DNA from: Cochleicola gelatinilyticus
GTDB taxonomy: Bacteria > Bacteroidota > Bacteroidia > Flavobacteriales > Flavobacteriaceae
NCBI RefSeq assembly: GCF_001637325.1
Contig: NZ_LRXL01000026.1
Location: 558,001-622,000 of the forward strand
Direction of reading: 5' to 3'
Length of the DNA stretch: 64,000 nt
Positions 1 to 64,000 of this stretch are shown one piece after another. A program made the position numbers and the translations under genes. Position 1 is the stretch's first letter. Each line of letters starts with the position of its first letter. Below the pieces are notes generated by a model. It was not told the DNA's origin. It ran no database searches and saw nothing but the letters and a program-made list of their open reading frames with translations.

Positions 1-1142
1 AAGGACCAAGAATTAGTTCCGAACTTTCTATAGCCGGACGTTATATTGTTCTTGTTCCTTTTTCTGATCGCATATCTATTTCACAAAAAATAGAATCGAA
101 AGAAGAAAAGGAAAGGCTCAAACGATTAATCATGAGTATTCGACCCAAAGGATTTGGTGTTATAATACGTACCGTTGCAGAAGGCAAAAAAGTAGCAGAA
201 CTGGATAGAGATTTACAAAATCTCATGGATCGCTGGACAGCGATGTGTAAAAAGCTACGAGGAGCACACCATCCTTCAAAGGTGTTAAGCGAGTTAGACA
301 GAGGAGCTTCTATTATTCGAGATATTTTTAACGATTCCTTTACAAATATCTGTATCGACGATGAAACTCTTTACTTGCAAATAAAAGATTATGTTGCGGA
401 GATCGCTCCCAATAAAGAAGGAATTGTAAAATTGTACGATTCGAACGTCCCAATGTTTGAGAAATTTGGGATCGAGCGACAAATTAAGACCTCTTTCGGA
501 AAAACAGTCTCTGGAAGTAAAGGAGCCTATTTAGTTATTGAACACACTGAAGCGATGCACGTCATCGATGTAAACAGTGGGAACCGAAGTAACAAATCTA
601 AGAATCAAGAAGATACGGCCCTAGAAGTAAACATGATCGCTGCAAGTGATGTTGCAAGACAACTTCGACTGCGCGATATGGGTGGAATTATTGTAGTAGA
701 CTTTATCGATATGGCAAGTGCTGCCAATAGAAAAAAACTCTACAACTATCTTCGTGACGAAATGAAAGAAGATAGAGCAAAACATAAAATTCTCCCTCCG
801 AGTAAATTCGGATTGATTCAAATTACCCGCCAACGCGTGCGTCCGGAAATGAATATTAAAACACGCGAAGAAGCCCCCGGAGGCGAAGATGGCGAAATTG
901 AAGCACCTATCATTGTGGTAGATCGCATCAATGAAGAAGTAAAACGCCTTTTTAAAAAGGACTATAAAAAGATCACGCTAAATGCACATCCTTTTATAGC
1001 AGCCTTTTTAACAAAAGGATTTCCATCGATACGAACCAAATGGTTCATGGAGCATAAAAAGTGGGTGAAAATTCAACCCCGAGATGCATACACCTATCTG
1101 GAATATCATTTCCACGATAAAAATGGTGAACCATTAAAGTAA
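1..1142 (+). CDS. rng: Ribonuclease E/G family protein (5' end outside window)
   Basis: Endoribonuclease of the RNase E/G family, which trims rRNA and degrades mRNA in the cytoplasm. The reading frame is open from base 3, so the start lies upstream; about 379 C-terminal residues are present, against roughly 500 in full-length RNase G. Seen: the motif GRYIVLVPFSDRISIS, then the two Mg-binding segments, HVIDVNSGNRS and GGIIVVDFIDM, whose Asp residues match the RNase E catalytic pair, then TRQRVRP. The Cys-x-x-Cys zinc-link of E. coli RNase E, expected just after TRQR, is absent and replaced by an acidic linker (TREEAPGGEDGE); I recall this as usual in Bacteroidota. A hairpin terminator follows 16 bases after the stop. 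The first ATG inside the window (132) is internal and not the start. Confidence 0.93.
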   Translation, partial: GPRISSELSIAGRYIVLVPFSDRISISQKIESKEEKERLKRLIMSIRPKGFGVIIRTVAEGKKVAELDRDLQNLMDRWTAMCKKLRGAHHPSKVLSELDRGASIIRDIFNDSFTNICIDDETLYLQIKDYVAEIAPNKEGIVKLYDSNVPMFEKFGIERQIKTSFGKTVSGSKGAYLVIEHTEAMHVIDVNSGNRSNKSKNQEDTALEVNMIAASDVARQLRLRDMGGIIVVDFIDMASAANRKKLYNYLRDEMKEDRAKHKILPPSKFGLIQITRQRVRPEMNIKTREEAPGGEDGEIEAPIIVVDRINEEVKRLFKKDYKKITLNAHPFIAAFLTKGFPSIRTKWFMEHKKWVKIQPRDAYTYLEYHFHDKNGEPLK

Positions 1143-1158
1143 GATGAACTATACATTT

Positions 1159-1194
1159 AAACCCTCCCTAGCATGAGCTTTGGAGGGTTTTTTT
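1159..1194 (+). terminator. Intrinsic terminator after the RNase E/G gene
   Basis: Nine-base stem AAACCCTCC (1159-1167) pairs with GGAGGGTTT (1182-1190), followed by a run of T. It lies just after the stop at 1142. Confidence 0.85.
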
Positions 1195-1207
1195 ATGCAT
1201 TATTGTT

Positions 1208-1286
1208 GGGCATTCCCCTCCTACGCTAAAGCTTCGAAGGGTCGGGCTTTCAGCGCTACACGGTAGCTTGCTTCAATCCCTAATGC
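1208..1286 (+). repeat. 79-bp folded intergenic element, copy 1
   Basis: This copy shares exact length and internal spacing with 35239-35317 (61 of 79 positions identical by my hand alignment). Parts: terminal inverted repeat GCATT (1210-1214) with AATGC (1282-1286); CCCT (1216-1219) with AGGG (1238-1241); conserved GGGTCGGGCT (1239-1248); and a tight hairpin GCTAC-ACG-GTAGC (1255-1267). In the other copy the terminal arms are GCAAG and CTTGC, so both changed pairs are compensated. There is no ORF in it. It resembles dispersed intergenic repeats I remember from flavobacterial genomes, but I cannot name a described family. Confidence 0.8.
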
Positions 1287-1344
1287 AAAAAAGTTCTTCC
1301 CTCGTTCCACATTCCGATCCAATAAAATAAACGCCACAAAACAG

Positions 1345-1352
1345 TATCTTTG
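1345..1352 (+). promoter_or_regulatory. -7 promoter box of recX (TATCTTTG)
   Basis: Exact match to the Bacteroidota -7 consensus TAnnTTTG, ending six bases before the ATG at 1359. It overlaps the TTG at 1350, which argues against that TTG being the start. I see no clean -33 TTG. Confidence 0.7.
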
Positions 1353-1358
1353 AATGCT

Positions 1359-1838
1359 ATGCAATACCAACACAAAACCTATTCTGTAACAGAAGCCCAA
1401 GCACGATTAGAAAACTATTGTGCCTACCAAGAGCGTTGCCATAAGGAAGTGCGGCAAAAGTTACGGGATATGAACATGATTCCAGATGCAATCGATCTTA
1501 TAATAAATCATTTGCTTCAAGAGAACTACCTAAATGAAACCCGGTTTGCGCAGGCGTTTGCGCGGGGAAAATTCAGAACCAAAAAATGGGGAAAAAATCG
1601 TATTATACGTGAATTAAAATTCAGAGAGATCTCTGCCTACAATATAAAAACAGCGCTCAAAGAAATTCCAGAAAGCGAATACACTGCGACGTTTCATGAA
1701 CTTGCAGACAAACGTTTAAAGCAACTTGCTTCCGAAGAAAACCTTCAGAAAAAAAAGAAAAAATTAGCCGACTATCTACTGTATCGTGGCTGGGAATCGC
1801 ATTGGGTGTATGACAAGGTACGGGAACTTACAAATTAA
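1359..1838 (+). CDS. recX: Regulatory protein RecX
   Basis: RecX modulates RecA filament assembly and so limits recombination and the SOS response. The 159-residue protein has the three-helix repeat pattern of the family: YSVTEAQARLENYCAYQ near the N-terminus, CHKEVRQKL, the YLNETRFAQAFARGK segment, then the basic WGKNRIIRELK helix typical of RecX, and a C-terminal third repeat (LADYLLYRGW). I chose ATG 1359 rather than the in-frame TTG at 1350 because the TTG forms part of the -7 box; transcription would begin at or just before the ATG, leaving almost no leader. The 3' end overlaps the convergent gene at 1828 by 11 bases. There is no neighbouring recA in the window. Confidence 0.92.
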   Translation: MQYQHKTYSVTEAQARLENYCAYQERCHKEVRQKLRDMNMIPDAIDLIINHLLQENYLNETRFAQAFARGKFRTKKWGKNRIIRELKFREISAYNIKTALKEIPESEYTATFHELADKRLKQLASEENLQKKKKKLADYLLYRGWESHWVYDKVRELTN

Positions 1839-2319
1839 AAGAAGCCCCTACACTCATAGTAAACTGGTTGTTTAATTGTTCGGCTGGAGTTAACGCCTCG
1901 GTATTGTATTTTGAAAAAGGGGCGCGCAGTTCTGTAAAAACCCCAAAACCAGATGTAAAAAAATACCGCAACCCTAAATGACCTCCAAAATTACGAAGTC
2001 CAACATACAAGCCGGGATACACATCGAAGTTGGGATCAATATTTAGTACATTGCCCAAATGTGCATTAAAGCGTCCTTGCAGCTCAAATCGATCTTGAAA
2101 TTCTGCTCCTAAGATTTCATCAACGTTAAGCACATAACTTGAAAAAACTCCCAAAGAAATATTCTCTCCAAAACCAAAATCTAGTGAAGCGCCTATTCCT
2201 GTTCCCTCTTCTTGAAACTGAGCGCCTACTTGAAACTTCACGTCTCCCTTACCGGAATACGATTGTGCAATACAAACGGAAAAATAAAAGAAGCAGAAAA
2301 TGAATAGAAGTTGTTTCAT
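1828..2319 (-). CDS. Small outer-membrane beta-barrel protein (DUF6646-like)
   Basis: A 163-residue protein with a signal peptide (MKQLLFIFCFFYFSVCIAQ, cleavage after about residue 19) and alternating hydrophobic and polar beta-strands rich in Gly and aromatic residues: VGAQFQ, SLDFGFGENISLGVF, VYPGLYVGLRNFGGHLGLRYFF, ending SVGASFNL. This is the pattern of an eight-strand outer-membrane barrel. I recall the family as DUF6646, confined to Flavobacteriia and of unknown function; that name is from memory. The promoter may lie in the 45-base gap to the cupin gene upstream, where TACCTTTA is a near match to the -7 box. Its stop region overlaps recX, tail to tail. Confidence 0.8.
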   Translation of the reverse strand: MKQLLFIFCFFYFSVCIAQSYSGKGDVKFQVGAQFQEEGTGIGASLDFGFGENISLGVFSSYVLNVDEILGAEFQDRFELQGRFNAHLGNVLNIDPNFDVYPGLYVGLRNFGGHLGLRYFFTSGFGVFTELRAPFSKYNTEALTPAEQLNNQFTMSVGASFNL

Positions 2320-2364
2320 AACACCAAATTTCTACTATAAAGGTAACGGAAAATGTAATCGATC

Positions 2365-3222
2365 TTAGCGCAGTTGCTTATTTGTATTAACAATAGCCTG
2401 TTCATTTTTCTCATCGATCCATTTCTGGCCTTTCAGCTTTCGCATGAGACCATCAAAGTGTCGCATGATCACGATATTATAAACTGCTTTGGCAAGATTT
2501 TTTGGATTTCGGGCAATAGCGCGCAGACTCATGGAGAATCCGGGTGTAAGGTATTTCATATAATGCCAGTAACCTTCAGGCATGTATAATACGTTTCCGT
2601 GTTCGAGGTGGGTTTTAAAACCTTTGGCTTTTTTAAGCGCCGGCCATTTGTCGTAATCCGGATTGGAAAAATCGATATCCTCACGAACGATCAACGAATG
2701 CGGAATTTTATACAAATAATTATTTTGCTGCTGATCGAACAAGATCACTTCTTTTTTTCCGTGAAAATGAAAATGAAAAATATTCGCTAGATCAATGTCG
2801 TAATGCATGAATGTATGCGAATTTCGCCCACCGAAAAACATCATGGGCAAACCTTTCATTAATTTTAATCCGAAGTCGGGATAGCTAAAATCCTTCTGAA
2901 GTTGCGGTACTTCCTTTAAAATATTCCAAAGAAAAATTCGGTATTTCGTAGGTTCCCTTTTTAGTAAATCGACGTACTCACGCATTTTCATTGTAGCATG
3001 CGGTTGGTTAAATCCGTCTTCGTGATGTACGGGGCGATCGTCGTACAAGGGAACTGTTTTATCCCCGGCGACTTCTGCCATATAATCAAGATCCCATTTC
3101 GAAAAAGCAGGCCAGTCTTCGATAAAACGCTCAATAACCACAGGCTTTTGTGGCTTGAAATAGTGTTTCAGGAAGTCTTCCTTCGTGATCTCTTTAACTC
3201 TGTCTATTTCCTGTAACTGCAT
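2365..3222 (-). CDS. Cupin-like/JmjC-type Fe(II)-2-oxoglutarate oxygenase
   Basis: Member of the Cupin_8/JmjC-like family, typically Fe(II)- and 2-oxoglutarate-dependent hydroxylases of proteins or small molecules. The 285 residues show the start signature KPVVIERFIEDWPAFSKW (27-43), the metal motif HxD at H140-Y-D142 (THTFMHYDIDLANIF region), and the distal His at H220 in LYMPEGYWHYMKYL. The facial triad is therefore complete. After the cupin fold there is a helical C-terminus of about 50 residues (AKAVYNIVIMRHFDGLMRKL). Its substrate cannot be told from the sequence. It has its own promoter box close upstream and may be transcribed on into the barrel gene 45 bases downstream. The product is predicted cytoplasmic, with no signal peptide. 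Confidence 0.87.
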   Translation of the reverse strand: MQLQEIDRVKEITKEDFLKHYFKPQKPVVIERFIEDWPAFSKWDLDYMAEVAGDKTVPLYDDRPVHHEDGFNQPHATMKMREYVDLLKREPTKYRIFLWNILKEVPQLQKDFSYPDFGLKLMKGLPMMFFGGRNSHTFMHYDIDLANIFHFHFHGKKEVILFDQQQNNYLYKIPHSLIVREDIDFSNPDYDKWPALKKAKGFKTHLEHGNVLYMPEGYWHYMKYLTPGFSMSLRAIARNPKNLAKAVYNIVIMRHFDGLMRKLKGQKWIDEKNEQAIVNTNKQLR

Positions 3223-3239
3223 AAATGTATTGAAGACAA

Positions 3240-3247
3240 CAAAAATA
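3240..3247 (-). promoter_or_regulatory. -7 promoter box of the cupin gene (TATTTTTG)
   Basis: Exact TAnnTTTG match on the minus strand, 17 bases before the ATG at 3222. A TTG about 16 bases further upstream could be the -33 element. Confidence 0.6.
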
Positions 3248-3282
3248 AGAAACTTCTCCTTAACAATTTCTTAAAGAAAAGG

Positions 3283-4374
3283 TTACTTTATCGATGCTTT
3301 TGTCTTTGCTTCTTCGTTTCGTTCTATGGTATGTCCCGGACGTGACCATCGCGGTTTTTCACCTAAAGGTACATGCTTAGATTCTGAAGCCTCCACAGTT
3401 TCGGGTTGTGCTTTCTTTACGAAAGGCTTCATAGGCTGTAGTCCTAATAATTTAAACATTTCCATATCCTCATTAACATCGGGATTTGGTGTTGTTAACA
3501 GTTTATCTCCAGCAAAGATCGAGTTGGCTCCAGCAAAGAAACACATGGCTTGTCCTTCACGACTCATCTCGGTACGACCTGCAGAAAGACGCACTTGTGT
3601 TTGTGGCATTACAATTCGTGTTGTAGCAACCATTCGAATCATCTCCCAGATAGAGATGGGCTCTATTTCTTCCATCGGAGTTCCTTCTACGGCCACTAAT
3701 GCATTAATAGGCACCGACTCGGGTTGTGGACTTAACGAAGCCAATGCTACGAGCATCCCGGCTCTGTCCTCTACTTTTTCGCCCATCCCGATAATTCCAC
3801 CGCTACACACTGTCACATTTGTTTTGCGCACGTTATCGATCGTGTCTAATCGATCTTGAAAGGCACGAGTTGAAATTACATCTTTGTAATAATCTTCAGA
3901 AGTGTCTAGATTGTGATTGTATGCATACAACCCCGCTTCTGCCAATCGCTTTGCTTGATTTTCGGTGATCATTCCTAGTGTACAACACACTTCCATATCG
4001 AGTTTATTAATGGTTCGTACCATCTCTAACACTTGATCGAATTCTGCTCCATCTTTTACATTTCGCCACGCAGCCCCCATACACACACGAGAACTCCCGG
4101 AAGCTTTTGCACGAAGTGCCTGTGCTTTTACATGTGAGACCGTCATGAGATCGTTACCTTCAATATCGGTATGGTATCGTGCCGCTTGTGGACAATACCC
4201 ACAGTCTTCGGGACATCCCCCTGTTTTTATAGAAAGCAACGTAGATACCTGCACCTGATTCGGATTATGAAACTCACGATGCACTGTTGCCGCTTCATAC
4301 AGCAACTCCATCATCGGTTTATTATAAGTGGCTAAAATTTCTTCTTTGGTCCAGTCGTGTTTTATCGTACTCAT
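3283..4374 (-). CDS. bioB: Biotin synthase
   Basis: Radical-SAM enzyme that inserts sulfur into dethiobiotin, the last step of biotin synthesis. The 4Fe-4S cluster motif is C54-x3-C58-x2-C61 (GGCPEDCGYCPQAARY). Ligands of the sacrificial 2Fe-2S cluster are all visible: C98 (SSRVCMGAAW), C130 (MEVCCTLG), C190 (TVCSGGIIGMGE) and R262 (QVRLSAGRTEM). The protein is 363 residues, with a polar tail of about 35 residues after the barrel (EASESKHVPLGEKPRW...) that E. coli BioB lacks. It lies downstream of the ketoacyl synthase gene on the same strand with a 160-base gap. That gap holds a good -7 box, so bioB probably also has its own promoter with a leader of about 125 bases. Confidence 0.97.
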   Translation of the reverse strand: MSTIKHDWTKEEILATYNKPMMELLYEAATVHREFHNPNQVQVSTLLSIKTGGCPEDCGYCPQAARYHTDIEGNDLMTVSHVKAQALRAKASGSSRVCMGAAWRNVKDGAEFDQVLEMVRTINKLDMEVCCTLGMITENQAKRLAEAGLYAYNHNLDTSEDYYKDVISTRAFQDRLDTIDNVRKTNVTVCSGGIIGMGEKVEDRAGMLVALASLSPQPESVPINALVAVEGTPMEEIEPISIWEMIRMVATTRIVMPQTQVRLSAGRTEMSREGQAMCFFAGANSIFAGDKLLTTPNPDVNEDMEMFKLLGLQPMKPFVKKAQPETVEASESKHVPLGEKPRWSRPGHTIERNEEAKTKASIK

Positions 4375-4514
4375 ACTGTTATATAGGTTAGGGGCTTGCC
4401 TCTCAAAACGTTTAAGGATTGTAAAAGGTGAGGCGATTCGCTGTACCTTTATTATAAACTTTTCTTGTTTCGTAATAAGAAGTCGCTGCTATCCTCAAGC
4501 CGGTTTCAAAAATA
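4375..4514 (-). promoter_or_regulatory. bioB promoter and long 5' leader
   Basis: A -7 box TATTTTTG lies at 4507-4514 (minus), immediately after the ketoacyl synthase stop region. Transcription from it would give bioB a leader of about 125 bases, far longer than the 4-20 bases seen at most starts here. GGCTTG near the leader's 5' end can pair with CAAGCC near the bioB start, and a second small stem (AAAGG with CCTTT) lies between. No described biotin riboswitch exists and no BirA-type operator is visible. Confidence 0.45.
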
Positions 4515-4534
4515 AATAAAAAGTTTAGAGTCTC

Positions 4535-5692
4535 TTATGGTTTTGTAATTATAATACTCACCGCATTTCCACCAAATCCTACAGCATTCACCAAGATGTG
4601 TTTTAATTGTTTGGGGAAATGGCCCGCATTCTCATAGAACGGATTCTCTATGAACCTGTTATGCATTAACATAAACGTCGCCATTTCGATACTTAGCATT
4701 CCCGAGGCTCCAAATGTATGTCCTACCATCCATTTATTCGAAGTAAGTAGCGGTTTATTTTTTCCGAAGCATGCCTCGATCGCATTGTATTCAGCAAGAT
4801 CTCCTTTTACCGTTCCCGGGGCATGCAACACGACAGCATCAACGGTTTCCAGTCCTGCTTTTTGAAGCGCCATCTTCATAGACTTTTGAAAACATTTTGC
4901 ATCTTCAGAAATAGAACTATTGTGAACTAATGTTTCTGAAGCATAGCCATATCCGCTTATCACAGCGACTGTACGTTCCGAAATTCCTTTCTCCAACACA
5001 GCGACCGCAGCCCCTTCCCCAAGGATCATGGTGTTTTTTTTCTTCGGAAAACGCATCGATTCGCATGCCAATGCATTCTCCGAGGTGGAATATAGTTTTA
5101 AAGCGTTCATTTGCGCCATCGTAAACGGCGTTAGTGCGGCTTCACTGCCACCTACGATAAAGGCATCTGCCATGTCTGCCTGTAACCAAGCAACTCCATT
5201 TAACAAGGCATGTAATGCGGTAGAACACGTCACCGAATGCCCAATTTCCACGCCATCGATCCCTAATTCTTGCCCCACCCAAGAAGAAATATTTCCTAAT
5301 GTGGTGGTGGGTGATGTATAGGCAGATACTTTTTGATGCTTCAGAAAATCGGAATGGTAATTTTCAAATAATTGTGTGGCCCCTCTTGAAGAACCAATAT
5401 TGATCCCAAGGTGTTGCTTCTGAAACTGTTCCGAAGTAAACGCACTTTTAGCCGCAGCGATGGCGAGCAGTACCGAACGATCTAGTTTTTTATAAGCATC
5501 CTTTTCCTTCTGAAGCTGCTGTAGAATGGCTTCCCCTTTTGAAGTAATTTTTGAAACTACTGCTTCTACATCTCCAAACTCCTTTGTACTGAATACAGGT
5601 TGCTGCGCACAATAGGTTTTCCAGACTTCTAGAGGTGTAACTCCAAGTGCAGATACAGATGAAATTCCGGTTATGGAAATAGGTTGGTTCAA
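4535..5692 (-). CDS. Beta-ketoacyl synthase of the biotin locus (FabF/KAS-II-like)
   Basis: Condensing enzyme with the complete Cys-His-His triad of the KAS I/II class: C156 (GHSVTCSTALHAL), H290 (VVLHAPGT) and H325 (WMVGHTFGASG). At 385 residues it is shorter than housekeeping FabF (about 415). It starts with ITGISSVSALG. The start is TTG at 5692: no ATG lies near, and a perfect -7 box sits 16 bases upstream. It lies between bioA and bioB and is co-directional with both. By family it condenses malonyl-ACP with an acyl primer. Inference: it may build or divert a chain for pimeloyl-ACP, since no bioC, bioH, bioW or bioZ gene is in the window. It could instead be a secondary-lipid KAS linked by chance. 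Confidence 0.88.
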   Translation of the reverse strand: MNQPISITGISSVSALGVTPLEVWKTYCAQQPVFSTKEFGDVEAVVSKITSKGEAILQQLQKEKDAYKKLDRSVLLAIAAAKSAFTSEQFQKQHLGINIGSSRGATQLFENYHSDFLKHQKVSAYTSPTTTLGNISSWVGQELGIDGVEIGHSVTCSTALHALLNGVAWLQADMADAFIVGGSEAALTPFTMAQMNALKLYSTSENALACESMRFPKKKNTMILGEGAAVAVLEKGISERTVAVISGYGYASETLVHNSSISEDAKCFQKSMKMALQKAGLETVDAVVLHAPGTVKGDLAEYNAIEACFGKNKPLLTSNKWMVGHTFGASGMLSIEMATFMLMHNRFIENPFYENAGHFPKQLKHILVNAVGFGGNAVSIIITKP

Positions 5693-5708
5693 ATTTTGTA
5701 ATTTGCTG

Positions 5709-5716
5709 CAAAAATA
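5709..5716 (-). promoter_or_regulatory. -7 promoter box of the ketoacyl synthase gene (TATTTTTG)
   Basis: Exact TAnnTTTG on the minus strand in the 52-base divergent gap; it ends 16 bases before the TTG start at 5692 and supports that start. Confidence 0.65.
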
Positions 5717-5744
5717 ACGGTTCTCTTTTTTGATTTGATTTAAT

Positions 5745-6185
5745 ATGGAAGAAAATATACAACGAAAAAGCTGGTTTAACCGAAATTGGAAATGGGTAGT
5801 TCCAACAGGTGGTTGCCTTGCGCTAATTATTTTTGCGATTGTTTTCGTGGGCAGTATCTTTTTTGGGGTTACTTCGCTTTTATCCGATTCTCAAGCAAAT
5901 ATTGATGCCATGGAAAGAGTAAGATCGAACGAACTAGTGATTAATCGTATTGGAGAACCTATTGAAAGCAATGGAAGCAACGGTGGAAGTATTAATTACG
6001 AGAATGGTTATAGTTCGGCAAACATCACGATTCCCATTAAAGGTCCCAAAGGCGAGGCAGTAATACGTGTTGAAGGTGGGGGTATCGAGAAAACGTGGAC
6101 CTATGAAAAAATGGAGGTGTTTCTTTCTGAAACCAATGAAGTGATCGATCTTTTAAACCCCAACAATACTCTAGATGATTTCTAA
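5745..6185 (+). CDS. Coa1/Tim21-like single-pass membrane protein
   Basis: A 146-residue protein with a basic, aromatic N-terminus (RKSWFNRNWKWVVPTGGC), one transmembrane helix at about 19-43, and a soluble domain outside the membrane ending in predicted beta-strands (SSANITIPIKGPKGEAVIRVEG). The combination of NRNWKWVVPTGG, a helix and xIPIKGPKGEG fits the bacterial 'cytochrome c oxidase assembly factor Coa1' family, though a role in oxidase assembly is not shown for the bacterial members. It is the only plus-strand gene in the biotin locus. It diverges from the ketoacyl synthase and its last 15 bases overlap the end of bioA. No strong -7 box is visible in the short gap. No cytochrome oxidase genes are near, so the family name should be read as homology only. 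Confidence 0.8.
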   Translation: MEENIQRKSWFNRNWKWVVPTGGCLALIIFAIVFVGSIFFGVTSLLSDSQANIDAMERVRSNELVINRIGEPIESNGSNGGSINYENGYSSANITIPIKGPKGEAVIRVEGGGIEKTWTYEKMEVFLSETNEVIDLLNPNNTLDDF

Positions 6186-7442
6186 AACTTCTTTAATTGC
6201 GGTGTAAATGCTTTCAAGCTGTTTGTTGCTTGTTACAAAGGGAGGAAGTATGTATATCGTATTTCCCAACGGACGCAGGTATACACCCCGTTCCATAAAA
6301 TGATTGAACAACCGGTTGCGAAGATCTCCATAGCGCTCCATTTTTACATCGAGATCGATTGCCAGTATCACGCCCAAAACCCGTACTTCGGAAATTTTTG
6401 AGTGCACTTTAATTTTTTCAGTAAATTGGAGGTGTTGCTCGTTAATTCGTACACTATCATTTTGAATTGCTTTGGAAGTAAGCAGATCGATTCCTGCAAT
6501 AGCCGCCGCACAAGCCAACGGGTTGGCACTATACGTATGTGCATGAAAAAAACCTTTGCTTATATCGTCGTCTAAAAAGGCGTTAAATACTTCTTGGGTG
6601 CAACTGGTAATACTCATCGCCATCATTCCTGCGGTTAAGGCTTTACTTAAACACATAATATCGGGTGCAGTTTCCATATATTCGGAAGCGAAGTGTTTCC
6701 CGGTCTTACCGAAACCCGTCATCACTTCATCGGCGATGGTTAGCACATTGTTTTCTTTACACAGCTTCAGAAGTGCTTCTAAACCTTCAGAAGAATGAAA
6801 TTTCATTCCGGCAGCTCCTTGTACCAACGGTTCGTATACAAAAGCTGCGCAGTCGTTTTCAGAAATAAGTTGTTGTAATACTGCTAAAACTTTGGCTGAA
6901 TTTTCTTTTTGTGGGGCAGGAATGCGCACTACTTTCAGAAAAAAATCTTCGAACGGACCATTATATACGGAAAGTCCCGAAACGCTCATCGCACCAAAAG
7001 TATCTCCGTGAAATCCATTTTCGAAAGCAATTAGAGTGTCCTTTTTTTCTCCTTTATTATGATGAAACTGAAGTGCCATTTTAATTGCGGCTTCTACTGC
7101 TGTGGATCCGTTGTCGTTGAAGAACATTTTTTGTTGATTCTCTGGTAGGATTGCCATGAGTTTTTCTGAAAGTTCGACTGCCGGTTCGTGTGTAAATCCC
7201 GTAAACACGATCTGATCGAGTTTTAACATTTGCGCGGCAACCTTTGAAGTGATGGTGGCGTTGCAATGACCATACATGGCAGTGTACCAAGAAGCGATGC
7301 CGTCGAGGTATTCTTTCCCTTGTTCATCGTACAGAACGGCTCCTTTAGCTTGAACAATTCCTATAGGAGGGGCGCTGTTTTTATGTTGTGTAAGGGGATG
7401 CCAAAGGTGGCGTTGATCCCGTTGTGAAAGTGAGTTTTTCAT
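6171..7442 (-). CDS. bioA: Adenosylmethionine--8-amino-7-oxononanoate aminotransferase
   Basis: PLP enzyme that uses S-adenosylmethionine as amino donor to make 7,8-diaminopelargonate. It is 423 residues, the family's usual length. Seen: the BioA start signature HLWHPLTQH, then SWYTAMYGHCN (50-61, the substrate-side loop), NGSTAVEAAIKMA (PLP phosphate site), HGDTFGAMSVSG, D238 in TIADEVMTGFGKTG, and PLP lysine K267 in MCLSKALTAG. It is the last gene of the minus-strand unit bioF-DUF2007-bioD-bioA, 34 bases after bioD. Its 3' end overlaps the Coa1-like gene on the other strand by 15 bases, and no terminator is visible there. Confidence 0.96.
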   Translation of the reverse strand: MKNSLSQRDQRHLWHPLTQHKNSAPPIGIVQAKGAVLYDEQGKEYLDGIASWYTAMYGHCNATITSKVAAQMLKLDQIVFTGFTHEPAVELSEKLMAILPENQQKMFFNDNGSTAVEAAIKMALQFHHNKGEKKDTLIAFENGFHGDTFGAMSVSGLSVYNGPFEDFFLKVVRIPAPQKENSAKVLAVLQQLISENDCAAFVYEPLVQGAAGMKFHSSEGLEALLKLCKENNVLTIADEVMTGFGKTGKHFASEYMETAPDIMCLSKALTAGMMAMSITSCTQEVFNAFLDDDISKGFFHAHTYSANPLACAAAIAGIDLLTSKAIQNDSVRINEQHLQFTEKIKVHSKISEVRVLGVILAIDLDVKMERYGDLRNRLFNHFMERGVYLRPLGNTIYILPPFVTSNKQLESIYTAIKEVLEII

Positions 7443-7476
7443 AAAATCACGTTATTTGAGATCGCGGTAGGTTTGG

Positions 7477-8100
7477 TTATTTCCGAAAATTTTTCTGAAA
7501 CATTTTAGCATAGTACGAAATTACACGCGCATCGAAATAAGATTCTTCATTAATTCTGCCTAAAATTGGTACTTCGGTCATTTGCCGAATCACACGTTCG
7601 GTGGTTGGATGTTCCTTGCCGCTAAAAATAATTCCGAAGACATTTAAGCCTTTTTGCTCTAACGAATTTAACGTTAATAAGGTATGATTAATGCTTCCCA
7701 AATAATGTCTAGATACCACTACAATTCGGTCTGTAGGCTTAATAAGATCTGATACCGTTTCTGTACTATTTAATGGAACTAACAATCCTCCCGCACCTTC
7801 AATCACTAAATTATTAGTTGTAATAGGGCGTTCTATTTTAGAAACACTTAAGGCAACACCGTCTATTTCTGCAGCGGCATGAGGGCTCATGGGTGTTTCT
7901 AAATTAAATGCGGTTGGGTGATATTTGGTCTTCGTATTAGAAACCAATTGACGTACCTTTCGAGTGTCACTGGCATCCAATTCTCCTGCTTGAATAGGCT
8001 TCCAGTAATCGGCTTCAAGCGCTTCTGTAATTATTGCAGAAACGATCGTTTTTCCTACTTCGGTAGAAATTCCTGTTATAAAATAGGTGTTATTTTTCAA
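7477..8100 (-). CDS. bioD: Dethiobiotin synthetase
   Basis: ATP-dependent enzyme that closes the ureido ring from diaminopelargonate and CO2. It has a P-loop near the N-terminus (FITGISTEVGKT), the KPIQAGELD substrate loop, the VIEGAGGLLVPL motif and a C-terminal GIIFSG segment. The frame runs open upstream to 8277, but that would add some 59 residues foreign to the family and overlap the DUF2007 gene. I chose the TTG at 8100, which places the P-loop about eight residues in, as in other BioD, and gives a protein of 207 residues. This start lies inside the end of the upstream gene (11-base overlap), which suggests translational coupling. An in-frame ATG further up (MSILAYVV...) is a less likely alternative. 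Confidence 0.92.
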   Translation of the reverse strand: MKNNTYFITGISTEVGKTIVSAIITEALEADYWKPIQAGELDASDTRKVRQLVSNTKTKYHPTAFNLETPMSPHAAAEIDGVALSVSKIERPITTNNLVIEGAGGLLVPLNSTETVSDLIKPTDRIVVVSRHYLGSINHTLLTLNSLEQKGLNVFGIIFSGKEHPTTERVIRQMTEVPILGRINEESYFDARVISYYAKMFQKNFRK

Positions 8101-8506
8101 GACTAAATTTTGTTTTACAACGTACGCAAGTATACTCATATTTTGTGTAGAACGGAAGTCCTCCAAACAAAAATCCGAAGAGAAACGCCAGCAAGGTTTT
8201 AACACTCGTAATATGAGTAAAGTAATTAATTTTAGTGCTTTTGCAATTCGGGCATTCAATATCTTCTCCTTGGTCATTTACCGAGTACGGATTGATAGAG
8301 GCAATAATATGTTTTGCTTTTATTGTGTCTTCTGTTCGGACTCGCAGTTTTACACCACCAATAGCATTACTCACTAATGGATCGGTATCGATGGTAAGGT
8401 CATCTTGTAAGAAAGCATCAATTCCTTCAGATTCAAGTCGACCTTTAATAATCTTAGCTTCCGAAGAATACACAAACGTTGCTATGGTTGTAAATGTATT
8501 ACTCAT
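8090..8506 (-). CDS. DUF2007 domain protein with membrane-split zinc ribbon
   Basis: A 138-residue protein. Residues 1-75 fit DUF2007 (FTTIATFVYSSEAKIIKGRLESEGIDAFL, then GGVKLRVRTEDTIKAKHII), an ACT-like fold proposed to have a signalling role. The C-terminal half carries two CxxC knuckles, CPNC (IECPNCKSTK) and CVRC (YTCVRCKTKF), separated by a hydrophobic stretch (TLLAFLFGFLFGGLPF) long enough to touch or cross the membrane. Its ATG overlaps the bioF stop in an ATGA arrangement, and bioD begins inside its end, so it is translationally locked into the biotin operon. No biotin role is known for the family. It could be a metal-dependent accessory or regulator, or an unrelated passenger. Confidence 0.83.
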   Translation of the reverse strand: MSNTFTTIATFVYSSEAKIIKGRLESEGIDAFLQDDLTIDTDPLVSNAIGGVKLRVRTEDTIKAKHIIASINPYSVNDQGEDIECPNCKSTKINYFTHITSVKTLLAFLFGFLFGGLPFYTKYEYTCVRCKTKFSLEK

Positions 8507-9651
8507 GTTAAAAGGATTTTAAGGTGATGAACTAAAGAGACGATTTCTTCTTCTGTATTAAAACTATGCAGACAAATTCGAAGACGTTCACTTCCTTCTG
8601 GTACAGTTGGAGAAAGAATTGGACGCACATCGAATCCCGATTTTTGGAGGTGATCCGCAAGATTCTTTACAGTTTGGTTTCCGGAAACTTTACAACAATG
8701 AATTGCCGAATTGCTGGTAATAAAGTGTTCACTCAATTCCGCCTTTTTAATTTCATTTTGTAATATTGCAATATTATAATGTAATTGTTCCTGTTGGCTT
8801 GTCGAGCTAGAAAGTATTTGATATCCCGCCAAGACTGCAGCAACCGAATAGGGTGGTAATGCAGTGGTATAGATAAAACTTCTTGCAAAATTAATAAGGT
8901 ACTGTTTTAATGCTTCACTACCCAGTATGGCTGCACCATGACATCCTAATGCCTTACCAAACGTAACAATACGGGCAAATACGTTTTGTTCTATTCCTAA
9001 ATGTTGTACCAGTCCGTTGCCATGCTTCCCAAATACTCCCACGGCATGAGCTTCATCTATAATAAGATGCACATTATGCTCGGCACACCAATTCGATAAT
9101 GCAAAAAGGTCTGGTGCATCTCCATCCATCGAAAAAACAGATTCGGTAACGATGTACACCTCCGCTTCGATAGTGGTTCGCTGGCGCTCTTTCTTTACTT
9201 TCTTTTTAAGCGCTTCTAGATCGTTGTGCGGGAACTTATATGATTTTGCGTGACACATGGATATCCCATCCCGTATCGAGGCATGGATGTATTCATCGTA
9301 AAAAATAAGATCTCCCCGTTGCGGTACAGATTGAAAAAAACCAATATTGGCGTCGTATCCGCTGTTGAAAATAAGTGCGGATTCGGCATGGTGAAATGCA
9401 GCCACAAAATTCTCACATTCATTAAAAAGGGAGTGATGACCTGTAAGCAATCTTGAACCCGTTGCGCCATGCGCCGAAAGATGGTGTGAGACTACCAACG
9501 CATCCGCCACTACTCCAATTTCATTTGAAAAACTATATCCTAGATAATCGTTAGATGAAAAGTCGATACGATTCGTTGATGTACTTAAACTGCGAAGTGA
9601 ATTGGAAAGCTTCCGACCGTTTAATTTCTTCTTAAGTTTTTTGGGTAGCAT
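8503..9651 (-). CDS. bioF: 8-amino-7-oxononanoate synthase
   Basis: PLP enzyme that condenses pimeloyl-thioester with alanine, the first ring-forming step of biotin synthesis. Seen: FSSNDYLGYS, HGATGSRLLTGHHSLF, the DE-x-H motif LIIDEAHAVGVFG and PLP lysine K233 in VTFGKALGCHG, in a 382-residue protein. The frame is open upstream to 9669, but a perfect -7 box lies at 9656-9663, inside that extension. I therefore start at ATG 9651 (MLPKKLKKKL), only four bases past the box, so the mRNA would be nearly leaderless. It leads the operon bioF-DUF2007-bioD-bioA and ends in an ATGA overlap with DUF2007. Confidence 0.95.
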   Translation of the reverse strand: MLPKKLKKKLNGRKLSNSLRSLSTSTNRIDFSSNDYLGYSFSNEIGVVADALVVSHHLSAHGATGSRLLTGHHSLFNECENFVAAFHHAESALIFNSGYDANIGFFQSVPQRGDLIFYDEYIHASIRDGISMCHAKSYKFPHNDLEALKKKVKKERQRTTIEAEVYIVTESVFSMDGDAPDLFALSNWCAEHNVHLIIDEAHAVGVFGKHGNGLVQHLGIEQNVFARIVTFGKALGCHGAAILGSEALKQYLINFARSFIYTTALPPYSVAAVLAGYQILSSSTSQQEQLHYNIAILQNEIKKAELSEHFITSNSAIHCCKVSGNQTVKNLADHLQKSGFDVRPILSPTVPEGSERLRICLHSFNTEEEIVSLVHHLKILLT

Positions 9652-9655
9652 TGTG

Positions 9656-9663
9656 CAAAGATA
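9656..9663 (-). promoter_or_regulatory. -7 promoter box of the bioF operon (TATCTTTG)
   Basis: Exact TAnnTTTG match four bases upstream of the bioF ATG; it decides the start codon. Confidence 0.72.
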
Positions 9664-9738
9664 CGTCACTTCTTGTATAAATACAGGGACATTACTGTCT
9701 GGAAAATGAAGGCGATATTTTTATTATATCAACTAATT

Positions 9739-9751
9739 GTGTTTAAAACAC
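9739..9751. promoter_or_regulatory. Palindrome in the bioF/mgtC-like divergent region
   Basis: GTGTTT-A-AAACAC, six-base arms around one base, in the 176-base gap between bioF and the MgtC-like gene. It lies about 80 bases upstream of the bioF box. It could be an operator, but a single copy in AT-rich DNA may be chance. Confidence 0.25.
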
Positions 9752-9827
9752 CTTTAATTCATTAATAACGCTTTAACAAAAAACAAAACTTTGAATTCGT
9801 AATTTTAGGAACTAAAGACCTAATTAA

Positions 9828-10265
9828 ATGGATGCAGATGTTTTTCAATTTACCATTCGTGTACTTTGTGCCCTCGCTGCCGGTTTTTTAATTGGAATTG
9901 AACGTGAATTTAAAAACAAGCATGCCGGATTAAAAACCAATACGCTAGTCTCTTTAGGGGCGGCTGTATTTGTGTTAATTTCATTACGTTTTTACGGAGA
10001 TGATTATACCGACATCACCCGTGTTGTTAGTCAAGTGGCTATTGGCGTTGGATTTTTGGGAGCAGGCACTATCATGAAACGAGGTGAAAATGTGCATGGT
10101 CTTACCACAGCGGCAACTATTTGGTGCAGTGCAGGAGCAGGAAGTTTAGCTGCTTTTGGAATGTATTGGGAACTTCTTATTTTAACGGTTCTCGTAGTAC
10201 TTATTAATTTTGTCTTCGGAAAAATAGATGATAAAATTAGTAAAAATGCTTCCGAAGAAAATTAA
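9828..10265 (+). CDS. MgtC/SapB family membrane protein
   Basis: A 145-residue inner-membrane protein with four predicted helices. Family hallmarks are ALAAGFLIGIEREFKNKHAGLKTNTLVSLGAA near the N-terminus and QVAIGVGFLGAGTIM in the third helix, followed by HGLTTAATIWCSAGAG. MgtC proteins inhibit F-type ATP synthase and act in magnesium or acid stress in some pathogens. This short form has only the membrane domain, lacking the ACT-like C-terminal domain of Salmonella MgtC, so it matches the broad SapB/YhiD-type group and its ligand is unknown. It is divergent from bioF, and a near -7 box (TAATTTTA) lies upstream. Twenty-odd bases separate it from the acetyltransferase gene, so the two may be co-transcribed. 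Confidence 0.9.
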   Translation: MDADVFQFTIRVLCALAAGFLIGIEREFKNKHAGLKTNTLVSLGAAVFVLISLRFYGDDYTDITRVVSQVAIGVGFLGAGTIMKRGENVHGLTTAATIWCSAGAGSLAAFGMYWELLILTVLVVLINFVFGKIDDKISKNASEEN

Positions 10266-10300
10266 CAAGCGATTCTTACAATAATTTGAAAGGTTATAAA

Positions 10301-10852
10301 ATGATTACGTACTCACAGGCACAATCAAACCAAGAATTACATGAAATTCTAGAGCTTCAGAAAAGGAATCTTCCCGCCAGACTTACTTCCGAAGAAAAAA
10401 TAACGGAAGGTTTTGTCACGGTACAACACGAGCTCCCGCTACTTCAGGAAATGAATACCCGATGTGCACATACGCTCGCCAAAATGGGAGATACTGTTGT
10501 AGGATATGCCCTTTCGATGCATCTTGATTTTAAAGATGAGCTACCGGTATTAGTTCCGATGTTCAAGGAAATTGAACGTAGCATCGAACTAGGGTTACTT
10601 CCCCTAAAGAACAAAAATTCTTATATAATAATGGGACAAATTTGTATTGACAAAATCTATCGCAAGCAGGGAGTTTTTAGAAGTCTTTACAAGTATATGC
10701 TGCAAAATATTCAGCCGGAATTTACTACCATTATTACTGAAGTTGATGCAACAAATTCACGGTCTCTAGAGGCACATAGCGCCATTGGCTTTACATTAAT
10801 GTCACGATATAATTCAGGTGGACAGGATTGGGAATTACTATATTTGCAGTAG
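10301..10852 (+). CDS. GNAT family N-acetyltransferase
   Basis: A 183-residue protein with the GNAT fold: N-terminal strand-helix (ITYSQAQSNQELHEILELQKRNL), the central strands HTLAKMGDTVVGYAL, and the acetyl-CoA motif A region MGQICIDKIYRKQGVFRSLYKYM, in which the R/Q-x-x-G-x-G/A loop appears as RKQGVF. Motif B (VDATNSRSLEAHSAIGF) is clear. The substrate is unknown. The start is ATG 10301; an in-frame TTG at 10286 is less likely. It lies 35 bases after the MgtC-like gene on the same strand and converges on the next gene. Confidence 0.87.
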   Translation: MITYSQAQSNQELHEILELQKRNLPARLTSEEKITEGFVTVQHELPLLQEMNTRCAHTLAKMGDTVVGYALSMHLDFKDELPVLVPMFKEIERSIELGLLPLKNKNSYIIMGQICIDKIYRKQGVFRSLYKYMLQNIQPEFTTIITEVDATNSRSLEAHSAIGFTLMSRYNSGGQDWELLYLQ

Positions 10853-10886
10853 CTAGCAAACCTTCGTACGAATAGAGCTTTATTAT

Positions 10887-11390
10887 TTAAAAGATAATTC
10901 TTTCTGAATTATGCGGATCTCTTGCGTCAATAATATCCAGTTGTAATTTTTTTGCGATCTCTTTTCCCGCTTCAAAAGCATCTAAAGGGTCATTAGTGTT
11001 AGAAATATTAAACCGTTTATTTTTATTATACCAAAGATTGATTTCATAATAATCCTCCTTCTTAAATACTGAAACATATTCTAAATTTCTAAAGTATTTC
11101 CATGTGCCAAAGTGTATAGGACCTAAGCAATATTCAATTTTATATTTTTTTTCAGTAAAATTAAAATGATAATCTCGTACTACTGAAAAGGCAATTCCCT
11201 GAGAGGCACAAATAATAAAGAGCTGTAACATTGCAGCACTACGCCTGGCATTTTTAAGGGAATCAGATATTTGTAGTACATCGAAAAACACCAATACACA
11301 AACAATTGCTGCAGTTAAAAAAGCGGCTGCCAATATTCGTTGCCACAAAGGACGGTTGCCTTCAGAAATATACACCTCTTTAGATTCCAT
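10887..11390 (-). CDS. Two-helix membrane protein of unknown function
   Basis: I do not recognise a family. The 167 residues contain a short polar N-terminus (MESKEVYISEGNRPLW), a helix at about 19-39 (ILAAAFLTAAIVCVLVFFDV), a second at about 52-70 (AAMLQLFIICASQGIAFSVV), and a soluble C-terminal half with predicted strands (YHFNFTEKKYKIEYCLGPIHFGTWKYFRNLEYVSVF). That arrangement, a helical hairpin followed by a PH-like beta domain, is common among small bacterial membrane proteins. A strong terminator upstream separates it from the lipoprotein gene, so it is its own unit. It converges on the acetyltransferase gene. Confidence 0.7.
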   Translation of the reverse strand: MESKEVYISEGNRPLWQRILAAAFLTAAIVCVLVFFDVLQISDSLKNARRSAAMLQLFIICASQGIAFSVVRDYHFNFTEKKYKIEYCLGPIHFGTWKYFRNLEYVSVFKKEDYYEINLWYNKNKRFNISNTNDPLDAFEAGKEIAKKLQLDIIDARDPHNSERIIF

Positions 11391-11410
11391 TTGCCAATAC
11401 TACACTAATT

Positions 11411-11458
11411 TATAAAATAAAAAAATCCCATATTTCAAAAATTAGAAATATGGGATTT
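11411..11458 (-). terminator. Strong terminator after the lipoprotein gene
   Basis: A perfect 14-base stem (11423-11436 with 11445-11458) with an 8-base loop; on the minus strand it is followed by a T-rich tract. It lies 21 bases after the stop at 11480. Confidence 0.85.
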
Positions 11459-11479
11459 GAGGTATCTATAAAATATGTT

Positions 11480-12400
11480 TTAAAGATCGGAAAGCGAATC
11501 AACACGGAGACGCCCGGATCTTCCATCCCAAGACCAACTACCATAACCGGCAGCCTCACTACTGTTACACACTGGTGTATCGTAAGAGTAAATACCATCT
11601 AAAACATAGTAGGAAAGACTCCAGTTTGCCATTCTGTTAGCGAATGTTGTCGTCTGATTATATCCTATAAATTCACGATAACTATTATTATCACTTTCAT
11701 AAAACCAGGCTTGTGGGAACATACTTCCATAAAAACAAGGTTCTACAAAACTATCATTATCTGAAGGAGTATCGGTGCTTGTAAACATATTTCCTTGTTT
11801 CGAAATAACTACTTTATCTAACAACATCAAGTTAGAGTTGGAATGTCCCGGTGGGGCCGGGGCCAAAGAACCTGCATGGATGGCATCCCAGTTTCCGGCA
11901 AATGAAGGATCAGCATCATCTACATAAGTTCCAAAGGCAACTGTTACGTCTGCCAATGATCTACTTTTAAAAGCTGAAATATAATGATCTCTGCCCGTAA
12001 AATTAAAATGCTTTATCTGTATGTCGTTACCTGAAGACACCGTAGCTGTAAAACTTCCAAGTTCAGATTTAAAGTGATACGTGTTAGAATCTTGAACGTC
12101 TTGATTCCCTACGAAATATGCATCTGGTCTTTTTCCTTTAACGAACCTTACAGCTGCTTCAACATTTCCGTCATTTTGAAGGTTTAAAAACACCATCCCC
12201 TTATCTACAAGGTCGTAACTAGCAAAAATTCCTTTATACAAACCTTTGTTTAAAGATTCACTAAGCTCAACAGAGGGTTGTTGAGAAAGTACTTTGGCCA
12301 CTAATGCTGCTTCAGTTTGTTCTACCGTAGTGACATCAGCATCTCTTTGACAACTGATAAATAAAAGCATTAAGCTTCCGAAGTAAACTAAATATTTCAT
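11480..12400 (-). CDS. Lipoprotein of unknown function
   Basis: A 306-residue secreted lipoprotein: signal peptide MKYLVYFGSLMLLFISC with lipobox Cys at 17, then a polar start (QRDADVTTVEQTEAAL). I see no known domain. An N-terminal section looks like a small beta domain (GLYKGIFASYDLVDKGMVFLNLQND, FKSELGSFTATVSSGNDIQIKHFNF). The C-terminal part is rich in Trp, Tyr, Ser and Asn (AQAWFYESDNN-like, WSLSYYVLDGIYSYDTPVC, GSWSWDGRSG), suggesting a binding surface. It is a single-gene unit closed by a strong terminator. It is probably at the cell surface or periplasmic face of the outer membrane. Confidence 0.75.
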   Translation of the reverse strand: MKYLVYFGSLMLLFISCQRDADVTTVEQTEAALVAKVLSQQPSVELSESLNKGLYKGIFASYDLVDKGMVFLNLQNDGNVEAAVRFVKGKRPDAYFVGNQDVQDSNTYHFKSELGSFTATVSSGNDIQIKHFNFTGRDHYISAFKSRSLADVTVAFGTYVDDADPSFAGNWDAIHAGSLAPAPPGHSNSNLMLLDKVVISKQGNMFTSTDTPSDNDSFVEPCFYGSMFPQAWFYESDNNSYREFIGYNQTTTFANRMANWSLSYYVLDGIYSYDTPVCNSSEAAGYGSWSWDGRSGRLRVDSLSDL

Positions 12401-12471
12401 AAGATTAATTTTAAATTTTCGTTAAAAGTAACATAAAATCGATGTAACGCAACTTAATTTAAAATAAATAC

Positions 12472-12507
12472 TAAAAAAACCCCAAATTCTTACAGAATAA
12501 GGGGTTT
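12472..12507 (-). terminator. Terminator of the atpD-atpC operon
   Basis: AAACCCC (12477-12483) pairs with GGGGTTT (12501-12507), with an inner ATTCT/AGAAT stem; a T run follows on the minus strand. It lies 23 bases after the atpC stop. Confidence 0.85.
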
Positions 12508-12530
12508 ATTAAACATGTAATGCGTTTGGA

Positions 12531-12806
12531 TTAATCTGCCAATACGATTACTCTATTGTTATTCATTTCAACGGTTCCACTGGTAATTTCAAGTACCCAC
12601 TTTCCGTCCTCTTGTTTAAATTTATTTTCGTAACCTTCAGCAATGGTTGGATTTCCTTTAAACTTCACTTTACCTTCCTGTAAAACAGAAACGATAGCAG
12701 CGTGATTGTTCAACATCTGAAACTCACCTTCCACTCCCGGTACAGTTACACTTTCCACCTCACCACTTACTAAAGATGCTTCTGGTGTTACGATTTCTAA
12801 ATACAT
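12531..12806 (-). CDS. atpC: ATP synthase F1 subunit epsilon
   Basis: Epsilon subunit of F1, part of the rotor stalk coupling proton flow to catalysis. The beta-sandwich domain is complete (MYLEIVTPEASLVSGEVESVTVPGVEGEFQMLNNHAAIVSVL...). The protein stops at about 91 residues, so the C-terminal helical hairpin that inhibits the E. coli enzyme is absent; this short form is usual in Flavobacteriia as I recall. The frame extends 17 codons upstream to 12857, but those residues (MGAMLHTLCFYTLNQLD) do not fit the family, so I start at ATG 12806. It follows atpD by 71 bases and ends at a strong terminator. Confidence 0.95.
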   Translation of the reverse strand: MYLEIVTPEASLVSGEVESVTVPGVEGEFQMLNNHAAIVSVLQEGKVKFKGNPTIAEGYENKFKQEDGKWVLEITSGTVEMNNNRVIVLAD

Positions 12807-12877
12807 ATCTAATTGGTTAAGTGTGTAAAAGCATAAGGTATGTAGCATTGCGCCCATACCTTATAACTCAAAACTTT

Positions 12878-14470
<1,593 letters not shown>

Positions 14471-14520
14471 TTACTAGGGAAATTCTTGAAATTTTATTCG
14501 TTCTTTTTAAACCTATCTTT

Positions 14521-14655
14521 TGGCGTGCTACTCCTTCACATCTCGTACCTCATTGCTTGTAGTACCGCGCTATTCGTTTCAAATCCTCGCCATCTCCACC
14601 ACATCAACCATCATAGCAATGGCTGCGGGTTTTCCTCTGCTATCGCTGCCCGAAA
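14521..14655 (+). repeat. Probable degenerate intergenic repeat between atpD and the TonB receptor gene
   Basis: Within the 427-base gene-free gap 14384-14810. CATTGCT (14551-14557) and AGCAATG (14615-14621) form an inverted repeat; between them lie GCGCTATTCG and CAAATCC, and later GGGTTTTCCTCTGCTATCGC. The wording resembles the 79-bp elements (GCGCTA..., CAATCC) but the spacing differs, so it is either a relative or a different family. The rest of the gap holds the atpD promoter (left end) and a hairpin at 14760-14785; no ORF in it looks real. Confidence 0.45.
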
Positions 14656-14759
14656 GTAAAGAAGATTGTGCATCGATGTAAATGAAGTATGTCAACCTAC
14701 ATACATCGACACTAGTCTTTTTGCGTATAGCTTCAGAAAAACAACTTGAAAACAGGTCA

Positions 14760-14785
14760 ATGCTCTCTTATCATACTGAGAGCAT
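14760..14785 (-). terminator. Hairpin after the TonB-dependent receptor gene
   Basis: ATGCTCTC (14760-14767) and GAGAGCAT (14778-14785) form an 8-base stem with a 10-base loop, 25 bases after the stop. There is no clear U tract, so it is a weak terminator or an RNA-end stabiliser. Confidence 0.4.
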
Positions 14786-14810
14786 CGAAACATTTAATAT
14801 TCCATATCAC

Positions 14811-17564
14811 TTATTGTTGATTGATCGTCCACGAAACATAATATTGCGAGCCAATGTTAGGAGAGGCTACGGCACTACGATATTCATCTCCTGCAATGTT
14901 TGTTCCGCCCACTTTAAAGACCGATTTAATTTTTGGCACGGCATAATTAATCTGGGCATCTAAAACCGTTCGACTATCTATAATGGCATTAGCTATACTG
15001 GATTCCCAGAGAAACTCGTCGCTCCATCGAAGGTTGGTGTTAAATCCGAAATTTTTAAACAAATTCGCGTTCGAAAAACTCAGTTTCACTTGATGTTCAG
15101 GCGTATTAAATTGCGCTCTAAAATCGGGATCGGAGGACTGGTCAAAGTCGAACTTCGCCCATGTGTAATTCACACCCAATCGAAAATCATTTCCAAGTTT
15201 TTTGTTTACTCCTACCACAGCACCATACGAGGAAACATCTGCTTTCGAGTTGGTAAATAACTGAAATGCCTGAGTTTGCCCAGTAACTAAATCGCCAATT
15301 CCCGAAGCATCGAAAGCACTTCCATTAATTGGAGTTACTACCGTAGTATTGCTAATAAATCCGTCGTAAATGTTGTAATATCCATTTAAATCGAGATAGA
15401 AAGTTCCCAATTGCCCGCGGTATCCTACATCGAACGCGGTAACCTTTTCCTGTTCCACTAAAGCAGTTTGTACGGGTACCAAAAGAGAAGGGTCTCCCGC
15501 AGCTGCGAAAGCAGTTACCGAACTCAACGTATACGAATCGAAATAGGCATCGCGTCCAGTAAGTGGCGTTCCAGGTAAAATTCGATCAAGATTCTCTTCC
15601 GCAGAACCCACTAGAATTGCTCTTCCTACGTTAAAACCAATATATTGTGATTGTGTATCGGGATTACGAAAACCTGTTTGATACGAAGCTCTAAAATTAT
15701 GATCTCTATTTTCTCCAGCCGAATACACCAATGATAGACGTGGCGAAAAACTAGCGTCAAAATTTTGGGACTTGTCATAGCGAACCGACCCAGTTATTTT
15801 TAATCGATCATCTGCAAATTTTTCGATCGCCTGCACATACGCACCGTATTCATCATATCGAATAGGACCATCATAGTCGGTAAAGATGGTTCCTTGAGAA
15901 TCTAATGCATATTGTCTAAAAGAACCTCCTAACTGGAGGTCGAATGCATTATTAAGTAAACTTCCGAAGTTATAATTTCCTTCAGCTACATGTAATTTTG
16001 AATTGTCTATAAATTTAGATCCCACCGATACATCGGGATTCGAGGTCACTTGTTCGAACCTCTCTTGAAATTCTGGTGTTCCTGGTTGTAACGTTATTGT
16101 TGCGTCTGCAAATGTTCTTGCACCAGCATGTGCGTCAGCTTCGGGTGCTCCTGCACTTACAGCTTGAAGAAATGCTCCTACATAAGTTCCAAACCATTGT
16201 GGCGCATCTACCAAATTCATATTAATACCCGTGAATCGCATGTCATACGAATTCCCTGCTTTCTCTGCTGTTGTATACCCTCGCAGAAAAAAATTAGTTC
16301 CACTTACTTCTAAACGGTGTTGTTGTACAAGAAAATTACGTAACTGATAACGATTCGCTCCTTGATAAATACTGTTTCCAAATCCGAATCTTGAATTTAA
16401 CACAATCTCTACATCATTTTTCCAGGGTCTAAAGTGCAATGCGAAATTAGCTTTCCCATTTTCTGCTTTATAATCGGTTAGTTCAGACTCTTTATATCCA
16501 GTTCGTCCTACAACAACATTAGGCACAAACATGCTTGAGCCTGCCGGGATTTGTCCCGTCGCTTCTAAAAATTGCGCCACCTCGTTAATATTTGTGGCTA
16601 CTTCGTCTCCATAAATATTAATAGCATCGTGATCTAAACTAGAGCCAAACGGATTTACCATGTCGGCTTCTCCTGGCTCTCCTAAGATATATTCATTATC
16701 ATCGGTGGCATGCCAGTCGGTTCCATGGAGGTAAGAAAACGATCCTTTTACCGCGAATACTTCAGAAAACGCATGGGCAGCACGCACTCCAAAATCATAA
16801 AAACGATTGTCTCCTGCAGCTTCTTGACTTGTAATACCAGTTTTGTAATACGTGCTTATTCCTTGATCTTCGAAAGGGTTTTTTGTAGTCATAAAAAGTA
16901 TTCCGTTAAAGGCATTTGCTCCGTATAATGCAGAAGAAGCACCTGGCAGAATCTCTACACTTTTTACATCGAGTTCGTTAACCCCTAAAAAGTTTCCGAT
17001 TACAAAATTTAATGCCGGAGAAGCATTGTCCATTCCGTCAACCAATTGTACAAACCGAGTGTTGGCAAAGGTGGCAAATCCTCTTGCATTAACCGAATTA
17101 AAAGTAAGCCCTCCTTTATTCACATCGATTCCTTTTAAATTTTCCAAGGAGGCGTAAAAATTGGGTGCAGCAGCATTCTTAATATCTCGGGCATCGATAC
17201 GCTCTATGGTTACCGGAGATTCACGAACACTTTCTGGAGTTCTGGAGGCCGAAACAATGATTTCATCAAGTGCATCTCCCTCTTGAAGAGCGACAGATAT
17301 ACGTTCTCCCTCGGAAGTAATTTCTTGCGTCACTGGTTGATAACCAATACTTGTAATTTCAACAATGAAGGGTAGCACGGCATCTGTAGAAAGAGTGAAG
17401 TTTCCATCGTAATCGGTTGCCGTACCCACTGCAGTACCTTTTATAACCACATTCGCCCCTAAAATGGGTTCTTGTGATGCATCAGTAACAGTTCCCGAGA
17501 GGGTTGTTTGCGCCCAAGTTGTTGCGCTAATAAGTAAACAAATGAATAGCGAAAAAGTTTTCAT
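14811..17564 (-). CDS. TonB-dependent receptor with CarbopepD regulatory-like domain
   Basis: A 917-residue outer-membrane active transporter. Order: signal peptide 1-18 (MKTFSLFICLLISATTWA), a carboxypeptidase-regulatory-like beta domain at about 22-100 (LSGTVTDASQEPILGANVVIKG, TDYDGNFTLST), the plug at about 105-230 (SPVTIERIDARDIKNA, SVNARGFATFANTRFVQLVDGMDN, VEILPGASSALYGANAFNGILFM), and a 22-strand barrel. No SusD partner or TonB-box regulator is nearby, so the substrate is open. The barrel-side annotation and the lack of a polysaccharide locus make a vitamin, metal or small-molecule ligand as likely as glycans. A near -7 box (TATCTTTC, 17594-17601) lies about 30 bases upstream. A hairpin follows the stop. 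Confidence 0.93.
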   Translation of the reverse strand: MKTFSLFICLLISATTWAQTTLSGTVTDASQEPILGANVVIKGTAVGTATDYDGNFTLSTDAVLPFIVEITSIGYQPVTQEITSEGERISVALQEGDALDEIIVSASRTPESVRESPVTIERIDARDIKNAAAPNFYASLENLKGIDVNKGGLTFNSVNARGFATFANTRFVQLVDGMDNASPALNFVIGNFLGVNELDVKSVEILPGASSALYGANAFNGILFMTTKNPFEDQGISTYYKTGITSQEAAGDNRFYDFGVRAAHAFSEVFAVKGSFSYLHGTDWHATDDNEYILGEPGEADMVNPFGSSLDHDAINIYGDEVATNINEVAQFLEATGQIPAGSSMFVPNVVVGRTGYKESELTDYKAENGKANFALHFRPWKNDVEIVLNSRFGFGNSIYQGANRYQLRNFLVQQHRLEVSGTNFFLRGYTTAEKAGNSYDMRFTGINMNLVDAPQWFGTYVGAFLQAVSAGAPEADAHAGARTFADATITLQPGTPEFQERFEQVTSNPDVSVGSKFIDNSKLHVAEGNYNFGSLLNNAFDLQLGGSFRQYALDSQGTIFTDYDGPIRYDEYGAYVQAIEKFADDRLKITGSVRYDKSQNFDASFSPRLSLVYSAGENRDHNFRASYQTGFRNPDTQSQYIGFNVGRAILVGSAEENLDRILPGTPLTGRDAYFDSYTLSSVTAFAAAGDPSLLVPVQTALVEQEKVTAFDVGYRGQLGTFYLDLNGYYNIYDGFISNTTVVTPINGSAFDASGIGDLVTGQTQAFQLFTNSKADVSSYGAVVGVNKKLGNDFRLGVNYTWAKFDFDQSSDPDFRAQFNTPEHQVKLSFSNANLFKNFGFNTNLRWSDEFLWESSIANAIIDSRTVLDAQINYAVPKIKSVFKVGGTNIAGDEYRSAVASPNIGSQYYVSWTINQQ

Positions 17565-17691
17565 ATAGCTTGAAGAGGTTGGTTAAACTATAAGAAAGAT
17601 AGGAAATAAAAATTTAGCAACCGATAGACCTCTAAAAATGAGACATCTTCAGAAGAAATTATTTTAAAATGAATAATATCGTGTGAAAGAA

Positions 17692-18588
17692 TTACTCTAA
17701 AGGTTCGCAAAGAGTACGAATCGTAGTTTTAAATACATCGAGGATTCTTTTCATTACCTCGCTGTCTTTTGAAACTGTACGTCCATCAATCTCCACGATA
17801 GGGGTTAATTCTCCCATTGTTCCTGTTGCAAAAACTCCTTCAGCATTAATAAACTGGCTCAGCGTAAGATCGGCTTCTTCAATTTCAATGCTATTTTTTT
17901 TACACAACTCTATTACGGTATTTCGAGTAATTCCAGGTAAGCAAGCGTGTGCAAAAGGCGTAAATACCTTGTTATCTTTTACCATGAAAACGTTACTACC
18001 GTTTAGTTCTGCTACAAAACCGCGATCATCTAACATTAAACCTGCATCTTTTCCTGCTACATTCGCTTGAATTTTCGCAATTATATTATTCAGTAAATTA
18101 TTATGATGAATTTTGCTGTCTAAGTATTGCGGTCCGTTTCTACGCTGACTACAACTTAAGACTTTAATTCCACTGTTATTATCGTATACCAAAGGCTTCC
18201 ATTCTGCCAAAACAATTAAACATGAACCACTCTGATTTAGTCTTGGGTCCATCCCACTAGTAATTTTTTCGCCCCGAGTAAGGGTAAGCCGAATGTGAGT
18301 GTCGTTATTCATTTCGTTTGCCTCAAGCGTTTGTTTAATGGCTTTTTTAATTTCAGATTTGGTAGGAATATCTGTAAATGCAAGTGTTTTGGCAGACTCA
18401 TGCAGTCGTGTTAAGTGTTTATCTAAACATACTACGCCTTCAGGATAAACGCGCAATCCTTCCCAGACAGCATCTCCGCCTTGAACTACACTATCGAAAA
18501 CCGAAACTTTTGCTTCGTCGCGATGGTATAATTGGTCTTTAATATATACTTGTAGGTCTTTATTCTTAGGATTGAATTGCTGCAACAT
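17692..18588 (-). CDS. Class IV aminotransferase (branched-chain type)
   Basis: Fold-type IV PLP aminotransferase of 298 residues, the length of IlvE or DAAA. Seen: VFDSVVQGGDAVWEGLRVY (substrate-side loop), LTLTRGEKITSGMDPR, PLP lysine K159 in QYLDSKIHHNNLLNNI, E194 in GFVAELNGSNVFMV, and the phosphate-binding CLPGITRNTVIEL. The family includes branched-chain aminotransferase, D-amino acid aminotransferase and aminodeoxychorismate lyase; the EGLRVY and LNGSNVF patterns lean to a branched-chain type, but the substrate is unproven. It lies two bases after the sulfotransferase-like gene, so the two are almost certainly translated from one mRNA. Confidence 0.88.
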   Translation of the reverse strand: MLQQFNPKNKDLQVYIKDQLYHRDEAKVSVFDSVVQGGDAVWEGLRVYPEGVVCLDKHLTRLHESAKTLAFTDIPTKSEIKKAIKQTLEANEMNNDTHIRLTLTRGEKITSGMDPRLNQSGSCLIVLAEWKPLVYDNNSGIKVLSCSQRRNGPQYLDSKIHHNNLLNNIIAKIQANVAGKDAGLMLDDRGFVAELNGSNVFMVKDNKVFTPFAHACLPGITRNTVIELCKKNSIEIEEADLTLSQFINAEGVFATGTMGELTPIVEIDGRTVSKDSEVMKRILDVFKTTIRTLCEPLE

Positions 18589-18590
18589 AG

Positions 18591-19313
18591 TTACTCGTTT
18601 TTTAAGATAGATGATTGTAATGTTTGGTAAAAAGGGAGTGCTTCTAAAAGCAGCGGTTCTAAATGCTTCGGAAGGGGCTGGCTACTTGATTCTTGCACTG
18701 CAAATCTTGTAGAATTGTGTACATTTCCGTACCAATGTTTCGCCCAGATACCATCTTCTTTAATGCCTCCTTTTTTCCACTGAAGCATTTCAGCTTCAAA
18801 AGGCATCTGGAGCTTTGCACAGAGATTTTTTAAATAATTCTCAGGGTTTTTTAAAAGTTCGTCACTGTCGATCACAAGGGGTTGTTTCCCGCTATTTTTC
18901 AGAAACAAGAACAGTTCCGTCGCTTTTTTAATACCGATATCATTAAGTGTGGGATGTTCAATAACTTTTGCAAAAGATGCTATTAATTTTTCGGGATGCC
19001 TTATTAGGATAACATTCGTCCAGTTTAAAATAAAATCTGGTTTTTCTGATAGATAATGATGCGCCATCCCTTTTATAAAAACATTTTTTTCTTTGGAAAG
19101 TGCTTCGATGGCTTGAATAATATTCATTTCTTTCAACTCCATGGTTTCTAGAATACGATCCTGAGAAGGATGCTGAATAGCGATAGAAGCATTTTTTAAA
19201 TAATTTCCGTAGAAAGGCTCGTCCAGCACAATGGTATCTGTTCGCTGTGCAAATGAGTACATTATCGCCGTGGAGAGATTGCGCGGACCAGAAATTAAAT
19301 TAATTGTTTTCAT
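18591..19313 (-). CDS. Sulfotransferase-like P-loop protein
   Basis: A 240-residue protein with an N-terminal PAPS-type phosphate loop (LISGPRNLSTAIMYSFAQR), then VLDEPFYGNYLK, a second motif VILIRHPEKLIASFAK that matches the 3'-phosphate-binding region of sulfotransferases, and a C-terminal IWAKHWYGNVHNSTRF. By family it would transfer sulfate from PAPS, but this subgroup (SGPRNxSTA, VxDEPxY) is uncharacterised as far as I know and is often mislabelled branched-chain aminotransferase, presumably because of its neighbour. I start at ATG 19313 (MKTINLISG), which fits the family; an ATG six codons upstream (19331) is possible. It forms a tight pair with the class IV aminotransferase, two bases apart. 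Confidence 0.82.
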   Translation of the reverse strand: MKTINLISGPRNLSTAIMYSFAQRTDTIVLDEPFYGNYLKNASIAIQHPSQDRILETMELKEMNIIQAIEALSKEKNVFIKGMAHHYLSEKPDFILNWTNVILIRHPEKLIASFAKVIEHPTLNDIGIKKATELFLFLKNSGKQPLVIDSDELLKNPENYLKNLCAKLQMPFEAEMLQWKKGGIKEDGIWAKHWYGNVHNSTRFAVQESSSQPLPKHLEPLLLEALPFYQTLQSSILKNE

Positions 19314-19339
19314 TAGAATAAAAATATTCATTTAAAATG

Positions 19340-19387
19340 AAAAAGAACCAGAATAAAAACGAAAACGCTTCTTTACTGATTCTTTTT
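19340..19387 (-). terminator. Probable terminator after glmS
   Basis: AAAAAGAA-c-CAG (19340-19351) pairs with CTG-a-TTCTTTTT (19376-19387) with one mismatch; a T-rich tract follows on the minus strand. It lies between glmS and the sulfotransferase gene. Confidence 0.55.
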
Positions 19388-19413
19388 TATCTGTACGGTA
19401 AATGACTATTCGC

Positions 19414-21261
19414 TTACTCTACCGTAACCGATTTTGCCAAGTTTCGTGGCTGATCCACATTACGTTCGAGCATTACAGCGATATGATAAGATAGCAATTG
19501 CAATGGAATGGTTGTAACCAAAGGCGTTAAAGATTCTGGAGTTTTTGGCACTTCCATAACGTAATCTGCCATTTCTTTAACTACGGTATCTCCTTCTGTA
19601 ACAACCGCGATGATCTTTCCTTTTCGGGACTTAATCTCTTGAATATTGCTCACTACTTTTTCGTAGTGGTTGCTATTTATTGCAATAACAACTACAGGCA
19701 TATGTTCATCGATCAAGGCAATAGGACCGTGTTTCATTTCTGCAGCAGGATATCCTTCTGCATGGATATAAGAGATCTCCTTTAGCTTTAAAGCTCCTTC
19801 GAGAGCGACAGGGAAATTATAACCCCTACCAAGGTATAAAAAGTTTGATGAATCTTTAAAAACATCTGCGATCACTTTTATTTTTTCGTCGCTTTTTAAT
19901 GCTTCTGCTACTTTGTCGGGAATCATATCTAATTCCCTAAGGTGCAACATATAATCGCTTTGAGAAATAGTTCCTTTTTGTTTTGCTAATCGTAAAGCGA
20001 TCATAGTTAATACAGTGATCTGTGTGGTAAATGCTTTTGTAGAAGCAACACCAATTTCTGGACCAGCATGGGTGTATGTACCACTATGAGTTTCACGAGA
20101 GATGGTGGAACCTACAACGTTACAAATACCATAAACAAACGCACCTTTTTGTTTAGCTAATTTAATTGCCGCTAAAGTATCGGCGGTTTCGCCACTTTGA
20201 GAAATCGCGATAACTACATCTTTCTCTGTAATTATTGGATTTCTGTATCTAAATTCTGAAGCATATTCTACTTCTACTGGGATACGTGCTAGGTCTTCAA
20301 AAATATATTCGGCAACTAATCCTGCATGCCAGGAAGTTCCACATGCCACGATAATTATTCGGTTTGCATTTGTGAATTTAGAAATATGATCTTCTAAACC
20401 ACCTAATTTTAAAATTCCGCTATCTGCCAAAAGACGACCTCGATATGTATCTTTAATTACCGTAGGCTGTTCGTAGATCTCTTTAAGCATAAAATGCTCA
20501 TAACCCCCTTTTTCAATTTGTTCAATATTTAATTTGAGCTCTTGAATGTATGGGTCGACAAGATGATCATTTTTAATTTTACGAATTTTCACATCTCTTC
20601 CACGACGAATAATCGCCATTTCTTCATCTTCTAGATAAATCGCATTGTTGGTAAATTCGATAAAAGGAGAAGCATCACTGGCTATAAAGAACTCGTCCTC
20701 TCCAATTCCAATTGCCAAGGGACTTCCTAATTTAGCTACAACGATCTCATCGGGTTTGTTGCGATCGAACAAAGCAATTGCATACGCACCAACCACTTCA
20801 TTTAAAGCGATTTGAACTGCTTTTCCTAATTTAACATTTTCTTTTTTCTTGACCTCTTCAATTAGGTTAACCAATACCTCTGTATCAGTATCGGATTTAA
20901 AGACGTACCCTCTGTTGATTAATTCTTTTTTTATAGAAGCATAATTTTCTATAATTCCATTGTGAATAATCACTAAATCACCACTATTTGAATAATGTGG
21001 ATGTGAATTAACATCATTAGGAACTCCATGTGTAGCCCAACGTGTATGTCCTATTCCTACAGAACCCTTAGTTGTTGTGGTTTTATCGAACTTAGCTTCA
21101 AGGTCTGCTACTTTTCCTTTGGTTTTACACAATTGAATTTCATCGCCATCAAATAATGCAATACCTGCACTATCATATCCTCGGTATTCTAATCTTTTAA
21201 GACCATTTAATATAATAGGATAAGCTTCTCTTTTACCAATATAGCCTACAATTCCACACAT
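19414..21261 (-). CDS. glmS: Glutamine--fructose-6-phosphate aminotransferase (isomerizing)
   Basis: Makes glucosamine-6-phosphate, the entry point to peptidoglycan and LPS amino sugars. The 615-residue protein has the N-terminal nucleophile domain (MCGIVGYIGKREA, catalytic Cys2; GHTRWATHG; HNGIIEN) and two SIS isomerase domains (ACGTSWHAGL, AISQSGETADTLAAIK; YLGRGYNFPVALEGALKLKE, AEGYPAAEMKHGPIALID), ending with the conserved PRNLAKSVTVE. It sits 11 bases downstream of the DUF4270 lipoprotein gene and is likely the end of the GT5-like/DUF4270/glmS unit. There is no glmS ribozyme upstream, as expected outside Firmicutes. Confidence 0.98.
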   Translation of the reverse strand: MCGIVGYIGKREAYPIILNGLKRLEYRGYDSAGIALFDGDEIQLCKTKGKVADLEAKFDKTTTTKGSVGIGHTRWATHGVPNDVNSHPHYSNSGDLVIIHNGIIENYASIKKELINRGYVFKSDTDTEVLVNLIEEVKKKENVKLGKAVQIALNEVVGAYAIALFDRNKPDEIVVAKLGSPLAIGIGEDEFFIASDASPFIEFTNNAIYLEDEEMAIIRRGRDVKIRKIKNDHLVDPYIQELKLNIEQIEKGGYEHFMLKEIYEQPTVIKDTYRGRLLADSGILKLGGLEDHISKFTNANRIIIVACGTSWHAGLVAEYIFEDLARIPVEVEYASEFRYRNPIITEKDVVIAISQSGETADTLAAIKLAKQKGAFVYGICNVVGSTISRETHSGTYTHAGPEIGVASTKAFTTQITVLTMIALRLAKQKGTISQSDYMLHLRELDMIPDKVAEALKSDEKIKVIADVFKDSSNFLYLGRGYNFPVALEGALKLKEISYIHAEGYPAAEMKHGPIALIDEHMPVVVIAINSNHYEKVVSNIQEIKSRKGKIIAVVTEGDTVVKEMADYVMEVPKTPESLTPLVTTIPLQLLSYHIAVMLERNVDQPRNLAKSVTVE

Positions 21262-21272
21262 ATTTTATCGTA

Positions 21273-22841
21273 TTAATTAGGTTCTGTATAATAAATTTGG
21301 AGTTTCAATCGTTTTGCTTCGTCTGGAGCTAAATTCCCGTGTAACACAGTACCTTCAGGGGAAATAATAGCACCTGCAGGAATTTGTTTCACATCGATTG
21401 AACTCTCTTCTGATGTTCCTTGGAGTACCATTGTACGAACATTTTGAAATTGTGGGACAGTTACATTTTGCGTTACAACTACACCTAAAGGGACATTTGT
21501 AGAGTCTCGATTAATAATATTACTTAAATGAGTTGTAATTTTAATTTTATAAGATAAACCTTCATTAGAATCATTTCTCTCCAATCTACCTAAGTGATTG
21601 CTTATAGCGTCGATAGGTTCTGTTGCCACTGAAGAATCAAGTCCATAATCAACTAATAATTGGCCAGATTCAAGATTATAAATTAATATTCTTTCTGGTT
21701 CTGTACTACCACTTTCAATATCACTTTGTTTTACGTGAAATACAAGATTGGCTTCATTAATTAACCATTTCTTTTCACGTAATAGCTCTAATTCGTCTGC
21801 AACTCCATTTCCATCAATATCTTCTCCAAATAGATTTATTACTGAAACAATTCCTTCTCCACCCCCACGTATATATAATTTCTCCTCTCCGTTGATCTTA
21901 TCTTGATTTTGTAATTCACTAGCGATTGTAGGGTTTATATCGTTCTCGTATACATTTACATTTATACCGTTAAATTGTAAATTGATTGATGATGTTTCAC
22001 GCTCATCTTCACCTTCTGGCAAGTAATTGTAATCAAGTTCTATACGACCTTCAGCAACATTAAATAAGAAAAAAGTGCCGTCATCTGTAGTTGATTCTAC
22101 TTTAAAGTAAATCCCTCTAAAGTAATTCTTAAAATTATTGACACTAATAAGGTCTTGAGTCCCTCCTGCATCAAGTATTTTTTGTTGAAAAAACTCTAAA
22201 GGTAAATCTACTCGAATTCCTGGACTAAGCGTTTCCTCTTCCTCTTCATCACCTTCATTAATAACAAATCCCTCATCACTTGGTACAAAATCTATAATTT
22301 CTCCTATAAGTTCTCCTTGAAAATTTTCAAATAGATTTCCCTGATCAGAATAGTATTCTTGTGTGTCTTCAAAATTAGTAGTGGGATCGAGATCACGGAG
22401 AAAATAAGTAGACTCGTAAAGTGAAATCTTAATAGGTTGTGCTCCAAAAACTGAATCCAACTCAAATGTAGTGGTTTCTTCTAAAGTAGTTTCCTCGCTG
22501 AAAAAAGGCAAGTATAGGGTAGCTTTTTCTAATTCAGGTTCTTCTCCAAAATCAGGATCTAATTCACTTAAAGTTACCTGAGATAATAAACTCACTGTAG
22601 ACTTTCCATAAAGAGGGTCGTTATAAACTCCTAGTGAATTTACGGGAAGCTGATTTGTTTTTACAGGCTTAAACTTTTCACTATAAGCTATTACAGTGGC
22701 AGCATCATCCAACGAAATTTCAGGATTTTGTCCTTCAAAAATTTCAGACCCGAGGGTACTAAAATCATCTTCACAAGACACTAATGCAATCATCACCATT
22801 AAAAGTACTGTAACTTTTGGTAGTACAAATTTAATCTTCAT
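21273..22841 (-). CDS. DUF4270 family surface lipoprotein
   Basis: A 522-residue lipoprotein: signal peptide with lipobox LVSC (Cys23), then CEDDFSTLGSEIFEGQNP, the usual DUF4270 start, followed by a beta-rich body (VNSLGVYNDPLYGKSTVSLLSQVTL; ATLYLPFF; KPYRIRGIYFK-like GIYFKVES; LNIYYTEP-type end LQIYYTEPN). DUF4270 is a Bacteroidota-specific family of unknown function, thought to be at the cell surface. An acidic run (EEEEETLSPG) lies mid-protein. It lies 98 bases after the GT5-like gene, with a small hairpin in that gap (22865-22892), and 11 bases before glmS. Confidence 0.9.
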   Translation of the reverse strand: MKIKFVLPKVTVLLMVMIALVSCEDDFSTLGSEIFEGQNPEISLDDAATVIAYSEKFKPVKTNQLPVNSLGVYNDPLYGKSTVSLLSQVTLSELDPDFGEEPELEKATLYLPFFSEETTLEETTTFELDSVFGAQPIKISLYESTYFLRDLDPTTNFEDTQEYYSDQGNLFENFQGELIGEIIDFVPSDEGFVINEGDEEEEETLSPGIRVDLPLEFFQQKILDAGGTQDLISVNNFKNYFRGIYFKVESTTDDGTFFLFNVAEGRIELDYNYLPEGEDERETSSINLQFNGINVNVYENDINPTIASELQNQDKINGEEKLYIRGGGEGIVSVINLFGEDIDGNGVADELELLREKKWLINEANLVFHVKQSDIESGSTEPERILIYNLESGQLLVDYGLDSSVATEPIDAISNHLGRLERNDSNEGLSYKIKITTHLSNIINRDSTNVPLGVVVTQNVTVPQFQNVRTMVLQGTSEESSIDVKQIPAGAIISPEGTVLHGNLAPDEAKRLKLQIYYTEPN

Positions 22842-22939
22842 CTGCTAATTTTAATTTTCTTCTCTGACGCCAGTAGTTAGAAACTAACGTCATCTATTTT
22901 TTTTCAACTTAATAACTATAAACGAGCGTAAATAGTATA

Positions 22940-23749
22940 TTATTTTAATAATTCTGAGCGGTAAAAATCTAACATTGCAGGCTCTAGATCCTCTTTATTA
23001 AGAAACTTTAACACAGGCTTGTCTATGCTTTTAAGATACTCCGTTAGTGCTGAAGGTATTTCTTCGGAACCAATCATGATGGCATCCGAATTTTTTATCG
23101 CAACTTTCATAACATTTTCATACGTTGGATCTTTAAGATCTTCCACAACTTCATCATCGATTGCATCAAACTTAATCTTATCTACAACCTTTTTGTCTAA
23201 TGTCCCGGTAAAACCTTGACCATAAACCGATGTAATAATTTTACTATTTTCGAACAAAGGCTCATTACCATAATAGTTTCGAAGATATAAAGGCAAGAAT
23301 GATGCCAGCCAACCATGTACGTGAATGATATCTGGAGACCAATTTAATTTTTTAACGGTTTCAATAACGCCTTTAGCAAAAAAGATAGCGCGTTCGTCAT
23401 TATCGGAAAAGAAATTTCCATCTTCATCTGCAAAAGTGGCTTTTCTTTTAAAATAATCTTCATTATCTATAAAATACACCTGCATACGTTCCTTCGGTAT
23501 TGAAGCAACTTTTATAATTAGGGGCATATCAAGATCGTTGATTACCAAATTCATCCCAGACAAACGAATCACTTCGTGTAACTGATGCCTACGTTCGTTG
23601 ATGTTTCCATAACGGGGCATAAAAATTCTAATTTGCCCATCATTATTATTCACCAGTCTTGGAGCTTCAAACGACATGGAAGAAATCTCGGTCTCCGGTA
23701 AATAAGGTATTACTTCTGAAGACACATACAAGACTCTCTTATCTTTCAT
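22940..23749 (-). CDS. Glycogen/starch-synthase-like GT5 N-domain protein, truncated and motif-poor
   Basis: A 269-residue protein resembling only the N-terminal Rossmann half of glycogen synthase (GlgA is about 480): KRVLYVSSEVIPYL, QIRIFMPRYGNINERRHQLHEVIRLS, VYFIDNEDYFKRK, NDERAIFFAKGVIETVKKL, SPDIIHVHGWLASFLPLYLR. The ADP-glucose motif KTGGL that should follow the first strand is replaced by PETEISS, and the whole C-terminal GT1-like domain with the catalytic Glu is missing. The gene ends cleanly, without a frameshift, so this is probably a stable family form and not a recent break. I start at ATG 23749 (MKDKRVLYV). It is divergent from panC and followed by DUF4270 and glmS. Its role is unknown; catalysis as a synthase is unlikely. 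Confidence 0.85.
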   Translation of the reverse strand: MKDKRVLYVSSEVIPYLPETEISSMSFEAPRLVNNNDGQIRIFMPRYGNINERRHQLHEVIRLSGMNLVINDLDMPLIIKVASIPKERMQVYFIDNEDYFKRKATFADEDGNFFSDNDERAIFFAKGVIETVKKLNWSPDIIHVHGWLASFLPLYLRNYYGNEPLFENSKIITSVYGQGFTGTLDKKVVDKIKFDAIDDEVVEDLKDPTYENVMKVAIKNSDAIMIGSEEIPSALTEYLKSIDKPVLKFLNKEDLEPAMLDFYRSELLK

Positions 23750-23786
23750 AAATCTATTCTTTATTGGTATTGCTGTTAAAAACACG

Positions 23787-23794
23787 CAAAATTA
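23787..23794 (-). promoter_or_regulatory. -7 promoter box of the GT5-like gene (TAATTTTG)
   Basis: TAnnTTTG match on the minus strand in the divergent gap with panC, about 38 bases before the start at 23749. Confidence 0.5.
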
Positions 23795-23852
23795 CGAAAA
23801 TTTATGAAGATTGTAGGTATTATATTAATATTGCAGTAATTAATCATTCTAT

Positions 23853-24701
23853 ATGACGCTTTACACCGACCAAAATTCGCTCTTAAAAGCACTTCTTCCT
23901 TATCGAAATTCTAAAAAAATTGGTTTTATCCCAACTATGGGAGCCTTACACGAGGGTCACATATCTTTAATAAACAAAGGATTAGAAGAAAACAACGTCG
24001 TGGTTGTAAGTATTTTTGTAAATCCAACGCAATTTGATAATGCTGGCGATCTAAAAAAATATCCTAGAACATTAGAAGCTGATATAGCATTAATTAGTAC
24101 GTTAAAAGGGACTGTTTTTATCTTTTCTCCCGACGCTACCGATCTATATCAAGGTAAAGTCGCTTCAAAACACTTTTCGTTTGATGGACTTGAGCATGAA
24201 ATGGAAGGCAAACATCGTAAAGGACATTTCGATGGTGTGGGCACTGTAGTTTCTTTACTTTTAAAAGCAGTTCGCCCAGACAAAGCTTATTTTGGAGAAA
24301 AAGATTTTCAGCAATTACAGATTGTAAAAAAATTGGTCGAGATTGAAAATCTTCCAACCAAAATTATTGGGTGCCCTATTGTACGTGAGTCAAACGGACT
24401 GGCTATGAGTTCGCGAAACAAACGCCTATCTCCTAAACAATTTGAGGCAGCAGCAATCATTCACGAAACTCTTTCCGAAGTAAATCAAAAATTTAAAACG
24501 CATTCTATTGCGCAATTAAATGCATTGGTACAGCAACGTTTTTCTAAAAACAACGATCTCGAACTAGAATATTTTGAGATCGCAAATGTAAAAACCCTAA
24601 AAACAGCAAAACACAAACGCAAAGGAAACAACTACCGCGCTTTTATCGCCGCTTTTGCTGGAAAAGTACGGTTGATCGATAATAAAGCTTTGGAGGAATA
24701 A
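23853..24701 (+). CDS. panC: Pantothenate synthetase
   Basis: Joins pantoate and beta-alanine with ATP in coenzyme A synthesis. The 282-residue length is standard. Motifs: PTMGALHEGHISLI (HIGH-like ATP site), VSIFVNPTQFDNAGDLKKYPRT, FDGVGTVVSLLLKAVRPDKAYFGEKDFQQLQIV, and CPIVRESNGLAMSSRNKRLS (the KMSKS-like loop). It is divergent from the GT5-like gene and 86 bases upstream of panD on the same strand, so both steps leading to pantothenate are linked, although panD also has its own promoter box. Confidence 0.97.
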   Translation: MTLYTDQNSLLKALLPYRNSKKIGFIPTMGALHEGHISLINKGLEENNVVVVSIFVNPTQFDNAGDLKKYPRTLEADIALISTLKGTVFIFSPDATDLYQGKVASKHFSFDGLEHEMEGKHRKGHFDGVGTVVSLLLKAVRPDKAYFGEKDFQQLQIVKKLVEIENLPTKIIGCPIVRESNGLAMSSRNKRLSPKQFEAAAIIHETLSEVNQKFKTHSIAQLNALVQQRFSKNNDLELEYFEIANVKTLKTAKHKRKGNNYRAFIAAFAGKVRLIDNKALEE

Positions 24702-24775
24702 AACACTATAACCTCAACTAATAGTTGCATTTTTTAATATCGATGAAGAAAATTTCAAAAATATAAAATCATCTG

Positions 24776-24783
24776 TATCTTTG
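24776..24783 (+). promoter_or_regulatory. -7 promoter box of panD (TATCTTTG)
   Basis: Exact TAnnTTTG followed by only CCCT before the panD ATG at 24788, hence a nearly leaderless mRNA. Confidence 0.7.
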
Positions 24784-24787
24784 CCCT

Positions 24788-25138
24788 ATGCAAATACACG
24801 TCGTAAAATCTAAGATCCACAGAGTAAAAGTTACAGGTGCAGACCTTAACTATATTGGAAGTATCACCATCGATGAAGACCTACTTGACGCTGCGAATAT
24901 CGTTGAAGGTGAAAAGGTCCAAATCGTAAATAACAACAATGGCGAACGCCTAGAAACCTATGCAATACCTGGACCCCGAGGGAGTGGTGAAATCACGTTA
25001 AATGGTGCCGCTGCTCGCAAGGTAGCGCCAGGGGATATTCTTATTCTTATCACCTATGCCATCATGGACATAGAAGAAGCTAAAGAATTTAAACCAGCAT
25101 TGGTGTTCCCTAACGAGACCAACAACTTACTCAACTAG
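24788..25138 (+). CDS. panD: Aspartate 1-decarboxylase
   Basis: Pyruvoyl enzyme that makes beta-alanine from aspartate for pantothenate synthesis. The proenzyme is 116 residues and self-cleaves between Gly24 and Ser25 ([20 protein letters not shown]); Ser25 becomes the pyruvoyl group. Other conserved parts are [42 protein letters not shown] and the IITYA-like ILITYAIMD. It starts with [16 protein letters not shown]. It is preceded by a promoter box only 4 bases before the ATG. Its TAG stop overlaps the GTG start of the next gene by one base, so the downstream membrane protein is translationally coupled. Confidence 0.97.
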
Positions 25139-26103
25139 TGAATAAATCGATCGCAAAGTTTCTTAAAATTGCCATTCCTCTAGCGCTTGGGATTTTTCTT
25201 ATCTTCTATTCATATAACAAATTTTCTGAAGAGCAATTAAAAGAAATTGGACGCTATTTCTCAAAAGCAGATTATTGGATTGTAACACTTTCGGTATTAT
25301 TAACTGTAATAAGTCACGTAATACGCGCTTTGCGATGGAATATCTTATTAGAACCTGTAAGCCATCAACCAAAGGTTATTAATAATTTTATGGCTATTTC
25401 CATCGCATACCTCATGAATATCTTTATACCGAAGAGTGGCGAGGTAAGTCGTGCAATCGTGCTCGATAAATACGAAAAAGTCCCATTTGCCACGGGTTTC
25501 GGAACCATTATTTCTGAACGAGTTATCGACCTTATATTTCTCCTTTGTTTTACAGCGGCAGCCTTAATGCTTCAATTCGATGTTCTGTTTGCATATTTAA
25601 GCGAAATCGTTGAACCTTCTAAACTAATACTCGCTTTTACAGCATTGATTGTACTACTACTTCTCTTCTTTTTATTTCTGAAATTTTCTAATTCAAAATT
25701 AAAGATAAAACTGAAGGAGTTTTTCTTAGGGTTAAAAGATGGGGTTCTAAGCATTTTGAAAATAAAAAAAATTGGTCTTTTCATTGTACAATCCTTTCTT
25801 ATTTGGGGATTATACCTTGGTTCTTTTTATACGGCCACACTCGCATTAGAAGAAACCAGCACCATCGATTTTGCGACTATTATAATTACGTTTGTGGTAG
25901 GTAGTTTCGCTTTTGCCTTTACTAATAGTGGCTTTGGTTCATACCCCTTCTTTGTAGCTGGAATTTTAGCTGTTTTCGGAATTGCAGAAACTGTAGGAAC
26001 CGCTTTCGGCTGGATCGTTTGGACTTCGAGCATTGCCTCTATTGTATTGTTTGGTGTACTTTCCTTCATATTTTTACCTATTTACAACCGTTCGCAAGTA
26101 TAG
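25138..26103 (+). CDS. Lysylphosphatidylglycerol synthase TM region / UPF0104 family protein
   Basis: A 321-residue integral membrane protein with about eight helices. It matches the LPG_synthase_TM family: IVTLSVLLTVISHVIRALRWNILLEPV, NFMAISIAYLMNIFIPKSGEVSRAIVLDKYEKVPFATGFGTIISERVIDLIFLL (the PRxGExxR...GT..ERxxD signature appears as PKSGEVSRA and GTIISERVID). It is the membrane flippase-type domain without the MprF synthase domain, so it may move a lipid across the membrane; the substrate is unknown. The start is GTG 25138, overlapping the panD stop. A link to pantothenate is not obvious; the panD-UPF0104 order is one I recall from other flavobacteria. Confidence 0.88.
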   Translation: MNKSIAKFLKIAIPLALGIFLIFYSYNKFSEEQLKEIGRYFSKADYWIVTLSVLLTVISHVIRALRWNILLEPVSHQPKVINNFMAISIAYLMNIFIPKSGEVSRAIVLDKYEKVPFATGFGTIISERVIDLIFLLCFTAAALMLQFDVLFAYLSEIVEPSKLILAFTALIVLLLLFFLFLKFSNSKLKIKLKEFFLGLKDGVLSILKIKKIGLFIVQSFLIWGLYLGSFYTATLALEETSTIDFATIIITFVVGSFAFAFTNSGFGSYPFFVAGILAVFGIAETVGTAFGWIVWTSSIASIVLFGVLSFIFLPIYNRSQV

Positions 26104-26168
26104 TTTTTCTGAAACCGAAAGTCAATTTTTTAAATTTTACTATCTTTCACGTTCCTAAAAATCTTACC

Positions 26169-27317
26169 ATGAAAAAAATCATTCTACTTTTGTTATGTAT
26201 TCTGTGTAGCCTATCTGCTTCCGCACAGATTTTATATGAAGAATTTAATTCATCCAAACTTGGAGAAACCCGCAAATTAAAAATTCAGCTTCCGCGTAAT
26301 TACGATACCAATACCGAAAAAGTATATCCAATTGTCGTAGTGCTCGATGCCGATTATTTATTCGAACCAGTTGCCGGGAATGTAGATTATTTTAGCTATT
26401 GGGAGGACATGCCCGAATCTATCGTTGTGGGGATCATGCAAGGTGATACAAGATATGAAGATTGTAATTACGACGATTCCAATTTTCTTCCTGCCGATAA
26501 AGGCGCCGATTTCTTTGAGTTTATAGGGTTAGAACTTATTCCATATATAGATAACAATTACCGCACAGCAAAATTTGTAATCGCTGTTGGCCACGATTTT
26601 ACCGCAAACTTTATTAATTACTATTTATTTAAAGACCCACCATTATTTAATGGATATATTAGTTTAAGTCCAGATCTTGCCCCTATGATGGAAGAGCGAC
26701 TTCCGGAACGTATTCCTTCTGTAGAATCGAAAATATTTTATTACCTCGCTACTGGAACCGATGACATTAAGGGCTTAATGGAAATTTCAGAAGAACTAAA
26801 CGGAAAACTAAAAGAACTAAAAAGCGATCAGTTTAACTTCTATTATGACAATTTTGAAGGAGCTACGCATTACTCCTTAGTAGGGCGCGGAATTCCAAAT
26901 GCATTAGAAAAGATTTTTTCTGTATATCGCCCGATTAGCAAAAAAGAGTATAAAGAGGTTCTTATGAAAATGGATGAACCAGTACATACCTATCTTAATG
27001 AAAAGTATGCAACCATTAAGAACCTTTTTGGGTTAAGCAATCCTATTCGAACTAATGATTTTATCGCAACTGCCACAGCTGCCGAGAAAAAATCGCAATG
27101 GGAATCCCTTCGTGAGATTGCCACTATGGCAAAAAAACAATATCCCGATGCTAACATTGGTGATTATTATATGGGGCGCTATTATGAAGAAACCGGTGAT
27201 CCAAAAAAAGCGATGCGAACGTATCAAGGCGCCTTCGATAAAGAAGAGGTCGATTTTATAACGGTAGACCTTATGTTAGATAAAGCCGATAAGATCAAAG
27301 AAGATTTCGGGTACTAA
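26169..27317 (+). CDS. Esterase-fold protein lacking the nucleophile serine
   Basis: A 382-residue exported protein: signal peptide (MKKIILLLLCILCSLSASAQ), esterase D-type alpha/beta hydrolase domain (LKIQLPRNYDTNTEKVYPIVVVLDADYLF, then ELIPYIDNNYRT), and a C-terminal helical part with a TPR-like segment (YYMGRYYEETGDPKKAMRTYQGAF). The nucleophile elbow, normally G-H-S-x-G-G, reads GHDFTANF at 141-148, so Asp replaces the Ser; a His is kept at 234 (GATHYSL). It should therefore not act as a classic serine esterase. I recall the same GHDFTANF in flavobacterial relatives, which would make it a family trait. A near -7 box (TATCTTTC, 26141-26148) precedes the ATG, which I prefer to longer in-frame starts inside the upstream gene. 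Confidence 0.87.
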   Translation: MKKIILLLLCILCSLSASAQILYEEFNSSKLGETRKLKIQLPRNYDTNTEKVYPIVVVLDADYLFEPVAGNVDYFSYWEDMPESIVVGIMQGDTRYEDCNYDDSNFLPADKGADFFEFIGLELIPYIDNNYRTAKFVIAVGHDFTANFINYYLFKDPPLFNGYISLSPDLAPMMEERLPERIPSVESKIFYYLATGTDDIKGLMEISEELNGKLKELKSDQFNFYYDNFEGATHYSLVGRGIPNALEKIFSVYRPISKKEYKEVLMKMDEPVHTYLNEKYATIKNLFGLSNPIRTNDFIATATAAEKKSQWESLREIATMAKKQYPDANIGDYYMGRYYEETGDPKKAMRTYQGAFDKEEVDFITVDLMLDKADKIKEDFGY

Positions 27318-27342
27318 TCGCTGCCTTATTAAATGATATAAA

Positions 27343-27377
27343 AACCATGAATTGAAGCTATTCATCAATTCATGGTT
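27343..27377. terminator. Bidirectional terminator between convergent genes
   Basis: Perfect 13-base stem: AACCATGAATTGA (27343-27355) with TCAATTCATGGTT (27365-27377), 9-base loop, T-rich on the minus-strand exit and moderately so on the plus. Confidence 0.82.
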
Positions 27378-27399
27378 ATTAATTTTAAAACGCTAGATT

Positions 27400-30300
27400 T
27401 TAATTTTTAATCAACTGCTTCGTTACAGATCCGTGGGTACCTTTAACACTTAAAATATATACCGCACTCTCTAATGTAACTACAGGAATAGAAATATTTT
27501 GTACAGCACTTTCAATTGCTTGCGAATAAATCACGCGTCCCGAAATATCATAGATTGAAATTGATTCGATATACTCACGATTCAAATTTGAAACCACAAC
27601 CCTATCTTGCGCCGGATTTGGATACAGTACAATACCTTCCAGATTATTTTCTGAAACCGACAAGGTTCGGTCTTCAAACAACACCATAAATCTTGAGTTA
27701 AACGTACCTGCTTCAGCTGTAAACTCATAGACTTCTTCGGAAAGGTTCGTCGTAATATTTAACTCGGTATCTAAGAGAAAAATTTCTGTAGTTTCTAGAT
27801 GAACACCCTGCACCTCTGAAATTGAGATACGATATTCTAATGAAGCGTCTAATTGTGTTGAAAATCCGACAGGAATTTTCATGTTCGTATTAAATTGTGG
27901 CACTCCTTGAATCCCTAATTCATCCCCGTGTTCAGTTTCAGAAAAGAGAGACAGAACTGTTGCCATTCTTCGGCTATCATACCCAGCATCTACATCGAAA
28001 GTTGCTTCCGAAGTAAATCCAACAAGTGTTGTACTCTGCATTCCATAGGTTCTATTTTCTACCTGTAGCCACAAACGATTTACTTCATCAACCTCATGCC
28101 TCCGTAATGTGTTGTTATTAGAAACACGCCGCATGGTATTTGTAAAAGTTACCGTTCCTGCTGCATTGGCTTTTATCCCAAAACCTTGTGCCGTAGAAAT
28201 AAATCCGTTCGGCTCAGTTTCAGTTCCAGAAGGATCGGAAGCAGCCGCAACACCACCCATTAAATTATACATTGAAATATCCTGCATGCTAAAATTTAAA
28301 TTGTTATAACCGGGTAACGACGCATTGGGCGGAGTAAGATGCTCCCAAAAATATACCTCATCGATCACCGAATTAGCATTAATAAGATCTACCGCAGAGA
28401 TCGCTGAAGCATACGGATTTGAAAAAATATTAGGACTGTCATTCTTTGTGGTATTAAACAAAGCAGGAATCGAAATGTCGCCTGTGTTTAAAGTTCCTTC
28501 AGAATAGGTTAAGGTATATGTGCCTTCTGGGACTGCTTCAGATTGGGGACGAATTAAGTAGCCTTCACCCACATTAATAGCTCCAGTATAATTTACCCAA
28601 TTATCACCATTGTCATCTGCAAAGTTTTCAGCCATAGGAAAGTCGTTTGCCACATCTAAATTCGGTACAAAATTTTCGGTACTATGATTTCGAACCATTC
28701 GTACATTTCCGAAAACATCGTTAGAAGTTTCCGTGGACATCGGGCTTCCCAGCATCATAAAATCACCATCATTAAGAGTTGGAGTGGTAACACTCACGTT
28801 TATTGTACCGTTATTTATAGCTTCGGAAGCTGCGTTACGTTGTACAATGTTTCCTTCATGGGCTACATTGATCACACCATTATTATCTATTCCGTACGCT
28901 ACTTCTATATAATCACCCGCAGCAATATTCACTGAAGTTAACAAATCTACCGAAAGGGAACAGGCTTGAAAACTGCCATAATCTTCGGTGGTATAATTTG
29001 ATCTAATAATAGCATTTGTATTAAAATTAGGAGGGTTAGGCACCCAAGCTCCCCCAATAAATTCTACCGTATCGGTACATCCTGGTAATGGTGCCTCTAC
29101 TGCTTGAACACGTAAGGATACTGTATTTGCAAAAACGGACCATCTAGAACCCCTTAAAATATATTCGGTGCCTGAGGTTAAGTTAAATATAATTCCGTTT
29201 CCAACAGCACAGTATAATTCTGTACCATTGCACGCATCGTATAATGAAATCACATCGAAACCACCAAGGTTACTTATCTCTATATTTCCATTAACCGGCA
29301 TATTAAATTTATAAAATACATCTAAGTTCTCATTGTTTTCATTTTGACAATCGGCGTTCATACTTTCTGTAGCTCCTCTTAGATCGTAAGGAATTTCGGT
29401 ATATTCTAAAACCCCTATATTTATTTCAGTAGCCATATCGCATTCATCGTTTTCCTCTCTTTCAAAAGCTTGAATTCCAAAAGTGATTGTATCGGCAAAA
29501 TTCGAAATTCGTGCCATTCTAAGTATATAGGTTGTGTTTTCAATAACATCATAAAGAAAACCATTATTAGTAAAGCACGTTAATTCGGTTCCTTCACAAC
29601 TATCATATAACGTTATATTATCGAAGCCTCCAAGCCCCGTTATTTGTATATTTCCTGTAACTGGGGCGGTAAATTCATAAAATACATCAAGATTTTCATT
29701 ACCTGAGTTTTCGCAAGATGAGTCAAGACTTTCTGTAGCGCTGCTTAATGCTACAGTATATTCTAATATTTCGGTCGTAGTAACATCGATGTTTGTGCGA
29801 TCGACACATGCATCGTTAACGACCTCTTGAAAAACTTGAAGTCCGAAGGTAATAATGTCGGCAAAATTCGATCTTCGTGCTATTCTAAGTACATAGTTAG
29901 AGTTTTGTGTAACCCCATATAAAAAGCCATCATTTGTGAAGCATGCTAATTCGGCTCCTTCACAAGCATCATAAAACGTAATATTATCGAAGCCACCAAT
30001 ACCAGTAATACGAACATTTCCAGTAACTGGCGCTGTAAACTCGTAGAATACATCTAGGTTTGTATTTCCAGAAGTATCACATGAAGAATCGGTACTTTCT
30101 GTAGCACCTCTTAGATCTACCGTGTATTCAGACACATCGGTTGTTGTAATTGTGATCGTTGTACGATCATCACATTCATTATTATCATTTTCAACAAACC
30201 CCTGTAACCCAAAAGTAACAACTGAGGCAAATATCGCCCTTCTTGACATTCGCAACACATACGGCGTATTTTGAGTAACCCCATATAAGAAACCATCATC

Positions 30301-30981
30301 TGTGAAGCACGTTAATTCGGTCCCATCACAGCCATCATAAAAAGTTACGTTATCGAATCCACCAATACCAGTAATACGAACCGACCCAGTTGCTGGCGCC
30401 ATAAATTCATAAAATACGTCCAGATTGGTGTTTCCAGCACTGTCACAAGAAGAATCGGTACTTTCTGTAGCACCTCTTAGATCTACTGTATATTCAGAAA
30501 TTTCGGTTGTGGTGACATCGAGATTGGTACGATCTTCACATTCATTATTGCCACTTTCTGCAAACGCTTGGATACCAAAAGTAACCACCCCGGCGAAGTT
30601 TGATCTTCTCGACATTCGTAGTACGTATGTAGCATTTTGAGTTACTCCATATAAAAAGCCATCATCTGTAAAGCACGTTAGTTCTACACCCTCACAACCT
30701 TCATAAAATGTTACATTATCGAATCCACCAATACCAGTTATTTGAACGTTGCCATTTACGGGTGCAACAAACTCGTACCACGCATCGTAATACGTGTTAG
30801 AAATATTGTCACAAGAAGACAAAACGCTTTGTGTAGCTTGGGTTAAATCTATGGTTTCTGAAGTAATTTCAGTCGTACTTAAACTTAATAAAATTCTATT
30901 ATCGCATTCATCATTTACGGGAGTTTGAGCCAATAAAGCAGTTGAAAAAACGAAGATAATTAGTTGTAAAAATAATTTCAT
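27400..30981 (-). CDS. T9SS-secreted protein with five 122-residue repeats
   Basis: A 1193-residue secreted or surface protein. Order: signal peptide 1-19; five tandem repeats of exactly 122 residues at 23-632, each opening with N-D/N-E/A-C, with a GATES..SSC segment, FYEF.AP..GN..I.G.GGFDN, a YxxCxGxEL.CF core and a YVLRxxRxS..F region; a unique beta-rich middle section (633-1115) with ASDPSGTETEPNGFIST and VDAGYDSRR; and a type A T9SS sorting domain at about 1118-1193 (LEGIVLYPNPAQDRVVV...ISGRVIYSQ...GTHGSVTKQLIKN). The six or so Cys per repeat suggest disulfides. The repeats resemble PPC-type or jelly-roll extracellular modules, but I cannot name the Pfam family with certainty. The gene is alone and convergent with the esterase-fold gene. 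Confidence 0.92.
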   Translation of the reverse strand: MKLFLQLIIFVFSTALLAQTPVNDECDNRILLSLSTTEITSETIDLTQATQSVLSSCDNISNTYYDAWYEFVAPVNGNVQITGIGGFDNVTFYEGCEGVELTCFTDDGFLYGVTQNATYVLRMSRRSNFAGVVTFGIQAFAESGNNECEDRTNLDVTTTEISEYTVDLRGATESTDSSCDSAGNTNLDVFYEFMAPATGSVRITGIGGFDNVTFYDGCDGTELTCFTDDGFLYGVTQNTPYVLRMSRRAIFASVVTFGLQGFVENDNNECDDRTTITITTTDVSEYTVDLRGATESTDSSCDTSGNTNLDVFYEFTAPVTGNVRITGIGGFDNITFYDACEGAELACFTNDGFLYGVTQNSNYVLRIARRSNFADIITFGLQVFQEVVNDACVDRTNIDVTTTEILEYTVALSSATESLDSSCENSGNENLDVFYEFTAPVTGNIQITGLGGFDNITLYDSCEGTELTCFTNNGFLYDVIENTTYILRMARISNFADTITFGIQAFEREENDECDMATEINIGVLEYTEIPYDLRGATESMNADCQNENNENLDVFYKFNMPVNGNIEISNLGGFDVISLYDACNGTELYCAVGNGIIFNLTSGTEYILRGSRWSVFANTVSLRVQAVEAPLPGCTDTVEFIGGAWVPNPPNFNTNAIIRSNYTTEDYGSFQACSLSVDLLTSVNIAAGDYIEVAYGIDNNGVINVAHEGNIVQRNAASEAINNGTINVSVTTPTLNDGDFMMLGSPMSTETSNDVFGNVRMVRNHSTENFVPNLDVANDFPMAENFADDNGDNWVNYTGAINVGEGYLIRPQSEAVPEGTYTLTYSEGTLNTGDISIPALFNTTKNDSPNIFSNPYASAISAVDLINANSVIDEVYFWEHLTPPNASLPGYNNLNFSMQDISMYNLMGGVAAASDPSGTETEPNGFISTAQGFGIKANAAGTVTFTNTMRRVSNNNTLRRHEVDEVNRLWLQVENRTYGMQSTTLVGFTSEATFDVDAGYDSRRMATVLSLFSETEHGDELGIQGVPQFNTNMKIPVGFSTQLDASLEYRISISEVQGVHLETTEIFLLDTELNITTNLSEEVYEFTAEAGTFNSRFMVLFEDRTLSVSENNLEGIVLYPNPAQDRVVVSNLNREYIESISIYDISGRVIYSQAIESAVQNISIPVVTLESAVYILSVKGTHGSVTKQLIKN
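29086..30915 (-). repeat. Five in-frame tandem repeats of 366 bp
   Basis: The coding repeats of the T9SS protein; all five are 122 codons with no indel between them. Copies 1-4 are the most alike (for example FTDDGFLYGVTQN and GIGGFDN recur nearly unchanged), the fifth has diverged most. Confidence 0.9.
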
Positions 30982-31175
30982 AGTGTGAGATTTTAAAAAT
31001 TAAACATAACAACCTATCAAACAGCCATCCAACTATTTTGAGTGAAATGCCATATATATTTAGTGAAGTTCTATTACCTACTAACATTTGGTCCTTTTCT
31101 GCAAAAAATTTCACAATACCTTAAGTTTTCATTTCTTTAGAATTGCCTTCAAATATGTATTTTAGCTGCACGATC

Positions 31176-32537
31176 ATGGCAAAAACAAAAACAACCTTCT
31201 TCTGTCAAAACTGCGGGGCACAATATTCCAAATGGCAGGGCAAATGTACTTCTTGTAACGAATGGAATACCATTGCGGAAGAAGTAATTCAAAAAGCAGA
31301 AAAAGCAACGTGGAATCCTTCCGAAGCAACCGCAAAACGCGCTGCAAAACCTTTAAAAATATCGGAAATCTCCACCCAATCTGAAGCACGTCTCAACACC
31401 AAAAACAACGAGCTTAATAGAGTTTTAGGTGGCGGTTTAGTGCCTGGGTCCCTTACCTTATTAGGAGGAGAACCGGGCATCGGAAAAAGTACCCTTATGC
31501 TTCAGATCGCGCTTCAATTACCGTATAAAACATTGTATGTTTCGGGAGAGGAAAGTGCACAACAAATTAAAATGCGGGCGGAACGCATTCAGCCGATTTC
31601 AGAAAACTGCTACATCTTAACCGAAACCAAAACGCAAAATATCTTCCGAAATATTCAAGAGATCGAACCCGATATCGTGGTAATCGATTCGATACAAACG
31701 TTACACACCGATCATATCGAAAGCAGTGCTGGGAGTATTTCACAGATTCGTGAAACCACGACCGAACTTATTAAATTCGCTAAAGAAACAGCGACACCGG
31801 TAATTCTTATAGGACATATCACCAAAGACGGAAACATCGCCGGACCTAAAATTTTAGAGCATATGGTAGATACCGTGCTTCAGTTCGAGGGAGATCGCAA
31901 TCATATTTACCGAATTCTTCGTGCCAATAAAAACCGTTTCGGAAGCACAAACGAATTGGGTATTTACGAAATGCAAGGCAGCGGATTACGGGAAGTGAGC
32001 AATCCTTCAGAAATATTAATTTCAAAAAATGAAGAAGACTTAAGTGGTACTGCAATTTCAGCTACGCTTGAAGGCATGCGCCCACTCATGATCGAAATAC
32101 AGGCCCTAGTAAGTTCTGCTGTATATGGAACCCCACAGCGAAGTGCAACAGGCTATAATGCGAAGCGTCTTAACATGATCCTTGCAGTACTGGAGAAACG
32201 AGCCGGATTTAAACTCGGTGCAAAAGATGTTTTTCTGAATATTACCGGAGGAATTTCGGTAGACGACCCAGCGATCGATCTGGCTGTGGTAGCGGCCGTG
32301 CTATCTTCAAACATTGATATTGCCATCGATAAACGTATGTGTTTTGCCGCAGAGGTAGGACTGGCAGGCGAAGTACGTCCCGTAACCCGTGTCGATCAAC
32401 GAATTACTGAAGCTGAAAAACTAGGATTTACTTCGATCGTGATCTCAAAATACTGTAAACTTCCGAAGCAAACCTATCATATCAACGTAATTAAAGTTGC
32501 GAAAGTTCATGATGTGGTACATCATTTATTTGGGTAA
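31176..32537 (+). CDS. radA: DNA repair protein RadA
   Basis: RecA-like ATPase that promotes branch migration during recombination. The 453 residues contain the C4 zinc finger C10-x2-C13, C24-x2-C27 (FFCQNCGAQYSKWQGKCTSC), the Walker A GGEPGIGKST at 97-106, Walker B region EPDIVVIDSIQTLHT, the RadA-specific KNRFG motif (RANKNRFGSTNELG), and the C-terminal Lon-protease-like domain (GGISVDDPAIDLAVVAAVLSS, RMCFAAEVGLAGEVRPV). The frame is open 11 codons upstream, but the zinc finger should start near Met1, so ATG 31176 is the start. A weak -7 box (TATTTTAG) lies close by. The next gene's ATG lies 31 bases after the stop. Confidence 0.97.
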   Translation: MAKTKTTFFCQNCGAQYSKWQGKCTSCNEWNTIAEEVIQKAEKATWNPSEATAKRAAKPLKISEISTQSEARLNTKNNELNRVLGGGLVPGSLTLLGGEPGIGKSTLMLQIALQLPYKTLYVSGEESAQQIKMRAERIQPISENCYILTETKTQNIFRNIQEIEPDIVVIDSIQTLHTDHIESSAGSISQIRETTTELIKFAKETATPVILIGHITKDGNIAGPKILEHMVDTVLQFEGDRNHIYRILRANKNRFGSTNELGIYEMQGSGLREVSNPSEILISKNEEDLSGTAISATLEGMRPLMIEIQALVSSAVYGTPQRSATGYNAKRLNMILAVLEKRAGFKLGAKDVFLNITGGISVDDPAIDLAVVAAVLSSNIDIAIDKRMCFAAEVGLAGEVRPVTRVDQRITEAEKLGFTSIVISKYCKLPKQTYHINVIKVAKVHDVVHHLFG

Positions 32538-32568
32538 TATGGTACGATTTCTGTTGTATAACAATCCT

Positions 32569-33702
32569 ATGAAATACGCCTCTTATCTCATTGTTGGTCT
32601 TCTTTTACTTGGAATTTCGAGTTGTACTGAAATTCAAAAAGCGGCCGATGTAATTACAAATCCATCTGCAAAAGAAGTATATGCTCGTAATTTCGAGAAA
32701 AACGATTCTCTTTTTTTACTTTGGGAAACACGTTTTGAAGAAGCTAAAAAAGACAGTCTTCAGGTCTTGCTGCCGTATGCTGAAAGTGGTATTTTTTCTG
32801 AAAAAATTTTATTCCCCTATAGTTACGACCTACAATTAAGAGAAGGAGAGCGTCTTGTCGTGGAAATTGAGAAGCCCTTAGATTCAACACAAGTCTTTAT
32901 CGATCTGTTTAAAAAATCGCAGGATACAGTAGCGCCCCTGAAACTCATTAAAAGTTCTGAAATTGACATCCCCCACTTATCTGAAGCAATTACAGAATAC
33001 GGTTGGTATAAGGTCATTATACAATCGGGAATTGGAGAGCGCATCCCTTTTAAATTAAAAATCTACACTCAACCTACGTATGGTTTTCCAGTAAGTGGAG
33101 CCGGAAATAAAAACATTCAAAGTTTTTGGGCAGATCCCAGAGATGGTGGAAGTCGCTCTCATGAAGGGGTCGATATTTTTGCCAAACGAGGAACTCCTGT
33201 AGTAGCCATTACCGACGGAAGGGTTTCCTCCACGGGCGATCGTGGTTTGGGTGGAAAACAAGTGTGGCTCCGCGACGGACTCTTCGGAAAGACTATGTAC
33301 TACGCACACTTGGACAGCATTGCAACCACTACCGGAAAACGCGTAAAGCAAGGAGACACACTCGGATTTGTAGGAAATACTGGAAATGCGCGAACCACAG
33401 CGCCGCATCTGCACTTCGGAATTTACAAAACTGCTTCGGGAGCGATTAACCCTTTGCCCTATATTAAACGCACCGACCTTCCAGAAATTAGCTGGGAGAA
33501 CACTATGATAAAAGGTTCTGTAAAGCGCAACACTACACTCCAAAAAGCCCCTATTTCAGGATTCGAAACTATCGCCACTCTTAAAAAAGGAGATACTGTT
33601 GCTGTGTTAGGAAAACACGAAGCTTGGCTTCATGTTCGCACCAAAGATCTTATTAAAGGATTTATCCAAGAGCGCTTTGTAAATGAGCTCCCTTCAAATT
33701 AA
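32569..33702 (+). CDS. M23 family (LytM-type) peptidase lipoprotein with SH3 domain
   Basis: A 377-residue lipoprotein with lipobox LGISSC (Cys19). An N-terminal beta domain (residues about 60-168) precedes the LytM domain: H198 and D202 (SRSHEGVDIFAKRGTPVVA), H247 (MYYAHLDS), and H280-x-H282 (APHLHFGIYK), the full zinc and catalytic set of a peptidoglycan endopeptidase. The C-terminus (about 318-377) reads as an SH3-like fold (LKKGDTVAVLGKHEAWLHVRTKD). It is likely periplasmic, cleaving cross-links. The frame is open upstream, but the ATG at 32569 gives a proper lipoprotein signal. It lies 31 bases after radA and may be co-transcribed. Confidence 0.9.
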   Translation: MKYASYLIVGLLLLGISSCTEIQKAADVITNPSAKEVYARNFEKNDSLFLLWETRFEEAKKDSLQVLLPYAESGIFSEKILFPYSYDLQLREGERLVVEIEKPLDSTQVFIDLFKKSQDTVAPLKLIKSSEIDIPHLSEAITEYGWYKVIIQSGIGERIPFKLKIYTQPTYGFPVSGAGNKNIQSFWADPRDGGSRSHEGVDIFAKRGTPVVAITDGRVSSTGDRGLGGKQVWLRDGLFGKTMYYAHLDSIATTTGKRVKQGDTLGFVGNTGNARTTAPHLHFGIYKTASGAINPLPYIKRTDLPEISWENTMIKGSVKRNTTLQKAPISGFETIATLKKGDTVAVLGKHEAWLHVRTKDLIKGFIQERFVNELPSN

Positions 33703-33725
33703 CACTTTCTTAGGCTACAAAGTGT
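33702..33725 (+). terminator. Weak hairpin after the M23 peptidase gene
   Basis: ACACTTT (33702-33708) and AAAGTGT (33719-33725) form a 7-base stem at the stop codon; there is no U tract. The rest of the 145-base gap to the next gene shows nothing clear. Confidence 0.35.
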
Positions 33726-33847
33726 CACGGAGCAAGTATCTTTAAGACATCATCGAAAGCAAATAAAACTCTGTTTTAGACTCCGTGTAATTTCAATGCT
33801 CGCTATTGTATGCACATAAGAGGCTGCTCCATTAAACACGTAAAACT

Positions 33848-35212
33848 ATGTCTGTATTTTCAAAAATAAAAAACACCTTTTCTGTATTAAAATCGGTTGA
33901 CATTCAAGCTATCGCAAAACTATCTGAAAAGGTAGATCTTTCCGAAGTAATGAAAAGCGTCGGTGATCTCGACGAACGTCAACTCGCTGGGCTTATGCGT
34001 ATGCTCAAGACTAAGGCAAAAAAGGGGCAACACAAACTTCCACCTATCGATGGTGATTTTTACGACCTCAGCCTTAAACTTACCCCCGAACAACGAAAAA
34101 TTCAATTGAAAGTGCGAAATTTCATGGAAGACGAGATCAAACCCATCGCAAATGATTTCTGGAATCGTGCCGAATTTCCGCATCATATCATTCCGAAAAT
34201 GGCGGAACTCAATATTTGCGGAATGTCGTATGAAGGGTACGGGTGTCCCAATCAGACCTTTTTAATGGAAGGCGTCATGGCGATGGAACTTGCCCGTGTC
34301 GATGTGTCTATTTCTACCTTTTTTGGGGTACACAGTGGTCTCGCTATGGGATCGATCTATCTCTGTGGAAGTGAAGAACAAAAGCAAGAATGGTTGCCTA
34401 AAATGCAACGCATGGAAAAGATCGGTGCCTTCGGACTTACAGAACCCAACGTTGGTTCTGCTGTCGCGGGAGGAATGGAAACCACCTGTTATAAAGAAGG
34501 TGATGAATGGATTATTAACGGACAAAAAAAATGGATTGGTAATGCCACCTTCAGCGATCTTACTATTATTTGGGCGAGGGAAAAAGAAACGCATCAAGTA
34601 AAAGGGTTTATTGTACGTACCGATAATCCGGGGTATAAAGCCGAAAAAATGGAAAATAAAATGGCGTTGCGAACAGTTCAAAACGCCTTGATTACACTCA
34701 CCGACTGTAGAATTCCAGAGAGCGATCGGCTTCAGAAATGTGATTCTTTTAAAGACACTGCCAAAGTGCTAAAAATGACCCGGGCGTCTGTAGCGTGGCA
34801 AGCCGTTGGATGTGCAAGAGGAGCGTATGAAAGTGCATTGAAATACACCAAGAAACGGGAGCAATTCGGAAAACCTATTGCCCGTTTTCAACTCATTCAG
34901 AATCATTTGGTAGAAATGGTCGCTAATTTAACCGCAATGCAAACCATGTGTTTCCGACTTTCAGAAATGCAAGATCAAGGAATTTTAACCGATGAACACG
35001 CCTCGCTCGCTAAAGTATTTTGCAGCATGCGAACCCGTGACGTGGTAAGTCGTGCCCGTGAAGTAATGGGTGGTAACGGGATTTTACTCGAGTATGATGT
35101 AGCTCGTTTTGTCGCCGATGCCGAAGCCATATACAGTTACGAAGGCACCAAAGAAATCAACTCTCTTATTGTGGGCCGTGCCATTACAGGCTATAGCGCT
35201 TTTGTGAGTTAA
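33848..35212 (+). CDS. Acyl-CoA dehydrogenase, glutaryl-CoA-dehydrogenase-like clade
   Basis: FAD-dependent acyl-CoA dehydrogenase of 454 residues. An atypical 65-residue amphipathic extension (FSVLKSVDIQAIAKLSEKVDLSEVMKSV...) precedes the usual fold, which begins at LKLTPEQRKIQLKVRNFMEDEIKPIANDFWN. Signature FGLTEPNVGS is present, KYTKKREQFGKPIARFQLIQ follows, and the catalytic Glu is at 432 in IYSYEGTKEINSLIVGRAITG, in the position used by glutaryl-CoA dehydrogenases and relatives. The GRAITG ending also points to that clade. The substrate is not proven. It is a single gene; no electron-transfer flavoprotein genes are in the window. Confidence 0.92.
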   Translation: MSVFSKIKNTFSVLKSVDIQAIAKLSEKVDLSEVMKSVGDLDERQLAGLMRMLKTKAKKGQHKLPPIDGDFYDLSLKLTPEQRKIQLKVRNFMEDEIKPIANDFWNRAEFPHHIIPKMAELNICGMSYEGYGCPNQTFLMEGVMAMELARVDVSISTFFGVHSGLAMGSIYLCGSEEQKQEWLPKMQRMEKIGAFGLTEPNVGSAVAGGMETTCYKEGDEWIINGQKKWIGNATFSDLTIIWAREKETHQVKGFIVRTDNPGYKAEKMENKMALRTVQNALITLTDCRIPESDRLQKCDSFKDTAKVLKMTRASVAWQAVGCARGAYESALKYTKKREQFGKPIARFQLIQNHLVEMVANLTAMQTMCFRLSEMQDQGILTDEHASLAKVFCSMRTRDVVSRAREVMGGNGILLEYDVARFVADAEAIYSYEGTKEINSLIVGRAITGYSAFVS

Positions 35213-35238
35213 TAACAATATCTTAAGGCTTCTTTTTT

Positions 35239-35317
35239 GGGCAAGCCCCTTTTCCGCTATCGCTGCAAAGGGTCGGGCTATTTGCGCTACACGGTAGCCA
35301 GCTGCTATCCCTCTTGC
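35239..35317 (+). repeat. 79-bp folded intergenic element, copy 2
   Basis: Same architecture as 1208-1286: GCAAG (35241-35245) with CTTGC (35313-35317); CCCTTT (35247-35252) with AAAGGG (35267-35272), two base pairs longer than in copy 1; conserved GGGTCGGGCT (35270-35279); and GCTAC-ACG-GTAGC (35286-35298). It lies between the acyl-CoA dehydrogenase and the FKBP gene. Confidence 0.8.
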
Positions 35318-35354
35318 GGTTATAATTTAGGTTGCAGTAACCCATCATTTTCCG

Positions 35355-35362
35355 TATTTTCG
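35355..35362 (+). promoter_or_regulatory. Probable -7 box of the FKBP gene (TATTTTCG)
   Basis: One mismatch from TAnnTTTG, 27 bases before the ATG at 35390. Confidence 0.45.
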
Positions 35363-35389
35363 AATCTTCAAAATCCAAATCTAATTTTC

Positions 35390-36100
35390 ATGAAAACTCG
35401 CACTCTTTTTTTACTAAGCATATTAGTAATAGCTTCAATAGCACCTACAGCTACCGCACAAGAAAAAGCAAAACTTCAAACTTATTCAGATTCTATCTCG
35501 TATGCTATGGCTGCTTCGTATGCGACACAATTTCAGAACGTGTTGGGAGATAGTACCGCCACGTATCTAAATCCAGACATGTACTATCGAGGTTTGGTAG
35601 AGACCCTTGCTGGCGAGTCACAGATCGATTCCGAAGCACAAAAAGCATTACAGTTAAAATTTCAGTCCACGATGCAACGCATAAAACAAAGTACTTTAGA
35701 AACTGTGGGACTTGAAAACAAAAAAGTGGGCGAAGATTTTTTAAAAGCGAATGCTAAAAAAGAAGGTGTTACCACTACGGCCAGCGGACTTCAATATAAA
35801 GTATTGAAAGAAGGAACTGGAGCCATTCCAACAGCGTCGAATAAAGTTAAAGTACATTACGAAGGGCGCCTTATCGATGGTACTGTTTTCGACAGTTCGT
35901 ACGAACGTGGGGAGCCCGCAGTTTTTGGTGTTACTCAAGTTATTAAAGGGTGGACCGAAGTGTTGCAACTTATGAAAGAGGGAGCAAAATATCAAGTATA
36001 CATCCCTTCAGAACTGGCGTATGGCACACAAGCAAGAGGAGAGTTTATTCGTGCGAACGAAACTTTGGTCTTCGATGTGGAATTGATTAGCATACAATAA
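35390..36100 (+). CDS. FKBP-type peptidyl-prolyl cis-trans isomerase, exported
   Basis: A 236-residue folding catalyst of FkpA/Mip architecture: signal peptide cut after about residue 23, an N-terminal helical dimerisation domain (25-125, TYSDSISYAMAASYATQFQNVLG, QSTLETVGLENKKVGEDFLKANAKKEGV), and the FKBP domain (135-234). Active-site residues are visible: Y157, VFDSS at 166-170, VIKGW at 184-188, and PSELAYGTQA. Export suggests it assists folding of envelope proteins. The frame runs upstream through the 79-bp element to 35237, but only the ATG at 35390 gives a signal peptide. A -7-like box lies 27 bases before it. Confidence 0.94.
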   Translation: MKTRTLFLLSILVIASIAPTATAQEKAKLQTYSDSISYAMAASYATQFQNVLGDSTATYLNPDMYYRGLVETLAGESQIDSEAQKALQLKFQSTMQRIKQSTLETVGLENKKVGEDFLKANAKKEGVTTTASGLQYKVLKEGTGAIPTASNKVKVHYEGRLIDGTVFDSSYERGEPAVFGVTQVIKGWTEVLQLMKEGAKYQVYIPSELAYGTQARGEFIRANETLVFDVELISIQ

Positions 36101-36167
36101 GCAACTCAGAAGTAACTAAAAAGATTACTACGCTACAAAACAAAACCGAAAACCATCAGCTTTAAAA

Positions 36168-37205
36168 TTAGGGTGCGGGATTAGGAATTTCGGCATGTAT
36201 CGCATTGATCTCTTTTAAAATTTCTTGAGAAAGCGTTACATTCACACTGTCTATATTTTCTGAAAGCTGATCGATCGTAGTGGCACCAATAATCGTGGAC
36301 GTTACAAAAGGCTGCTGTCGTACAAAAGCCAATGACATTTGAGCCAAACTTATTTCGTGTTTCTTGGCGATCGCATGGTATTTTTCAACCGCCCTAAAGC
36401 TGCTCTCCGAATGATATCTCGAATACGCTGGAAACAACGTCACTCTTGAATCTTTTGGCGTTGCTCCGTTTAAATACTTCCCAGAAAGTTGTCCGAATGC
36501 CAAAGGTGAATACGGCAAATAACCTACATTTTCTTGTAATAGAACTTCCGATAGCCCCACCTCATCCCGTCGATTCAGCAAATTATAAGCGTTTTGTACC
36601 GAAATCATTTTACGTTTGCCTTTTCGCGCTTCTTCCATATAGCGCATCACTCCAAAAGGTGTTTCGTTAGAAAGACCAATGTGTCTAATTTTTCCAGCTT
36701 TTACAAATGCTTCTAGATTCTCTAAGATTGCTGCAAAATTGTCTTGCCATTGTTTGTTATTTTCGTGAGCATAGTCCCGAACTCCAAAAACGTTGACAGC
36801 ACGCTCCGGCCAGTGTAACTGATACAGGTCGAGATAATCGGTCTGCAAACGCTTCAAACTTTTGTGTAGAGCATCTTCAAGTGATTTCTTACTAAAGTTT
36901 AAATCTTCTCGTATATGTTGAAAGTTTCTGGCAGGACCCGTAATTTTTGAAGCCAGTACTATTTTATCTCGGTCTTTTCTATCTGCAAGCCATGTTCCGA
37001 TAATAGTTTCGGTACTTCCTTGTGTTTCTGCTTTTCCGGGCACTGAATACATTTCGGCTGTATCGATAAAATTAACTCCTTTTTCGAGTGCAAAATCTAA
37101 TTGTTCATGGCCTTCGGCTTCGGTATTTTGCTGCCCCCATGTCATGGTGCCTAAGCAAATGCTACTTATTTCAAGGTCGGTGTTGGGTAATTTGGTGTAT
37201 TTCAT
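36168..37205 (-). CDS. Aldo/keto reductase (Tas-like)
   Basis: NADPH-dependent reductase of the aldo/keto family, 345 residues, close in length and motif order to E. coli Tas (346). The catalytic tetrad is visible: D48 and Y53 (NFIDTAEMYSV), K87 (LASKITGPA) and H131 (DLYQLHWPER). Also seen are HIGLSNETPFGVMRY, SVQNAYNLLNRRDE and the C-terminal coenzyme motif IIGATTIDQLSENI. The substrate is unknown. It lies 22 bases after the OmpA-like lipoprotein gene on the same strand, so the two may share a transcript. It converges on the FKBP gene. Confidence 0.94.
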   Translation of the reverse strand: MKYTKLPNTDLEISSICLGTMTWGQQNTEAEGHEQLDFALEKGVNFIDTAEMYSVPGKAETQGSTETIIGTWLADRKDRDKIVLASKITGPARNFQHIREDLNFSKKSLEDALHKSLKRLQTDYLDLYQLHWPERAVNVFGVRDYAHENNKQWQDNFAAILENLEAFVKAGKIRHIGLSNETPFGVMRYMEEARKGKRKMISVQNAYNLLNRRDEVGLSEVLLQENVGYLPYSPLAFGQLSGKYLNGATPKDSRVTLFPAYSRYHSESSFRAVEKYHAIAKKHEISLAQMSLAFVRQQPFVTSTIIGATTIDQLSENIDSVNVTLSQEILKEINAIHAEIPNPAP

Positions 37206-37227
37206 AAGAGGTTAAAGATACCAACAA

Positions 37228-38190
37228 TTACAGCTCATTTAATAATTTATTAATTTCATCTAACTTCGGAGTTAACACCACTTCAATGCGTCGGTTTTTA
37301 GTCTTTCCTTCCGAAGTGGCATTCGATGCGATTGGTGCGTATTCTCCTCTTCCTGCAGCGGTAAGGTTGTCTTTAGGGATGCCATTGTTCTCTGTAAGAA
37401 TAGAGACAATTGCCGTCGCTCTTTTTGTAGAAAGGTCCCAATTATCCTTTAGTGGACCGTTTCCTCCGTACGGGACATTATCGGTATGTCCTTCAATTAA
37501 TACTGCGATCTCCGGGTTTTGTGCTAGTACTTTTCCTAATTCCACCACAGCTTCCCTTCCACGACTGTTCACTGCCCAACTTCCGCTTTCGAACAGTAGC
37601 TTGTTTTCCATCGAGACATATACTTTACCGTCGCGCTGCTCGACTGTGAGTCCGTTGCCTTCAAAATTAGTAAGTGCTGCTGAAATAGCATTTTTTAATG
37701 CGCTCATTTTGGCATCTTTTGCTGCGATGATTCCTTCCAGTTCTTCTACCCGTTGTGATCGTGCAGCAAGATCTTGCTTCAGTTTTTCGAGACGCGCGTT
37801 TTCTGCATTCAAAGCTTTTTCTTTTGCTTCAAGCTGTGTTAATAGGTCTCTGTTTAGCGCTAAATTTTCAGATAAGGAAGAAGAACTATTCGCTTCCAAA
37901 GCATCGTAACTACCTTGTAAGCGTTTTAGATTTGCTTCCGTAGCAGCGAGATCCATTGCCAATCGGCTTTTATCTGCTTCTAATTCGGCTTTTTCTTTTA
38001 AAAGATTTTGAACACTGTACTGAGAAGGGTCTCCACCTTTTCCGTCTAGACGGGACATGAGCGATTCGTTTTCAGCTTTTAGCGTGTCGTACTTTTTTTG
38101 AAGGTCTTCGTAGATCTTTGATGAAACACAACTTGAAGTGATTCCGAGAATGAATAAAATAAGAGTTGTTTTTTTTAAAATACTGTTCAT
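37228..38190 (-). CDS. OmpA family lipoprotein with coiled coil
   Basis: A 320-residue outer-membrane lipoprotein: lipobox GITSSC (Cys21), a long heptad-rich coiled coil at about 28-170 (KYDTLKAENESLMSRL, LLTQLEAKEKALNAENARLEKLKQDLAARSQRVEELEGIIAAKD), and a C-terminal OmpA domain at about 190-312, with LFESGSWAVNSRG, IEGHTDNVPYG, the D/R peptidoglycan-binding pair in NWDLSTKRATAIVSIL and TAAGRGEYAPIASNATSEGKTKNRRIEVVL. It should link the outer membrane to peptidoglycan. A 207-residue antisense frame across it is a shadow. Confidence 0.93.
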   Translation of the reverse strand: MNSILKKTTLILFILGITSSCVSSKIYEDLQKKYDTLKAENESLMSRLDGKGGDPSQYSVQNLLKEKAELEADKSRLAMDLAATEANLKRLQGSYDALEANSSSSLSENLALNRDLLTQLEAKEKALNAENARLEKLKQDLAARSQRVEELEGIIAAKDAKMSALKNAISAALTNFEGNGLTVEQRDGKVYVSMENKLLFESGSWAVNSRGREAVVELGKVLAQNPEIAVLIEGHTDNVPYGGNGPLKDNWDLSTKRATAIVSILTENNGIPKDNLTAAGRGEYAPIASNATSEGKTKNRRIEVVLTPKLDEINKLLNEL

Positions 38191-38225
38191 AGCAATTGGT
38201 TTGTTCTGTAATAAGATTTGGGAAT

Positions 38226-38990
38226 TTAAAATTCAAGCTCTACCAACAACGGACAATGATCACTGTGCTTGGCTTCTGGTAATATAACGGCTCGTTTTAG
38301 ATTATCTTGTAGTGGTTGAGAAACCATATTATAATCGATGCGCCAGCCCTTGTTGTTGTTTCTAGCATTGGCACGGTAACTCCACCAAGTATAATTATCG
38401 GGCTCTTTATTAAAAAAGCGGAACGAATCGATAAAACCACTGTCGATAAAATTCCCAATCCATTCGCGTTCCACAGGAAGAAATCCAGATACATTGGCAT
38501 TTCGAATAGGATCATGAATATCGATGGCTTTGTGACAAATATTGTAATCGCCGCAGATCACTAGATTTGGAATTTCCTGTTTTAGAGCATTTACATATTC
38601 TTGAAACAATACCATAAATTCTAGTTTGTGCTCCAAGCGGGCAATATTGGTTCCACTTGGCAGGTATAAACTTACTACCGAAACCTCATCGTAATCTACA
38701 CGAATGGTCCTTCCTTCGAAATCCATCGATTCGATGCCTACCCCATACTCCACATGATTTGGTTTTCTTTTACAAAAAATAGCAACCCCACTATACCCTT
38801 TTTTCTGAGCGCTGAACCAATAGTGATAGGGGTAGCCTGCAGCTTCAATAGCTTCCAAGTCGACTTGCTCTTTGTTCGCTTTTGTTTCTTGAATGCAGAT
38901 TACATCGGGATCGGCACTTTGTATCCAGTCTAAAAATCCTTTGCGAATGGCAGCTCGAATACCGTTAACATTGTATGAGATAATTTTCAT
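38226..38990 (-). CDS. xth: Exodeoxyribonuclease III
   Basis: AP endonuclease/3'-5' exonuclease of base excision repair, 254 residues. Seen: MKIISYNVNGIRAA (N-terminal Asn), catalytic Glu35 in ICIQETKA, GYSGVAIFCKR, VICGDYNICH (Asp/Asn pair), YTWWSYRANARNNNKGWRIDY, and the C-terminal HSDHCPLLVELEF with the catalytic Asp-His. All Mg and catalytic residues are present. It is the first gene of a minus-strand run xth-ompA-aldo/keto reductase with 35- and 22-base gaps. Confidence 0.97.
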   Translation of the reverse strand: MKIISYNVNGIRAAIRKGFLDWIQSADPDVICIQETKANKEQVDLEAIEAAGYPYHYWFSAQKKGYSGVAIFCKRKPNHVEYGVGIESMDFEGRTIRVDYDEVSVVSLYLPSGTNIARLEHKLEFMVLFQEYVNALKQEIPNLVICGDYNICHKAIDIHDPIRNANVSGFLPVEREWIGNFIDSGFIDSFRFFNKEPDNYTWWSYRANARNNNKGWRIDYNMVSQPLQDNLKRAVILPEAKHSDHCPLLVELEF

Positions 38991-39122
38991 CGTTCCTTTT
39001 TAGTTGCTATAGAAAATCTTTACTTTCCGAAGCAATTCTATTCGGTGCTAAAGTAATTAAGATTGTATTTTTACGACCCCTTCACCACAAAAGGTTTTCA
39101 AAAAAGAATCAACAAAATAAAT

Positions 39123-39139
39123 CAACTTCTTGTAAGTTG
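39123..39139 (+). promoter_or_regulatory. Hairpin at the start of the large barrel gene
   Basis: CAACTT (39123-39128) and AAGTTG (39134-39139), 5-base loop, ending eight bases before the ATG at 39148. It would cover the initiation region. A weak -7 box (TATTTTTA) lies at 39066-39073. Confidence 0.35.
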
Positions 39140-39147
39140 TATAGGTA

Positions 39148-42100
39148 ATGAAGAATCTACTACTGTTTTTTGTATTATGTATTTCCGTTTCTGGATATGC
39201 GCAGGAAGTAGTTTCTGGTCATCGAACAAAACGTGTTGCGGTACGAGACACTGTTGTTTTAGATACTGTTTCACTAAATCCATCTAAATTTATAGTAGCG
39301 GATAAAAAAGGTCAACGAATCGATTCGCTTCAGTACACCGTAGATTTCCAAAAGGGAAGGGTTATTTTTTCAGAAGAGCTTCAGCAATCACAAGATTCGG
39401 TCACAATATCCTATTTAAAATATCCCAACTTTCTTACCCGGAAGTATTTTACATTCGATCCAAAAATTATTTCTGAAAATACCGAAGATATCGACAAGCT
39501 GTATTCGTTGGATCAATCGACACAACAGAATACTTTTACCCCTTTTGACGGATTAAATACAGTGGGAAGCATTTCCCGGGGAGTTACTATTGGAAACAAT
39601 CAAAATGCAGTTGTGAATTCGCAACTCGATCTGCAGATCACTGGGCAGCTAAGTGACAAGGTAGCCATACGGGCGTCGATACAGGATGCCAACATCCCTA
39701 CACAAGAAGGAGGCTATTCGCAAAGTCTGGATGAATTCGACCAGATCTTTATCGAACTTTATAGTGATAATTGGAACATTCGTGCGGGAGATGTTGACCT
39801 TCAGAACGCGACGAGTTATTTTGCTAATTTCAGTAAAAAAGTACAGGGAATTTCACTAGGAGGTACTATCGATCATGGCGACGGATCGAAAACCAGCGCC
39901 TTTGCAGCTGGTGCATTGGTACGTGGAGTGTTTGCTCAGAGCCAATTTATTGGCCAAGAAGGAAATCAAGGACCTTACAAATTAGTGGGGCCCAATGGAG
40001 AACTCTTTATTCTTATTGTATCGGGAAGTGAGCGAGTTTATGTAAATGGTTTGCTTTTAAAACGTGGTGAAAATGAAGACTATGTAATCGATTACAATGC
40101 GGGAGAAATTAAGTTTAACAGCACCTACCCCATTACTGCAAACATGCGAATTAATGTAGAATATCAATTTACCGATCGTAATTATACGCGGTTTATTGGC
40201 TATGGGGGCGGAAACTATACGAGTGAAAAATTAGACCTGGGAACTTACGTGTATTCTGAAAATGATGCGAAAAATCAGCCCTTACAGCAAAACCTTTCGG
40301 AAGAACAGGTTGCAGTTCTATTGGCTGCGGGAGATGATAGAGCACAAATGACAGCACCATCGGCTGTACCCGATACCTTTTCTGAAAACAAAATTCTCTA
40401 TCGCCGAGAAATTCTAAATGGGGAAGAAGTTTTTATCTATTCTACCAATCCTGATGATGAACTTTTTAGTGTGCGATTTACTCTTGTTGGAAATAATATG
40501 GGAGATTATGTTCTTAGTGAAACGAACGCTATTAGTAGGGTTTTTGAATATGTAGCGCCTCTAAACGGCGTTCCGCAGGGGAATTATGCTCCAATTATTC
40601 AATTAAATGCTCCAACCAAATTACAAATTGGCGGATTAACTGGGGCGTATCATCCTTCAGAAAAAACAAATATTTCTTTTGAAGTGGCAGGAAGTAAAAA
40701 TGACCTTAACCTTTTTTCAGATCTGGATGATAATAATAACGATGGTTTTGCCGGAAGATTCGATGCGAGGCAAACCTTATATACTTCTGCAGACACACTA
40801 AAAGTAACCGGTTTTGGTTCGTTGGATTACATAAACAGAGATTTTAGAAGTATTGAAAACATTTATAACATTGAGTTTAACCGGGATTGGAACCTTATAA
40901 ATCCCTTAGGAAATCAACGTTTTGTTACCACAGGAGTTGCTATTTCTGACCCTACAATTGGTGGAGGACGGTACGAATTTCAGAACCTGGATTTTTCGGA
41001 AAACTTTAGCGGAACCCGTCATGTAATTTCCTCTGCCATTCAGCTTAAAAAATTACAGATAAGAACCAATGGGAGTTTCTTGAACAGCAAAGGGGACTCG
41101 TTGGATTCGCGATTTATACGTTTCAACAATACTACCGTTTATTCATTGAAAAAATCATGGGTGGGTGGAAAAGTAGCGCTTGAAGACAATCAATTGCGGG
41201 GTGTAGTGGACGACACATTGCGTCCTGTGAGTCAAAAATTTAGTCAATTTGAAGTGTTTTCGGGTGTAGGGGATAGCACGAAGGTGTATGCAGAAGTTGG
41301 ATATCAATACCGTGTAAACGATAGTATTCGCAACGGACAACTACAAAAAGTAAACACCTCGAATACCTATTATTTAAAATCGCGCTTAATCAACTCCAAA
41401 AACAGTCAACTCATGGCTTTTGCGAATTATCGGGTGCTGAAAGACGAGGACGGGGAGGATGAAAATGAGCGTTCGTTAAATTCCCGTGTTTTATACAATC
41501 AATCATTCTTCAATAATGCGATTCGGTCGAATACCGTATTGGAATCGAACAATGGAGTGATTCCTCAACAGGAATTTACCTATGTACAGGTAGATCCTGG
41601 AGAAGGCGTGTATACTTGGAACGATTATAACAATAATGGCGTACAGGAACTGGATGAATTTGAAATTGCGCAGTTTCAAGATGAAGCAGCGTATGTGCGT
41701 ATTTTATTGCCCAACCAGATCTTTTTACGGATCCGGCAGAATAAATTTAGTCAGATTCTTACCCTAAACCCACAACAATGGGCGAATGGCACCGGCTTTA
41801 AAAAAGTGCTTTCTAAATTTTACAATCAGAGTTCGTATGTTCTCGACCGAAAAGTGCGTCGCACGAATGAAGGGTTTAATATTAATCCATTTGGAGATAG
41901 TGGTGATGATCAATTAGGATTGTCCTTAAATTTTAGAAATGCCCTTTTCTTTAACCGCGGGAAGCAACGCTATACTACGAGCTACACCTTTATCTCTTCC
42001 AAAAGCAGCAACCTTATTTCGTTAGGATTACAGGAAAGCAAACTGAAAAGTCATCAGCTTAATTTTAATCACAAAGTACAAGCAAGTTGGTTGTTTAATC

Positions 42101-42564
42101 TAAAAGGAAGCACCGGCAGTAGTGAAAGCATTTCTGAAAACTTTTCGGCTCGAAATTACCGATTGGATATGTATGAGGTAAATCCGAAGGTTTCGTATCT
42201 GCTGAATACACAAACCCGTTTTGATGTTTTTTACAAATTCGCAAATTCAGATAATTCGTTAGGAATGAAAGAAGCGCTGAAGCAACAAAATCTCGGTTTT
42301 TCGTTTGCGTATTCCAATGCTGAAAAGATCTCGATGAACGGAGAGTTTAATTATATTGATAATAATTTTATTGGAAACGCATTTTCTCCGGTGGCATATC
42401 AAATGTTAGAAGGGTTGCAACCGGGCACCAATTTTACGTGGCGTTTGTTGTTTCAGAAACGGATCACAAAATACTTAGATGCGAATCTGTCTTACTTCGG
42501 AAGAAAAAGTGAAACCGCTAACGCTGTACATACAGGAACGGTACAATTACGGGCGTTTTTTTAA
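39148..42564 (+). CDS. Large outer-membrane beta-barrel protein, uncharacterised
   Basis: A 1138-residue protein with a signal peptide (MKNLLLFFVLCISVSGYAQ). After about 90 residues of beta domain there is the striking segment GSISRGVTIGNNQNAVVNSQLDLQITGQLSDKVAIRASIQDANIP, which resembles the opening of the giant T9SS translocon SprA in pattern as far as I remember, followed by alternating-residue strands to the end (FQKRITKYLDANLSYFGRKSE, VQLRAFF with terminal Phe). This is an outer-membrane barrel, probably 20 or more strands. Calcium-type loops occur (DLDDNNNDGFAG, DYNNNGVQELDEF). I recognise no named family and no TonB plug. It is a single gene, convergent with glyS. Confidence 0.78.
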   Translation: MKNLLLFFVLCISVSGYAQEVVSGHRTKRVAVRDTVVLDTVSLNPSKFIVADKKGQRIDSLQYTVDFQKGRVIFSEELQQSQDSVTISYLKYPNFLTRKYFTFDPKIISENTEDIDKLYSLDQSTQQNTFTPFDGLNTVGSISRGVTIGNNQNAVVNSQLDLQITGQLSDKVAIRASIQDANIPTQEGGYSQSLDEFDQIFIELYSDNWNIRAGDVDLQNATSYFANFSKKVQGISLGGTIDHGDGSKTSAFAAGALVRGVFAQSQFIGQEGNQGPYKLVGPNGELFILIVSGSERVYVNGLLLKRGENEDYVIDYNAGEIKFNSTYPITANMRINVEYQFTDRNYTRFIGYGGGNYTSEKLDLGTYVYSENDAKNQPLQQNLSEEQVAVLLAAGDDRAQMTAPSAVPDTFSENKILYRREILNGEEVFIYSTNPDDELFSVRFTLVGNNMGDYVLSETNAISRVFEYVAPLNGVPQGNYAPIIQLNAPTKLQIGGLTGAYHPSEKTNISFEVAGSKNDLNLFSDLDDNNNDGFAGRFDARQTLYTSADTLKVTGFGSLDYINRDFRSIENIYNIEFNRDWNLINPLGNQRFVTTGVAISDPTIGGGRYEFQNLDFSENFSGTRHVISSAIQLKKLQIRTNGSFLNSKGDSLDSRFIRFNNTTVYSLKKSWVGGKVALEDNQLRGVVDDTLRPVSQKFSQFEVFSGVGDSTKVYAEVGYQYRVNDSIRNGQLQKVNTSNTYYLKSRLINSKNSQLMAFANYRVLKDEDGEDENERSLNSRVLYNQSFFNNAIRSNTVLESNNGVIPQQEFTYVQVDPGEGVYTWNDYNNNGVQELDEFEIAQFQDEAAYVRILLPNQIFLRIRQNKFSQILTLNPQQWANGTGFKKVLSKFYNQSSYVLDRKVRRTNEGFNINPFGDSGDDQLGLSLNFRNALFFNRGKQRYTTSYTFISSKSSNLISLGLQESKLKSHQLNFNHKVQASWLFNLKGSTGSSESISENFSARNYRLDMYEVNPKVSYLLNTQTRFDVFYKFANSDNSLGMKEALKQQNLGFSFAYSNAEKISMNGEFNYIDNNFIGNAFSPVAYQMLEGLQPGTNFTWRLLFQKRITKYLDANLSYFGRKSETANAVHTGTVQLRAFF

Positions 42565-42597
42565 CTTGAAGCACCTTCAATAAAGGATAAAAATAAT

Positions 42598-42640
42598 TTT
42601 CTTCGGAAGCTGTTTCAGAACAAATCAACTTCCGAAGAAA
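42598..42640 (-). terminator. 12-bp hairpin between the barrel gene and glyS
   Basis: TTTCTTCGGAAG (42598-42609) pairs perfectly with CTTCCGAAGAAA (42629-42640), loop 19 bases. On the minus strand it is followed by a T-rich stretch, so it probably terminates glyS. Both arms are copies of the over-represented octamer TTCCGAAG. Confidence 0.6.
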
Positions 42641-42654
42641 TGAAATTTAAAGTC

Positions 42655-44196
42655 TTATTTTTTTCCCAACCATGTTTTATACGACACGGCCTTATTAATC
42701 TTGGCTGAAAGTTCACTAATCGCAACACGCTCCTGCTCCATTGAATCTCTGTGACGAATGGTTACGGTTTGGTCTTCTTTGGTTTGATGATCTACCGTGA
42801 TACAGAATGGAGTTCCGTTAGCATCTTGACGACGGTAGCGTCTTCCCACCGCATCTTTCTCATCGTACAATACATTAAAATCCCATTGCAACTCTTCGAT
42901 AATTTCCTGTGCGATCTCTTGTAAGCCATCTTTTTTCACCAATGGGAAAACCGCTGCTTTTACAGGCGCAAGTACAGAAGGGATCTTTAAAACGGTTCGA
43001 GTGCTTCCGTCTTCGAGCGTTTCTTCCTGCAATGCCGTACTTAGTACCGCAAGGAACATTCGGTCTAAACCAATGGAAGTTTCTACTACGTAAGGGGTAT
43101 AACTTTCATTAATCTCATGATCGAAGAACTGTAGTTTTTTACCACTGTGTTCTTCGTGCGCTTTTAAATCGAAATCGGTTCGTGAGTGAATTCCTTCCAG
43201 TTCTTTGAAACCGAACGGGAAATTAAATTCGATGTCGGCTGCCGCATTTGCATAGTGGGCTAGTTTTTCATGATCATGAAAGCGGTAATTTTCTTCCCCT
43301 AATCCTAATGAAAGGTGCCAGTTAAGGCGGGTTTCTTTCCAGTGCTCGTACCATTTCATTTCCTCACCGGGACGAACAAAAAATTGCATTTCCATTTGTT
43401 CGAATTCGCGCATTCTAAAAATAAACTGTCGAGCAACGATTTCATTTCTGAAGGCCTTTCCTGTTTGTGCAATTCCGAAAGGTATCTTCATACGTCCGGT
43501 TTTTTGAACGTTTAGAAAGTTTACAAAAATTCCCTGAGCGGTTTCAGGACGTAAATATAGATCGGTAGCCGTATCGGCTGAAGCGCCTAATTTTGTTCCG
43601 AACATTAAGTTGAACTGTCGTACTTCGGTCCAATTTTTACTTCCTGTATCTGGATCGGCAATTCCTAATTCTTCGATCAATGCTTTTACATCGGCAAGAT
43701 CTTCTTTTTCTAGCGAGCGCGCCATTCGCTCAAGAACCGTTTTTTGTTCTTCACGATAGCGTAGTACACGGGGATTGGTCGTAACAAATTCTTCTTCATT
43801 AAAAGCATCTCCAAAACGTTTTGCGGCTTTAGCAATTTCTTTTTGTGCTTTTATATTTAGCTTTTCAGCATAGTCTTCAATAAGAACATCGGCGCGGTAA
43901 CGTTTTTTAGAATCTTTATTATCGATCAAAGGATCGTTAAAAGCATCGACGTGCCCAGAAGCTTTCCAGGTAGTTGGATGCATAAGAATTGCCGCATCGA
44001 TTCCTACAATATTCTGATGCATGTGCACCATACTGTGCCACCAGTAGTTTCGAATGTTCTTTTTAAGTTCCACTCCGTTTTGCGCGTAATCATATACAGC
44101 GCTTAGTCCGTCGTAAATTTCACTTGAACCAAATATATACCCATACTCTTTCGCATGGGATACTACTTTTTTAAATTGATCGTCGTTGTTTGCCAT
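42655..44196 (-). CDS. glyS: Glycine--tRNA ligase (single-chain, alpha2 type)
   Basis: Class II aminoacyl-tRNA synthetase that charges tRNA-Gly, 513 residues, of the homodimeric type also found in eukaryotes and Bacillota, not the E. coli alpha/beta form. Seen: the N-terminal GYIFGSSEIYDGLSAVYDYAQNGVELKKN, LYLRPETAQGIFVNF, motif 2 (FRNEIVARQFIFRMREFEQMEMQFFVRP), IHSRTDFDL, SIGLDRMFLAVL (motif 3) and the C-terminal anticodon-binding domain (FNVLYDEKDAVGRRYRRQDANGTPFCITVDHQT). It is flanked by hairpin terminators on both sides, so it is a single-gene unit. Confidence 0.97.
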   Translation of the reverse strand: MANNDDQFKKVVSHAKEYGYIFGSSEIYDGLSAVYDYAQNGVELKKNIRNYWWHSMVHMHQNIVGIDAAILMHPTTWKASGHVDAFNDPLIDNKDSKKRYRADVLIEDYAEKLNIKAQKEIAKAAKRFGDAFNEEEFVTTNPRVLRYREEQKTVLERMARSLEKEDLADVKALIEELGIADPDTGSKNWTEVRQFNLMFGTKLGASADTATDLYLRPETAQGIFVNFLNVQKTGRMKIPFGIAQTGKAFRNEIVARQFIFRMREFEQMEMQFFVRPGEEMKWYEHWKETRLNWHLSLGLGEENYRFHDHEKLAHYANAAADIEFNFPFGFKELEGIHSRTDFDLKAHEEHSGKKLQFFDHEINESYTPYVVETSIGLDRMFLAVLSTALQEETLEDGSTRTVLKIPSVLAPVKAAVFPLVKKDGLQEIAQEIIEELQWDFNVLYDEKDAVGRRYRRQDANGTPFCITVDHQTKEDQTVTIRHRDSMEQERVAISELSAKINKAVSYKTWLGKK

Positions 44197-44210
44197 GGCG
44201 TAAAAATAAA

Positions 44211-44240
44211 AAAACCGCTACGATATGTCGCAGCGGTTTT
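44211..44240 (-). terminator. Terminator after the coiled-coil membrane protein gene
   Basis: A 13-base stem with one wobble pair (44211-44223 with 44228-44240), 4-base loop, then a T run on the minus strand. It separates this gene from glyS. Confidence 0.85.
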
Positions 44241-44259
44241 CATTTTTTAAAAGATTTTT

Positions 44260-45144
44260 TTATCTCAATTCCATGGTTGTAGTTGCTACTTGCGACATTC
44301 CGTCGTAAACATTCACTACATAACGTCCTTCGATGAGTTCACTTTCGGCTGCATTTACCAAAATGCATACGTCCAATTCTTCATTTTCGTAAAATACTTT
44401 TGTGGAAGCGCTATAGGATACGGGTTGCATGCCTTCTGCTTCGATGGTCTTTTTGTCGCCTAAAAGGTTGTTCTTAGGGTTCATTACTTGTACATATAGT
44501 GTACGATCTCCACTTTGAGTTATAGAATTCGGTGCTAATGTAAAACAAGCTCTAATTTTATCGGCTCTGCTTGCTCTTCTTGTATCAACAATTTTACCGC
44601 TGTTTCTAATAATTACAGCATCACCTTTAAGGTCGGTCGCCTTTACAATAGATCCCTTTTTAATGGTTTCTGCCATTGCCATGTTCGATTCGCTTACAGA
44701 ATCTACGACTTTATAGGTTTCTGATAATACCATGGTGGTACTATCTCTTTCGATAGCTAATCGCTGATTGGCAGCAATAAGGCTATCTGCTCGTTTAAAC
44801 AACATTTTACGTTCCGTTTTTAAACGTCCTACTTCTGCTTTGTAACGTTCAATAAGACCTAGGTTTGCTTCAGAATCTTTTACTGAATCTAATAAAACCT
44901 CTATTCGCTCTCTAGCTGCTAGTAGGTCTTTGTCTTTTAATTCGTTGTCTTGAATGATCTCATCATAATTAGCGATAAGCTCTTCCAACTCTTGTTCAAT
45001 TCCTTGTTTTTGTTTTTCCAGATTGGTAACAGTACTCTTACTATCATTATACAAGGTAACTGTATAGACAGCTAAGGCAATTAAAAGAAGTGATAAAACT
45101 CCTATTAGAACCTTAAACTTTGAACTATTGTTTTCTGTACTCAT
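44260..45144 (-). CDS. Membrane-anchored coiled-coil protein of unknown function
   Basis: A 294-residue protein. A short polar N-terminus, one helix at about 11-30 (VLIGVLSLLLIALAVYTVTLY), a long coiled coil at about 34-165 (SKSTVTNLEKQKQGIEQELEELIANYDEII, GLIERYKAEVGRLKTERKMLFKRADSLIAANQRL) and a beta-rich C-terminal domain (DAVIIRNSGKIVDTRRASRADKIRACFTLAPN, LYVQVMNPKNNLLGDKK, GRYVVNVYDGMSQVATTTMEL). The topology suggests an inner-membrane protein with its domain in the periplasm. I know of no function; the C-terminal part recurs in Bacteroidota proteins of similar layout from memory. It is a single gene with its own terminator, divergent from comF. Confidence 0.78.
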   Translation of the reverse strand: MSTENNSSKFKVLIGVLSLLLIALAVYTVTLYNDSKSTVTNLEKQKQGIEQELEELIANYDEIIQDNELKDKDLLAARERIEVLLDSVKDSEANLGLIERYKAEVGRLKTERKMLFKRADSLIAANQRLAIERDSTTMVLSETYKVVDSVSESNMAMAETIKKGSIVKATDLKGDAVIIRNSGKIVDTRRASRADKIRACFTLAPNSITQSGDRTLYVQVMNPKNNLLGDKKTIEAEGMQPVSYSASTKVFYENEELDVCILVNAAESELIEGRYVVNVYDGMSQVATTTMELR

Positions 45145-45228
45145 AATTATGTTAATTTTGTTTAGGGTGCTAAAATACAGCGGTATTATCAGCGGAAACG
45201 TTTATGAAATGGTAAAAAAATTAAAATT

Positions 45229-45891
45229 ATGTTAAATCTTTTGTTTCCCAGAGCGTGTATTGGCTGTAAATCAGTGCTTTCGGGTAATGAAAAAATTCTT
45301 TGTATTTCATGTAGACACTCGATTCCTCTTGTTTCACATCATAAAACTACAAATTTAGGAATGAAACAAATCTTTTTTGGTCGTTTTCCCGTTCAACAAG
45401 CTACCGCTCTCTTACTATTTCAGAAAAAAGGGATTACTCAAAATTTACTACACTCATTAAAATATAGAGGAAGAAAGGAGATTAGTAGTTTCTTCGGAAA
45501 GTGGTTAGGTGAAGAATTAGCGGAATTAGAAGAATACCAGAATATCGATATGATTATCCCTGTCCCATTACATAAAATCAAACTAAAAAAAAGAGGGTAT
45601 AATCAAGTAGAAGGTTTCGGAAAAGAAATTGCAAAAGCCTTAAACAAACCATATCGCGATGATATTCTTCTAAAAGTTACCAAAAGTGACTCACAAGTTT
45701 TTAAAAAACGACTTACACGGTTTCACGGAACCCATACCTTTACGGTGGCTCATAAAGAAGCTTTGACAGAAAAACATATTTTATTAGTAGATGACATTGT
45801 TACCACTGGCGCTACCTTAGAGCAGTGTGCTATAAAGTTACTTGATGGTACTCAAGCAAAAATTAGTCTTGCCACCATTGCAATTGCATGA
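45229..45891 (+). CDS. comF: ComF family phosphoribosyltransferase-like protein
   Basis: A 220-residue protein of the ComF family, cytoplasmic factor linked to DNA uptake in naturally transformable bacteria. The zinc finger is present (LFPRACIGCKSVLSG, ILCISCRHS: two CxxC pairs), then the PRTase domain with PVPLHKIKLKKRGYNQVEGFGKEIA, and the PRPP loop HILLVDDIVTTGATLEQC. All this is standard for ComF. No competence operon is nearby and the gene stands alone, divergent from the coiled-coil gene. With the numerous TTCCGAAG octamers in this window, a link between uptake machinery and a preferred word is a thought worth testing, but nothing here shows it. Confidence 0.92.
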   Translation: MLNLLFPRACIGCKSVLSGNEKILCISCRHSIPLVSHHKTTNLGMKQIFFGRFPVQQATALLLFQKKGITQNLLHSLKYRGRKEISSFFGKWLGEELAELEEYQNIDMIIPVPLHKIKLKKRGYNQVEGFGKEIAKALNKPYRDDILLKVTKSDSQVFKKRLTRFHGTHTFTVAHKEALTEKHILLVDDIVTTGATLEQCAIKLLDGTQAKISLATIAIA

Positions 45892-45916
45892 TATTCTATT
45901 GACATAAAAATTAAAA

Positions 45917-45946
45917 AAATAGGGCACAATGAAAGTGCTTCTATTT
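45917..45946 (+). terminator. Possible terminator after comF
   Basis: AAATAG-g-GCAC (45917-45927) with GTGC-tt-CTATTT (45935-45946); interrupted stem, weak U tract. Confidence 0.4.
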
Positions 45947-45949
45947 CGT

Positions 45950-45957
45950 TATTTTTG
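45950..45957 (+). promoter_or_regulatory. -7 promoter box of the Ig-like lipoprotein gene (TATTTTTG)
   Basis: Exact TAnnTTTG, 25 bases before the TTG start at 45983. Confidence 0.6.
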
Positions 45958-45982
45958 CGGTTCATTCTTTAAAAAAAACTAG

Positions 45983-47587
45983 TTGAAATACCGATTGTTG
46001 TACCTTTTTATTGCTTTTTTATTTTCATTATCGTTTACCGATTGTGCAAAAAAAGGGTTCCCTTCTGGCGGAAAACTAGACAGTATCCCTCCTGTTTTAT
46101 TAAGAAGCACTCCCGAAAACTACACGACTAATTTTAATGGCAATGAAATTAGAATTACGTTCGATGAATATATTAAACTGAAAGATCTTAGCAAGAACTT
46201 ACTCATCTCTCCTCCCGCAACTTATGCTCCAATTATCACCCCTTTAAGCACTTCTAAAACGCTAAAAATTCAAATTCAAGATACGTTGAAGGAAAATACG
46301 ACGTATTCGTATAATTTTGGAAAAAGTATTGTAGATAACAATGAGGAAAATCCGTTTGAGTATTATAAATATGTATTTTCAACTGGAGATTACATCGACA
46401 GTTTAACACTTTCTGGAACAGTGAAAGATGCAGAGTTATTAACCCCTTCATTTCCTGCGACTGTTTTGCTTTACGAAATAAACGAGGTATTTAAAGACTC
46501 GCTTATTTATACAGAAAAACCAACGTACATTACCACTACCACAGATAGTATTGGATCGTTCGAATTAACTAACTTAAAAGAAGGCTCTTATTTATTATTA
46601 GCTTTGAAAGATAAAGGGAACGATTATCTTTTTCAACCCAAAGTTGATAAGATTGCATTCGAAAAAACATACGTTACGCTACCAACCGACACCACGTACA
46701 CGCTAAATCTTTTTAAAGAATCGGCAGATTACAGAGTTATAAATCCTAAGCATGAATCTAAAAATCACATCCTTTTTGGGTATGAAGGGAATGCTGATAG
46801 TTTAACAATAGAAGTTATTTCTGAAGTTCCTTCTGGATATACTTCCAGACTATTTAAAGACCGAAGTACCGACACACTTCATTATTGGTTTAAACCTTCA
46901 GTAGAGGTAGACTCTCTTCTATTTCTAGCTAAAAACCGTGGCAAAACAGATACTCTTAAAGCGAGAATTCGTGATTTGTATGTAGATACGTTAAATATTA
47001 AAAATGTAAGTCCGCAGGTTCTCACTCCTAAGGATTCTGTTATTCTTGCGGCCAATACTCCATTAACTTCTTTTGCTTCAGAATTAATCACCGTCACCGA
47101 TAAAGATACCGTTGCTGTTGAAGCTTCAGTAAAAATTAATAGAACAAACAACACACTTGCTGTTTTCTTTCCGAAGTTAGAATCACAAAGTTACACAATG
47201 AATGTACTTCCTGGAGCAATTACAGACTTCTTTGAAACTACAAACGACACATTAAAATACACATTTAGAACGCAAGCACTTTCAGATTATGGCACCTTAT
47301 CGTTAACCCTTTCAAATGCACGAGAGTTCCCATTAATTGTACAGTTGGTCGATGCAAAATTTAAAGTAGTTTCAGAAAAGTTAGTTACAGAAAACACTGT
47401 AGTTGATTTCGATTATTTAAAACCTGCATCGTATTATTTACGGATTATTTACGACACTAATGCAAATGGAATCTGGGATACTGGTAGTTTTCTAGACAGA
47501 CGTGCTCCTGAGCGTGTGGTATATTATCCATCCCAACTGGAGGTACGTTCTAATTGGAGTTTACAGGAAACGTTTACGTTAGAGTAA
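45983..47587 (+). CDS. Lipoprotein with N-terminal bacterial Ig-like domain
   Basis: A 534-residue lipoprotein, starting from TTG 45983 (MKYRLLYLFIAFLF...). The lipobox ends at Cys21 (LSFTDCAKKGFPSGGKLDSIPPVLL). The CxKxGxPxGGxxDxxPP pattern followed by STPENYTTNFNGNEIRITFDEYIKLKDLSKNLLISPP is the SbsA-type Ig-like domain found in many Bacteroidota lipoproteins. Further beta repeats follow (LTLSGTVKDAELLTPSFPATVLLYEI, SFELTNLKEGSYLLLALKDKGND) and a C-terminal SpaA-like carboxypeptidase-type segment (YLRIIYDTNANGIWDTGSF). Its function is unknown, presumably envelope-associated. The 3' end overlaps the convergent omega-amidase by 14 bases. Confidence 0.85.
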   Translation: MKYRLLYLFIAFLFSLSFTDCAKKGFPSGGKLDSIPPVLLRSTPENYTTNFNGNEIRITFDEYIKLKDLSKNLLISPPATYAPIITPLSTSKTLKIQIQDTLKENTTYSYNFGKSIVDNNEENPFEYYKYVFSTGDYIDSLTLSGTVKDAELLTPSFPATVLLYEINEVFKDSLIYTEKPTYITTTTDSIGSFELTNLKEGSYLLLALKDKGNDYLFQPKVDKIAFEKTYVTLPTDTTYTLNLFKESADYRVINPKHESKNHILFGYEGNADSLTIEVISEVPSGYTSRLFKDRSTDTLHYWFKPSVEVDSLLFLAKNRGKTDTLKARIRDLYVDTLNIKNVSPQVLTPKDSVILAANTPLTSFASELITVTDKDTVAVEASVKINRTNNTLAVFFPKLESQSYTMNVLPGAITDFFETTNDTLKYTFRTQALSDYGTLSLTLSNAREFPLIVQLVDAKFKVVSEKLVTENTVVDFDYLKPASYYLRIIYDTNANGIWDTGSFLDRRAPERVVYYPSQLEVRSNWSLQETFTLE

Positions 47588-48353
47588 AACTGTCGCGGTC
47601 GTTCAAGAATTGAAGTTTCTCTCTTTGTTCTTGAAGGTTTTTTTTATCTAAAATGACCGTCTGTGTGAAATCTTTTTCGAAATCGGGTGTTGATATTAGC
47701 GCCCCCAGTCCATCATAAACAGCTGAGTGACCGTTGTATTCGTATCCATTTCCATCAAGGCCTACGCGGTTTACACCAATACAATAGCTCATGTTTTCTA
47801 TAGCTCGAGCTTTTAATAACGTATCCCATGCGGTAATACGTACTTTCGGCCAATTAGCGACAAACAACAAAACATCGTATTCTTCTGTATTTCGAGCCCA
47901 TACCGGAAATCGAAGATCGTAACAAATAAGCGGACATAATTTCCAACCTTTATAATTTACGATAAGTTTATTTCGACCAGCAGTGTAGGTTTTATGCTCA
48001 TTAGCAAGTGTGAAGGTGTGTTTCTTATCGTAGTGTTCTGAGTTTCCATTAGGAAACACGAAGAATAGTCGGTTAAAAAAAAGGCCATTATCTTGTATAA
48101 TTACACTTCCAGTAATTGCTACGTTGTGTTTTTTGGCTTCAGACTGCATCCATTCTAACGTAGGACCCTGTTTTGGTTCTGCTAATGCTTTTGCATTCAT
48201 AGAAAAGCCCGTTGTAAACATTTCAGGAAGCACGATTAAATCTGTTTTCGCAGAAATATTTTCAAAAATTTTTGTGAAATGTTGTCTGTTTGCGACGGAG
48301 TTCTCCCAATGTAAATGTGATTGAACTAGTGTAACAGAAAGACGTTCTATCAT
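47574..48353 (-). CDS. Carbon-nitrogen hydrolase, omega-amidase (YafV-like)
   Basis: Nitrilase-superfamily amidase of 259 residues. The catalytic triad is complete: E44 (IVLPEMFTTGFSM), K110 (YDKKHTF) and C144 (LICYDLRFPVWAR). The PEMF-TTGFSM and DLRFPVWAR wording places it with YafV-type omega-amidases, which hydrolyse alpha-ketoglutaramate or alpha-ketosuccinamate left by glutamine or asparagine transaminases. A methionine-type aminotransferase gene lies two genes upstream on the same strand (49003-50142), which supports that role. It starts one base from the end of the ankyrin gene, so both are probably co-translated. It overlaps the Ig-like lipoprotein gene at the 3' end. Confidence 0.92.
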   Translation of the reverse strand: MIERLSVTLVQSHLHWENSVANRQHFTKIFENISAKTDLIVLPEMFTTGFSMNAKALAEPKQGPTLEWMQSEAKKHNVAITGSVIIQDNGLFFNRLFFVFPNGNSEHYDKKHTFTLANEHKTYTAGRNKLIVNYKGWKLCPLICYDLRFPVWARNTEEYDVLLFVANWPKVRITAWDTLLKARAIENMSYCIGVNRVGLDGNGYEYNGHSAVYDGLGALISTPDFEKDFTQTVILDKKNLQEQREKLQFLNDRDSFTLT

Positions 48354-48354
48354 A

Positions 48355-48831
48355 TTATTTCGAATGAGATTCTAGTAAAGTTACTATTTCTGGGACATTT
48401 TGCATTTTAGCATGATCTAGGGCAGTATTACCGCGGTCATCTCGAGTAGTTGTTTCTGCACCGTTTTGCAACAATAACTCGACAATCTCTTTTCTTCCAA
48501 ATGTTGTTGCAAATATTAAAGCTGTGGACCCGTTGAAGTTGGTCTTATTTACATCTGCTCCTTTTTCGGTTAGCATTGTTACAATATCTGCAAACCCCTT
48601 AAAACAAACTCCCATTAAGGCTGTATTCCCCACACCGTCTTGAGCATCTATTTCTTGCGGATGCCTTAAAATGATTTCTGTTATTTCTTCTTGACCATAA
48701 TAAGCAGCCAGCAATAAAGGCGTAGAACCTCTTGCGTCTTTTTCATTTACAAGTTCAGGATTTTCTTTTAGTATAGATTGCACCATCGCTGAATCTTCGT
48801 TACGTATGGCATTAAATAATGAATCTTTCAT
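48355..48831 (-). CDS. Ankyrin repeat protein
   Basis: A 158-residue protein made almost wholly of ankyrin repeats; four are plain: KDARGSTPLLLAAYYGQEEITEIIL, QDGVGNTALMGVCFKGFADIVTMLT, TNFNGSTALIFATTFGRKEIVELLL and RDDRGNTALDHAKMQNVPEIVTLL, each with the G-x-TPL/TAL turn. There is no signal peptide, so it is cytoplasmic and probably binds a protein partner. It lies between the aminotransferase and the omega-amidase; the gap to the amidase is one base. The partner is unknown. The 171-base gap upstream of it holds a small ACCTG/CAGGT hairpin and nothing else clear. Confidence 0.9.
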   Translation of the reverse strand: MKDSLFNAIRNEDSAMVQSILKENPELVNEKDARGSTPLLLAAYYGQEEITEIILRHPQEIDAQDGVGNTALMGVCFKGFADIVTMLTEKGADVNKTNFNGSTALIFATTFGRKEIVELLLQNGAETTTRDDRGNTALDHAKMQNVPEIVTLLESHSK

Positions 48832-49002
48832 AGGCTAATATATTCCAGAGTTTACCAAATATTCCTCCACGAGAAAGAACACCTGTGTTAACTTCAGGTA
48901 TAATTTACAAAATTACTCTTAATAAATTTTATTTTGGCACAATATATATGGGATGTTGTAATTATCACTTCTTTATGTTCTGTATAAAAACATTCATCCA
49001 TA

Positions 49003-50142
49003 CTATAGTGTTTTTAATATGGCAGCTCCTTTTTTTAATGTTGTTTCGTTTTTTGCAAAACAAACACGTATTTGTTTATAATCTTCGTTATTCGCATTAA
49101 AAACAGAAGTTGGTATGGTTGCGACCTGATATTGTTTTGTGAGACGTTCTGCAAAAGCTACATCATTTTCGGTCGAAATTTTAGAAAAATCTAATAACTG
49201 AAAATAGGTTCCATGCGATGGAACTATTTTAAAGCGTGCATCTTTCAATTCATTTATAAAAAAATCCCTCTTTTTTTGGTAAAATGATGAAAGCCCTAAA
49301 TAATGATCGGGATCTTTCATATAAGTGGCCAATGCTTTTTGAACAGGATGATTTACAGAAAAAACGTTGAATTGATGTACCTTTTGAAACTCTCTCATTA
49401 AAGCTTGAGGGGCTACACAATATCCAACCTTCCATCCAGTATTATGAAATGTTTTTCCAAACGATGCCGTAATAAAAGTACGTTGAGATAGCTTCGGAAA
49501 ACGTGCAGCGCTTTGATGGATGTTTCCGTCGAATATAATATGTTCGTACACTTCATCACTTAATACAATTAAATCATGTCTTACTGCCAATGCTTCCAAC
49601 TGAAGCATATCGTCTTCAGAAAAAAGCATTCCCGACGGATTGTGAGGGGAGTTAACAATAATCATTTTAGTTCGTTCTGTAATTTTCTTTGCTACTAAAT
49701 TCCAATCGGGTTTATAGGCTGGGGCTTGTAATTGCACCGGGACTATGTTCCCACCCATAAGCTTAATTGAAGGTGCATAACAATCGTATGCTGGAGTAAA
49801 AATAATTACCTCTTCACCTTTATTAACTACTGCGGTAATTGCCGTAAAGATCGCTTGCGTAGCACCTGCAGTGATCGTAATTTCTGAATTGGGTGCGTAC
49901 GCCTTTTTATACAAGAGTTGGTATTTTTTAGAAATTTCTTTTAAAAGATCGGTGTCCCCTGCCATAGGTGCATATTGATTATACCCATCTTTCATAGCGT
50001 GTGATACCAATTCAATGAGATAGGGGTCACTTTCAAAATCAGGAAACCCCTGTGAAAGATTGACGGCACCGTGTTCTTTTGCCAGTTGACTCATTACTGA
50101 AAATATACTTGTCTCGGTTTGAGGAAGTTTAGAAGTGATCAT
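49003..50142 (-). CDS. Methionine-type/kynurenine-type aminotransferase (YbdL-like)
   Basis: Fold-type I PLP aminotransferase, about 379 residues. Start chosen at ATG 50142 (MITSKLPQTETSIFSVMSQLA), 12 codons into the open frame, because the family begins with SKLP..G.TIF. Seen: VNLSQGFPDFESDPYL, ITAGATQAIFTA, IVNSPHNPSGMLF, LSDEVYEHIIF, and PLP lysine in ITASFGKTFHNTGWKVGY. The SQGFPDF and NTGWKVGY patterns match methionine aminotransferase/kynurenine aminotransferase relatives, which often use glutamine as donor. The omega-amidase downstream would then remove the keto acid product. A regulator is not visible. Confidence 0.93.
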   Translation of the reverse strand: MITSKLPQTETSIFSVMSQLAKEHGAVNLSQGFPDFESDPYLIELVSHAMKDGYNQYAPMAGDTDLLKEISKKYQLLYKKAYAPNSEITITAGATQAIFTAITAVVNKGEEVIIFTPAYDCYAPSIKLMGGNIVPVQLQAPAYKPDWNLVAKKITERTKMIIVNSPHNPSGMLFSEDDMLQLEALAVRHDLIVLSDEVYEHIIFDGNIHQSAARFPKLSQRTFITASFGKTFHNTGWKVGYCVAPQALMREFQKVHQFNVFSVNHPVQKALATYMKDPDHYLGLSSFYQKKRDFFINELKDARFKIVPSHGTYFQLLDFSKISTENDVAFAERLTKQYQVATIPTSVFNANNEDYKQIRVCFAKNETTLKKGAAILKTL

Positions 50143-50256
50143 AAAAAGTGATAATGTTAAAGTGTCGACAAAACACAATTAAATACGATTTTAAGCTAAT
50201 TTCAAGAAAATGTGTATCTTAGTGCCTCCCCGTGAATCCATTAACCTCATTAACCA

Positions 50257-52521
50257 ATGAAGAAATATAGGTATTTCTTATTGATTTTTACGCTATCTTA
50301 CTCGTTAGCCGCGCAAAACTTTCAAGGCACAGAAAATGGTGGTTCAGCGTATACTGGTTTAAACGTTGAACACTTTCGTCAACGTATCGATTCTTCCAAT
50401 AATTATTATTTAGATGGCGACTACCGTAAATCGATTGAGATTAATTTCGATTTTTTAAAAGATGCTTTTACTTCAGAAAATCCATATTATATCCACCAAG
50501 GATATCGGTTATTAGGGAAAAATTATGCCGCCATGAAAGATACGATTTTGGCGAAGGAGAGTTTTGAAAAATCTGAAAAATACGCCATAGAATCGAAGAA
50601 TGATACCGCAATGGCGCTTACCTATATGGACTTTGCAAGTTTTTATGCTACCCACTTGCAAAATTATAAGAAGGCTTTTTTATATAATGATAGGTCTATA
50701 CAATTATTTGAAAAAATTAAAGACTCTAGTGGTTTAGGGAGAGCGTACTACAACATGATCGTCACAGCCATGGATGCAAAAGAATACAAAACCGCTTATT
50801 TGCACCTTATAAAAGCCCGGAAATTAAATAAGTTTGAAGATCACAGTTCTTTTAGTATTGGTTTAGACTATTTTTTGGGAGAATATTACGCCCAAAAAAG
50901 CAACTATGAAATGGCCGATAAATATTTTATTAAAGCTATTAATACTGCGGAAGCAGAAGGCCTTACAGTCGAACTTGAAAAAATATATAAATACTATAGT
51001 GAAAGTCTCTACAACCAAGGAAAAATAGAAGAAGCTTATGCCGCACGTAAAAAATTAGAAGGGTATATAAATGCTAATTATGAAAAAATAAAATCCCTTG
51101 AAACTGAAGCCCTCTCTGCTAAATTTCAGGTTTCTGAATATCGTAAGGACGCAAAAGCAGCAGAACTTCAATCTGAATTACAAGCACAAGTTGCTGAAAA
51201 TAAATCGAAGCTAAATACATTCCTTATAATTGTTTCAACTTGCTTCTTATTGATTTTTGTTGGATTATTTTTTGCTTACCGAAAACGAAAAGAATTGGTA
51301 AAAGAATTGCGCATTAAGAACCAAGAGGCACTAAAGGCAAAAGAAACATCTGAACAATTATCGAAAGCCAAAACTAATTTCTTCTCTACTGTAAGTCACG
51401 AGTTACGAACGCCATTATATGGAGTAATTGGACTAAGTACAATTTTGCTCGAAGATAAATCTTTAAAAAAGCATGAAAGCGATTTAAAATCGTTAAAATT
51501 TTCTGCAGATTATCTGCTTGCTTTAATTAATGATGTGCTTCAGATCAATAAGATAGATTCAAAAAAGATAGATGATGAACATACTTCTTTTAATATTCGA
51601 GATTTAATACGTACGATTGTTTCTTCATTTGAATACATGCGCCTTCAGAATAAAAATAATATTATCGTACATATTTCAGAAAACATCCCACAACTTATAG
51701 AAGGAAATTCGGTACGCTTATCTCAAATTTTAATGAATTTGATTGGGAATGCTTGTAAATTTACTGAAAGTGGAGACATCTATGTTATTGCAGAGTTGGA
51801 GCAAATAACCGAAAGTTCTGCAACAATTCGGTTTTATGTTAAGGATACAGGAATTGGTATTCCTAAAGAAAAACAAGACACAATTTTTGAAGAATTTTCA
51901 CAAGCTAATTCTGTTAATTATAATTATCAAGGTACTGGTTTAGGCTTACCTATTGTAAAGAAATTACTGTCACTCTCCAATTCAGAAATCGCATTAGAAA
52001 GTGAACCAGGAATGGGATCACTTTTTTCATTCTCTCTTACTTATGATGTAAACCAAAAAGTAGCAGTCGAAAGCGGAGGACCAACACTTCTAGATTATGC
52101 AACTCTAGTTGCCAAAAGAATTTTAATTGTAGACGACAATAGAATTAATCAAACTGTTACCAAAAAAATTCTTGAAAAGAATAATATGATTTGCAGTATT
52201 GCAGAAAATGGAGAGCAAGCAATTCATAGCGTTCGAGAAAATGAATATGACCTAGTTCTCATGGATATTAATATGCCCTTAAAAAATGGAATGGAAGCCA
52301 CACGTGAGATTCGAGAATTTAACACCAAAATCCCTATAGTAGCCCTTACTGCTGTGGAAGTGGAAGAAATGCGTAACAAAATTTTTGACTCTGGAATGAA
52401 CGACATTATCGTAAAACCCTATGATGTAAAGAAATTTATTCAAACCATTTTAAAAAATATTCCAAGTCCGCCCAAGGATAAAAAGGAAGTAAAAGATAAG
52501 TCGCACTTGCGAGCAGTATAA
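50257..52521 (+). CDS. TPR-containing hybrid sensor histidine kinase
   Basis: A 754-residue sensor. Order: signal peptide (1-20), a TPR-type repeat sensor domain in the periplasm (about 40-280; DYRKSIEINFDFLKDAF, YAQKSNYEMADKYFIKAI), coiled coil, one transmembrane helix at about 320-340 (TFLIIVSTCFLLIFVGLFFAY), HisKA with H381 (FFSTVSHELRTPLYGVIG), HATPase (NLIGNACKFTE, VKDTGIGIPKEKQ, GTGLGLPIVKKLL), and a receiver domain with D626, D627, the phosphoacceptor D670 (LVLMDINMPLKNG), T698 and K720. There is no DNA-binding output domain, so a separate partner must carry the signal. None lies nearby, so it looks like an orphan. A TATCTTAG box lies about 40 bases upstream. Confidence 0.93.
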   Translation: MKKYRYFLLIFTLSYSLAAQNFQGTENGGSAYTGLNVEHFRQRIDSSNNYYLDGDYRKSIEINFDFLKDAFTSENPYYIHQGYRLLGKNYAAMKDTILAKESFEKSEKYAIESKNDTAMALTYMDFASFYATHLQNYKKAFLYNDRSIQLFEKIKDSSGLGRAYYNMIVTAMDAKEYKTAYLHLIKARKLNKFEDHSSFSIGLDYFLGEYYAQKSNYEMADKYFIKAINTAEAEGLTVELEKIYKYYSESLYNQGKIEEAYAARKKLEGYINANYEKIKSLETEALSAKFQVSEYRKDAKAAELQSELQAQVAENKSKLNTFLIIVSTCFLLIFVGLFFAYRKRKELVKELRIKNQEALKAKETSEQLSKAKTNFFSTVSHELRTPLYGVIGLSTILLEDKSLKKHESDLKSLKFSADYLLALINDVLQINKIDSKKIDDEHTSFNIRDLIRTIVSSFEYMRLQNKNNIIVHISENIPQLIEGNSVRLSQILMNLIGNACKFTESGDIYVIAELEQITESSATIRFYVKDTGIGIPKEKQDTIFEEFSQANSVNYNYQGTGLGLPIVKKLLSLSNSEIALESEPGMGSLFSFSLTYDVNQKVAVESGGPTLLDYATLVAKRILIVDDNRINQTVTKKILEKNNMICSIAENGEQAIHSVRENEYDLVLMDINMPLKNGMEATREIREFNTKIPIVALTAVEVEEMRNKIFDSGMNDIIVKPYDVKKFIQTILKNIPSPPKDKKEVKDKSHLRAV

Positions 52522-52554
52522 CCTGCATGATATCTCTGATAACACATTAATTTA

Positions 52555-53397
52555 ATGAAAAAAAGAATTAAGAAAATTCTCTCTGCGCTCGGCTTATTTA
52601 CCATTGCCCGAAAAACTTACCAAAAACCCATAATAAAAAAATATAAAGGAAGTAAAGATTGGGCACTACCCATTAAAGAATTAGACTTAAAGTATAGTAC
52701 TTTAGATTCCTATTCATGGAGTTGGTTTTATCCACGTTATACCAATGGAAAAATCCATGAGCCTGTAGCCACAAAAATCTTTATAAATGAAATACATCCC
52801 GAAAGTACCGTGTTAGACATTGGTGCACATCTTGGGTATTTCACCTGTATTGCAGGAAAGTTAGCTTCTAAAGGCAAAGTTCATGCTTTTGAAGTTGACC
52901 CTAAATGTATTCAGCTAATTAATAAAAACATTGCTATTAATTCCCTTAATTCCATTACAGTACATAATGTTGGGGTATCAGATCGAGAAGAAATTGTGAG
53001 AATTCAAAAACTTGAAAAACCAAATCCTGGTTTAATCATAAACTCAAAATCTACCGCAAACTTTATTGAAATTTCTAGTATAACAATAGATGATTTTCTT
53101 TCACAACATAAATTAACACCCAACTTTATAAAGATTGACGTAGAAGGCGCTGAAGAAAAAGTATTAAGAGGAATGGAGAATACTCTTAAACAAAAACATC
53201 TTACTCTTCTTTTAGAAATCCATGTAGATCTATTAAAGAATCATTTTAATACAGATTATAGGGATATTATTAAGCTATTGCGTCATCATAATTTTAAAAT
53301 TGAAAATATAGATCATCGATTAACCAAAAGCACTTACGGTGCCGTTAATGAGAGCTCTGTTCTAAAAGGAAACACGATGATTTTGTGTAAAAAGTAA
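52555..53397 (+). CDS. FkbM family methyltransferase
   Basis: SAM-dependent methyltransferase of 280 residues. The SAM motif is VLDIGAHLGYFTCIAG, followed by VHAFEVDPKCIQLINKNIAINSL, and the FkbM signature IKIDVEGAEEKVLRGM with LLLEIHVD. The basic N-terminal 40 residues (MKKRIKKILSALGLFTIARKTYQK) are outside the catalytic fold. Such enzymes methylate sugars, lipids or peptides; the substrate here is unknown. No glycan cluster is near. It follows the histidine kinase by 34 bases on the same strand and ends at a strong terminator, so it may be its co-transcribed neighbour. Confidence 0.9.
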   Translation: MKKRIKKILSALGLFTIARKTYQKPIIKKYKGSKDWALPIKELDLKYSTLDSYSWSWFYPRYTNGKIHEPVATKIFINEIHPESTVLDIGAHLGYFTCIAGKLASKGKVHAFEVDPKCIQLINKNIAINSLNSITVHNVGVSDREEIVRIQKLEKPNPGLIINSKSTANFIEISSITIDDFLSQHKLTPNFIKIDVEGAEEKVLRGMENTLKQKHLTLLLEIHVDLLKNHFNTDYRDIIKLLRHHNFKIENIDHRLTKSTYGAVNESSVLKGNTMILCKK

Positions 53398-53412
53398 TGT
53401 TTATAAAATGTA

Positions 53413-53443
53413 AAAACCCGATCATAAATGATCGGGTTTTTTT
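53413..53443. terminator. Bidirectional terminator after the FkbM gene and sdhB
   Basis: A 13-base perfect stem (53413-53425 with 53428-53440), 2-base loop, T run on the plus strand and a shorter one on the minus. Confidence 0.88.
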
Positions 53444-53464
53444 ATCTAAAATAGTTTTAATCTT

Positions 53465-54211
53465 TTATCCTTGAAGGCTTGCTTTTAAGTACTCTCGGTT
53501 CATTCTAGCTATATTCTCTAGTGAAATTCCCTTAGGGCATTCTATTTCACATGCTCCAGTATTGGTGCAATTTCCGAAACCTTCTTTATCCATTTGTTCG
53601 ACCATATTTAAAACACGAGTAGCTGCCTCAACTTGTCCTTGAGGTAAAAGTGCATATTGAGACACTTTTGCTGAAGTAAATAACATCGCACTCGCATTTT
53701 TACAAGCTGCAACACAAGCCCCACAACCTATACAGGTAGCAGCATAAAAAGCATCATCTGCATTTTCTTTTTGTACTGGAGTAGCATTTGCGTCGATTGT
53801 ATTTCCTGAGGTATTTACAGAAACATATCCACCAGCCTGTTGAATTCTATCGAAAGAACTTCGATCGACCATTAAATCTTTAATTACAGGAAACGCCTTT
53901 GCTCTAAATGGCTCAATAACAATCGTATCACCATCATTAAACATTCGCATGTGTAATTGGCATGTAGTTACTAATCTGTCGGGTCCGTGGGGTTCACCGT
54001 TGATTTGTAACGAGCAGCTTCCGCAGATACCCTCTCGACAATCATGATCGAACACTACAGGCTCTTCCCCCTTGTTGATAAGGTCTTCGTTTAAAACATC
54101 CAGCATTTCAAGAAAAGACATATCTCCTTCTATATCCTCAATAGGATAGGTTTTCATACTTCCTTTTGCTGTGGCGTTCGCTTGTCGCCAAATTTTTAAG
54201 GTTAATTTCAT
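53465..54211 (-). CDS. sdhB: Succinate dehydrogenase iron-sulfur subunit
   Basis: Iron-sulfur subunit of succinate:quinone oxidoreductase, passing electrons from FAD to quinone. The 248 residues contain the 2Fe-2S motif C58-x4-C63-x2-C66...C84 ([18 protein letters not shown]), then [11 protein letters not shown] and [17 protein letters not shown] for the 4Fe-4S and 3Fe-4S clusters. It is the last gene of sdhC-sdhA-sdhB (6-base gap after sdhA). The terminator downstream closes the operon. Confidence 0.96.
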
Positions 54212-54217
54212 AGCTTC

Positions 54218-56233
54218 TTATTTATACGAACGTGTTTTCAATTCAATATTTTCAAAGACAAGATCTTCTTTATGCAAAACGGCATCTTTTGGCTCTCCTT
54301 TGTATTCCCAAGCAGCAACATATTTAAAGTTTTCATCGTCTCTTAACGCTTCTCCTTGTTGTTCTCCACTTGTCTCTACACTTTCTTCACGATAGTGTCC
54401 ACCTGCAGATTCATTTCGATGCAATGCATCTTTTGCAAATAACTCCCCTAATTCAAGGAAGTCGGCAACACGTCCTGCTTTTTCTAATTCCGGATTCATG
54501 CTATCTGCATTTCCTGGAACCTTTACATTCGCCCAAAAATCTTTTCGTAATTCAGCAATTTCTGAAATCGCTTCAGTAAGACCTTGTGCATTTCTGGACA
54601 TCCCACATTTGTTCCACATAATCTTTCCTAGGCGTTTGTGGTAATAATCTACAGAATGTTGTCCAGAAGCATTCAGTAATTTATGAATTCTATCTTTTAC
54701 ATCTTTCTCTACCACATCGAACTCTGGGCTATTAGTTGGTATTTTTCCGGTTCTAATATCATTAGAAAGGTAATCCCCAATAGTATAAGGAAGTACAAAG
54801 TATCCATCGGCCAATCCTTGCATTAATGCACTCGCTCCAAGTCTGTTTGCACCATGATCACTAAAGTTAGCTTCTCCTGCACAATAGCAACCTTCGATAG
54901 TAGTTTGTAAATTATAATCTACCCATAACCCACCCATTGTGTAGTGTACCGCAGGATAAATCATCATGGGAGTTTTATACGGATTTTCATCCACGATTTT
55001 TTCATACATCTGAAAAAGATTTCCGTATTTATTTTCGATTACATCTCGACCTAAATCGTACACTTCTTGTTCAGTTGGATTATTATTTCCATGAATAAGT
55101 GCTTCTTCTTTTCCGTAGCGTTCTATGGCGCTTGCAAAATCAAGATATACAGCCTCTCCCGTTTTATTTACACCAAATCCAGCATCGCAACGTTCTTTTG
55201 CAGCTCTAGAGGCAACATCCCGTGGCACTAGGTTTCCGAAGGCAGGGTAACGACGTTCTAAATAGTAATCTCTTTCTTCTTCGGAAAGGTCTGTAGGTTT
55301 CTTTTTACCTTGTTGTATTGCTTCAGCATCTTCTTTTTTCTTAGGCACCCAAATACGACCGTCATTTCTAAGAGATTCAGACATTAACGTCAATTTACTT
55401 TGGTGGTCTCCCGATACCGGAATACATGTTGGATGAATCTGCGTATAACAAGGGTTTGCCATAAATGCACCACGTCTGTGGGCTTTCCAAGCTGCTGTGA
55501 CGTTACTACCCATTGCATTTGTACTTAAATAAAATACATTTCCGTACCCTCCCGTAGCAAGAACTACTGCATGTGCAGAATGGCGTTCAATTTCTCCGGT
55601 AACTAAATTTCGGGCGATAATTCCTCTCGCCTTTCCATTAATCTTTACAATATCGAGCATTTCATGGCGATTAAATGGTTCAATCTTACCACGATTTATC
55701 TGACGGTTCATCGCCGAATAAGCTCCTAATAATAGTTGTTGTCCTGTTTGTCCTTTTGCATAAAACGTTCTAGAAACTAAAACACCTCCAAAAGAACGGT
55801 TGTCTAAAAGCCCACCATACTCACGGGCAAAAGGGACACCTTGTGCTACACATTGATCAATAATATTTGCTGAAACTTCAGCCAAACGATACACATTCGA
55901 TTCTCTCGATCTGTAATCGCCTCCTTTTACAGTATCATAAAATAAACGGTAATTACTATCACCATCTCCTTGATAATTCTTTGCCGCATTAATTCCTCCC
56001 TGCGCTGCAATAGAGTGAGCACGACGTGGTGAATCTTGATAGCAGAAAGTTTTTACATTATAACCCAGTTCTGCGAGCGTTGCTGCTGCACTTCCTCCAG
56101 CGAGACCAGTTCCAACAACGATAATATCAATATTTCGTTTATTGGCAGGATTTACAAGGTTGATGTTATTTTTATGGTTTGTCCACTTATCGGCTAAGGG
56201 GCCTTCAGGTATTTTTGCATCTAATGTCGACAT
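54218..56233 (-). CDS. sdhA: Succinate dehydrogenase flavoprotein subunit
   Basis: Catalytic subunit that oxidises succinate, 671 residues, longer than E. coli SdhA (588) and typical of type-B enzymes. Seen: dinucleotide fold GTGLAGG at 41-47, covalent FAD His73 in [32 protein letters not shown], the HPTCIP active-site strand, [11 protein letters not shown] and [13 protein letters not shown]. It follows sdhC by 11 bases and precedes sdhB by 6. Confidence 0.97.
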
Positions 56234-56244
56234 AGCTTTGCTTT

Positions 56245-56910
56245 TTAGTGGGGTAATTGGTTAAAATGATGGTACAGCGCAATGAAAATAAAACCTGCAG
56301 GAATTAGTATCGCATAAAGCTTTGTAAAACCTTGAAGCGCTTTCGAATATTTATTATTAAATCCAACACTCTGAAATGAGGAAGCAAATCCATGCCACAG
56401 GTGAAACATTAATAAAACGAAAGCAAGACAATACAATCCAGTTCGTACGGGACTCTCAAACTTGTGCACTAACTCAATAAAATAACGATCTTCAACCGCT
56501 TCTTTAACATCAACATATTTATAAACAATCTCTGGAACCCAAAAATCATAGAAGTGAAGTCCTAAGAACGCTAAAATTACTAATCCAGAAATAATCATAT
56601 TTCGAGAAGCCCAAGTAGAGTTTTTACTCCCCTTATAAGATTTGTAACTAATTGCACGTGCATTGCGATTCTGAATTTCAAGCACAATTCCCATTACAAA
56701 GTGAAAGATTACTCCCAATATTAATACTGGCTGTAACACAAACTGCACCAACCCATTAGTCCCCATAAAATGAGACCAATTATTGAACGTTTCAGGATCA
56801 ATAACAGATGATAGATTAATGGTAAAATGTTGTGCAAGGAAAAAAACAAGAAATAAGCCAGAAAGCGCCATGGCAACTTTTTTGGCTATTGAAGCGGATA
56901 ATATTCCCAT
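56245..56910 (-). CDS. sdhC: Succinate dehydrogenase cytochrome b subunit (type B)
   Basis: A 221-residue integral membrane protein with five predicted helices (about 12-32, 55-78, 103-124, 155-178, 195-214). As the sole membrane anchor it marks a type B succinate dehydrogenase, with two haems and menaquinone. His residues in helices that could bind haem are H28, H70, H119, H170 and H173 ([32 protein letters not shown]). It is the first gene of sdhCAB, preceded by a perfect -7 box. Confidence 0.94.
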
Positions 56911-56939
56911 TATGGTTTTATTTCAAAATTTTAGTGACA

Positions 56940-56947
56940 CAAAAATA
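56940..56947 (-). promoter_or_regulatory. -7 promoter box of the sdhCAB operon (TATTTTTG)
   Basis: Exact TAnnTTTG on the minus strand, 29 bases before the sdhC ATG. Confidence 0.65.
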
Positions 56948-57076
56948 CGCCACACGAGGGCTAATGCCAAATTTTATGTTTTGTTTTATTGGTTCTTGCG
57001 ATAATTAAAAATTATTCTAAATACGAGAATGATGAATCTAATCATTCTAATGTAGCTATACGTTAAACCAAATTGG

Positions 57077-59917
57077 TTATTTCACTTCGAAGTCTGTTTC
57101 TATTGTTCCCCCATTAAGCATAACAGACACTTTGTATTCTCCCTTCGGAATATAATACTTCTCATTTTGTGCTTTACGCACCTCAACTTCTTTCTTTTCC
57201 AGTTCCTTCCTACCTTTGTCTGAAACAGTTAAATCGTATGAGATTACATTAATCCCTTTAGCTACTTCGGAAGTAAACTGTTGTATTGTTTTTCCTTCTT
57301 CAGAAAGCACTTTAATCGTTGCCTTTCCTGAAGCAGGAGCAAAGATCTGAAGCTGCACCGAAGGCTCAAAGGTTTCATACCACTGTCCAAAACTACTTCC
57401 CCAACGTCTCGATGCTTGCACATCATCTATCGCCGCAATTTTCAGGGTATTACTAGCAGAACCCTTCATTTCTTGAATTAATGATACGTCGGCAATATAA
57501 ATAGAGCGACCATGTGTTCCAAGAACCAAATCCTTTTCACGCTCTTGAACGACCAGGTCATGCACTGCTACATGTGGCAATCCTTCAGAAAATGCTTCCC
57601 AAGTTTGTCCTTGATCGAAAGAAACATAAGCTGCATTGTCGGTACCTAAATATAATACTTGATCGTTCTCAGGGTCTTCTCGAATCACATTAACGGGAGA
57701 TGCTGGTAGCGTATTGCCAATATTTTTCCAAGTAGTACCATAATTTTCACTCACATATACATACGCTTTAAAATCGTCCCATCGATATCCATTTAAAGTA
57801 ACATATACTCGTTCTTTTTTATGTTCAGAAGCAATTACTCTACTTACCCACAGGTCTTTTGGAAATGTTCCTGAAATAGTTGTCCAATTGCTTCCGCCAT
57901 TCTTAGACACATGCAACATTCCGTCGTCACTTCCCGCATATAATAATCCAAATTGAAATGGAGATTCACTTATACTTGTAAGGGTTCCGTAAGCTACATT
58001 TCCAGGCTTTCCTCCTTGGGTAAGGTCTCCTGAGATCGCTTCCCAATCGTCTCCTTTATTTAAACTTCGCATTAATTTGTTTCCACCAAAATATAAAATA
58101 TCTTGGTTATGTGAGCTCAATAAAATTGGAGTTTGCCAGTTAAAACGATACGGACTTTCCCCTAACTCATGTTTGGGTTGTATATAGGTGTTTTCTTCGG
58201 AAGCGCGATCGAGACGGAAATAATTTCCGAATTGAAATCCAGTGTATACCACGTCACTATTTCTAGTGTCGATCTGAATCTGCATACCATCGCCACCCAT
58301 GATCGACTCGTAGGGATACTGCCCACTCTGATGCCAGCTCTTATCCTCCTCATGATTGTGAGGACCTACCCAAACCCCGTTATCTTGTAGTCCTCCATAA
58401 ATATTATAAGGAGTCTCGTTGTCTACATTAATTGCATAAAATTGCCCTACTGAAGGTGCGTTATTTTTAATCCAACTTGCACCATCGTCGTAACTAATAT
58501 TCACCCCTCCATCGTTTCCATCGATTAAATGACCTGGAAGATTTGGATTTATCCATAACGCATGATGATCGGCATGAACATTTTCAGCACTAATAGATTC
58601 AAAGGTTTTTCCACCATCTTTCGATTTCACAATAGGAACCCCATAAATATAAATGGTGTTAGAATCGTAAGGAGCAACGTGGATCTTTCCGAAATAATAC
58701 CCATATGAATAATAAATATCATCCAAATATCCGTCGTGGGTTTTACTCCAACTTTTTCCGCCATCGGTACTTTTGTAAACTTCAGCTCCAATTACGGGTG
58801 TATCGAACAACATAGAATTTGCATCTTCTAAATAGGTAGCAAGATCAATAGGTTTTACTGCTCCACTCCGTACCATATTTTTTACATTCTCTGCTTTATA
58901 TTTTTCTTGAAAATTATTATTCCGAAGAAATTGTTTCAATTTATTATTATCTAATGCTAAAAATTGAGCAGAAGACATCTTTTTAAAATCTTCCTTCTGA
59001 AGCATTTCATCATTATTTTTTTCTTTTCCTTTAGGTCTTCTATCTTGATTATCTACAACCGCATAAATGGTGCTTTCATTAACAACCGCTAGTCCAATCC
59101 TTCCAGCTCCTTCGCCCGAAGGAAATCCGCTTCCAGTGACTGAAACTTTAGTCCAGCTACTTCCAGCATCGGTACTTTTATAGATCGCACTTCCCATTCC
59201 GCTTCCTCGAAAATTCCATGCTTTTCTATCTTTATCCCACGAAGAAGCATATATAAGATTAAAGTTATTGGGATCCACATCCATTTCAATAATCCCCGAT
59301 CTATTATCCACGAACAAAGTTTTATTCCAGGTCGAACCTCCATCTATAGTTTTATAAACCCCTCTTTCACTATTCTCAGAATACAGATGCCCCACCGAAC
59401 TTACCACTAGTTCTTTTGGATTATTTGGGTTAATTAAAATCTTACTAATATGATGACTGTCTGTAAGACCCATGTTATTCCATGTCTTTCCGTTATCGGT
59501 TGATTGCAATAAACCTATGCCAGCATAACTAGAGCGAGATGCGTTCACCTCTCCTGTTCCTACCCAAATAGTATTCGTGCTCCAATCTACGGCAAGACTT
59601 CCCACATTTTGTGTTAGACTAGTGTCTAGTATAGGTGTAAATGTCGTCCCATTATTTTTTGTATGCCACACACCACCACTCGCATAACCAACATAAAATT
59701 CCACTGGATTTTTTGGATTCACTGCGAAATCTACTACACGTCCACTCATGACGGTAGGACCCACATTTTTAAATGGAAGATTCTTTACAAGGGAATTATC
59801 TTTAAATGTTTGAAGAAGATCGAGTGCTTTCTCAGCTTCAGAGGGAGAGGTTGGTACTTGTTGAGAAAATACGCTAATTGATAAAATTGCGACAAATAAG
59901 GTCAGGTACAGTTTCAT
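57077..59917 (-). CDS. Sortilin/VPS10-like protein with multiple Asp boxes
   Basis: A 946-residue exported protein from ATG 59917 (signal peptide MKLYLTLFVAILSISVFS). It is made of two seven-bladed-type propellers with about ten Asp-box or BNR turns: STDNGKTW, TIDGGSTW, STDAGSSW, STDGGKSW, SKDGGKTF, SYDDGASW, SLNKGDDW, SKNGGSNW, SENYGTTW and SFDQGQTW. The last 150 residues form a beta domain (ATIKVLSEEGKTIQQFTSEV, YKVSVMLNGGTIETDF). Members occur in many Bacteroidota as 'glycosyl hydrolase' or VPS10 proteins without proof of hydrolase activity, and no acid catalyst can be assigned by eye. There is no C-terminal sorting signal, so it is probably periplasmic. Confidence 0.87.
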   Translation of the reverse strand: MKLYLTLFVAILSISVFSQQVPTSPSEAEKALDLLQTFKDNSLVKNLPFKNVGPTVMSGRVVDFAVNPKNPVEFYVGYASGGVWHTKNNGTTFTPILDTSLTQNVGSLAVDWSTNTIWVGTGEVNASRSSYAGIGLLQSTDNGKTWNNMGLTDSHHISKILINPNNPKELVVSSVGHLYSENSERGVYKTIDGGSTWNKTLFVDNRSGIIEMDVDPNNFNLIYASSWDKDRKAWNFRGSGMGSAIYKSTDAGSSWTKVSVTGSGFPSGEGAGRIGLAVVNESTIYAVVDNQDRRPKGKEKNNDEMLQKEDFKKMSSAQFLALDNNKLKQFLRNNNFQEKYKAENVKNMVRSGAVKPIDLATYLEDANSMLFDTPVIGAEVYKSTDGGKSWSKTHDGYLDDIYYSYGYYFGKIHVAPYDSNTIYIYGVPIVKSKDGGKTFESISAENVHADHHALWINPNLPGHLIDGNDGGVNISYDDGASWIKNNAPSVGQFYAINVDNETPYNIYGGLQDNGVWVGPHNHEEDKSWHQSGQYPYESIMGGDGMQIQIDTRNSDVVYTGFQFGNYFRLDRASEENTYIQPKHELGESPYRFNWQTPILLSSHNQDILYFGGNKLMRSLNKGDDWEAISGDLTQGGKPGNVAYGTLTSISESPFQFGLLYAGSDDGMLHVSKNGGSNWTTISGTFPKDLWVSRVIASEHKKERVYVTLNGYRWDDFKAYVYVSENYGTTWKNIGNTLPASPVNVIREDPENDQVLYLGTDNAAYVSFDQGQTWEAFSEGLPHVAVHDLVVQEREKDLVLGTHGRSIYIADVSLIQEMKGSASNTLKIAAIDDVQASRRWGSSFGQWYETFEPSVQLQIFAPASGKATIKVLSEEGKTIQQFTSEVAKGINVISYDLTVSDKGRKELEKKEVEVRKAQNEKYYIPKGEYKVSVMLNGGTIETDFEVK

Positions 59918-60006
59918 AGTTGTTGGTTTGGTGGCTGAAATTACTGAAATACCGCTGTTCTGCAAAATTTTAGTTTTGTATTAACTCCCTTTGACATAAA
60001 TTCTAG

Positions 60007-60014
60007 TAATTTTG
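60007..60014 (+). promoter_or_regulatory. -7 promoter box of the aminopeptidase P gene (TAATTTTG)
   Basis: TAnnTTTG, 22 bases before the ATG at 60037. Confidence 0.55.
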
Positions 60015-60036
60015 AGTAAAATATCAAATAAACACT

Positions 60037-61329
60037 ATGAAATATCATCCAATCGATAGCAAATTATATGTAAAAAACCGTAAAAATTTCATGGCTCAAA
60101 TGGAGTCTAAGAGTATTGCGGTGTTTAACAGCAACGATATTTATCCAATTAGTGCCGATAGTACCATGCCTTTTCAACAAGCAAGGGATATTTTATATTT
60201 AAGCGGCGTAGATCAAGAAGAAAGCATGCTGGTTTTGTTTCCAGATGCACCCGATAAAAAACATCGTGAAATCTTATTTGTACGTGAAACCAACGATCAT
60301 ATCGCTGTGTGGGAAGGTGAGAAATTAACTAAAGAACGTGGATACGAAGTAAGCGGTATTAAAAATGTGCAATGGCTAAAAGACTTCGATAAGATCTTTT
60401 ATGAAATTATGACGCAAGCCGAAACCATCTACTTTAACACTAACGAACATTACCGGGCCAATGTAGAAACTGAAACCCGAGAAGATCGTTTTATTAAAAA
60501 AACCAAAGCTAAGTTTCCAGCGCATCGCTGGGCGAAGAGCAATCCAATTTTGCAACGTTTGCGTTCGGTAAAAGATCCTATTGAGCTCGAAATTATGCAG
60601 CAAGCATGTGACATTACTGAAAAAGGTTTCCGTCGCGTCTTAGATTTTGTAAAACCTGAGGTATGGGAGTATGAAATTGAGGCAGAATTCATGCATGAAT
60701 TTCTTAGAAATCGCTCCAAAGGGTTTGCATATACTCCCATCATTGCTAGCGGAAACAATGCTAATGTATTACACTATATTGAAAACAATCAGCAATGTCA
60801 AGCAGGTGATCTCATCTTAATGGACGTGGGTGCCGAATATGCAAATTATAGTAGCGACATGTCTCGTACCATTCCGGTTAGTGGAAAATTTACTAAACGA
60901 CAACGCGAAGTATACGATGCGGTAAACAGAGTTAAAAATAAAGCTACAAAAATGTTAGTCCCGGGTGCGTATTGGAAAGAATACCATGTTGAAGTCGGCA
61001 AGTTAATGACTTCAGAGTTATTAGGATTAGGCTTATTAGATAAAGCGGACGTTAAAAATGAAGATCCGGATTGGCCAGCATACAAAAAATATTTTATGCA
61101 TGGTACTTCACACCATATTGGGCTTGATACACACGACTATGGAATTCTATGGGAGAAAATGGAAGCCAATCAAGTATTTACTGTAGAACCGGGAATCTAT
61201 ATACCTGCTGAAGGCTTCGGAATTAGACTTGAAGACGATTTAGTTATTCAAGATAAGGGAGAACCATTTAATTTAATGCGTAATATCCCAATTGAAGCTG
61301 AAGAGATTGAAGATCTCATGAATGGATAA
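60037..61329 (+). CDS. Aminopeptidase P family (Xaa-Pro aminopeptidase)
   Basis: Dimetal peptidase of 430 residues that removes N-terminal residues before proline. The pita-bread metal ligands are all present: D263 and D274 (LILMDVGAEYANYSSDMSRTIP), H359 (HGTSHHIGLDTHD), E384 (FTVEPGIYIP) and E399 (GIRLEDDLVI). The N-terminal domain opens with a MKYHPIDSKLYVKNR segment and DILYLSGVDQEESMLVLFPD. It is cytoplasmic by absence of a signal peptide. It is divergent from the Asp-box gene. Confidence 0.95.
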   Translation: MKYHPIDSKLYVKNRKNFMAQMESKSIAVFNSNDIYPISADSTMPFQQARDILYLSGVDQEESMLVLFPDAPDKKHREILFVRETNDHIAVWEGEKLTKERGYEVSGIKNVQWLKDFDKIFYEIMTQAETIYFNTNEHYRANVETETREDRFIKKTKAKFPAHRWAKSNPILQRLRSVKDPIELEIMQQACDITEKGFRRVLDFVKPEVWEYEIEAEFMHEFLRNRSKGFAYTPIIASGNNANVLHYIENNQQCQAGDLILMDVGAEYANYSSDMSRTIPVSGKFTKRQREVYDAVNRVKNKATKMLVPGAYWKEYHVEVGKLMTSELLGLGLLDKADVKNEDPDWPAYKKYFMHGTSHHIGLDTHDYGILWEKMEANQVFTVEPGIYIPAEGFGIRLEDDLVIQDKGEPFNLMRNIPIEAEEIEDLMNG

Positions 61330-61598
61330 ATCAATTTAGCACCATACGTTTATCTGAATAAATTTCAGAAAACAAATAGTTTAAACGCCATTTAGAAGAT
61401 AATTTTTCGTGTATTTCGAAACGGTTTATGAATGTTTCGTGACGTATTTAAGCACCTAAGTTTGCAGATAATATTAACTAGAAACTCTGTTTAATACTAA
61501 TTTTGTAACAGTAAATTCAGCGTTCTATTTAGAATTTTGCAATGTTTTTAGTCATTTTTAATTCTATTGATTAGTAATTCGATTAAACTTTACCGCTT
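61330..61598. other. Gene-free stretch before the small membrane protein gene
   Basis: About 270 bases between the aminopeptidase stop and the end of the minus-strand small gene at 61599. Very AT-rich; I see no clear terminator, RNA or ORF, only weak A/T-rich symmetry. Confidence 0.6.
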
Positions 61599-61775
61599 TC
61601 ATTTTCTTTGAGCTTTTTTAAACTTATCTATTATAAATACACTATAAATCATAATTAATAAACCTATAATCATCGTAGTATAATGTAAAATTTTATAATC
61701 AGATAAAATTGTCATTCCCAGTGTTGAAAGTGTCATTCCAATTATAAATAAAGTTTGTCCTTTGTTTTTTTTCAT
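61599..61775 (-). CDS. Small two-helix membrane protein (58 aa)
   Basis: A 58-residue ORF in otherwise gene-free DNA. The protein has a basic start (MKKNKGQ), a hydrophobic helix (TLFIIGMTLSTLGMTIL), a short polar turn (SDYKILHY), a second helix (TTMIIGLLIMIYSVFII) and a positively charged tail (DKFKKAQRK). This hydrophobic-turn-hydrophobic shape with basic ends is hard to expect from random DNA and fits many small bacterial membrane proteins. I know no family. No strong -7 box lies upstream; the gene may be weakly expressed. It stands alone, convergent with the aminopeptidase gene and divergent from the CDGSH gene. Confidence 0.6.
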   Translation of the reverse strand: MKKNKGQTLFIIGMTLSTLGMTILSDYKILHYTTMIIGLLIMIYSVFIIDKFKKAQRK

Positions 61776-61867
61776 TTTTTGTTAAGTTTATATTCAATTG
61801 ATTAGTATCGTACTTTAATCATTTGTTACTGTTCATCTCGTCTTTAAAATGTGTAGAACTATTTTAT

Positions 61868-62518
61868 ATGAAGGTAAAAGACAATAATGTAACGAAGTAT
61901 TTAAGTGATAATCCTTGGGAAACCGAGTTGTCGCAACTTCGTGATTTGGCACTAACATGTGGATTAACTGAATCTTTTAAATGGCGTCAACCTTGTTATA
62001 GTTTTCATGGAAAGAATATCGTAATTTTAGGGAGCTTTAAATCGTATTGTATTATTAGTTTTTTTAAGGGAGTATTATTAAAAGATGATAAAAGTCTTCT
62101 CAAAAAACCTGGTAAAAATACGCGCTCGGGACGAATTATTCCCTTTACAAATGTGGAGGAAATTTTAACGCTTGAAACTACTTTAAAAGCATATATCCAA
62201 GAAGCAATCGAAGTAGAGAAAGCGGGTACGAAAATCCCATGTAATACAGGTGAAAATACTCCAATCCCTGAAGAGCTTTCTTCACTTATGAAAGAGGATG
62301 CTACCTTTAAAAAAGCGTTCTTTAACTTAACACCAGGACGCCAAAGAGGATACTTGATTTATTTTTCTGGAGCGAAGCAATCTAAAACACGTGCCTCGAG
62401 AATTAAAAAATATAAAGAACAAATTATAGATGGCTTCGGATTTCATGATTGCACTTGTGGACTTACGCAAAAACCTCCCAATTGTGATGGTTCTCACAAA
62501 AAGCTTCAAAAACAATAA
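61868..62518 (+). CDS. DUF1801/YdeI-type protein with C-terminal CDGSH iron-sulfur motif
   Basis: A 216-residue protein in three parts. Residues 1-115 fit DUF1801 (NPWETELSQLRDLALTCGLTESFKWRQPCYSFHGKNIVILGSFK). Residues about 130-185 fit the YdeI/OmdA helical domain (IPEELSSLMKEDATFKKAFFNLTPGRQRGYLIYFSGAKQSKTRASRIKKYKEQI). The C-terminus is CTCGLTQKPPNCDGSH at 195-210, an exact match to the CDGSH pattern C-x-C-x2-S/T-x3-P-x-C-D-G-S-H, giving 2Fe-2S ligands C195, C197, C206 and H210. The start is ATG 61868, better than the longer frame from 61823. The stop abuts brnQ, convergent. A redox or Fe-S role is implied only by the motif. Confidence 0.88.
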   Translation: MKVKDNNVTKYLSDNPWETELSQLRDLALTCGLTESFKWRQPCYSFHGKNIVILGSFKSYCIISFFKGVLLKDDKSLLKKPGKNTRSGRIIPFTNVEEILTLETTLKAYIQEAIEVEKAGTKIPCNTGENTPIPEELSSLMKEDATFKKAFFNLTPGRQRGYLIYFSGAKQSKTRASRIKKYKEQIIDGFGFHDCTCGLTQKPPNCDGSHKKLQKQ

Positions 62519-63799
62519 TTACTTTACAGCAGAAGGGTTAAGCTTCAAAAATAAATTTATTCCCACCAAAACTAGTAATGCAGGTATTACCCAGCCCAAA
62601 CTTGAATTTGATAAGGGAATAATGGATTGTATTTTATCTAAACTTCCTTCAGAAACAAAAAACTGTAGAAAATCTGGTATGCTAAATAAAATTGTCACAA
62701 GGGTAACCCCTCTAAAAACAGCTTTCGAAGCAAATCGTTTTGGGATCGCATTTAAGAGTATAAGTACAATGGTTATTGGATAAATAAACATTAAGGCGGG
62801 CAACGCTATATCTATAATATACCCTACATTAAATTGCCCCACAACAACACCTAAAATACAACCTAAGATTGCAGTAATGGTGTAAGCGAGCTGAGAATCT
62901 CGAGTAATTCCTTTTACGAAATCAGCTGTTCCTGTAACAATCCCTACCGCAGTGGTGAAACAGGCTAAAGCCACTAACACCGAAAGAAATGCTGTACCGA
63001 TCGACCCCAATGTATTCGTACTTAAAAGTGTTAATAATTGTGTTCGATTCTCGATAACTGCAAGTTCACTATTTAATGCTCCTAGTACGATAAGACCTCC
63101 ATAAATAATAAACAGCCCAAATCCAGCAAGAATTCCAGCGCGGGCGATCATCCGTTTTTTTTCTTCGTAATTAAATTTCCCTTGCAATGCTAGAGAAATC
63201 ACAATTACACCTCCAACTACAACACCTCCAATCGCATCGAAAGTTTGATACCCCTCTAGAATTCCAGCAGTAAAAGCATTTTCAAAAATGGAAGTTCGCA
63301 TGGGCGGAACCTCAGCAAAAATACCAATGCCTATAATAAACAATAAGATAAGGATGATAAGGGGAGTTAGAAATTTTCCGATGAGACTAATTATTTTAGT
63401 TCTATTAAGAGCAAACACCAGTACCAATGTGAAATAAAAGACACTTAACCATAAAGATGAGAGTTCAAAATAGGGTTGGATCGCCATTTCATAAGTTACC
63501 GAAGCTGTTCTTGGAGAGGGTAGCGAAATTGAAATGGCATACACAATTATTGCATAAATTAATGCAAATGTCGGCGATACATTTTTTGCGAAATCGAGCA
63601 AGGTTCCTTGCAGTCTGGCGTGTCCATAAATAGCAAGGATAGGAATTATTACGGCAGATAAAGCGAATCCAATACTTACCCAAATCCATGATGATCCTGC
63701 GTTATAGCCTAAAAAAGGAGGGAGAATAAGATTTCCTGCCCCGAAGAATAACGAAAATAGCGCAAAGGCAGTAACTAGGGTTTGCTTAGAAGCGTTCAT
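62519..63799 (-). CDS. brnQ: Branched-chain amino acid transporter BrnQ (LIVCS family)
   Basis: A 426-residue inner-membrane carrier with about twelve helices that takes up leucine, isoleucine and valine with sodium or protons. Motifs of the LIVCS family are seen: TAFALFSLFFGAGNLILPPFLGYNAG at the N-terminus, SISLPSPRTASVTYEMAI, GYQTFDAIGGVVVGGVIV, ACFTTAVGIVTGTADFVKG. It is a single gene, convergent with the CDGSH gene with no base between the two stops. A small palindromic or hairpin terminator is not visible between them. Confidence 0.94.
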   Translation of the reverse strand: MNASKQTLVTAFALFSLFFGAGNLILPPFLGYNAGSSWIWVSIGFALSAVIIPILAIYGHARLQGTLLDFAKNVSPTFALIYAIIVYAISISLPSPRTASVTYEMAIQPYFELSSLWLSVFYFTLVLVFALNRTKIISLIGKFLTPLIILILLFIIGIGIFAEVPPMRTSIFENAFTAGILEGYQTFDAIGGVVVGGVIVISLALQGKFNYEEKKRMIARAGILAGFGLFIIYGGLIVLGALNSELAVIENRTQLLTLLSTNTLGSIGTAFLSVLVALACFTTAVGIVTGTADFVKGITRDSQLAYTITAILGCILGVVVGQFNVGYIIDIALPALMFIYPITIVLILLNAIPKRFASKAVFRGVTLVTILFSIPDFLQFFVSEGSLDKIQSIIPLSNSSLGWVIPALLVLVGINLFLKLNPSAVK

Positions 63800-63856
63800 T
63801 TTTAATAAAAATTATAAGTCGAAACATTAAAATAGGTTTTGTGAGATACAAAAAAC

Positions 63857-63864
63857 TATTTTTG
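63857..63864 (+). promoter_or_regulatory. -7 promoter box of the hydrolase gene (TATTTTTG)
   Basis: Exact TAnnTTTG, 20 bases before the ATG at 63885. Confidence 0.6.
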
Positions 63865-63884
63865 AAGTTCCGAATATAGATAAA

Positions 63885-64000
63885 ATGAAGCTACCCTTTC
63901 GCAATACCCACCTATTTTATAATTCATATGGTTCTGGACCTGCGGTTGTTCTTTTACATGGTTTCTTAGAAAGTGCCTCTATGTGGGATTTCTTTATTGC
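63885..64000 (+). CDS. Alpha/beta hydrolase (3' end outside window)
   Basis: Only the first 38 residues are in the window: MKLPFRNTHLFYNSYGSG, then PAVVLLHGFLESASMWDFFI. The HGFLES segment after a first beta-strand is the oxyanion-loop signature of alpha/beta hydrolases (the HG-x-x-x motif). The nucleophile and family assignment lie beyond the end. Its distance of more than 50 kb from the biotin genes makes a BioH-type role a guess only. Confidence 0.82.
   Translation, partial: MKLPFRNTHLFYNSYGSGPAVVLLHGFLESASMWDFFI

Follow-up and report, generated by a model that had tools for sequence, protein, structure and literature searches.

A dispersed, branched DNA repeat of Bacteroidia with an apical half filed in Rfam as the Flavo-1 RNA

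The element at 1208-1286 of the window, the 64,000-nucleotide stretch of Cochleicola gelatinilyticus DNA analysed here, is a compact-armed member of a DNA repeat family dispersed through Bacteroidia, with its apical half filed in Rfam as the Flavo-1 RNA. The repeat folds as a three-way junction of P1 (the ends), the P2 side hairpin, P3, and an apical P4, with the fold maintained by compensatory change, and is present in many copies on Bacteroidia chromosomes, plasmids, and phages. Copy number, an orientation random with respect to chromosomal genes, swaps of the P4 arm, and occurrence on plasmids, phages, and a microvirus favour DNA over RNA. Tentatively, we regard the repeat as a mobile DNA site with a putative function exerted in single-stranded form, similar in action to ssi/Frpo sites, with a selfish repeat mobilised as single-stranded DNA being nearly as likely.

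Fold of the element and its two window copies

The two window copies (Table 1) are equal in length (79 bases) and in the offsets of their conserved blocks, including GGGTCGGGCT at +31, and a recount confirms the 18 differences in 79 positions reported by the first-pass annotation. Four of these differences make up the two compensated P1 pairs that it had recognised (GCATT/AATGC versus GCAAG/CTTGC), and another two (1249/1275 versus 35280/35306) add a compensated pair in P3 that it had missed, with GGGCTT..CAATCCC in copy 1 corresponding to GGGCTA..CTATCCC in copy 2. Read along the top strand, P1 (GCxxx..xxxGC) is separated by a single linker base from P2 (CCC..GGG), whose loop or stem may be of any length; TC then leads into P3 (GGG-C-T-W..W-A-T-CCC), in which a C.T mismatch is fixed and which encloses the apical P4. 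The P4 arm falls into several unrelated classes, some with conserved internal loops, with the window copies belonging to the compact GCTAC-ACG-GTAGC class.

Table 1. Coordinates of the two window copies and loci of selected copies elsewhere.
Feature	Position or loci	Strand	Remarks
Element copy 1	1208..1286	- (strand modelled = Flavo-1 strand)	compact P4 class; R1 71.9 bits; Flavo-1 19.3 bits, under cut-off
P1 5' arm GCATT, copy 1	1210..1214		partner AATGC 1282-1286; compensated in all 12 own-genome compact copies
P2 side hairpin, copy 1	1216..1241		CCC 1216-1218 with GGG 1239-1241; loop/stem length variable
P3, copy 1	1244..1280		GGG 1244-1246 with CCC 1278-1280; fixed C.T mismatch; encloses P4
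P3 inner pairs, copy 1	T1248-A1276 and T1249-A1275		latter is A-T in copy 2
P4 apical hairpin, copy 1	1255..1267		GCTAC-ACG-GTAGC; unrelated P4 classes in other copies
Element copy 2	35239..35317	-	layout as copy 1, shifted by 34031; R1 71.6 bits
P1 5' arm GCAAG, copy 2	35241..35245		partner CTTGC 35313-35317
P4 apical hairpin, copy 2	35286..35298
Orthologous pairs with wholly different P4 arm class, same flanks and P1	L218/L226, L234/L239, L245/L249, L246/L250		two Algibacter genomes (G060/G061)
Viral loci with element at or just after stop of terminase-like ATPase gene	L387, L393, L357, L399, L401, L350 and others		diverse tailed-phage contigs

Among the 12 aligned compact copies of the C. 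gelatinilyticus genome all 180 of 180 pair cells are paired, every one by a standard pair, with compensatory change at four pairs, bearing out the suggestion of the first-pass annotation that covariation reflects a maintained folded form. The paired fraction (100%) compares with 90% in shuffles and 34–53% with slid partners, and the covariation score (0.255) with 0.080 and at most 0.047 respectively. Across many genomes, 248 copies show a Watson-Crick pair at the variable P3 position in 243 cases (expected 120) and at the fifth P1 position in 245 (expected 155). The alternative pairing of AGGG with CCCT, also proposed at first, gained no independent support. Wobble pairs, counted on a registered subset of copies over P1 and the two pairs next below P4, favour the Flavo-1 strand: A.C on the top strand, a wobble when the Flavo-1 strand is read, occurs 31 times and G.T twice. 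These 33 cases are not 33 independent events because the copies are related. A set with mostly one copy per genome shows the same direction in small counts, and one P4 class has a fixed T.G pair of the opposite direction, favouring the top strand.

Copy 1 is preceded by a gene ending at 1142 and a terminator-like hairpin, and followed by a gene starting near 1360 that appears recX-like from reading of the sequence; copy 2 is flanked by a gene ending at 35212 and another starting at 35390. The description of a repeated, mobile-looking intergenic element with neither an ORF nor an adjacent transposase stands. A terminator is ruled out for the element itself, the T-tract preceding the hairpin rather than trailing it. 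Elsewhere in the window, a 366-base unit is repeated four times in tandem at 29494-30891 (63–74% alike), probably as repeats inside one protein.

Copy number, turnover, and chromosomal context

The 3.39 Mb C. gelatinilyticus genome carries 12 compact copies by exact pattern (0 with the reversed control), 14 with the apical arm free to vary, and 34 covariance-model matches at E<1e-3, both window copies (~72 bits) included, numbers well above what chance would give. The model was built from 18 sequences, the two window copies among them, and found exactly two matches in the window (71.9 and 71.6 bits). The whole-genome motif search proposed in the first-pass annotation reveals further copies, and the outcome it had named as fatal to its reading, no more copies or no covariation, did not occur. 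Exact-pattern copies are present in 21 of 60 genomes of relatives, and a sample of 118 genomes from the phylum contains 13 positives, about 12 of 13 (own genome aside) in the same class and only one genome from another class. Named loci come, among others, from Flavobacteriales, Sphingobacteriales, Chitinophagales, Cytophagales, Saprospiraceae, Bacteroidales records, and one Spirochaetales MAG, with 1 to 429 copies per genome and high counts of 80, 89, 152, 208, and 429.

Orthologous copies exchange whole P4 arms. Between two Algibacter genomes whose flanks are ~85–90% alike, P1 and the neighbours are kept and the P4 class or tip is often different, including pairs in which the arm class has changed wholly (Table 1). 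One site is occupied in one Algibacter species and empty in the other; the ends of the element are not firmly defined, because the stretch gained at this site seems to run on in the 3' direction for tens of additional bases. Some copies are broken, with a CCCGATAGCTATCGGGA-type palindrome in place of part of the element (L226 near 16580, L252 near 13960). Many other copies have a palindrome of this type in their P4 tips.

Orientation is random relative to chromosomal genes, with copies that have two clear neighbours lying on the same strand as tandem genes in 34 cases and on the opposite strand in 37, and between convergent genes in 28 cases and divergent genes in 17. A further 30 copies were placed inside ORFs by a simple ORF caller, these ORFs being mostly short and probably spurious. 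A cis-regulatory RNA was rejected on this lack of gene-strand bias. The 5' flank is T-rich and followed by GG, and direct repeats indicative of target-site duplication are no commoner in 153 flank pairs than in shuffled pairs. The duplication expected of a MITE of a DDE transposon was not found in these pairs, although the ends at which it was sought are loosely defined. Of 224 chromosomal sites, 141 have the Flavo-1 strand on the G-rich strand (p=1e-4), with orientation tracking local skew in the own genome (p=0.006), a bias that is modest overall and absent in an Aquimarina genome with 429 copies.

Plasmids, phages, and the relation to Flavo-1

The first-pass annotation could tie the element to no described family, and here a correction is needed: Rfam RF01705 (Flavo-1, of unknown function in Rfam) corresponds to the P3 and P4 half of the element on the opposite strand. 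The RF01705 model leaves out P1 and P2, and therefore omits the three-way junction. Window copy 1 shows the conserved Flavo-1 P3/P4 fold with AGGGAT..AGCCCGA, and aligns to model positions 1-76 with the apical part deleted, scoring 19.3 bits against a cut-off of 42, and because of this score the window copies are relatives rather than members of Flavo-1 by the Rfam rule. Some relatives of the element score 44–65 bits (53.5 for one), with the cut-off passed at 6 of 20 loci carrying a copy. The likeness thus lies in the P3/P4 topology, in AGGGAT and AGCCCGA, and in the Bacteroidetes range, whereas P1 and P2 are absent from the Flavo-1 model, the window copies fall under its cut-off, and the evidence here favours DNA. 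The Flavo-1 motif has been listed as a Bacteroidetes candidate RNA (Weinberg et al. 2010, PMC2864571) and counted among the most abundant sRNA families (PMC9029176), with matches in the Flavobacterium psychrophilum transcriptome lying sense or antisense to transcripts and many being untranscribed (PMC9723704). No earlier description of the element beyond Flavo-1 was found in the open-access literature.

The element was found on 79 Bacteroidales plasmids, a count that rises to 84 with a longer query. The plasmids p5482 and pBF9343 and two more carry it upstream of a co-directional gene for an ArdC-like or zincin-like protein (ardC), a 98 kb plasmid type and three additional plasmids have a JAB-domain gene downstream of it, and on two others it is followed by pcfK/pcfJ with a small opposite ORF in between. 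If the relaxase side enters last, gene order on p5482 and pBF9343 predicts transfer of the Flavo-1 strand. In IMG/VR contigs, the start of the element is often no more than ~50 bases away from the stop codon of a gene for a Walker-type ATPase of 500–580 aa (Table 1), with 5 of 9 such ATPases tested matching PHROG large terminases at E<1e-5 and the rest weakly or not at all. The conserved placement upstream of ardC and JAB-domain genes and after terminase-like genes suggests a retained function. One complete 6.4 kb single-stranded DNA microvirus (Phage_F capsid, 54-base terminal repeat) carries the Flavo-1 strand as its coding, virion-sense strand; no relatives of it with the element were found, the search for relatives of its capsid returning itself alone. 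The Flavo-1 strand is accordingly antisense to its neighbours on plasmids, sense on the microvirus, and free of gene bias on chromosomes, with plasmid gene order and this one microvirus agreeing in placing it on the predicted transferred or virion strand.

Candidate function and competing explanations

Common to plasmids, microvirus, and chromosomes is that the same strand would take the single-stranded or lagging-template form, and therefore a site read as single-stranded DNA is favoured. The Flavo-1 strand would fold once single-stranded, whether during transfer, in the virion, or as lagging-strand template, and the invariant junction (AGCCCGACCC with AGGGAT) would be bound by a host protein, most likely starting the synthesis of RNA or of the complementary strand, as at ssi/Frpo-type sites. 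The copies on chromosomes, next to T-tracts between genes, would be mobile descendants that have spread there, and a start of synthesis at the site is what we infer. Covariation, the lack of gene-strand bias, the F. psychrophilum transcriptome (PMC9723704), the strand on plasmids and microvirus, the skew bias, and the wobble on the Flavo-1 strand count for this reading. Against it count the single microvirus, a transfer direction based on gene order, the modest skew, the T.G class, the drawing of the wobble from related copies, and a link to single strands that is not obvious in tailed phages. Like the Frpo/ssi sites of conjugative plasmids (PMC11541004), the element is foldable, on the predicted transferred strand, and upstream of co-directional anti-restriction or establishment genes; unlike them, it is branched, shows no visible promoter consensus (-35/-10-like elements) in its fold, and has many chromosomal copies.

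A bolder version, that the Flavo-1 "RNA" is a Bacteroidia-wide single-stranded DNA signal, namely a branched ssi/Frpo-type site of conjugative plasmids and phages that has reached tens or hundreds of copies on chromosomes and alternates every 8–10 kb in one Aquimarina, is possible but doubtful. Were the element a single-stranded DNA site, a widely annotated RNA family would be misfiled, and Bacteroides plasmids would gain an early-expression or priming signal upstream of their anti-restriction genes.

The closest competitor is a purely selfish REP/MITE-like repeat with no host function, in which a transposase, of the Y1 (HUH) type or another, would act in trans on the folded single strand, and the strand and site preferences would only record insertion into single-stranded DNA. 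This is consistent with the range of copy numbers, the Algibacter site present in one species and absent in the other, the broken copies, the T-tract flanks lacking target duplication, the chromosomal strand bias, and a gene for a REP-associated tyrosine transposase (NF047646, 91.9 bits) in the Aquimarina genome with 429 copies. That gene lies at L261 1225-1809 on the minus strand, with no element copy near. No Y1 transposase was found in the own genome or in other element-rich genomes such as G003 and G017, however, none of the Y1 genes checked has the element beside it apart from one 200 bases from a diverged copy, and the conserved placement beside plasmid and phage genes suggests a retained function. 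A RAYT/IS200 partner is absent or unlinked, and no mobilising enzyme was found. As in REP and RAYT systems (PMC2817692, PMC3686654), the copies are short, palindromic, intergenic, many (34 in the own genome, up to 429), and biased in strand, whereas the element is longer and branched, has no REP-associated Y1 transposase in the own genome and none linked to it elsewhere, and fits none of the REP classes listed.

The Rfam filing as a structured RNA, small or cis-acting and made from many loci, is unlikely to hold. The RNA-like covariation, the wobble bias towards one strand, the matches to the Rfam model, and the conserved internal loops of some P4 classes would all fit, but the element is indifferent to chromosomal gene strand, its matches lie on either transcript strand or are untranscribed (PMC9723704), the supposed RNA strand is antisense to plasmid neighbours and sense on the microvirus, and the P4 arms interchange freely.

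A chromosome-architecture site, such as a protein-bound boundary with alternating orientation as its signature, is highly improbable. Its support comes from the uncultured Aquimarina 821-3Z, with 429 exact-pattern copies, in which orientation alternates between neighbours in 75 of 85 cases (p=2e-13; loci L268-L307 on contigs C1, C4, and C7 of genome G065). Neighbours here are 8–10 kb apart and alternate by order, not distance, with lag-2 pairs at equal distances mostly sharing orientation, raising the question of how hundreds of alternating repeats in one chromosome get placed or selected. Alternation is not seen, however, among the listed copies of Algibacter genome G060 (9 of 19, first contig) or genome G067, most genomes have few copies, and the element is present on small phages and plasmids. 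Just as improbable is that template-switch copying in replication keeps the inverted repeats perfect with no selection on the fold: double changes (T-A to G-C in P1) with almost no intermediates and the abrupt replacement of arms and tips are in line with it, but the P1 arms are 5 nt long and 50–150 nt apart, and conservation of the junction GGGTCGGGC..ATCCCT across a bacterial class is unexplained by such copying.

The attC sites of integrons have a folded strand with variable tips, an R-box arrangement, and cassette arrays, and often lie just after a gene. The element resembles them in its folded strand, its variable tips, and its frequent position just 3' of a gene, and differs in being branched, in occurring as single dispersed copies instead of cassette arrays, and in lacking the R-box arrangement; attC was ruled out on this wrong box arrangement.

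A SAM riboswitch (73.7 bits; L051 1162-1287) lies within ~300 bases of one element copy. On plasmids (L372-L375) a shared motif, CACCC..TAAGGTA, is present 20–40 bases 3' of the element, and CCGCCAAAGGT, similar to this motif, follows some chromosomal copies, perhaps as a further arm.
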